DNA from: a virus
Virus record (IMG/VR): IMGVR_UViG_3300021420_000115
Span: 1 to 25,371 of that record
Length of the DNA: 25,371 nt
Direction: 5' to 3' (one strand)
The translations under genes and the position numbers were made by a program. Below the pieces are notes generated by a model. The model was not told where the DNA came from and made no database searches. It saw only the letters and a list, made by a program, of their open reading frames with translations. This document shows positions 1 to 25,371 of the stretch, one piece after another. How positions within the stretch are numbered: position 1 is the stretch's first letter; the number at the start of each line of letters is the position of its first letter.

Positions 1-764
1 TAGTCCTGGGCAACATCTCTCGCTTGGTGATCAATGGGCCTGCCATAGCAGTAGGCGATTCTCTATTGGTCTTCGGGGGCTTCACCGGCGCCGGTACCCT
101 GAAGCTCATCACCTTCAGCGATGCAGCCAACACAAACGGCGTTAACATCAAGCTGATCGGCAACGGAGCCTCCACCCCGAGCAAGACGTTTCGCGTACAG
201 GGTGGGAACTTCGAGTGGCTCAATGATGCCTATAACGCCGTGCTCGCACGCATAACTGATGCTGGTGCGCTGAACTTGCCAACAGGACCTGCCTCAGCCA
301 CCATAACCAACGCCCTGACCGGCGTAGCTGCCTTTAAGCCGAGTGACACGACAGCTACTAGCAGCGCCCTAGCGGCTGATGCAACCCTCTCCCTCACCTT
401 CAATGAGATTGGAAAATACGCCTTTGAGCTGTGGCTTCCTTTCTACGAAGCAACAGTCGGCACTGGAGGGTTTCAATTCGACTTGAGCAGCGGCTCCGCA
501 ACTGTCGGAGCGATCGTTTATGGAGTAGACGGCTTCTCCACCGCCTCGATAATCAACGCTGGCGTCACCTCCGTCGCTACGGCAACTTCAGCCGCGACGA
601 TCTCTACCTCAGCCTCTGCTCCATCCTGGTTCTTCGCCAATGGCTGGTTCAGCATCACAGTCGCCGGCACGCTAGTGCCTCGCTGGGCTCAAGCATCTAC
701 TCTGCTGGCAGATCCAACTACGTTGAAAGCGGGTGCCTATTTCACGGCAACCAAGATAGGTTAA
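1..764 (+). CDS. Tail fibre-like virion protein, C-terminal part (5' end outside window)
   Basis: The frame is open from the first base of the window, so this is the 3' end of a longer gene; the GTG near position 27 is probably not its true start. The visible 250 or so residues are rich in Ala, Gly, Thr and Ser, with alternating hydrophobic positions typical of beta-structured phage fibres and neck or tail appendages. There are no cysteines and no membrane segment. The stretch around residues 20-85 (FTGAGTLKLITFSD, then a VQGGNFEWLND segment) resembles trimeric fibre shaft repeats. It is followed after 12 bases by another small virion-type gene with a good ribosome-binding site, consistent with a late structural operon. 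The exact family is not recognised. Tail fibre or minor tail protein is an inference from composition and location. Confidence 0.6.
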   Translation, partial: VLGNISRLVINGPAIAVGDSLLVFGGFTGAGTLKLITFSDAANTNGVNIKLIGNGASTPSKTFRVQGGNFEWLNDAYNAVLARITDAGALNLPTGPASATITNALTGVAAFKPSDTTATSSALAADATLSLTFNEIGKYAFELWLPFYEATVGTGGFQFDLSSGSATVGAIVYGVDGFSTASIINAGVTSVATATSAATISTSASAPSWFFANGWFSITVAGTLVPRWAQASTLLADPTTLKAGAYFTATKIG

Positions 765-776
765 TGGGAGACACGA

Positions 777-1151
777 ATGGCATCGAATAAGCTGTGGTCC
801 TGGGGTCCGGTGGCGCTCACGAACACCACGACGACGAATATCCTCAACTTCACAATCACGTCGCTAGCTGGCCCTGTGGGGACAACCCTCACTCAGCCCT
901 ACTTCATCATGCGGCACATCCGGATCGTCAACAAGACGGCCGGCCCAGTGACGTTCTCGCTCTATCTCGGGCTCACTGGCGCCAACACGGCCGGGACGGA
1001 GGTTATCGGCACGGGACTGTCCGTCGCCGCCAATCAAGCCTACGACTGGTACGGAATGATGCGGATGGACGTGGCACAGTTCCTGGTGGGCGGCGCTTCG
1101 GCTGCGACTTCTCTTACTATTCAGGGCGAAGGCGAAATAGGATTTGTCTAA
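777..1151 (+). CDS. Small beta-rich virion-associated protein
   Basis: A 124-residue protein with an ATG start preceded at a proper distance by GGGAG. It is rich in Thr, Gly, Ala and Val, without cysteines or membrane spans, and reads like a single beta-sandwich (MASNKLWSWGPVALTNTTTT at the start, a GEGEIGFV end). Its position directly after a fibre-like gene and its composition suggest a small structural or decoration protein. I do not recognise the family. The next gene starts 1 base after its stop codon, so it is probably translated from the same late message. Confidence 0.55.
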   Translation: MASNKLWSWGPVALTNTTTTNILNFTITSLAGPVGTTLTQPYFIMRHIRIVNKTAGPVTFSLYLGLTGANTAGTEVIGTGLSVAANQAYDWYGMMRMDVAQFLVGGASAATSLTIQGEGEIGFV

Positions 1152-1152
1152 T

Positions 1153-1467
1153 ATGACTCTATTGGACGAGTTGGATATCCGCCATCACTTTGGTGGAGGT
1201 GTCTATGCAAAGGAAACAGCTATTCCCTCGGGAGTGCAGCTCACTCAGCATAAGCACAAGTTCGCTCATCTCTCGCTCTTGGCTGTCGGTACAGCCTCGA
1301 TTAAGGTTGGTGATGAACCAGCGTGGGTTATAGTAGGACCTACCGTGGTGGTAATGGCAGCCGACGTAGTTCACAAGATTGAAGCCTATACCTATTGCGT
1401 TTGGTACTGTATTCACGCTACCGATGAGACAGATCCTACGAAAGTTGATGAACAACTGGTCATATGA
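1153..1467 (+). CDS. Cupin-fold protein
   Basis: A 104-residue protein. The ATG at 1153 is preferred over an upstream in-frame TTG at 1144; AGGA lies about ten bases upstream. The sequence has the shape of a one-domain cupin: a first motif with histidines H33, H35 and H39 in a HKHK-FAHLS context, a beta-hairpin around GxxxxxxGP, and a second-motif histidine H74 (VVHKIEA). Such residues often bind one metal ion, but no catalytic activity can be named. It overlaps by four bases (ATGA) the next gene, a 2-oxoglutarate oxygenase-like protein, and the pair is followed by a glycosyltransferase-like protein. The three look like a modification cassette inserted among virion genes. The fold assignment is moderately secure; the role is inference. 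Confidence 0.6.
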   Translation: MTLLDELDIRHHFGGGVYAKETAIPSGVQLTQHKHKFAHLSLLAVGTASIKVGDEPAWVIVGPTVVVMAADVVHKIEAYTYCVWYCIHATDETDPTKVDEQLVI

Positions 1468-1994
1468 AGATTGAGCTTCTCACAGCACGTTATTATGTTA
1501 CCAGTATTCTGTGGGCTATTCGTGCACATCCAGAGTTGTGGAATCAGTATCCTGCTAGAACAGAGAGTCCTGAGTCACCACACCACGGGTTGGACGATAT
1601 ATGGCTTCGCTTCGCCGCTTCTGGTGGGAAGAACGTTGGGGGAGAGGAGCACGAATCGATCTGGTATCCGAGTGCTGAAGTGTTAGGTGTGAAGCCCGTG
1701 GTACAAAATCTCTACGAACGCTTTGAGGGAAAGAAGCTTGGTGGAGTGCTGTTGACGAGGATTCCACCAGGAGCTACATGTAGACCTCACCAAGACCTGG
1801 GATGGCATGCACAAGAATATGAGAAATTTGCCCTTCAGATAGAGAGTGCTCCTGGGCAGCGGTTTTGCTTTGAGGGCGAAGAGTTGGAAACTCAGCCGGG
1901 GGACGTGTTCTGGTTTGACAACCAGTACTTGCACTGGGTTGTGAATCCCACTCGATATGAGCGTGTAACGTTGATTGTTTGTATGAAGCGATGA
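1464..1994 (+). CDS. 2-oxoglutarate/Fe(II)-dependent oxygenase, aspartyl/prolyl hydroxylase-like
   Basis: A 176-residue protein with the double-stranded beta-helix signature of Fe(II)/2-oxoglutarate oxygenases. H109-x-D111 (RPHQDLGW) and the distal H157 (LHWVVN) would hold iron, and R167 (RYERVTL), ten residues after H157, would bind the 2-oxoglutarate carboxylate. The acidic FCFEGEELETQPGDVFWFDN region before the distal histidine is characteristic of aspartyl/asparaginyl beta-hydroxylase-like and phage 2OG proteins. All metal ligands are present, so an active enzyme is likely. The substrate is unknown and could be a protein side chain, a nucleotide or a sugar. It overlaps its cupin neighbour upstream and the glycosyltransferase-like gene downstream by four bases each, suggesting translational coupling. 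Confidence 0.78.
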   Translation: MKIELLTARYYVTSILWAIRAHPELWNQYPARTESPESPHHGLDDIWLRFAASGGKNVGGEEHESIWYPSAEVLGVKPVVQNLYERFEGKKLGGVLLTRIPPGATCRPHQDLGWHAQEYEKFALQIESAPGQRFCFEGEELETQPGDVFWFDNQYLHWVVNPTRYERVTLIVCMKR

Positions 1995-2818
1995 CTCCAG
2001 TCGTTACCATCCTCACCTATTGTATCCACCCAGATTTGGCGTATGGAACGCTATTGGTGTTCGATACACTGCGAATAGGCTTTCCTAACGCTCGTGTAGA
2101 AGTATACGACAACGGAAGCTGTGCTGTTGTCAAACCTAAAATTCGCGCTGCAGCTAATCGTGTAGGTGCCAGCTTTCATGAGCTATCGCCGAAGGGCTAT
2201 GTGGATCACTATCGTTGGCTCTTAACAGAGCAGACGGAATTTGAGTCACTGGTAATCTGTGATCCAGATGTAGTATTTTGGAATAGCGTTGAGCACTGGC
2301 GCTTCGACCCAGCATTGTTAGCAGGCCGATTGATACCAGATCGATCTACAGATCTGTTTCTGTGTCTCGCTCGATTGCACCCCAGCCTGCTGTGGATACC
2401 TAGCGTTCAGCGATTGCGTGAACAGCTATTGAGCTTACAGCTTATTGGCTACAATGGATTTGCCCAACGCACTTGCTACATCGGTGGTAGGGCAGTGTTC
2501 TGGGATACTCTCGCGGGACTATACCAAGCGTTTCCTTCACAGTGTAGAGCTTTCTGTGACTTTGAACTCGACAGCTACGATCATCTATTTTATGGCTCCC
2601 ATCTTCCTCTTGCTTCTACCATTTGCGGCTCAGGGTTTGATGCTATTCTTGATGGTCATAGGGCTGCTGCTCAGGGCCGAACCGAAGCGCTGCGAGGAAT
2701 CTGGCGTAAGCAACAAGTATACTTTGAGCGAGAGCAGCTTTTGCGAGACGAACTCCCAACAGCAATGATGTCGCTATCCAAGATGTGTAGCCTAGTACAA
2801 CAATGGCAAGAGGAGTAA
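1991..2818 (+). CDS. Glycosyltransferase-like protein (GT-A type)
   Basis: A 275-residue protein starting at the ATG that overlaps the previous stop codon (ATGA); an upstream in-frame TTG at 1979 is less likely. The N-terminus (PVVTILTYC, then VEVYDNGS) and the D91-P-D93 motif after hydrophobic strand LVIC (CDPDVVFW) look like the nucleotide-sugar and metal-binding core of a GT-A glycosyltransferase. Later features include a YIGGRAVFW segment and D/H-rich residues near FDAILDGH. It lacks membrane segments, so it would act in the cytoplasm, perhaps on a virion protein or on a sugar-bearing intermediate. The family was recognised from motif pattern only, and the enzyme could be a degenerate or specialised member. 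It ends four bases before a virion gene. Confidence 0.6.
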   Translation: MTPVVTILTYCIHPDLAYGTLLVFDTLRIGFPNARVEVYDNGSCAVVKPKIRAAANRVGASFHELSPKGYVDHYRWLLTEQTEFESLVICDPDVVFWNSVEHWRFDPALLAGRLIPDRSTDLFLCLARLHPSLLWIPSVQRLREQLLSLQLIGYNGFAQRTCYIGGRAVFWDTLAGLYQAFPSQCRAFCDFELDSYDHLFYGSHLPLASTICGSGFDAILDGHRAAAQGRTEALRGIWRKQQVYFEREQLLRDELPTAMMSLSKMCSLVQQWQEE

Positions 2819-2822
2819 TCAA

Positions 2823-3395
2823 ATGCCTTGGGCAGCAGCAGCAACAGTCGCAGGTTCCCTAATTACTAGCTCGATGTCTAGTAACACGGCAAATCAATCG
2901 GCTGGAATCGCTGATCCCTTTGCTTCTCAGCGACCTCAATATCAGGGCCAGCTCTCTGCTCTAATGGCCGATCCCTCATCGATTAAGAACACTCCGGGTT
3001 ACCAGTTCCAATTCGATCAGGGAATGCAAGCCCTAGAGCGTGTGCAAGCTGGACAGGGCGCTTTCCACAGCGGTCAAACTGATACAGCGGCAATACAGTT
3101 CGGTCAGGGACTAGCTGAAACATCGTTTAACAACTGGGAGAATATTCTTGCTACACTCTCGGGAGCTACTATTGGTAACCCTGGAGCGGCGGGAGGGCTC
3201 TATAGCTCTAACATGGGAAACGCTAATAGTGCTATTCAGAGTGGCCTAGGATCAATCTTTAGTGGACTGGGTAATATCTCTAGTGGTGGTGGAGGTGGCG
3301 GAGGTGGAACTGTTACTCCTCCAATGTCAATAGGTAACACCACCTATACTGGTGGTGGTAACTATAATCCTGGTCTCACCTTTGGTGGTGGTTAG
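2823..3395 (+). CDS. Small internal virion / DNA-transfer protein (T7 gp14-like role)
   Basis: A 190-residue protein with a clear AGGAG ribosome-binding site. It begins with a short hydrophobic Ala-rich segment (MPWAAAATVAGSLITSS), continues with Gln/Ala/Ser-rich low-complexity sequence (SMSSNTANQSAG; QGAFHSGQTDTAAIQFGQGLAE), and ends in a glycine run of about eight residues and a TFGGG tail. This composition, and the gene order small protein, coiled-coil protein, giant protein, matches the set of internal virion proteins that podoviruses eject with DNA (gp14, gp15, gp16 in T7). The role is inferred from order and composition, not from recognised residues. Confidence 0.6.
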   Translation: MPWAAAATVAGSLITSSMSSNTANQSAGIADPFASQRPQYQGQLSALMADPSSIKNTPGYQFQFDQGMQALERVQAGQGAFHSGQTDTAAIQFGQGLAETSFNNWENILATLSGATIGNPGAAGGLYSSNMGNANSAIQSGLGSIFSGLGNISSGGGGGGGGTVTPPMSIGNTTYTGGGNYNPGLTFGGG

Positions 3396-3397
3396 TC

Positions 3398-4732
3398 GTG
3401 AGTGTAGCTTCTACCACGGATCCAACAGCCCCACCGCCACCAGCCACGGCAGGGCCTACATCTAGTAACTTTGGTACGATGATGAGCCAGTTCGGTCAGG
3501 GCGTCTCCAACTCGCTTGGCGGAGACACTGGTAACATATTCCCTGGCTACAGGGATATGCGCTCACAGATCGTTGACACACAGCACAAAGCAGCTGAAAC
3601 CGAGGATCTCTCTGCTCACGCTGAACACCAGCGGATGGTTAACGCTAGTCAAAAGCTACAAGCCCAGAGAATGCAGCAACTGGCGCAGCGCAAACAACAA
3701 GTGCTAAACACTGCGGAATCACAGGTCCAAGCTATAATCGATGCTAGCGCTTTGGATTTCGCTGCAGGAGATGTGGTAGCTGGTTCGGAGAAACTGGAAA
3801 AAGCTGCTGTAATCCAAAGCCATTTAGCCACTGCTAAACGTGAACAAGATCAACAAGCGGTTCAACAATTCACGCAACACGAAAAGATCATGGCTGACCA
3901 AGCTGCGATCTGGGCGGGAATTAACTCTCCCGAGGATCAAGCTCGAGCAGCAGTCCAATGGGCAGATTCTCATCGTCCGACGGAAGGCCAGCCACCAGTT
4001 GAGAATCCCTTTAATGTACCTTATGATCCAAAGAATATCGAGTTCAGACGTAACACAAGCGCTCAGGGAATGAAGTACTTAGACGAACAACGAACACTCG
4101 CAACAGCAAAGCAAAATCAAGCTGATAAAGAAAGTGCCATTCGCTTTAGGGATAGCCGAATCGCTCAAGGTAAAGCAGAACAAAAGCTACGTCAAGAGCG
4201 AGAAGCTAGGCTAGCAAAGGGCGGAATGGTACCTGCTCCAGGAAAGGCTTTACAAGCTGAAGCCGTTACGAGAGTTGGAGATAAATATCCTAATATAGCT
4301 ACTAACGAGGGTGCTACTGCCGGGTACGATATCGCCAGTAGAGCAATGGAGATTGTTCGTGGTAATCCTGGGGTGGGAATGGCTAAAGCGCTTGATATGG
4401 CGTTCACAGAATCGGAGAAGGCTAACAACTTTCAAACGATTGAAAAGAATTATGAACTCTTTAAGGGTGTTGATATTCCCTGGGTAAAGGATACAAAAAC
4501 TAAGTATGATCCGAAAGCTGAGGGCACAGCGGCAAATCCAGCGGCGCTTCCACAGAGTGGAAAGCGAGAGGATTTGGTAGCTAACAGGATTTATCACAAT
4601 GGTAAGATCTCGATGAGATGGAATGGTAAGAGCTGGGATGCACTTTCTGCCAATACCAAAGAAGAAGCGCTCGATGCTGGAGAGGGGATTGACGAAGAGG
4701 GCAACGTTGTAACACCAGAAGAAACTGAATGA
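3398..4732 (+). CDS. Internal virion protein with long coiled coil (gp15-like position)
   Basis: A 444-residue protein with a GTG start two bases after the previous stop codon. A Pro/Thr/Ser-rich N-terminus (TTDPTAPPPPATAG) leads into a helical region from about residue 60 to 280, dominated by Gln, Ala, Glu, Lys and Arg, that would form coiled coils (for example QRMQQLAQRKQQVLNTAESQ). An Ala/Gly-containing segment (TAGYDIASRAMEIVRGNPGVG) follows, then an acidic C-terminus. There are no cysteines. It sits between the small glycine-rich protein and the giant ejection protein, so it is likely an internal core or ejected tube protein. The gene ends nine bases before the first copy of the palindromic repeat. 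Confidence 0.6.
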   Translation: MSVASTTDPTAPPPPATAGPTSSNFGTMMSQFGQGVSNSLGGDTGNIFPGYRDMRSQIVDTQHKAAETEDLSAHAEHQRMVNASQKLQAQRMQQLAQRKQQVLNTAESQVQAIIDASALDFAAGDVVAGSEKLEKAAVIQSHLATAKREQDQQAVQQFTQHEKIMADQAAIWAGINSPEDQARAAVQWADSHRPTEGQPPVENPFNVPYDPKNIEFRRNTSAQGMKYLDEQRTLATAKQNQADKESAIRFRDSRIAQGKAEQKLRQEREARLAKGGMVPAPGKALQAEAVTRVGDKYPNIATNEGATAGYDIASRAMEIVRGNPGVGMAKALDMAFTESEKANNFQTIEKNYELFKGVDIPWVKDTKTKYDPKAEGTAANPAALPQSGKREDLVANRIYHNGKISMRWNGKSWDALSANTKEEALDAGEGIDEEGNVVTPEETE

Positions 4733-4740
4733 TGTACTGC

Positions 4741-4757
4741 TGTTCCAATTTGGAACA
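4741..4757 (+). promoter_or_regulatory. Palindromic repeat, copy 1 (parS-like)
   Basis: TGTTCCAATTTGGAACA, perfect 8-base arms around one central base. It lies in the 32-base gap before the giant ejection-protein gene, and its end is 7 bases upstream of that gene's ATG. The only purine-rich candidate for ribosome binding (GGAA) is inside its right arm. The same 17-mer occurs at four more places in this window. Its outer seven bases on each side match those I recall for bacterial parS sites (TGTTCCA...TGGAACA). Confidence 0.8.
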
Positions 4758-4764
4758 CAAGTAA

Positions 4765-7700
4765 ATGGACTTCGCTGATTTTGTCAAACCAAGTGAGGGA
4801 GCACCAATCCCAGGGGCGAGCTCCGATAGCCCTAAACCTAACGCTAGTGCTAAGAAACCACTTGATTTTAGTTCATTCCTCGAACAACCTGAAGAGCCGA
4901 AAGCTGTAGCGTCAGCATTAACACAGTACGATACTAAGCTAAATCCTCAAGAAGAAACTCAATTCCAAGCTTGGAAATCAAAGTACGCTCCACGAGATTC
5001 TGGAGCAGACTATGATCTTCGAGGAGCCTTCAAAGCCGGGCTACGACCAGATTCTAAGAGTGGCCATTGGCCGGATACATTCAAGAAACCTAATCACCCA
5101 ACCTTTAGTGACCAGAGCCGCTATGCAAAGGATCGACCAGAGCTAGCTGGGCGTTGGGAGGGAAATAAGTATATTCCACCAAAGAAAAAACAAGCGGATC
5201 AGGAAGAAGAAAACCCCGTGGTGATTGGAGAGGGAGTTCCACCAGAAGCTCATGAGAGCTTAAAGAGTGTAGCACAGGAAGCTGCGGCCGTTGCTGATTT
5301 GCCGCTCGGTATTCCAGCGATGGTTGCAAAGGGCTTGGGGTTTACCGGCGGCGTTATCGGAGAGGGAGCTGGAGCGCTCAAAACCGGAACACCAACTACA
5401 CGTAAAGATCTATTGAAAGCTGGTGCCAAAACGGGAGAGGAGTTTGCTGCTCCGCTAGCTGATCCCGCTAAGCGTTTGTTGCGCTATTTAGGCTATGGTG
5501 AGGACGTTGACGAAACAGCGGTGAGCCATGCTGCTGGAGTGTTTTCTCAATGGATGAAGAAGGGTAACAAGTTCGTTGAGCAAAAAACTGGCGGAATGAT
5601 TAACGAGGAGGAAGCCGACCAAATCGAGAACGCTATCCTAGCGGGTGGTCCCGTTGAGCTTTACAAAGCTGTAAAGGGCCGATTGCCAAAAGGAGCGGAA
5701 CCAGCTGCCGCTCGCGTGGAGCCTGGGCCGCTACCTCCACAAGAGTTTACTCCCGAACACCAAGCTCGCTTAACCGAGTTGGAGCGTGCAGCAAGCACCA
5801 AACCTAAGTACAAAATGGGACCTGAGGGAAAGCCACAGAGAATTCACTCTGGACGTGTTCTATCTATTCCAGAACGTATGGAGCTTGATAAACTACGAGC
5901 AGCAAAAGAAGCCTCCTCGCCTGCTGTGGCTGACGACTTTATCAAGCGCATGGATAAGGAGAGTGCAGAGCTTGCTAAGGAAGCAGAACCCGAAGCGAAA
6001 TCGGAGGAGTCGAAAGCTGATCGACCATTCGCAGATACAAAGAAATGGGATACTCCGCGACTTGAGCGCTTAGCTACGGCCGCGGAGAAACGGATTGAGG
6101 AATCGAAAACCAAGTTCGAAGAATCGAAAGCTACTGATCGTCGTCGCAGGATGAAGAGCTTGGCTACCGAGGAACATGCAGAGGGAACTAAGCGATTGGA
6201 GGACGAGCTCAAACAGTTGCAAGAAGAGCTTGGCGCTCGAAAGAGTAACAAAACTGCTGCTGCGGCAATAGCTGCTGGTGTCGGAGTTGGAGCCGCGGTC
6301 ACAGCTGTGATAGCTACCAACCCTGATGTGAAGGACAAAGCTGGAACTGCAGCGATCGCAGCGGCAGCCCTTTTTGGCTTTCCACGAGAATCGATTGGTG
6401 CGCTGTATAAAGCTGCTGATAGCGGCGGTCGTGTGCTTGAACGTTTAGCTGAACGTGCGCCAGAAAAATCAGTGTATAAAAAAGCTGAGATCGTATCGGA
6501 GATGAATCGACAAGATATTCCTAAAGCCGAACAAGATATTATTCGAGGGTTGTTGGGCAAACCGGGAGACACGATTTCGGCCGAGGAGTTAGTTCAAGGC
6601 TTTAAGCTAGCAACGCAGAACTTTGAACTAAAACCTGTGAAGACAGAAAAGTATAATGATGTTGGTATAGAATATATTCGTCCTCCAGAAACATTCTTCA
6701 CTGAGGAACAGGAAGCTCATACCACTGTTTGGAAACTTCCAGAGAGTTGGAATATTCCTGCACGAGGGCATTTTGAGGAATTGGGACCAAATCAGTATGG
6801 ACACACACGCAGCTTTGAAGAAGATGGTGTGCGGCATGTAGTGGAGCTACAGAGTGACTTGCTACAATCTCAGAAAGAACTCTCTGGTGAGGAAAGAAAA
6901 AGCCTTGAGCATGCACTTAAAGCTACTCGATCTGGAATGGCTGGTGCAGCCGCTGCGCTAAAAACAGCTAAACTTCCCGAAACAATTAAGCAGATTACTG
7001 AAGAGCAAAATAGAAGAATTCTTCGCGTTAATGAACTTGAAGCAAAGCTTAGTGGAGGTAAAATTGAGGGACTTGACTCTGTAGCTAAACAATGGCCTCG
7101 TCGCTTGATACAAGAAGAACTTGCTCAAGCTGGGCGAGAGGGATTAAAGAAGATTAGATTTGCTAGCGCAGATACGGTGGCGTTAGTAGAACAGTGGCCA
7201 GATGCGGCACGGAAACGCAGCGCTATTATTAGAAATTTAGAAAAAGATGTTCGAGATTATGAAGCTTGGTCTACTGATAGTCATTATGATACAGCTCATC
7301 AAACGAAGTATCGAAGAGCAAAACAAGAAGCATTAGAAGAAATTGAGCGCTTGAAAAAAATATCTGGAAGATTTAGTCCTAGAGATCAGCCAATCTACGA
7401 TCGCTACAAAGGTGAAATCACCAAATATCTAAAATCTCTAGGCGCCAAAGATTACACTGACCCTCACGGTCACACATGGTTAGAGCTTCCCACCAAACCT
7501 GGTGTTCCACCTCGCCAGTTCGGTAAAGCAGATCCCAAGCTAATTGCCGGAGTTGGGATTGGAGCTGCCGTTGGCGCCTATGCTGCGAGCGACGATCACA
7601 AAGTTGGCGGTGCGGCAGCTGGAGCGTTGGGAGGAGCGTTGTTAGTAGGGATGTTTGCTTCCAAGATGTTTGCGAAGGCGGAGGGTGGAATCCCTGCTCG

Positions 7701-9669
7701 AGAACTAGCAGCTGGTCTCGCGAGGTTAGTAGGTCGACAAGTTGCTAAGCAAATAGAACTTTTAAAATTCGCTGCTTCGATTCCTCGTGACTATCGCCAA
7801 CATGCAGAACAGATCTATCATTCTCTTGAGGATCCCACAATCAAGCTTTCACCTCGTGCCGCAGAGCTAAAGTTTAAGTATGTCAATCCTATAATGCGTC
7901 AAAACGCTCTGTTGCGAGAATCATTAAAAAAGCTTGGTGTAGATATAGGAGAGGATGTTGACGCTTATGTTCACCGAATCGTAAAGGGAAAACCCTCAAT
8001 TTTTGAACAGTTTGCTCGAACCGCTCCGCAGGGTCGAACGTTCTCACAGTTTGCACCACCACTCGAAGATCGTACAGTGTTCAAGCTAACGGATCCTGAA
8101 ACTGGCGATGCGATGTACGGTGTGAAAGATGAAACAGGACAGGGCTATAAAGCTTACAAGAACAGGAAAATCGTTGGCTCTGGTAAGATTAGTCCAAAAA
8201 TCTGGAAAGAGGGAAACGTTCCCTTTGGGGGTAAAACACTAAAACGTTCCCAAGCCACGACCAAAGAACTTGAGGAACATACTCCTCTTGAGTATCATCA
8301 CGACGCCTTGGCATCGGCGATTGCTAGTAACGCGCGCCTCACTAAGGTCCGAAACAACAACGTGTTTTTAAAAGATCTGTTGAAATCTCCCGGCGCATCG
8401 GAGATTGCTCTCAAGCGTGATGCTCCGCCGGATTGGCGTGCAGTGCCGCAAATCCCGCAGCTTCATGGTTACAAGTTTGCTCCGCGTATTGCTAATGTGC
8501 TCGAGGATTTTGCTGGTGCTCCCGGTAGCGATTTGGTTGAGGGTATCGCTAACGTTAGCCGAGTGATGACGGGTTCACTATTTTGGAATCCTCTTCCTCA
8601 CATCTTCAATGTGCTAGATCACTCGATCATACAGAGGGGATTGGTGAGTGGATGGTTAAACCCTGCTGCATATCCTCGCTTGATAAGAACAACGTTGAAG
8701 GCATCAAAGGCTGTGACAGAACAAAACGCTGACTACCTGCGATTTGTGAAGGAAGGTGCTGGGCTAATGTATCCCAACGTGTTGTTGAGCGATTTTTCTC
8801 GGAAGGTGTTAGATCGCTTAGGTCAACAACCGGAGATGGGAACGGTCGCTAAAGCGTGGGGTTACGTTAGTCCCGCCGAGATGGTCCGACGAATCTATTC
8901 TTTTTCTAGGAAAAGCTTGTGGGCTGTTAACGATATCTTGATGATGCAGGCTTATCTAGAAAAGGAAATGGTCAAACCAGAGGTAGCGATCGCTGATGTT
9001 GAGAAACATATTCCGAACTATCGAGTTCCTGACGTTGTGCTTGGTAGCCGTATGTTGTCACAAGCCCTCCAATCTCCGATCTTCACCGCGTTCGGTCGCT
9101 ACGATTACGGTAGGATGCGATCATACGGCGAAATGGTAAAAGGTGTAATCGGAAAAGATCGAACGATAAAGGATCGTGCAAAAGCCCTCGATCAAATTGC
9201 TATGCTCACCGTGATGGGCGCCGCAGTTTATCCCTTACTAATGGACAACGCAGCGAAAGCTATCACTGGAAATCCTAATGCTGAGGCTACGCGCTTTGGT
9301 GCTTCGGGGATACCATATCTGGTGTATAGCTATCTACACGGTAAGAAGCAATTCTCACAAGTTCTACAAAGCTCTTTCCCAACGGGAATGGCCGCTAAAG
9401 CTGGGATCGAACTTGCTACCAACAGAGATTTATATGCTGGTAGACACCTAATCGAGGAACCTAAGGATATTGGTGATTACCTCGCTAAGCAAATCTCTCC
9501 CCTTGGAACTGCTGCACGTATCGAGAGTGGACAGTTAACTCCTGGCCAGTTCGCTGCCTCCGCTGTTGGTATCCGCTCACCGATGACCACAGCGCAGAAG
9601 AAAGATCTAGCGGCAAAACGTCTACGAGAGAAGACTAGAAAGCGTGTTGACCAACTACTTGGTAGATGA
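4765..9669 (+). CDS. Giant DNA-ejection / large polyvalent virion protein
   Basis: A 1634-residue protein, the length expected of the large ejected protein of podoviruses (gp16-like position). The N-terminus carries a motif region I recall from many phage virion proteins (YDLRGAFKAG then GHWPDTFKKPNHPTFS, about residues 85-120). Long Glu/Lys-rich helical stretches follow (about 320-490). Two Gly/Ala-rich, membrane-compatible blocks start near residues 504 and 928 (AGVGVGAAV and AGVGIGAAV). Between them lies a domain with GHTRSFEEDGVRHVVELQSD, an RRLIQEELAQAG segment and KYLKSLGAKDYTDPHGHTW, which resembles a domain I associate with phage and mobile-element polyvalent proteins. The C-terminal third is helical with hydrophobic patches (LFWNPLPHIFNVLDH). 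I see no lytic transglycosylase motif. The likely role is passing through or lining the envelope channel during DNA entry. Confidence 0.68.
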   Translation: MDFADFVKPSEGAPIPGASSDSPKPNASAKKPLDFSSFLEQPEEPKAVASALTQYDTKLNPQEETQFQAWKSKYAPRDSGADYDLRGAFKAGLRPDSKSGHWPDTFKKPNHPTFSDQSRYAKDRPELAGRWEGNKYIPPKKKQADQEEENPVVIGEGVPPEAHESLKSVAQEAAAVADLPLGIPAMVAKGLGFTGGVIGEGAGALKTGTPTTRKDLLKAGAKTGEEFAAPLADPAKRLLRYLGYGEDVDETAVSHAAGVFSQWMKKGNKFVEQKTGGMINEEEADQIENAILAGGPVELYKAVKGRLPKGAEPAAARVEPGPLPPQEFTPEHQARLTELERAASTKPKYKMGPEGKPQRIHSGRVLSIPERMELDKLRAAKEASSPAVADDFIKRMDKESAELAKEAEPEAKSEESKADRPFADTKKWDTPRLERLATAAEKRIEESKTKFEESKATDRRRRMKSLATEEHAEGTKRLEDELKQLQEELGARKSNKTAAAAIAAGVGVGAAVTAVIATNPDVKDKAGTAAIAAAALFGFPRESIGALYKAADSGGRVLERLAERAPEKSVYKKAEIVSEMNRQDIPKAEQDIIRGLLGKPGDTISAEELVQGFKLATQNFELKPVKTEKYNDVGIEYIRPPETFFTEEQEAHTTVWKLPESWNIPARGHFEELGPNQYGHTRSFEEDGVRHVVELQSDLLQSQKELSGEERKSLEHALKATRSGMAGAAAALKTAKLPETIKQITEEQNRRILRVNELEAKLSGGKIEGLDSVAKQWPRRLIQEELAQAGREGLKKIRFASADTVALVEQWPDAARKRSAIIRNLEKDVRDYEAWSTDSHYDTAHQTKYRRAKQEALEEIERLKKISGRFSPRDQPIYDRYKGEITKYLKSLGAKDYTDPHGHTWLELPTKPGVPPRQFGKADPKLIAGVGIGAAVGAYAASDDHKVGGAAAGALGGALLVGMFASKMFAKAEGGIPARELAAGLARLVGRQVAKQIELLKFAASIPRDYRQHAEQIYHSLEDPTIKLSPRAAELKFKYVNPIMRQNALLRESLKKLGVDIGEDVDAYVHRIVKGKPSIFEQFARTAPQGRTFSQFAPPLEDRTVFKLTDPETGDAMYGVKDETGQGYKAYKNRKIVGSGKISPKIWKEGNVPFGGKTLKRSQATTKELEEHTPLEYHHDALASAIASNARLTKVRNNNVFLKDLLKSPGASEIALKRDAPPDWRAVPQIPQLHGYKFAPRIANVLEDFAGAPGSDLVEGIANVSRVMTGSLFWNPLPHIFNVLDHSIIQRGLVSGWLNPAAYPRLIRTTLKASKAVTEQNADYLRFVKEGAGLMYPNVLLSDFSRKVLDRLGQQPEMGTVAKAWGYVSPAEMVRRIYSFSRKSLWAVNDILMMQAYLEKEMVKPEVAIADVEKHIPNYRVPDVVLGSRMLSQALQSPIFTAFGRYDYGRMRSYGEMVKGVIGKDRTIKDRAKALDQIAMLTVMGAAVYPLLMDNAAKAITGNPNAEATRFGASGIPYLVYSYLHGKKQFSQVLQSSFPTGMAAKAGIELATNRDLYAGRHLIEEPKDIGDYLAKQISPLGTAARIESGQLTPGQFAASAVGIRSPMTTAQKKDLAAKRLREKTRKRVDQLLGR

Positions 9670-9673
9670 GTGG

Positions 9674-9690
9674 TGTTCCAAATTGGAACA
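9674..9690 (+). promoter_or_regulatory. Palindromic repeat, copy 2 (parS-like)
   Basis: TGTTCCAAATTGGAACA, a perfect 17-base palindrome with a central A. It lies between the giant ejection-protein gene and the ATP-grasp gene, ending 8 bases before the preferred ATG at 9699. If an upstream ATG at 9666 were used instead, the palindrome would be read as codons (VPNWN). The right flank ATAG is shared with copies 4 and 5. Confidence 0.8.
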
Positions 9691-9698
9691 ATAGTACA

Positions 9699-11024
9699 AT
9701 GAAAATTCTCTTAATCGATTCTGACACCGTGGGGTTAAATTTCGCGCTACGATGCCAGTGGGCTGGCCACGTAGTCAGAGTGTGGCAACCCCGGTCGATG
9801 GGCACCGGCGAGCGTTGCGATATTGGAGATGGGATGATAGAGAAGGTGGGAGACTGGAACATTCATCTCTCATGGGCCGACCTCATCATCGTTACCACCA
9901 ATAGTCGCTATGCAGCAGAGCTCGAGCCGCTCTATGAACAGGGCTACCCAATCGTTGGAACCAACAAAGCATCGGCCGAACTCGAACTCGATCGAGCAAT
10001 CGGTCAAGATGTACTTGGCGAGTGTGGAATCGAAACGCTGGATTTCGAGGAATTCTCCGAATATGACAAAGCTATCGAATTCGTCAAAAGGGCAAAAAAG
10101 ATCTACGTCTCTAAACCCTGGGGTGGCTCGAGCGATAAGAGTCTCTCCTATGTACCAAAATCTAACGAAGACCTCGTCTGCAGGCTCGAGCGCTGGCAAA
10201 AAGAAGGTGTCAAAGGCAAGTTTATTCTCCAAGAAAAAATCGACGGAACTGAAATGGCCGCCGGCACGTGGTTTGGGCCTGGAGGATTCTCGAAAGCTAT
10301 TAATGAAACTTGGGAAGAGAAAAGGTTCATGAATGATGGGTACGGACCGAATACAGGGGAAATGGGGACTGTACTTCGTTATACTAAGCACTCCAAATTG
10401 TTCGATCAAGTTGTTAAGCCGCTTGAAGATAAGCTACACGAATTGGGTTTCGTTGGTAACGTTGATGTAGCTTGCATGATTGATAACAAGACAGGTCACC
10501 CGTGGGTGATGGAATTCACTATGAGATTTGGTTGGCCAGCGTTTAACCTCATGTTAGCCCTTCATGAGTGCGATCCTGCAGAATGGTTAGCAGATCTGCT
10601 GGTGGGACGAGATTCCATTGAACACTCCAATGAGCTGTGTTGTGGTGTGCTGATGACGCTGGGGGACTATCCCTGGGAAAAATGGCCTCACCACAAGGTT
10701 GAGGGCTGGCCTATCCGTGGACTAACCGCTGAGGTACTGGGAAATGTGGCTCTCACTAGCGCAAAGCTGGGCAAAGCTCCAACAATGGTTGGCAGCGAAA
10801 TTCGTGACGTTGAAGGCGTCGTTACAGCGGGTGAGTATGTTTTGGTCGCGTACGGTAAAGGTAGAACCGTCGAAACCTCCCGACAAGCCGCCTACAAAGT
10901 AGTAGATCAAATCTCGTGGCCTCCCCACATCAACGTTAGGACCGATATTGGAAAGCGCTTGGAACAGGGGCTCAAAGAACTACATCGCCACGGTTACGCG
11001 ATGGATGTGAGCTATGGGAACTAA
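9699..11024 (+). CDS. ATP-grasp ligase resembling phosphoribosylamine-glycine ligase (PurD)
   Basis: A 441-residue protein. The ATG at 9699 is preferred because MKILLIDSD is the expected first strand of the fold; an ATG at 9666 overlapping the previous stop would add 11 residues across the palindrome. It follows the PurD layout: N-terminal Rossmann-like domain, a GTNKASAELELDRA helix, ATP-grasp lysine strand (IYVSKPWGGSSDKS), QEKIDGTEMA, then the diagnostic GPNTGEMG (216-223) and VMEFTMRFGWP (270-280). In PurD the last motif is usually EFNxRFGDPE. Here the magnesium-binding Asn is Thr and Asp-Pro-Glu is Trp-Pro-Ala, so chemistry or substrate may differ. It sits among virion genes and overlaps a zinc-ribbon gene, which argues against plain purine synthesis. 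It could ligate an amino acid or sugar amine to another acceptor. Confidence 0.78.
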   Translation: MKILLIDSDTVGLNFALRCQWAGHVVRVWQPRSMGTGERCDIGDGMIEKVGDWNIHLSWADLIIVTTNSRYAAELEPLYEQGYPIVGTNKASAELELDRAIGQDVLGECGIETLDFEEFSEYDKAIEFVKRAKKIYVSKPWGGSSDKSLSYVPKSNEDLVCRLERWQKEGVKGKFILQEKIDGTEMAAGTWFGPGGFSKAINETWEEKRFMNDGYGPNTGEMGTVLRYTKHSKLFDQVVKPLEDKLHELGFVGNVDVACMIDNKTGHPWVMEFTMRFGWPAFNLMLALHECDPAEWLADLLVGRDSIEHSNELCCGVLMTLGDYPWEKWPHHKVEGWPIRGLTAEVLGNVALTSAKLGKAPTMVGSEIRDVEGVVTAGEYVLVAYGKGRTVETSRQAAYKVVDQISWPPHINVRTDIGKRLEQGLKELHRHGYAMDVSYGN

Positions 11025-11400
11025 CAATCCCCAAAGCGAGGCTGATAGCTTGATTTTGGGCGACTGGAACGCTATCTGCTTCCGTTGCGGGTCGAAGTTC
11101 AAAGCTTCGGCGATGCAGAAGAATTGGCAAGGTTATTACACTTGCCGGCGTTGCTGGGAACCAAGACAACCTCAGGACTTCGCAACTGGCATCAAGGAGA
11201 TCACCACTCCTCCTTGGACCCAGCCGCCTCCGACCGATTCCTTCGTCGTCTTCTGCGGTCCCAACGATCGCACAGCGATTCCGGGCTACGCTATTCCCGG
11301 ATGTGTGAGGCCTGGCTTTATCGATGCTGCGTGGATAGGCAATTTCACCCCGGTGGGTGAGATCTATCCCTACATCCCCTCAGCTCTCGTGGAGCGCTAG
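11014..11400 (+). CDS. Zinc-ribbon phage protein
   Basis: A 128-residue protein overlapping the end of the ATP-grasp gene by 11 bases. It holds one zinc ribbon: C22-x2-C25 (ICFRCGSKF) and C44-x2-C47 (YTCRRCWEP), with tryptophans around it (DWNAIC, KNWQG). RQPQDF follows, a pattern I have seen in small proteins beside podovirus tail genes. The C-terminal half is Pro/Gly-rich (TTPPWTQPPPTD) and of no recognised fold. It probably binds zinc and may act in tailspike attachment, assembly or nucleic acid binding; the sequence does not decide. Its stop codon is immediately followed by the tailspike ATG, and its last codons supply that gene's GGAG. Confidence 0.65.
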   Translation: MGTNNPQSEADSLILGDWNAICFRCGSKFKASAMQKNWQGYYTCRRCWEPRQPQDFATGIKEITTPPWTQPPPTDSFVVFCGPNDRTAIPGYAIPGCVRPGFIDAAWIGNFTPVGEIYPYIPSALVER

Positions 11401-13248
11401 ATGACTAGTAATGACACCACCTTCGTCCAAAATCAGCTCCCTGTCATCAACGCTGCTTGGCTTAATGATGTAGGTGCCGCCGTCTGGGGCGGAATCGGCG
11501 GAGGTCGAGGCGGCACTCCGCCTACGACTCCCGCGCAGGTCAAGGTCAATCTCGCTATCACTGCAGGCGATGCAACATATCTGCCACAGGGTCCGAGCGC
11601 TGTTGCAACCACAGTGAACGGCTCACTGATCCAGGTCGTGAGTGCCTTTAACGACTTGTCGCCGGCGCAGCAAGCTGACATCATGGCCGGCACCCTGTTG
11701 CTGGATTGCTCCGCAGGACTCCAGAGCAAATTCAACTGGGCCTCCACCAACGCAGGGGCAGTGTACGTCCCGCCCTACGCTTATCGATGTGCCTCAGGGA
11801 TCTCCGTCCTCGGCCAAGCTTCAGTGTACTCGTTCGGATTTCAGCCAACAAATCCTCCCAGCGGTGCTCGCTTCGTATTCGACCTCGCTGTTGCTACCTG
11901 CGTGACGATGGGTGGATCCACCTCAACCGATCAGTCCTGCTCTCTCAAGGGTGTTTCAATTCTCCGAGCTGCTGGAACGATCCCTGCGGGCTCGATCGGC
12001 CTGATGGTGCAGAACGTCTACGCAACGACGATCGAGGACGTCGCCGTGATGCGTCACTCGATCGCCATCAACTTCAAGATGAACGCAACGGGAACAGCTG
12101 GCATCAGCTGCATGATCGACCGCTTGTGGACTGGAGCGATCTCGGATTGTCATGCTGTGTTCGATTCATGGCCGGAGGCGCGCTTCAACCAGTGTCGCTT
12201 CGGGATGAACGGAGCCGGCGATCTCGCAGGGAATGAGTACATCAGGATCCAGGGTGGTACCTCGAACGCCGCGGGAGGCCCTGATACGCTGACGTGGGTC
12301 AATTGCCAGTTCAACCAGGGCGCTAATTCTATGACGAACTGGATGAGCTTTAAGAACTTCCTCGTGGGCAGTTCGTCGGTTGGAGGGCTCTATTCGTTCG
12401 ACACCTGCTACATCGAGGACAACGTCCACGGAATCTTCTCTGATGCTACGTGGGTCACCAGCAACGGAGCGTTCGCCGGCATCCTGCAGTTCATGTTCGT
12501 GAACTGCGTGTTCAATCCGAACACGAACACGTTCCAGTTCTTGAACTTGAACGCCGGCACGCAGATCAACAACATGACGATCGCCGATAGTCAGATCAAG
12601 TGTGCCTTCACCTATGCTGGAACAGCACAGATCAACACGCTGACTGTCACTAACACTCAATTCCTGGGCGCTGTGAACCTAGCCGGCATCAGCAATTCGG
12701 TGGCTGTGTTAGGAGATAACACCTATGGTAATGGTCTAACGCTGTCTGGGTCGTGGGGTGGCTGCCTGAGCGTGATTGGTGGAGGCATTACCAGCGGCGT
12801 GCTGAGTAACACTGCTACCGGGACGGTGAAGATCGATGTTGCGCCCTACAACTCGCTCCTGGCCTACACTCCCACCCTCGCCTTCGGTGGAGTTTTCCTG
12901 CCCTCAGGCCAGTACACCACCAAGGTAGGCGCGTATCAGGTACTAGGCAACAGGGTAACGGGTCAGGGAATGATAACTCTCAACAGCATTGCTGGTGCAG
13001 CAGGCGCAGCAACGCTCGAGGGCCTTCCCTTTGCGCCTAATGGCGCCCCCTACGGTGGGGGAGGTGGAGGGATGATTAACTTCGCTACGAACATGATTGC
13101 GCTAAGCGCAGCGCCGATGATGCTATCGATCGCAGCTGGGACACAGTTCAACATCTATCAGATGTCAACCACTGGGCTCACTGCTGTCACTGCGGGCAAC
13201 TTCTCTGCCACCAGCACAATCCACTTCACTTTCGAATACTTCATGTGA
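11401..13248 (+). CDS. Tailspike / tail fibre protein with beta-helix
   Basis: A 615-residue protein; the ATG directly abuts the preceding stop, with GGAG six bases upstream. The first 25 or so residues (TFVQNQLPVINAAWLNDVG) are typical of the short virion-binding N-terminus of podovirus spikes. A Gly-rich linker follows. From about residue 120 to 480 short alternating strands with Asn, Cys and Gly turns (FNQCRFGMNG, WVNCQFNQG, FVNCVFNPN) look like the rungs of a right-handed beta-helix, as in pectate-lyase-like spikes that bind or cleave surface polysaccharide. The C-terminus (YTPTLAFGGVF, GAYQVLGNRVTGQGMITL, LEGLPF) resembles a common trimerisation or tip domain. No obvious cleavage-type intramolecular chaperone is seen. 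Catalytic residues cannot be assigned by eye. Its DNA looks GC-richer than the preceding giant gene, as expected of an exchangeable receptor-binding gene. Confidence 0.85.
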   Translation: MTSNDTTFVQNQLPVINAAWLNDVGAAVWGGIGGGRGGTPPTTPAQVKVNLAITAGDATYLPQGPSAVATTVNGSLIQVVSAFNDLSPAQQADIMAGTLLLDCSAGLQSKFNWASTNAGAVYVPPYAYRCASGISVLGQASVYSFGFQPTNPPSGARFVFDLAVATCVTMGGSTSTDQSCSLKGVSILRAAGTIPAGSIGLMVQNVYATTIEDVAVMRHSIAINFKMNATGTAGISCMIDRLWTGAISDCHAVFDSWPEARFNQCRFGMNGAGDLAGNEYIRIQGGTSNAAGGPDTLTWVNCQFNQGANSMTNWMSFKNFLVGSSSVGGLYSFDTCYIEDNVHGIFSDATWVTSNGAFAGILQFMFVNCVFNPNTNTFQFLNLNAGTQINNMTIADSQIKCAFTYAGTAQINTLTVTNTQFLGAVNLAGISNSVAVLGDNTYGNGLTLSGSWGGCLSVIGGGITSGVLSNTATGTVKIDVAPYNSLLAYTPTLAFGGVFLPSGQYTTKVGAYQVLGNRVTGQGMITLNSIAGAAGAATLEGLPFAPNGAPYGGGGGGMINFATNMIALSAAPMMLSIAAGTQFNIYQMSTTGLTAVTAGNFSATSTIHFTFEYFM

Positions 13249-13257
13249 GAGCCGAAG

Positions 13258-13458
13258 ATGAAAGGTCAATTCAAGAACGCCCCCGGCAGCAACCACGAGC
13301 CTCCCGCCCACCTCGATCTCTATTGGCACCCACCCCGCAACAAGATTTCGATCAAGGTGGGCGAGCTACACGATGGGATCGCGGAGATCTATGATGGAAT
13401 GCCCCAGGCCGCGATTGACGCCTTTATCGTGAAGGGGACCGAGATTGCAGATAGCTAA
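13258..13458 (+). CDS. Small hypothetical protein
   Basis: A 66-residue protein with ATG and GAGAG six bases upstream, nine bases after the tailspike stop. It contains NHEPPAHLDLYWHPP then a regular mixed segment (NKISIKVGELHDGIAEIYDGM). There is no signal peptide, membrane segment or cysteine. The family is not recognised. Its end overlaps the next small gene by 14 bases. Confidence 0.55.
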   Translation: MKGQFKNAPGSNHEPPAHLDLYWHPPRNKISIKVGELHDGIAEIYDGMPQAAIDAFIVKGTEIADS

Positions 13459-13660
13459 GACCACGATTGAGAATGCGAAGCAGAAGTATCTGGCTCGTCC
13501 CGTCTATCGGACGATCTCCAAGACGAAGCCTATGGCCCTCGCTGTCGCCTTCGCTGTGCACGCTCCGGCGCCGAAAGCAGCAGTGGAGATCGATCACTAC
13601 GAGCGACATCGCATCCAGTGGATGAAGCGTGATCGCAACGGAGAGATAGTGCCAAGATGA
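13445..13660 (+). CDS. Small basic hypothetical protein, TTG start
   Basis: A 71-residue basic protein (many Lys, Arg and His). The start is a TTG at 13445, preceded by AAGGGG with seven intervening bases, inside the end of the previous gene. An Ala/Pro-rich segment (ALAVAFAVHAPAPKAAV) lies mid-protein, followed by a His/Arg-rich C-terminus (DHYERHRIQWMKRDR). Too short and unfamiliar for a function. It overlaps the next gene by four bases (ATGA), which supports it as a translated member of the operon. Confidence 0.5.
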   Translation: MQIAKTTIENAKQKYLARPVYRTISKTKPMALAVAFAVHAPAPKAAVEIDHYERHRIQWMKRDRNGEIVPR

Positions 13661-13959
13661 CTGTAAGCGATTGGGCTCAGGTCATCGGAGTCATCGTTGC
13701 GATCGCCGGCCTTATTGGCGGCGTGGTGGGATGGATGCTGCGGCAACTGTGGGGCGCGGTGAAGGAGCTGACGAGTGACGTGTCAAAACTGCAGCAATCC
13801 CTCCCTGGGGTCTATGTGAGGAAAGATGAGATGCAGCATTTGGAAGAGAGAATTTCTTCTGAAATCAGGGGCGTAGCTCACACCCTCGAGCGGCACATGG
13901 AGAACTCTACCCAGCTGTGGGTGAACAGCCAACGCGATCCAATCCCACCTAGATCATGA
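13657..13959 (+). CDS. Membrane-anchored coiled-coil protein, lysis region
   Basis: A 100-residue protein with one N-terminal membrane segment (about residues 7-28, QVIGVIVAIAGLIGGVVGWML) followed by a heptad-rich helix (VKELTSDVSKLQQS; HLEERISSEIRGVAHTLERH) and a short polar tail. Single-span anchored coiled coils of this kind accompany endolysin genes in many phages, as accessory holins or hemolysin XhlA-like proteins. This one has the membrane segment at the N-terminus rather than the C-terminus as in XhlA. Overlaps of four bases with both neighbours point to coupled translation. A lysis role is inferred from context. Confidence 0.6.
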   Translation: MTVSDWAQVIGVIVAIAGLIGGVVGWMLRQLWGAVKELTSDVSKLQQSLPGVYVRKDEMQHLEERISSEIRGVAHTLERHMENSTQLWVNSQRDPIPPRS

Positions 13960-14240
13960 CTCACGACGATCACAGGCTAGACAGCTATGCGCAGGTCTTT
14001 CACATAGGCAATGCGCATGTATCAGTAGACTATTATGCGGATCAGCCTAAGCCTGGACCACACTGGATCTTCACCGTTGAACGGGCGGGGATCAAACGGA
14101 TCTACAAGTACACGCTGCGGCCGAACCATCTCTTGGAAATGCAAGCGACGAAGAGTAGCAAACAGATAGCTGAGTTCCTTCTTCACCATGTTAAGTCGGC
14201 GGAGCCGGTGAAAACTGTTAAGCGAGGAGAGGAGAAATGA
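13956..14240 (+). CDS. Hypothetical protein upstream of endolysin
   Basis: A 94-residue soluble protein with many His, Lys and Tyr and no cysteine or membrane span. Alternating segments (AQVFHIGNAHVSVDYYA, then HWIFTVERAGIKRIYKYTL) suggest a small beta-sheet followed by a C-terminal helix. The family is not recognised. It overlaps both neighbours by four bases in an ATGA arrangement, and its end (RGEEK) encodes the GAGGAGAGGAG-type ribosome-binding site of the endolysin. Confidence 0.5.
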   Translation: MTHDDHRLDSYAQVFHIGNAHVSVDYYADQPKPGPHWIFTVERAGIKRIYKYTLRPNHLLEMQATKSSKQIAEFLLHHVKSAEPVKTVKRGEEK

Positions 14241-14695
14241 CTCCACAAGAGTTTATCAACGCAATCACTCCTGCTGCACTAACTTCAGCTAAGGCTACAA
14301 AGGTGCCAGCCTCATTCGCTGTCGCAGAGGCGGCCCTAGAATCGGGATGGGGCTCCTCGAAACTTGCGCAGGAGGGTTTCAACCTGTTCGGCGTGAAGGC
14401 TGATCCATCGTGGACAGGAGAAGTGCTGCTGATGAACACCAGGGAATTCCTCAACGGTCACTGGATCATGCTGACAGCAAGCTGGCGTAAGTATGACGAC
14501 TGGCTGGGAGCCATCACAGATCACGCAGCATTCCTGCTAAACAATCCTCGTTATGCTTCGGCCTTCGCTACCACCAACGCAATTGACTTTGTAAACTCGG
14601 TGGCTGCTGCAGGCTACGCGACGGATCCGTCGTATGCGGAGAAGATCATTTCGATCATGCAAGAGCATCAACTAACCACACTGGATCTAACATGA
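14237..14695 (+). CDS. Endolysin, GH73 N-acetylglucosaminidase (FlgJ-like)
   Basis: A 152-residue single-domain enzyme that would cut the glycan strands of peptidoglycan. Conserved glucosaminidase features are visible: PASFAVAEAALESGWG with catalytic-type E35, KLAQEGFNLFGVKAD (49-56), WRKYDDWLGAITDHAAFL and NNPRYASAF. The domain fills the whole protein; there is no signal peptide or cell-wall binding domain, as is usual for endolysins of Gram-negative phages released through a holin. A strong purine-rich ribosome-binding site precedes the start. It overlaps the holin gene by four bases. Confidence 0.88.
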   Translation: MTPQEFINAITPAALTSAKATKVPASFAVAEAALESGWGSSKLAQEGFNLFGVKADPSWTGEVLLMNTREFLNGHWIMLTASWRKYDDWLGAITDHAAFLLNNPRYASAFATTNAIDFVNSVAAAGYATDPSYAEKIISIMQEHQLTTLDLT

Positions 14696-14958
14696 ATGCT
14701 TGGCTGGCAAAGGCGTGGCTCCATCTTCGTGGCGCAGTACGATCGTGGACGATCTGGTTCAACGGAGTGATAGCAGCGGGGCTTGCGGTGCTACCATCAC
14801 TTCAGGACTGGTTTCCGTCCCTCCAGGGCTACGTCCCGGCGAAAGCTTATCAATATGCTACCGTAGTGATTCTGGTAGGGAATTTCGCCCTGCGCTTTAA
14901 GACCAACAAATCCCTCGCGGAGAAGGTTCCTCAACCCATTCCCGCGGCGGCTCCGTGA
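14692..14958 (+). CDS. Holin, two-membrane-segment type
   Basis: An 88-residue protein with two predicted membrane segments (about 20-36, TIWFNGVIAAGLAVLPS, and 53-68, YQYATVVILVGNFALRF), a basic N-terminus with Trp and a Pro/Ala-rich end. The pattern SWTxWFNGVxAAxLAxLPxLQ, then YxxxxVVxVGNxxLRFxTxKxLAxK, is one I recall from a common holin family in phages of proteobacteria. It would form membrane lesions that release the endolysin encoded just upstream. It overlaps neighbours on both sides by four bases. Confidence 0.8.
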   Translation: MNAWLAKAWLHLRGAVRSWTIWFNGVIAAGLAVLPSLQDWFPSLQGYVPAKAYQYATVVILVGNFALRFKTNKSLAEKVPQPIPAAAP

Positions 14959-15485
14959 CTCCGCTCATAGAAGCGGGCCTTGCCCTGCTGTTGGTCGCGA
15001 TCTACAGCGTTGCTTGCATGTTTGGGGGCTATGAATTTGCGCAATCGAGAGCGGCGAAGCAGCAGGCAACTCTGGAGGCGAAGGCCACGACTAACACCCA
15101 AACGCTGGCCACGGCCAACGCTATTGCTGCTGCCCCGATCATCAAGTACATCGATCGCATCCAGACCGTAACTCGCACAATCACCAAGGAGATTCCCCTT
15201 GTTCAAACGATCACATTACCTGCTCTCTGTCCTGAGCATCCTGCTGTGGTTTGTCCTGCTGCTATCACCGCTGCTGACCGCTTGCTCATCGATTCCGCCG
15301 CTCGTGGCATCGATCCCTCCCCCAGACCCAGTGTTGATGGCTCCCCCTACCCCGCTGGATCTCTTACCGCCAGCGTCGTTGCCAACTACGGCCGGTGCAA
15401 TAGCTACATCGCCCAGCTCAAAGGACTCCAAGACTACGTCCACAGAACGATAGAGGGACAAAAGTTGTTGTGTCCTAAGCCCTAA
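14955..15485 (+). CDS. i-spanin (Rz-like)
   Basis: A 176-residue protein with a GTG start overlapping the holin stop. An N-terminal membrane anchor (about residues 5-25, IEAGLALLLVAIYSVACMF) is followed by an Ala/Gln/Thr-rich helical segment (QSRAAKQQATLEAKATTNTQ) and a periplasmic tail with several cysteines (LPALCPEH; VVCPAA; YGRCNS; LLCPKP). Location after endolysin and holin, and the presence of a lipoprotein ORF inside it in another frame, identify it as the inner-membrane spanin. Spanins fuse the inner and outer membranes at the last step of lysis, which places the host among Gram-negative bacteria. It ends at the convergence point with the leftward genes. Confidence 0.82.
   Translation: MTPLIEAGLALLLVAIYSVACMFGGYEFAQSRAAKQQATLEAKATTNTQTLATANAIAAAPIIKYIDRIQTVTRTITKEIPLVQTITLPALCPEHPAVVCPAAITAADRLLIDSAARGIDPSPRPSVDGSPYPAGSLTASVVANYGRCNSYIAQLKGLQDYVHRTIEGQKLLCPKP
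15199..15453 (+). CDS. o-spanin (Rz1-like lipoprotein) nested in Rz
   Basis: An 84-residue ORF lying entirely inside the i-spanin gene in the +1 frame. Its TTG start is preceded by AAGGAG with seven intervening bases, a strong site. It begins with a basic residue pair, then a hydrophobic signal sequence (YLLSVLSILLWFVLLLSPL) and the lipobox L-T-A-C29, followed by a Pro-rich mature part (SIPPLVASIPPPDPVLMAPP). This is the classic shape of Rz1 outer-membrane spanin lipoproteins. It would pair through the periplasm with the protein encoded around it. Confidence 0.85.
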   Translation: MFKRSHYLLSVLSILLWFVLLLSPLLTACSSIPPLVASIPPPDPVLMAPPTPLDLLPPASLPTTAGAIATSPSSKDSKTTSTER

Positions 15486-15607
15486 CGGTGACCGTTAAAC
15501 TGACCACACTTAAAGCACCGTGTTCGCACTAAGAGATTACGAAATCTACACTTTTTACACACCCACGTCGGTGGAGGCCTTTTCAATGGACTTACGTTGA
15601 CGTTCAT
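15482..15607 (-). CDS. 41-residue RanBP2-type zinc-finger protein
   Basis: A short ORF (41 residues) starting at ATG 15607 with GGAG six bases upstream, inside the 3' part of the preceding - strand gene in the +1 frame. After a basic Pro-rich lead (VSPLKRPPPT) it reads W15-V-C17-KK-C20-RFR-N24-LLVRTR-C31-FK-C34. This agrees at every spacing with the RanBP2-type finger pattern W-x-C-x2-C-x3-N-x6-C-x2-C. Fingers of this class bind one zinc ion and, in known cases, single-stranded RNA or ubiquitin; RNA binding would be the more natural role in a phage. Its stop codon overlaps the stop of the converging spanin gene. The start, spacing and motif together make a real gene likely. Confidence 0.72.
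   Translation of the reverse strand: MNVNVSPLKRPPPTWVCKKCRFRNLLVRTRCFKCGQFNGHR
15483..15497. terminator. Palindrome at the convergent gene junction, possible bidirectional terminator
   Basis: TAACGGTGACCGTTA, 7-base arms around one base; as RNA it would form a 6-bp stem with a UGA loop on either strand. It lies exactly where the rightward and leftward gene sets meet and contains the stop codon of the + strand spanin gene. No run of T follows on either strand, so intrinsic termination is uncertain. Confidence 0.35.
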
Positions 15608-15782
15608 ATAGTACTCCAGCTACGAACCATCGGAAGGATTCGGGCCGCGCAAAGTGCTGATCTATGACGTGAACACGATGTAGAGGATCACGCTCCTTAC
15701 TCAACCTATCGAATTCAGCGGCCAGATCTTTCAGATCTGATGGAACATTCCCTCTTCCCTCTTGTATTGATTGTTCAGTCAT
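15555..15782 (-). CDS. Hypothetical protein after MazG
   Basis: A 75-residue charged, helical protein (DLKDLAAEFDRLSKERD; HVIDQHFARPESFRWFVAGVLYERQRKSIEKA). No cysteines or membrane spans. The ATG is preceded by GAGGAGAGG, part of which is the end of the mazG-like gene nine bases upstream. The last 53 bases overlap the small zinc-finger gene in another frame. The family is not recognised. Confidence 0.55.
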   Translation of the reverse strand: MTEQSIQEGRGNVPSDLKDLAAEFDRLSKERDPLHRVHVIDQHFARPESFRWFVAGVLYERQRKSIEKASTDVGV

Positions 15783-15791
15783 AGCCTCTCC

Positions 15792-16151
15792 TCACCCCAA
15801 CCTATAGTCCATTCCCTCGCGTTCTGAGACCTGGTTAAACGCGTTGATTACGGCTTCACCTAGATCGATATCCTCTCGAGCGGCAACCAGATCGAGGTAG
15901 ATCAAGGTGTCGGCCAACTCTTTGGCCAACATCTTCACGGCGGCCACTCTATCAGAGAAATTATTACTTGACTTGATCCCGTCGTCCATGCGTTTTATCT
16001 TCTTGGCTATGTTAGCTGCTTCACCGGCTTCCCCGCACATAGCGGCCGTCCACTCCATTGTGGACCACCCTTTGATCGATCCACCGTGCCAATCACGAGC
16101 GCGATTCAGTGAAACAGCACGTAACACTGCGAGATCTAACGAGGTTTTCAT
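15792..16151 (-). CDS. MazG-like nucleotide pyrophosphohydrolase
   Basis: A 119-residue all-alpha protein of the MazG/dUTPase-like superfamily. The metal-binding signature is visible as E41-x2-E44 (CGEAGEAANIAKKIKR) and E78-x2-D81 (LAKELADTLIYLDLVA), preceded by WSTMEWTAAM, as usual in phage MazG. It would hydrolyse nucleoside triphosphates to monophosphates and pyrophosphate, either cleaning the pool of unwanted nucleotides or lowering host alarmones. A strong AAGGAG precedes the ATG. The imperfect palindromic repeat lies 20 bases upstream, suggesting this is the first gene of a sub-operon with the two small genes downstream. Confidence 0.82.
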   Translation of the reverse strand: MKTSLDLAVLRAVSLNRARDWHGGSIKGWSTMEWTAAMCGEAGEAANIAKKIKRMDDGIKSSNNFSDRVAAVKMLAKELADTLIYLDLVAAREDIDLGEAVINAFNQVSEREGMDYRLG

Positions 16152-16171
16152 AGTAACTCCTTGTAAAGTGA

Positions 16172-16188
16172 TATTCCAAATTGGAACA
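16172..16188 (-). promoter_or_regulatory. Palindromic repeat, copy 3 (one mismatch)
   Basis: On the + strand TATTCCAAATTGGAACA, the same 17-mer as the other copies except for one base in the left arm. It sits between the DUF3987-like gene stop and the mazG-like gene, 20 bases before the mazG ATG. The + strand right flank (CAAGT) equals that of copy 1. Confidence 0.7.
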
Positions 16189-16192
16189 CAAG

Positions 16193-17398
16193 TTATTCCG
16201 CACGTTTATCTATCCATCGATAGATCTTTTCCTTGGTTTGCAAATTGTACTGCACCGAGATGACACCCATTTGCTCTAACGTCCGCTCTATCTCTAACAA
16301 GATGTTCGCGTCGAGGTCGCGGTGAAACTTTGCTAGCACTGCACTTCTGGTTGTAATCTTCAAGCGTTCGATATAGTTGAGAATCTTCTCTTGTGAGTCG
16401 GAGTGTTTGTATTTGCCAAGCCCTCCAAACGTGTAGCCCATTTTGCGCTCAGCAAACGTTAGAATCTCTACAGCTCTGTGAAAGTCGTTGTGGTCAATCA
16501 CTAAATCGTCACGCTTGCTAGCGGATAGAATCATCGCGAGCTTCCTAATGTGGGTCGCACGTCGCTCACAATAGGCTGCGAACCGAGGATCTTCGACTGC
16601 GGGCTGACCAATGGAAATTAGATGTTCCTGCTCTGTGTACCACTCTTCATAGCACTTGCTACCGTCAGAACTGAACGTGAATTGACCTTTAAGTTGACTT
16701 ATCTTCTCGAGATCTCGTTCGAGAATATGTTCTAAATCTGTCTCCTCTGAGGTGAGTTGATGCTTCGGTACGATCTTACCCTTGTTCTCCTCCACGATAA
16801 AGATACAACGTGAAGTGAAACCGCCGCCTATTGCCTCGGTAGGTAACATTGACTGGATCCACTCAGGAGCGGTAGCTCCTAGCAAGTTGAAGCATAGCCC
16901 CTCAAGCGAATCTCTACCACGACCGACTGTCTCATATGTCCACACACTTTTGCTATCATACCAGTCGCACAAATTTGCTAGGAGCTTCACATCGGATTGC
17001 CCTAGTAGGACTGATAGCTCCTCACTAAACGATGTGAGCGAGCAGTGAATTTTCACTTTTCCCGTGGTGGGATCTTCGTAGTTTGAAATTGCCCTCTTCA
17101 TGGCTAGGATCATCGATTCTCTGGTACACGATTCAGCTGCGACCGATACTCCCGGAATATTTAGCAATAGATTCTTTGCGATCCCGAGCGCTACACCCTT
17201 CCTTGCCTTTCCTGCAGGTCCCACTAATATCACGTACAAATTGGGATAGAGGTGTTCGAATCCCCAAACTAGTTTTACTTTACGTTGCAAGGCTCCCGCT
17301 AGCAATGAGATGCCAGCCCAAGTGTGAAAAGTTTTGGATGGCTCAGAGTTTTGAACATAAGTGAGGTAGCCATCCAGGAAATCAGATAATTCCCGCAC
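16193..17398 (-). CDS. DUF3987-like replication helicase/primase protein
   Basis: A 401-residue protein. The GTG at 17398, one base after the polymerase stop, is chosen because the ORF upstream of it merely overlaps polymerase coding sequence. The N-terminal region (FHTWAGISLLAGALQRKV) leads to an unusual P-loop, GPAGKARKG (60-68), as in DUF3987-type proteins that replace DnaB or primase in many phages and plasmids. Later motifs are SLTSFSEELSVLLG (Walker B/sensor-like) and GRGRDSLEGLCFNLLGATAPEW. The C-terminal 70 or so residues look like a winged-helix domain (ILNYIERLKITTRSAVLAKF). Placement right after polymerase in the operon supports DNA unwinding or priming. The P-loop lacks the usual GKS/T ending, so ATPase activity is expected from the family rather than proven. 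Confidence 0.68.
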   Translation of the reverse strand: MRELSDFLDGYLTYVQNSEPSKTFHTWAGISLLAGALQRKVKLVWGFEHLYPNLYVILVGPAGKARKGVALGIAKNLLLNIPGVSVAAESCTRESMILAMKRAISNYEDPTTGKVKIHCSLTSFSEELSVLLGQSDVKLLANLCDWYDSKSVWTYETVGRGRDSLEGLCFNLLGATAPEWIQSMLPTEAIGGGFTSRCIFIVEENKGKIVPKHQLTSEETDLEHILERDLEKISQLKGQFTFSSDGSKCYEEWYTEQEHLISIGQPAVEDPRFAAYCERRATHIRKLAMILSASKRDDLVIDHNDFHRAVEILTFAERKMGYTFGGLGKYKHSDSQEKILNYIERLKITTRSAVLAKFHRDLDANILLEIERTLEQMGVISVQYNLQTKEKIYRWIDKRAE

Positions 17399-17399
17399 T

Positions 17400-18854
17400 C
17401 TATGGCTCTTTGTATTCTCCCATTCCACCAGGATTATTTTCAGAGTGATAACCACCCCAGTTCGATCCTATTTTCGAATCGGTCGCTATTTTGAATCGCC
17501 GATTGTTGTAGCATAGTTCTGGAGTCACATAGTCATACACTCGTTGTTTTAGCTTCGAGAAGTCATCGCTCTCAAAGATCGAAATTGGAAGTTGCATCAG
17601 GATCGAGTCATGAACTTGTGCCAGTAAATCTACCCTGCAGATCTGGGTTATCCACTCGTCGTTGTAGATCTTAACCATTCCCTCGTTTAACGAGTCCACC
17701 ACTGTCGATTGAGGTAAGCAGCTATACGCAGCTTTCCACAAATCAGGACCCCATGCGTCCATGAAGCGAACCTTCCTACCAAAACAATTAACCAGTGCAC
17801 GCTCTTTTTGAAGTTGCCGTTTAATAAACTCATACCAGATCCTAATTCCCGGATAGATGTTGTGATACATCTCAACGATTATCTTAGCTTCGCTTTGCTC
17901 CATTTCGTTAATCAGCGCGAATTGGTTAGGACCTTCGTCGTAGTTCAAACCGTGGTTAGACTTTTTCCCGCATTGCCTCATCGACATCGTTCGAGGGAGG
18001 CGAACGCTAACGTCGCCGTCAACCCTTAACTTTGAGATAATGTCTGGATCAGTGTTATTTCCAACCAGCTTGTTTTCCAGCACTATTAACTCCGCTGGTT
18101 GGTGGAACATTAGGGAAGCGGTGTGAACGTGGGTGTCGAGACCGCTCTCCACCACGGACAACATGTTAGCGTCTCCAGAGAGATAGGCTACAACCACCCA
18201 CTCGGCTTGCCGTTTATCTACTTCCCAGAGAATATATCCTGGATCCGCAACCAGGAACTTCTTGAATTCTTGAGGGAGATTCTGTTGGTTGGTGCCAGTA
18301 CCGAAAATAGTTTTACTGGAGGATAATCTCCCAAACTTCGTACCTCTAGGATTATACGAACAGCGCATTCTCCTGTCGGAGTCAAACTCAATATCAAGGT
18401 ATGTTCCGAATAACTTCTGGAGCCCCCGAATATCTTGGACAAGCTTTGCCTGTCGTAACCCAGGCCGCTTAGCAGTGGGACGAGCGAGTCGCTGGAGAGC
18501 CGTATCGTCCACTGTAATGGCTCCGTCGTTATAGTAGGGGGTGATACCGAGTTCGACGTAGAAATATTTTTGGCAATCTTTGGAGGAGTTGACATTTAGT
18601 GATCGTCCACACAGTTTATCAAGCTCGGCTTGTTTCAGTTTTATCGATTCGCTGATCTCTTGCTTGGTAACCTCCATAGCGTCCATGTTAACCGCTATGC
18701 CGTGAGTCATCATAAACACAAGAGGATCAAGTAAACGGATGGTTAGATCGTATGCTGGTTGGAAACCGTCAGCTAGGTCAGGCCATATCTCATTGTGTAT
18801 CTGCATCATGCAAGCAGCGTCGAGGCAGTTGTAACGCAGAAAATTGCTGTCCAC
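17400..18854 (-). CDS. Family A DNA polymerase (begins at motif Exo III)
   Basis: A 484-residue protein. GTG 18854 is chosen because GGAG lies six bases upstream, one base after the preceding stop; a TTG at 18866 would add four residues. It opens with RYNCLDAACM, which is motif Exo III (Y8, D12) of a 3'-5' proofreading domain, so the front of that domain is missing and lies in the gene at 19055-20071. Polymerase motifs follow: GRLSSSKTIFGTGTNQQNLP, motif A (VDKRQAEWVVVAYLSGD, D213 and E218), motif B (GKKSNHGLNYDEG) and motif C (QVHDSILMQLP, H415-D416-S417). Motif C has Ser where Glu is usual, and motif B has His at the position of E. coli Phe762. Catalytic aspartates are intact, so it should be the phage replicative polymerase. 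Confidence 0.88.
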   Translation of the reverse strand: MDSNFLRYNCLDAACMMQIHNEIWPDLADGFQPAYDLTIRLLDPLVFMMTHGIAVNMDAMEVTKQEISESIKLKQAELDKLCGRSLNVNSSKDCQKYFYVELGITPYYNDGAITVDDTALQRLARPTAKRPGLRQAKLVQDIRGLQKLFGTYLDIEFDSDRRMRCSYNPRGTKFGRLSSSKTIFGTGTNQQNLPQEFKKFLVADPGYILWEVDKRQAEWVVVAYLSGDANMLSVVESGLDTHVHTASLMFHQPAELIVLENKLVGNNTDPDIISKLRVDGDVSVRLPRTMSMRQCGKKSNHGLNYDEGPNQFALINEMEQSEAKIIVEMYHNIYPGIRIWYEFIKRQLQKERALVNCFGRKVRFMDAWGPDLWKAAYSCLPQSTVVDSLNEGMVKIYNDEWITQICRVDLLAQVHDSILMQLPISIFESDDFSKLKQRVYDYVTPELCYNNRRFKIATDSKIGSNWGGYHSENNPGGMGEYKEP

Positions 18855-18855
18855 A

Positions 18856-19053
18856 CTAATCTCCAACCACAGAATCGATTTCTAGTTTGATTCGAACAAC
18901 TGTTCCAGCAGGTATATAGGGTGTGAAGACCAGTAATGCCTGCTCATTATTCAGAACCTTTACAGTTAAAGTTTCTCCCAGCCGAATACGTGGTGGAGCT
19001 TCTGGTGGAGCTATCCACTCAGTAACGTGAGTTACTACATCATCTCTCCACAT
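18856..19053 (-). CDS. Small ORF interrupting the exonuclease-polymerase frame
   Basis: A 65-residue protein from ATG 19053, with GAGG seven bases upstream; a second in-frame ATG at 19065 has a badly placed site. It is made of short strands (TLTVKVLNNEQALLVFTPYI; TVVRIKLEIDSV) with a Pro-rich turn (APPEAPPRI), like a small beta-barrel. It has no relation to exonuclease sequence, yet it sits exactly between motif Exo II (previous gene) and motif Exo III (next gene). It is spaced 1 base from each, in a frame different from both. No homing-endonuclease, intein or intron feature is visible. Function unknown; perhaps a polymerase accessory subunit. Confidence 0.6.
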   Translation of the reverse strand: MWRDDVVTHVTEWIAPPEAPPRIRLGETLTVKVLNNEQALLVFTPYIPAGTVVRIKLEIDSVVGD

Positions 19054-19054
19054 G

Positions 19055-20071
19055 CTAAGCCTCATCCTTGATGTTCTGAAACTTCACAAGATCCTTCCAG
19101 AACTCCTGATTTTCACAGTACAACGATCCTAGAAAATCAAGACCCTTTCGTAGTTCAGGATATTGCACAGAGTGTGCTATCATGGTATCGTGGATCGGTC
19201 CACGTACCACGATACCACACTTCATCAATAGGAATTGTATATCGAAGATTGAGTTTTGTACTACTTTAATCGAGCGCTCGTTGCCCAACACCCTTTGGAT
19301 TCCTAGCCAAATGTGTACTTCCTCTTCGAGTGACCACCTTCCGCTTAGCGGAATCGATACCGCTCGAGAGGGATCATCGCTAAACGCGATACAAGCAATT
19401 TCGAAGTTCACAACTTCGATGTCAAAGCCCACGATGGGAGCTTCTTCAAAGTAGCGTAGCCATTCCAAGCACTCACTCAAACTCGAGAAATCATAGACCA
19501 GCTGGCGCTTGGGCCGGCGTAGCTCTGGGAACAAGCTCTCGGCTTTGGCTTTCTTGAGATCGGCGGCGATTAGGTGCCGATAGATATACATGCCCTGCAA
19601 GGCAGCGCTAGGATGGATACAGGGCACCAGCTTTTTACAATTGACCTGTGGCAGCGGTTCCCATACGTAGCCCCGATATTTGAGGATCTTACTCTGCCCG
19701 GTGAGCGCCGAAAAAGCTGTGGCACCGCAAGCCACCAGCACGTTTGGAGATAGCTCGTTCAGCTCATCATAGAGAAACTCTACCCATTCGCGCCCAGCTT
19801 CCGAAAATCGATTCTTCGGTCCGTCGAAGTATGGTAAAATCTTGTTATCGGGAGGTTTAACCTTCACCACGTTCGTTATGTAGACTTCTGAACGAATGAT
19901 GCCAGCGGCGTGGAGGCATTGTTCTAACACGCTACCAGCTGGACCAACAAAGGGCTTTAGCTGTGCTGCTTCGTAAGCTCCCGGTGCCTCTCCCACGATT
20001 ACAATCTTGGCGTCTTTAGGACCGACACCAGGAACAATTCGTGCTCGCTTGTCGAGTTGTAGGAAGTCCAT
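19055..20071 (-). CDS. Uracil-DNA glycosylase fused to N-terminal half of DNA polymerase 3'-5' exonuclease
   Basis: A 338-residue protein. ATG 20071 follows the methyltransferase stop by two bases and has GAGG upstream; the longer frame only overlaps that gene. Residues 1-180 are a family 4-type uracil-DNA glycosylase: GEAPGAYE (27-34) with PFVGPAG (40-46), TNVVKVKPPDN (66-76) and HPSAAL (153-158). The cysteines that hold the Fe-S cluster in family 4 are absent from the expected places (LDKR at the start; NVVKV instead of NVVKC). Residues 190-338 are a DEDD exonuclease with Exo I D217-I-E219 and Exo II N273-x3-D277, but no Exo III, which begins the polymerase gene. A glycosylase joined to phage polymerase domains is known in some phages; here the chain breaks mid-exonuclease. 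The two gene products probably assemble. Confidence 0.82.
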   Translation of the reverse strand: MDFLQLDKRARIVPGVGPKDAKIVIVGEAPGAYEAAQLKPFVGPAGSVLEQCLHAAGIIRSEVYITNVVKVKPPDNKILPYFDGPKNRFSEAGREWVEFLYDELNELSPNVLVACGATAFSALTGQSKILKYRGYVWEPLPQVNCKKLVPCIHPSAALQGMYIYRHLIAADLKKAKAESLFPELRRPKRQLVYDFSSLSECLEWLRYFEEAPIVGFDIEVVNFEIACIAFSDDPSRAVSIPLSGRWSLEEEVHIWLGIQRVLGNERSIKVVQNSIFDIQFLLMKCGIVVRGPIHDTMIAHSVQYPELRKGLDFLGSLYCENQEFWKDLVKFQNIKDEA

Positions 20072-20073
20072 TG

Positions 20074-21384
20074 CTAGGCCTCTTTGGGAATGTCCAGTAA
20101 CTCCCGCGAGTCTCGCTCGATAGCTAGCATAAAGCGATCTCGATACTCTCCATTGATCTCCCATCCCATAGCGCTCAAGCCCAGGTTGAAAGCAGCTCTA
20201 ATTGTCGCACCGCTACCGAGAAATGGCACCAAAATCTTTGTGGCCGGAGGAACTAACGTTCGCAGGATATCTTCGATCAAAGAAACGGGCCGCTCAGTGG
20301 GGTGAATTTTCTGGCTAGGCGTTAGCCCCGAGTAGTTGAACACGTTCAACCTACCGTGTTGCATGATTACTGGTTTGCCCTTACGAGCCATGAAAAAGGG
20401 TTCGTAAGCGCGACCGAGATATAACTCTGGTTGTAGCGTTTGGCCTTGGGACTTAACCCAGATGCACGGTATGTCATCTACTAGCCACCCCGCATCCTCG
20501 AGTGCTGCGTAGACCTGTGAATGCCACGTTGGGCCGAACCAGAACACCAGCCAACAGTTGTGAGAAGCTACGCGAAAGAGCTCTTTGGCTAACCGCAACA
20601 AGAACTCTCTATAGTTCTCTGCTGGTACCTCGTTGTAGGAGCTAACCAAGTTTCCAACGGTATCCTTGGAGGACTTAACGGCGTTAAGATTGATTCCGTA
20701 TGGAGGGTCGCATTCGATTAGCCCGACCTTGCCACCCGTTGGTAGCTCAGCGAGGCCCTGAAAAGTGTCGCCAATAACATAGCTTCGCTCCGCTACACGC
20801 AACGCGTCTTGGATGCCGGAGTTATAATAGGTATTTTCTGGATCTGTTTGGCGGGAACGTAGCTCGGAAACGATAGCATCTTCTTCTAAGTTTTTGATTG
20901 TTTTGAGTGCATCGTCCGCAGTAGACATTTTAGCCAGTTCTGGTATAACGTCTACGGCGTTAGCCAACTGGATTGCTCGAGCGACGGTAGCCACGCCTTT
21001 CTCTAACAGCTGTGCTGTTTTCCTACCCGACCAATCCTGCTCTTTCTCCTTGTATAACCTGTCGATATCGCGGATGATAGCTACCTCTTCGAACCACTCG
21101 AAGTTTTTCCTGTGTACGTTCTCGAAGAGTTCAATCTCTCGAGCATCAATCTCGCCATCGATTTCCCTAACGAGTGCGGGAATCTCCTCAAGCCCCGCAG
21201 CTTTTGCGGCGCGTACACGACGTTCGCCAGCCAGTAACCGCAAATCGGGGGCTACCGTTACAGGTTGGATCACGCCCTTATTTTTTATCGACTCAGCGAG
21301 CGTTTCGAGGTCGCCGAAAACCGAACGGTGTCGATCATCACAGATGATTGAATCTAGCTTAACAAAGCGCAACGTGGAATTCAT
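20074..21384 (-). CDS. ParB-like domain plus HTH fused to DNA methyltransferase
   Basis: A 436-residue fusion. The N-terminus is a ParB/Srx-type domain: RSVFGDLETLAESIKNKGV, the LAGERRVRAAKAAG box (51-64) that binds nucleotide in ParB proteins, and ENVHRKNFEWFEEV (88-101). Next comes a ParB-style helix-turn-helix (about 118-143, DWSGRKTAQLLEKG then VATVARAIQLANAV). The C-terminal half is an amino-methyltransferase of beta order: DPPYG (226-230) before the S-adenosylmethionine motif FLGSGAT (388-394). DPPY enzymes methylate N6 of adenine or N4 of cytosine. Combinations of ParB nuclease-like and methyltransferase domains are common in phages and usually serve anti-restriction. Here the preserved HTH and the parS-like palindromes raise the possibility of site-directed binding. 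The ATG overlaps the upstream stop by four bases. Confidence 0.85.
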   Translation of the reverse strand: MNSTLRFVKLDSIICDDRHRSVFGDLETLAESIKNKGVIQPVTVAPDLRLLAGERRVRAAKAAGLEEIPALVREIDGEIDAREIELFENVHRKNFEWFEEVAIIRDIDRLYKEKEQDWSGRKTAQLLEKGVATVARAIQLANAVDVIPELAKMSTADDALKTIKNLEEDAIVSELRSRQTDPENTYYNSGIQDALRVAERSYVIGDTFQGLAELPTGGKVGLIECDPPYGINLNAVKSSKDTVGNLVSSYNEVPAENYREFLLRLAKELFRVASHNCWLVFWFGPTWHSQVYAALEDAGWLVDDIPCIWVKSQGQTLQPELYLGRAYEPFFMARKGKPVIMQHGRLNVFNYSGLTPSQKIHPTERPVSLIEDILRTLVPPATKILVPFLGSGATIRAAFNLGLSAMGWEINGEYRDRFMLAIERDSRELLDIPKEA

Positions 21385-21695
21385 ACATCACCTCGCGTCC
21401 ATTCACCTCCGTAGTAGTGATACAACCCAGGTTCTCCAAAATCAGCTATACTATATCTAGCTATCGCTTTCCATGAGGGCTTGCTAGATACAAACTCGTT
21501 ATCTGGATAGAATTCTGGCATTCTCCTAATATAGACTGGAAATCGCTCAGCTAGAACCTCAGCTGCTTTGCGACATAGCTTAATAAATTTCTCCGCCTCC
21601 AGTACATTATCGTAGCGACGATCTTCTTTGAAGTGGAGATAGTGAGCATCTGGAGAAACTACTAAACCAAAAGCGTGAACACCGGTGTCACACAT
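21381..21695 (-). CDS. Hypothetical protein
   Basis: A 104-residue aromatic-rich protein (HYLHFKEDRRYDNVLEAEKF; YHYYGGEWTRGDV). There is one helical middle (KFIKLCRKAAEVLAERFPVYI) and a Gly/Tyr/Trp-rich end, with no membrane span. The family is not recognised. It overlaps the ParB-methyltransferase start by four bases and begins three bases after the previous stop, so it is translated with its neighbours. Confidence 0.55.
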   Translation of the reverse strand: MCDTGVHAFGLVVSPDAHYLHFKEDRRYDNVLEAEKFIKLCRKAAEVLAERFPVYIRRMPEFYPDNEFVSSKPSWKAIARYSIADFGEPGLYHYYGGEWTRGDV

Positions 21696-21698
21696 TCT

Positions 21699-21932
21699 CT
21701 ATTCTCCCTTCAAAGACTCAATCAGCTTTAATCTATCTGCATCGGACATTGAGTCAACAAGTTTTTCCAACGCCGACATCTTTTTCACTGAGCTCTTCTT
21801 CTCCACCTTTGCAGCTTTGGCTGCGGCAACAGGCCTAGCCACCTCGCGATTGTGGCGCACCGCTCGAAGGCGATCGAGAAGTTCTTCGTTAGTGCACTGG
21901 TCGATTGGCTTTACGAGGTTAGAGAGTTGCAT
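21699..21932 (-). CDS. Small Lys/Ala-rich helical protein
   Basis: A 77-residue protein with three parts: a helical start (NEELLDRLRAVRHNREVARP), a Lys/Ala linker (AAAKAAKVEKKSSVKK), and a second helical piece ending SDADRLKLIESLKGE. It could bind nucleic acid or act as an adaptor, but the sequence does not say. AGGAAAC precedes the ATG and the perfect palindrome copy lies 11 bases upstream, so this gene probably opens a transcription or translation unit with the ParB-methyltransferase. Confidence 0.55.
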   Translation of the reverse strand: MQLSNLVKPIDQCTNEELLDRLRAVRHNREVARPVAAAKAAKVEKKSSVKKMSALEKLVDSMSDADRLKLIESLKGE

Positions 21933-21943
21933 TTGTTTCCTGG

Positions 21944-21960
21944 TGTTCCAAATTGGAACA
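21944..21960 (-). promoter_or_regulatory. Palindromic repeat, copy 4 (parS-like)
   Basis: TGTTCCAAATTGGAACA on the + strand, perfect arms. It lies 11 bases upstream of the 77-residue gene, the first gene of the cluster leading to the ParB-methyltransferase. Just beyond it, toward the upstream gene, is a hairpin with a UUCG loop. The + strand right flank ATAGGG is identical to that of copy 5. Confidence 0.8.
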
Positions 21961-21969
21961 ATAGGGTGG

Positions 21970-21987
21970 AACGCCCCGAAGGGCGTC
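21970..21987 (-). terminator. UUCG-tetraloop hairpin after the DUF669/SSB-like gene
   Basis: On the - strand GACGCCC-TTCG-GGGCGTT: six Watson-Crick pairs plus a G-U pair, closed by the very stable C(UUCG)G loop, 13 bases after the DUF669-like stop codon. There is no T-run behind it, so it may be a weak terminator or a 3' protective structure for the mRNA. Confidence 0.55.
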
Positions 21988-22000
21988 CGCCATATAACGA

Positions 22001-22450
22001 CTAACCACGCTTCGGTGGTCGTACAGCTGTACTCTTCACGGTGCCTTCGTTCCCTTCTGAGGGCAAGCGCGGCAGTTGGAGACGGTTGTAGATGTTTCCG
22101 TTGTCGTCTGGTTCGCTTAGTGTTAGATCACACGACGCCGTTGCACCCAGAAAATCTTGAACGTCGAACCCATCAGAGTCGAAGGGTATCCTGAATGCGT
22201 GGAGAAAGCGCTTCAACATCAGCATTTTGAAGTTCGACTTCTGCGAGTCATCGTCACCGCCAGGGAGGGAGATGAAGTGTGTAACATTGGGAGCCTTGTC
22301 GTAACCTTGGATGCCGAGCGAGATCTTGATTTGATCTTTCCCGCTGCTTTTGGATTTCTCCTCATCGGCCGAAGCGATCACCAAGTCATAGCGGCCGTTT
22401 GGTACGGGACGAGATTCTTGAATGTCAGAGAGATTTAACGGAATCTTCAT
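22001..22450 (-). CDS. DUF669/SSB-like phage recombination protein
   Basis: A 149-residue protein. ATG 22450 is preferred over GTG 22456 because AAAGG sits nine bases before it. It starts with a line typical of DUF669-type and phage single-strand-binding-like proteins (VPNGRYDLVIASADEEKSKSSGK), continues with a beta-rich core (QIKISLGIQGYDK; THFISLPGGDDDSQKSNF) and a segment MLMLKRFLHAFRIPF, and ends in a basic Pro-rich tail (STAVRPPKRG). Lying directly downstream of a Sak4-like ATPase and a RecB-like nuclease, it probably coats single-stranded DNA during recombination or replication. It is flanked by two tetraloop hairpins on its message. The fold assignment is from memory of similar phage proteins. 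Confidence 0.6.
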   Translation of the reverse strand: MKIPLNLSDIQESRPVPNGRYDLVIASADEEKSKSSGKDQIKISLGIQGYDKAPNVTHFISLPGGDDDSQKSNFKMLMLKRFLHAFRIPFDSDGFDVQDFLGATASCDLTLSEPDDNGNIYNRLQLPRLPSEGNEGTVKSTAVRPPKRG

Positions 22451-22474
22451 GATCACTTACCTTTCGTGATTTAG

Positions 22475-22488
22475 GGAGCTTGCGCTCC
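22475..22488 (-). promoter_or_regulatory. GNRA-tetraloop hairpin in the leader of the DUF669/SSB-like gene
   Basis: On the - strand GGAGC-GCAA-GCTCC, a 5-bp stem with a GNRA-class loop, located between the ATPase stop and the DUF669-like start, 24 bases before that ATG. No T-run follows. It could stabilise or separate the message. Confidence 0.45.
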
Positions 22489-22498
22489 AGTTGTTCGG

Positions 22499-23320
22499 CT
22501 ACCGCCGAAATTCAGGTACTTCTAGTTGCTTAGCTTCCCATTGCAACAAGCCGCCGAGCCCTTGCCCAACGGGATCTTCAGCGAAGTTTACCGTTACATC
22601 TTCGAATGGATCGAGTCCTCGGATAGCAGTTCTAACAGTGGTTGTCAACCTGTCGGGTTTGGTTTGGAGCTTGTAGATTATCTTACCTTCAGTGCTTGGC
22701 TCAGCTTCGGTAACAAAGATATCGGAGAACAATAGCGGGATTTTGGCAGCTAGGCGGCCGGTTAGCATGGGCTTGCGAAAGATTCGTTTTGTTAATTCAT
22801 CTTGTTTGGTCTCGAGGTGGCCGGTGAAGTAGATACCCTTTCCCATTGCAGTCATCGAGCGACACACGTTGGTAAAGGCTAACATCTGAGGACCATAGTC
22901 GTCGACTTGTGGCCACTCACCAAATCGACCGTTGATTGTGAGGATACGATCCATAACTAAATCGAGAAACGTTGTACAACTATCCATGCACAGCCAATCG
23001 TAGGAATCGAAGAAGCCACTCTCGAGCTTCTGATTGAAATCGGACTCCCAAAGTTGGTAGAGATTGCTACCACGAATCGTGGGCTTGTCGGAAGGTTTCT
23101 TGTTGGAGAGCGAGCTTGCAGCAAGATTCAGGCGATCGGGCAAGTACTCATCGAAGTCCACATCGTAGCCGCGTAGAGATAGTATGGCGTTCGAGTCGAA
23201 CAGGTAAGCATACTTTTTCCCTGGTAGCGTGAGGATCTGGGTGGTTTTTCCTGAGCCCGTTTCGCCGAGAACTAGAATTCGATGCTGCACGGTGCCGGTA
23301 GAGTTGAGAGCGTTAGGCAT
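22499..23320 (-). CDS. Sak4-like RecA-fold ATPase (AAA_24 type)
   Basis: A 273-residue protein with a Walker A motif GETGSGKT (19-26) and a Walker B-like strand YDWLCMDS (107-114). An AYLFDSN strand follows the first helix and a GKGIYFTGHLETKQDEL segment carries the polar sensor residues. This matches the small RecA-core ATPases of phages (Sak4 group, Pfam AAA_24). Those act as single-strand annealing recombinases or nucleotide-dependent loaders, usually beside a single-strand-binding protein, as here. The start codon is inside the end of the 67-residue gene upstream, with AAAGG nine bases before it. Confidence 0.75.
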   Translation of the reverse strand: MPNALNSTGTVQHRILVLGETGSGKTTQILTLPGKKYAYLFDSNAILSLRGYDVDFDEYLPDRLNLAASSLSNKKPSDKPTIRGSNLYQLWESDFNQKLESGFFDSYDWLCMDSCTTFLDLVMDRILTINGRFGEWPQVDDYGPQMLAFTNVCRSMTAMGKGIYFTGHLETKQDELTKRIFRKPMLTGRLAAKIPLLFSDIFVTEAEPSTEGKIIYKLQTKPDRLTTTVRTAIRGLDPFEDVTVNFAEDPVGQGLGGLLQWEAKQLEVPEFRR

Positions 23321-23516
23321 AGCTTGTCACCTTTTGTAGTAACGAAACCGTGATTGTCGTTTTGTCAAGTTGTGACATTGGATCCTCATTGGGTAGATCT
23401 CTACAAAGGCTGGGAACAGCTGCTCTAACATATTCTAAAACGCTTTGAGTAGTCGCTCCCGAAGGGATATCCATTTTCACTCGAAGAGTGATGGTGGTGT
23501 GAGAGCGCTTACTCAC
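23313..23516 (-). CDS. Small hypothetical protein in recombination cluster
   Basis: A 67-residue protein starting with GTG 23516, one base after the nuclease stop, with GGAG six bases upstream. Strand-helix-strand organisation: TTITLRVKMDIP, then TTQSVLEYVRAAVPSLCRDL, then KTTITVSLLQKV, like a tiny ferredoxin-like or RHH-type fold. Its position between nuclease and Sak4-like ATPase, overlapping the latter by eight bases, suggests a partner of one of them. Family not recognised. Confidence 0.55.
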   Translation of the reverse strand: MSKRSHTTITLRVKMDIPSGATTQSVLEYVRAAVPSLCRDLPNEDPMSQLDKTTITVSLLQKVTSYA

Positions 23517-23517
23517 A

Positions 23518-24444
23518 TCACTCTCCAGCGTTTATCAGCTTGTCAAGTCCCAGCGTTTCGAATGGTGACCAAGGTTCGACCTTGTAGCCCTCAGGCACGC
23601 CTTCAAGATTCTTAGGCTCTGGGCAATGCCTACATATGTCCAAAAACTCGCACGGTCCGAACTTGCGGAAACACGACTCTTCGTTCTTAGAAAACAACTT
23701 GTCCGATTCGATCTTTGTGATCCAATCCACGGTACCGGTTATCCACTCATCAAGCATTCCCCGTTGGTGCGACACAGGGATAAAGCGAAACTTATCATGG
23801 ACCTTCTTATGAACCAGTGCGGCGTCCACCCACACTTGGTCTGCCCCATAATAAAGGGAACCGCCGTACTCGTAGCCCTTAATCTGACCGTGCGAGTCCC
23901 AGGACTCGATGTACGCAGTTTTGAAACCGCCATCGACCTTGTAGTCACTTGTCGTTTTGTGCTCGATTATCAACGTTTGACCGTTGTACTTTATAACCTT
24001 GTCGAGTTTTCCAACGTACCACGTATCGGTTAATCCAGGGAGAGGGACCGCGAAAGGTTGTTCAATTGCTACTACTTCACAATGCGTGAGGATCTGCCAG
24101 CGTTGTTCGATGTAGTGAGCTAACATCTCTTCAGCAACCGAAGGTGTACGGGCTTCGAGTTTCTCGATATCCTCGAGCGTCAGCTCGGCGGACATTCCTT
24201 CCTCTTCCCATTTCTCGAGGAATTTGAGGGTAGCAAACTTTCGTAGATCAGTTTGGTTAAACGAGTTGGCGTTACCCCACACAGTGTCCATTGCACTATG
24301 CCAACACGAACCGAAGATCAAAGGCATTGCTGCTCGATCAGGCCTGAAATTGAGGATGTGTCTCAATTGAAAAAATCTGGGACAAGTTTTGTATCCTGAA
24401 AGCATAGTGTTATCGCGAAAAACTGATGTTGCTGTTGGCTTCAC
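23518..24444 (-). CDS. PD-(D/E)XK nuclease with Fe-S cysteines (Cas4/RecB-like)
   Basis: A 308-residue protein with a GTG start overlapping the previous stop (GTGA) and AGGAG upstream. The active-site line is complete: H49 in FGSCWHSAMD, D148 in GKLDKV, E161-H-K163 in LIIEHKTT, and Q187 in HGQIKGYEY. A cysteine in SGYKTC21PR and a C-terminal set C258, C265, C271, C274 (GPCEFLDICRHC) would hold a 4Fe-4S cluster, as in Cas4 and AddB. It would resect or trim DNA ends to give single strands for the ATPase and SSB-like protein encoded next. A Cas4 role in CRISPR adaptation is not supported: no cas genes or array are near. Confidence 0.85.
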   Translation of the reverse strand: MKPTATSVFRDNTMLSGYKTCPRFFQLRHILNFRPDRAAMPLIFGSCWHSAMDTVWGNANSFNQTDLRKFATLKFLEKWEEEGMSAELTLEDIEKLEARTPSVAEEMLAHYIEQRWQILTHCEVVAIEQPFAVPLPGLTDTWYVGKLDKVIKYNGQTLIIEHKTTSDYKVDGGFKTAYIESWDSHGQIKGYEYGGSLYYGADQVWVDAALVHKKVHDKFRFIPVSHQRGMLDEWITGTVDWITKIESDKLFSKNEESCFRKFGPCEFLDICRHCPEPKNLEGVPEGYKVEPWSPFETLGLDKLINAGE

Positions 24445-24749
24445 TGATATAACTCCTCTGAAAAGAACAGGGACCGCTCAACATACCCTTCCCTCGTATG
24501 CACTAACAGATTTAGTCTTTTGTGTTTTAAAGAGAAAATTGAGCAAGCTACAGAACATAGCGAAGTTAGCGATGTTAGCAAAATGTAATCGTCTGCTTGG
24601 GAGTCCTCGAAGGCACTCTCTAACTCTCTATACATCTGAGAAAGATCTAGCTTGTCAAGCGAGCCCTCGGTGCAGAACACCAGCTCACCAAAGCGCTCTG
24701 CATCGCTGTAATCGTGTGCCGCTCTATTCAAAATGTAAACGTACGACAT
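24441..24749 (-). CDS. Conserved-looking hypothetical phage protein
   Basis: A 102-residue protein. ATG 24749 has GAGG six bases upstream; the frame extends farther up through the palindrome but without a usable start site. Strand and helix alternate: SYVYILNRAAHDYSDAERFG, LVFCTEGSLDKLDLSQMYRE, DDYILLTSLTSLCSVACSIF, RLNLLVHTREGYVERSL. The segment YILLTSLTSLCSVACSIFSL is a pattern I recall in uncharacterised phage proteins. No catalytic residues are evident. It begins the unit that encodes the nuclease, which it overlaps by four bases. Confidence 0.58.
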   Translation of the reverse strand: MSYVYILNRAAHDYSDAERFGELVFCTEGSLDKLDLSQMYRELESAFEDSQADDYILLTSLTSLCSVACSIFSLKHKRLNLLVHTREGYVERSLFFSEELYQ

Positions 24750-24766
24750 TTCAAACCTCGAAGATA

Positions 24767-24815
24767 GCCCACACACCACTGGTGTTCCAATTTGGAACAA
24801 TAGGGATGTGTGGGC
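24767..24815. repeat. 49-bp nested inverted repeat containing palindrome copy 5 (parS-like)
   Basis: The perfect 17-mer TGTTCCAATTTGGAACA at 24783-24799 is flanked by 7-base spacers and then by an outer perfect 9-base inverted repeat, GCCCACACA at 24767-24775 and TGTGTGGGC at 24807-24815, all centred on base 24791. It fills the gap between the 123-residue gene stop and the 102-residue gene start. As DNA it could extrude a cruciform; as RNA it gives a long stem with an internal loop. There is no T-run for termination. Confidence 0.8.
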
Positions 24816-24822
24816 CGATCTG

Positions 24823-25194
24823 TTAACGCGCGGCCTGTTGGTGAGGTTGTTGAGGAGATTTGTTCATCGCTTGCAAGCGACTCAACAGCGCGGTGCGTTC
24901 TTCTGGTGTCAGTTTATCCAACGAGCTGGTTGCTTTTTCGAACGCCGTTTGGCGAGTGACCGATCGCACATCAGGTTTCCATCCGCTCACTTCTTTTTGA
25001 ATGTCGGGAAGAGGAGTGTTCTTGTCGATGTGGCGCCGCATAAACGCCTGTAACGAAATGACGATAGCGCCCTGTGCTGCCTTTGCCACGACCTCCTCGC
25101 CGAACACCTTTGAGAGATCGGTAAGGGTGTTCGGAATGTCGTACTCGACCGTGATAGGATCGGGTTTTTCCTTCGTTTTTGCCGAGATTTTCAT
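24823..25194 (-). CDS. Hypothetical soluble protein
   Basis: A 123-residue protein; its ATG has GAAAGG six bases upstream. The N-terminus is Lys/Pro/Glu-rich (ISAKTKEKPDPITVEYDIP), followed by a helical middle (TDLSKVFGEEVVAKAAQGAIVISLQAFMRRHI) and a helical C-terminus (DKLTPEERTALLSRLQAMNK) with a Gln/Pro tail. No cysteine or membrane span. The helical mix would suit a DNA-binding or scaffold role, but nothing in the sequence proves it. Family not recognised. Confidence 0.55.
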   Translation of the reverse strand: MKISAKTKEKPDPITVEYDIPNTLTDLSKVFGEEVVAKAAQGAIVISLQAFMRRHIDKNTPLPDIQKEVSGWKPDVRSVTRQTAFEKATSSLDKLTPEERTALLSRLQAMNKSPQQPHQQAAR

Positions 25195-25230
25195 CTGATG
25201 CCTTTCAGTTAAAGCCTACTGTCGGAGGGT

Positions 25231-25243
25231 GCCCAAAATGGGC
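25231..25243 (-). other. Short hairpin between two genes
   Basis: GCCCAAAATGGGC, a 5-bp stem with a 3-base loop, between the stop of the rightmost partial gene and the start of the 123-residue gene. No T-run follows on the - strand. It may be a weak transcript-end or spacing structure. Confidence 0.3.
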
Positions 25244-25259
25244 GTTACAAAACCAAAAG

Positions 25260-25371
25260 TTAGAAAATAACGTCGTTATCGACAACTCTTGGCTCTGTGC
25301 TGCTGGGCGCGTGTTCGAGAGCTAGCATATCGTCACGCGCTTGGAGGAGCTTATCGGCGGCGTTTTGTAAA
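25260..25371 (-). CDS. C-terminal end of a hypothetical gene (start outside window)
   Basis: An open - strand frame enters from the right edge and ends with TAA at 25260-25262. The visible 36 residues are helical then acidic (LQNAADKLLQARDDMLALEH, APSSTEPRVVDNDVIF). The composition is like other small proteins of this arm. Too little remains to name it. Confidence 0.5.
   Translation of the reverse strand, partial: LQNAADKLLQARDDMLALEHAPSSTEPRVVDNDVIF

Follow-up and report, generated by a model that had tools for sequence, protein, structure and literature searches.

A viral family A DNA polymerase with its proofreading exonuclease divided between two genes

How is a DNA polymerase to proofread when the catalytic residues of its 3'-5' exonuclease are encoded by two genes, and what placed a further small gene between them? 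These questions arise from a viral record 25,371 bases long, called the window here in its entirety. We propose that the two flanking genes encode a two-subunit proofreading polymerase whose active site is built in trans, a reading to which we assign a probability of about 0.78; the complex itself and its exonuclease activity are what we infer.

Three minus-strand genes, in three different frames, follow one another in the window sequence with 1 base between neighbors. Gene 1 (19055..20071, from an ATG at 20071 to a TAG at 19057-19055) encodes 338 amino acids that comprise a domain of the uracil-DNA glycosylase (UDG) fold and the first ~130 residues of a 3'-5' exonuclease, as evidenced by Pfam and PHROG profiles. 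Gene 2 (18856..19053, from an ATG at 19053 to a TAG at 18858-18856) is an orphan open reading frame (ORF) of 65 amino acids inside the split; an alternative start, the ATG at 19065, overlaps gene 1 and gives 69 amino acids. Gene 3 (17400..18854, from a GTG at 18854 to a stop at 17400) encodes a family A DNA polymerase of 484 amino acids that starts ~7 residues before Exo III, with an alternative, overlapping start at TTG 18866. The spacers are the single bases 19054, between genes 1 and 2, and 18855, between genes 2 and 3. A preliminary description of the locus had placed a glycosylase with Exo I and Exo II in the first gene, the polymerase start at about Exo III (RYNCLDAACM), a 65-residue ORF in a third frame with one-base spacers between the two, and a ribosome-binding site ahead of each downstream gene. 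All of this is borne out by the sequence, and Pfam agrees on the domains. Downstream, a DUF3987 primase/helicase-like gene identified by domain profiles (16193..17455, minus strand) overlaps the end of the polymerase gene. Its order relative to the polymerase is the same in three relatives (L002, L003, and L004; L-numbers label relative loci throughout), and it probably forms one operon with the split polymerase genes.

The UDG superfamily domain (19595..20032, minus strand) matches PF03167 at 4.7e-25 over residues 45-190 of gene 1, and its nearest solved structures are family 4 UDGs (3e-23 against UDGs in the PDB). The window protein lacks the N-terminal C-x2-C of family 4 UDGs ahead of its first motif; a C-x2-C is present in L010 and L011. 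In L003 and L004 the first UDG motif is eroded and the UDG part looks degenerate. Judging from these motifs, the UDG domain of the window, L003, and L004 may be structural rather than catalytic.

The exonuclease profile DNA_pol_A_exo1 (PF01612, 3.5e-7) matches gene 1 with its N-terminal part, about positions 9-131 of 173. Its last ~30 positions fall in the polymerase gene, where they are seen weakly in L003, such that no single polypeptide of the window carries a whole DEDDy exonuclease domain. Gene 1 also matches positions 476-788 of the phrog_17 DNA polymerase profile. Gene 3 is identified as a family A polymerase by PF00476 (2e-37), by the motif A aspartate (18216..18218, minus strand), and by the motif C His-Asp (17607..17612, minus strand), and its residues 11-266 align with Klenow 173-431. 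The DEDDy motif set (D-x-E, N-x3-D, and Y-x3-D) is complete and divided over the two genes: Exo I, D217-I-E219 (19415..19423), and Exo II, N273-x3-D277 (19241..19255), lie in gene 1, and Exo III, Y-N-C-L-D (18819..18833), lies in gene 3, all on the minus strand. We take the Y and D of Exo III to be the counterparts of Y497 and D501 of E. coli Pol I, based on the alignment and the known numbering. One of the catalytic metals of Klenow is coordinated by D355, E357, and D501.

Relatives and the age of the cut

Relatives were collected from viral and bacterial contigs and annotated phages, giving 148 distinct loci after the removal of duplicates, and were sorted by profile searches on stop-to-stop frames. 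Most outer relatives carry UDG, exonuclease, and polymerase in a single open frame; these dozens of fused loci, which include Desulfofustis phage LS06 and Microcystis phage Mel-JY34, support the proposal, made in the preliminary description, of a single-chain glycosylase-exonuclease-polymerase ancestor. A further 37 distinct loci for which both halves are available, one of them the window, share a single cut position that separates Exo II from Exo III. Not counted here are the distant Caulobacter phage Kuura and the L010 record, whose cut falls after Exo III. The split loci include contigs of a bacterial metagenome-assembled genome. When the junction is aligned with fused relatives, the halves meet without a gap or overlap, and no domain is missing or extra. 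The halves stand in the same order and are seamless, as in genes split by homing endonucleases; the gene between them in the window is an orphan and not a recognized endonuclease.

The metagenomic source of the window invites the suspicion of an assembly or sequencing error, a refutation that the preliminary description had itself named. Independent samples gave the same architecture in 37 loci, and the frames flanking the cut are open and under selection, which excludes this explanation.

In a tree of 143 rows, all exonuclease-split rows except L128 group together with an SH-aLRT support of 99. The group has 38 rows, of which two are represented by the polymerase half only. A more careful tree of 61 rows gives the split clade a support of 100/99, with fused outgroups, and leaves L128 alone outside it in an unresolved fork. 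Forcing L128 in with the other split rows raises the log-likelihood by 2.4 (p-AU 0.59). Because placing all split rows together costs nothing in likelihood, a single fission can explain all of them, and that fission is old. The split is far older than the window's insert.

Other interruptions were seen in the family. A second clade of ~36 loci (L055, L057, L072, L088, and L138-L179) has a polymerase that is interrupted in the palm, immediately ahead of motif A, with gaps ranging from none (L169) to more than 3 kb that contain, as read by eye, lysozyme-like, ThyX-like, MazG-like, and unknown genes. A similar palm cut is found elsewhere in the tree, in a Vibrio phage (L012). The palm cut resembles the split of phages MEP401 and MEP402, discussed below, and appears to be independent of the exonuclease split. 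L010 (MW202554) presents a third cut site, after Exo III, and its gap holds an NrdR-type zinc-ribbon ORF (L010:2986-3137; PF22811, 2e-14). Polymerases of L086 (at profile positions 286-299), L131, and L132 contain in-frame insertions of ~300 residues that are probably inteins. Finally, in L053, near 4992, the polymerase frame changes at profile positions 72-86, which reflects either an error in sequencing or yet another place of cutting.

Conservation, fold, and expression of the two halves

Six exonuclease residues, four in gene 1 and two in gene 3 (the Y and D of Exo III), are kept in 37/37 split loci, as are the motif A aspartate and the motif C His-Asp of the polymerase. Across the split lineage no halves have been rejoined and no catalytic residue has been lost. 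Conservation of these six residues across two genes in every locus indicates that the active site, if it is used at all, is completed in trans; the preliminary claim of an active site built from two polypeptides was, by this inference, right. Purifying selection is strong in both halves, with a pN/pS of ~0.04 to 0.22 among the pairs listed, several of which are saturated at synonymous sites. Between the window and its sister locus, L014, identity is 0.89 in the exonuclease part of gene 1 and 0.74 in the polymerase.

Structural modeling was applied to L014, joined by reading through the TAG between its halves. The joined model (pLDDT 93.8, pTM 0.90) has Pol I and Klenow structures as its best PDB matches. 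Its sole internal stretch with a pLDDT below 50, residues 332-334, lies in the seam loop; the junction is at residue 340, and Exo III sits on the helix that follows (343-369). Modeled in this way as one chain, the protein shows a cut that sits in a predicted flexible loop and two parts that can complete one fold.

Might proofreading have been lost instead? Separate genes would permit a polymerase that is exonuclease-minus by itself, with proofreading lost or optional and the UDG-exonuclease protein serving in uracil or 3'-end processing, and the degenerate UDG part of L003 and L004 could be read in this light. We consider this improbable: in the polymerase gene the Exo III tyrosine and aspartate are invariant, although they would serve no obvious purpose in the absence of the other subunit, and the exonuclease part of gene 1 is conserved as much as the polymerase or more. 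The second refutation that the preliminary description had allowed for was a complete proofreading domain elsewhere. Such a domain, of the RNase_T family, is absent from 11 of the 12 records searched; the record of L017 has an extra DnaQ-type nuclease gene.

Even less probable, in our judgment, is that the halves are joined after all by a mobile intron, an intein, or recoding (frameshift, stop readthrough, or bypass). L014, whose halves share one frame with a lone TAG between them, would be open to readthrough, the related polymerase of SPO1 has an intron, and inteins are probable elsewhere in the family. However, Rfam gave no match for the window or for 18 further loci, which led us to reject a group I intron. 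A split intein was likewise rejected, as the halves have no intein extensions and their facing ends carry no residues beyond the exonuclease alignment. Programmed frameshifting or readthrough was set aside too, given that outside L014 the frames differ among loci and the inserts vary, some loci having none and others as much as 1.7 kb or as many as three ORFs.

A Shine-Dalgarno (SD)-like AAGGA (19065..19069, minus strand) in the final codons of gene 1 precedes gene 2, and an SD-like GGAG (18861..18864, minus strand) lies ahead of the polymerase GTG. An SD match of at least 4 nt is present in the gene 1 tail of 34 of the 37 split loci, and most of their polymerase starts are also preceded by one. 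In the gene 1 tail, the mean SD energy is -6.7 kcal/mol in split loci, and the corresponding position of fused genes averages -4.8 (p=4e-5, uncorrected for kinship). Because the fused codons at this place are already SD-like, part of the signal predates the split, and such codons may have made the site permissive for fission. As read from sequence, the pattern suits translational coupling of the two halves.

Contents of the gap and origin of the cut

The 65-amino-acid ORF probably represents a genuine gene. Of the six frames, its own is alone in having positive codon log-odds (+0.079 per codon, compared with +0.12 to +0.18 for the neighboring genes), and the chance probability of an open frame as long is ~0.03. 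No relative was found by Pfam, PHROGs, tblastn of 50,697 phage records, or a scan of viral contigs, and so the orphan is private to the window. In the sister locus L014, which is 77% identical, the TAG of gene 1 is directly followed by the polymerase ATG, with no insert. Altogether, six loci are split without an insert (L014, L110, L113, L115, L117, and L119), and four of these (L110, L113, L117, and L119) have a TAATG overlap at the junction.

Elsewhere the gap holds unrelated genes. HNH endonuclease genes occupy it in 3 of 37 loci; those of L002 and L004 are of the HNH_3 type, and that of L018 matches other HNH families. The last 11 codons of the L018 HNH ORF (L018:2089-2559) nearly duplicate the gene 1 tail (SVKFNDIKENS versus LVNFHDIKENS), and this ORF may have arrived together with its joint and ribosome-binding site, a trace of how such genes may move. 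In at least 12 loci, the gap encodes a protein of 46 to 67 amino acids with a C-terminal C-x-x-C, or a similar motif, plus acidic residues. These CPxC-like proteins (L003, L017, L018, L019, L021, L022, L026, L100, L102, L109, L111, L175, and L176), which may be one family or several, had no Pfam or PHROG match among those checked. A second family of small gap proteins is found in seven loci, and the gap of L094 contains, as read by eye, two genes, one MazG-like and the other helicase-like. The tree requires at least five changes in whether an insert is present and at least three in whether an HNH gene is. Given these repeated changes and the unrelated genes in the gap, we regard the window's orphan as cargo and not as the cause of the split. 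The preliminary description had held that insertion of the small gene broke the protein; this part does not stand, considering that the orphan is private to the window, its sister is split without an insert, and other loci carry unrelated genes.

What, then, made the cut? In the mechanism that we propose, a single-chain UDG-exonuclease-polymerase ancestor would have been cut once, in the loop that leads into the final helix of its exonuclease. The likeliest agent would be a free-standing HNH-type homing endonuclease gene, whose insertion there would have introduced a stop codon followed by another start. If an insertion did cause the split, a homing endonuclease is a likelier agent than the window's small gene; as the original cause it has, in our estimate, roughly even odds, and the presence of HNH genes in only 3/37 loci, where they may postdate the split, counts against it. 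A tentative competitor, which concerns the origin only and leaves the enzyme the same, is that a small change in the loop created a stop-start such as TAATG, with the insertion of genes coming afterward. The six loci split without an insert, several with the overlapping TAATG, fit such a beginning, as do the already SD-like codons of fused genes and the fact that not every early branch carries an endonuclease; less easily accommodated are the HNH genes found three times at exactly the place of the split and the inserts that most split members carry.

Under either origin of the two-subunit enzyme, two proteins would be made from one mRNA by translational coupling and would associate by way of the exonuclease fold. 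The metal site would then be completed in trans by the D and E of subunit 1 and the D of subunit 2, yielding a proofreading polymerase from two subunits. The gap now gains and loses small genes, homing endonucleases among them, the window's orphan being one such cargo gene that the split enzyme would not need. That the fission is adaptive, making the UDG-exonuclease a detachable proofreading subunit with fidelity set by subunit ratio, or with exchange of proofreading partners, seems to us unlikely; in other family A polymerases the active site stays within a single chain.

Comparison with known split genes

Split phage replication genes are known; the cut described here passes through a catalytic metal site, persists across a clade of at least 37 diverse loci, and is independent of the insert. 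The family offers a natural series (fused, split with an endonuclease, split with other cargo, and split without an insert) that is useful for asking what lets essential enzymes come through a fission and what keeps the halves unjoined. It might also provide a tool, namely, a polymerase to which proofreading is added or from which it is withheld via one protein.

The split form would be a two-subunit version of a known phage enzyme that joins UDG, exonuclease, and polymerase A. SPO1 gp31, PaBG gp205, and the LS06 protein carry these three domains, likewise ordered, in a single chain. The proteins of Bacillus phage SPO1 and Desulfofustis phage LS06 are homologous to those of the window, and the single-chain three-domain form has been described for Pseudomonas phage PaBG (PMC7412058). 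In the OM43 phages MEP401 and MEP402, a family A polymerase is split by a small ORF, for which an intron was suggested (PMC10580990). There, the cut lies inside the polymerase domain and the exonuclease is whole in the first ORF, whereas in the window the cut lies inside the exonuclease.

The cultured Caulobacter phage Kuura (OQ067476; L006:3207-6611) has a UDG-exonuclease gene, two small ORFs, and a polymerase starting shortly before Exo III. Kuura is distant (29% in the polymerase alignment, on a long branch), and its sequence suggests that its split is probably an independent fission. Its genes are annotated as hypothetical proteins and DNA polymerase, and a split goes unmentioned in the paper (PMC9959647); annotators may label gene 1 "hypothetical," as in Kuura, and so miss part of an enzyme. 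Being cultured, Kuura is useful for experiments. A cut of the proofreading site kept through a deep clade, while the insert was exchanged or lost, was not found in the open-access literature searched, which is weak evidence of its absence.

Close parallels also come from other split replication genes. In Aeromonas phage Aeh1, nrdA is split by mobE and its halves form an active enzyme; in T4-like phages 25 and 44RR, gene 43 is split into 43A and 43B, and the phage 25 polymerase halves form an active enzyme (PMC2988022). For phage 25 gene 43, the same doubt about origin has been raised, in that the endonuclease perhaps came after the split (PMC2988022). Like the window, these loci have an endonuclease or a spacer between the halves of an essential replication gene. 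They involve different enzymes, however, and the window's spacer is an orphan that is not an endonuclease. Also unlike them, the split of the window persists through a deep clade in which inserts have been replaced or lost.
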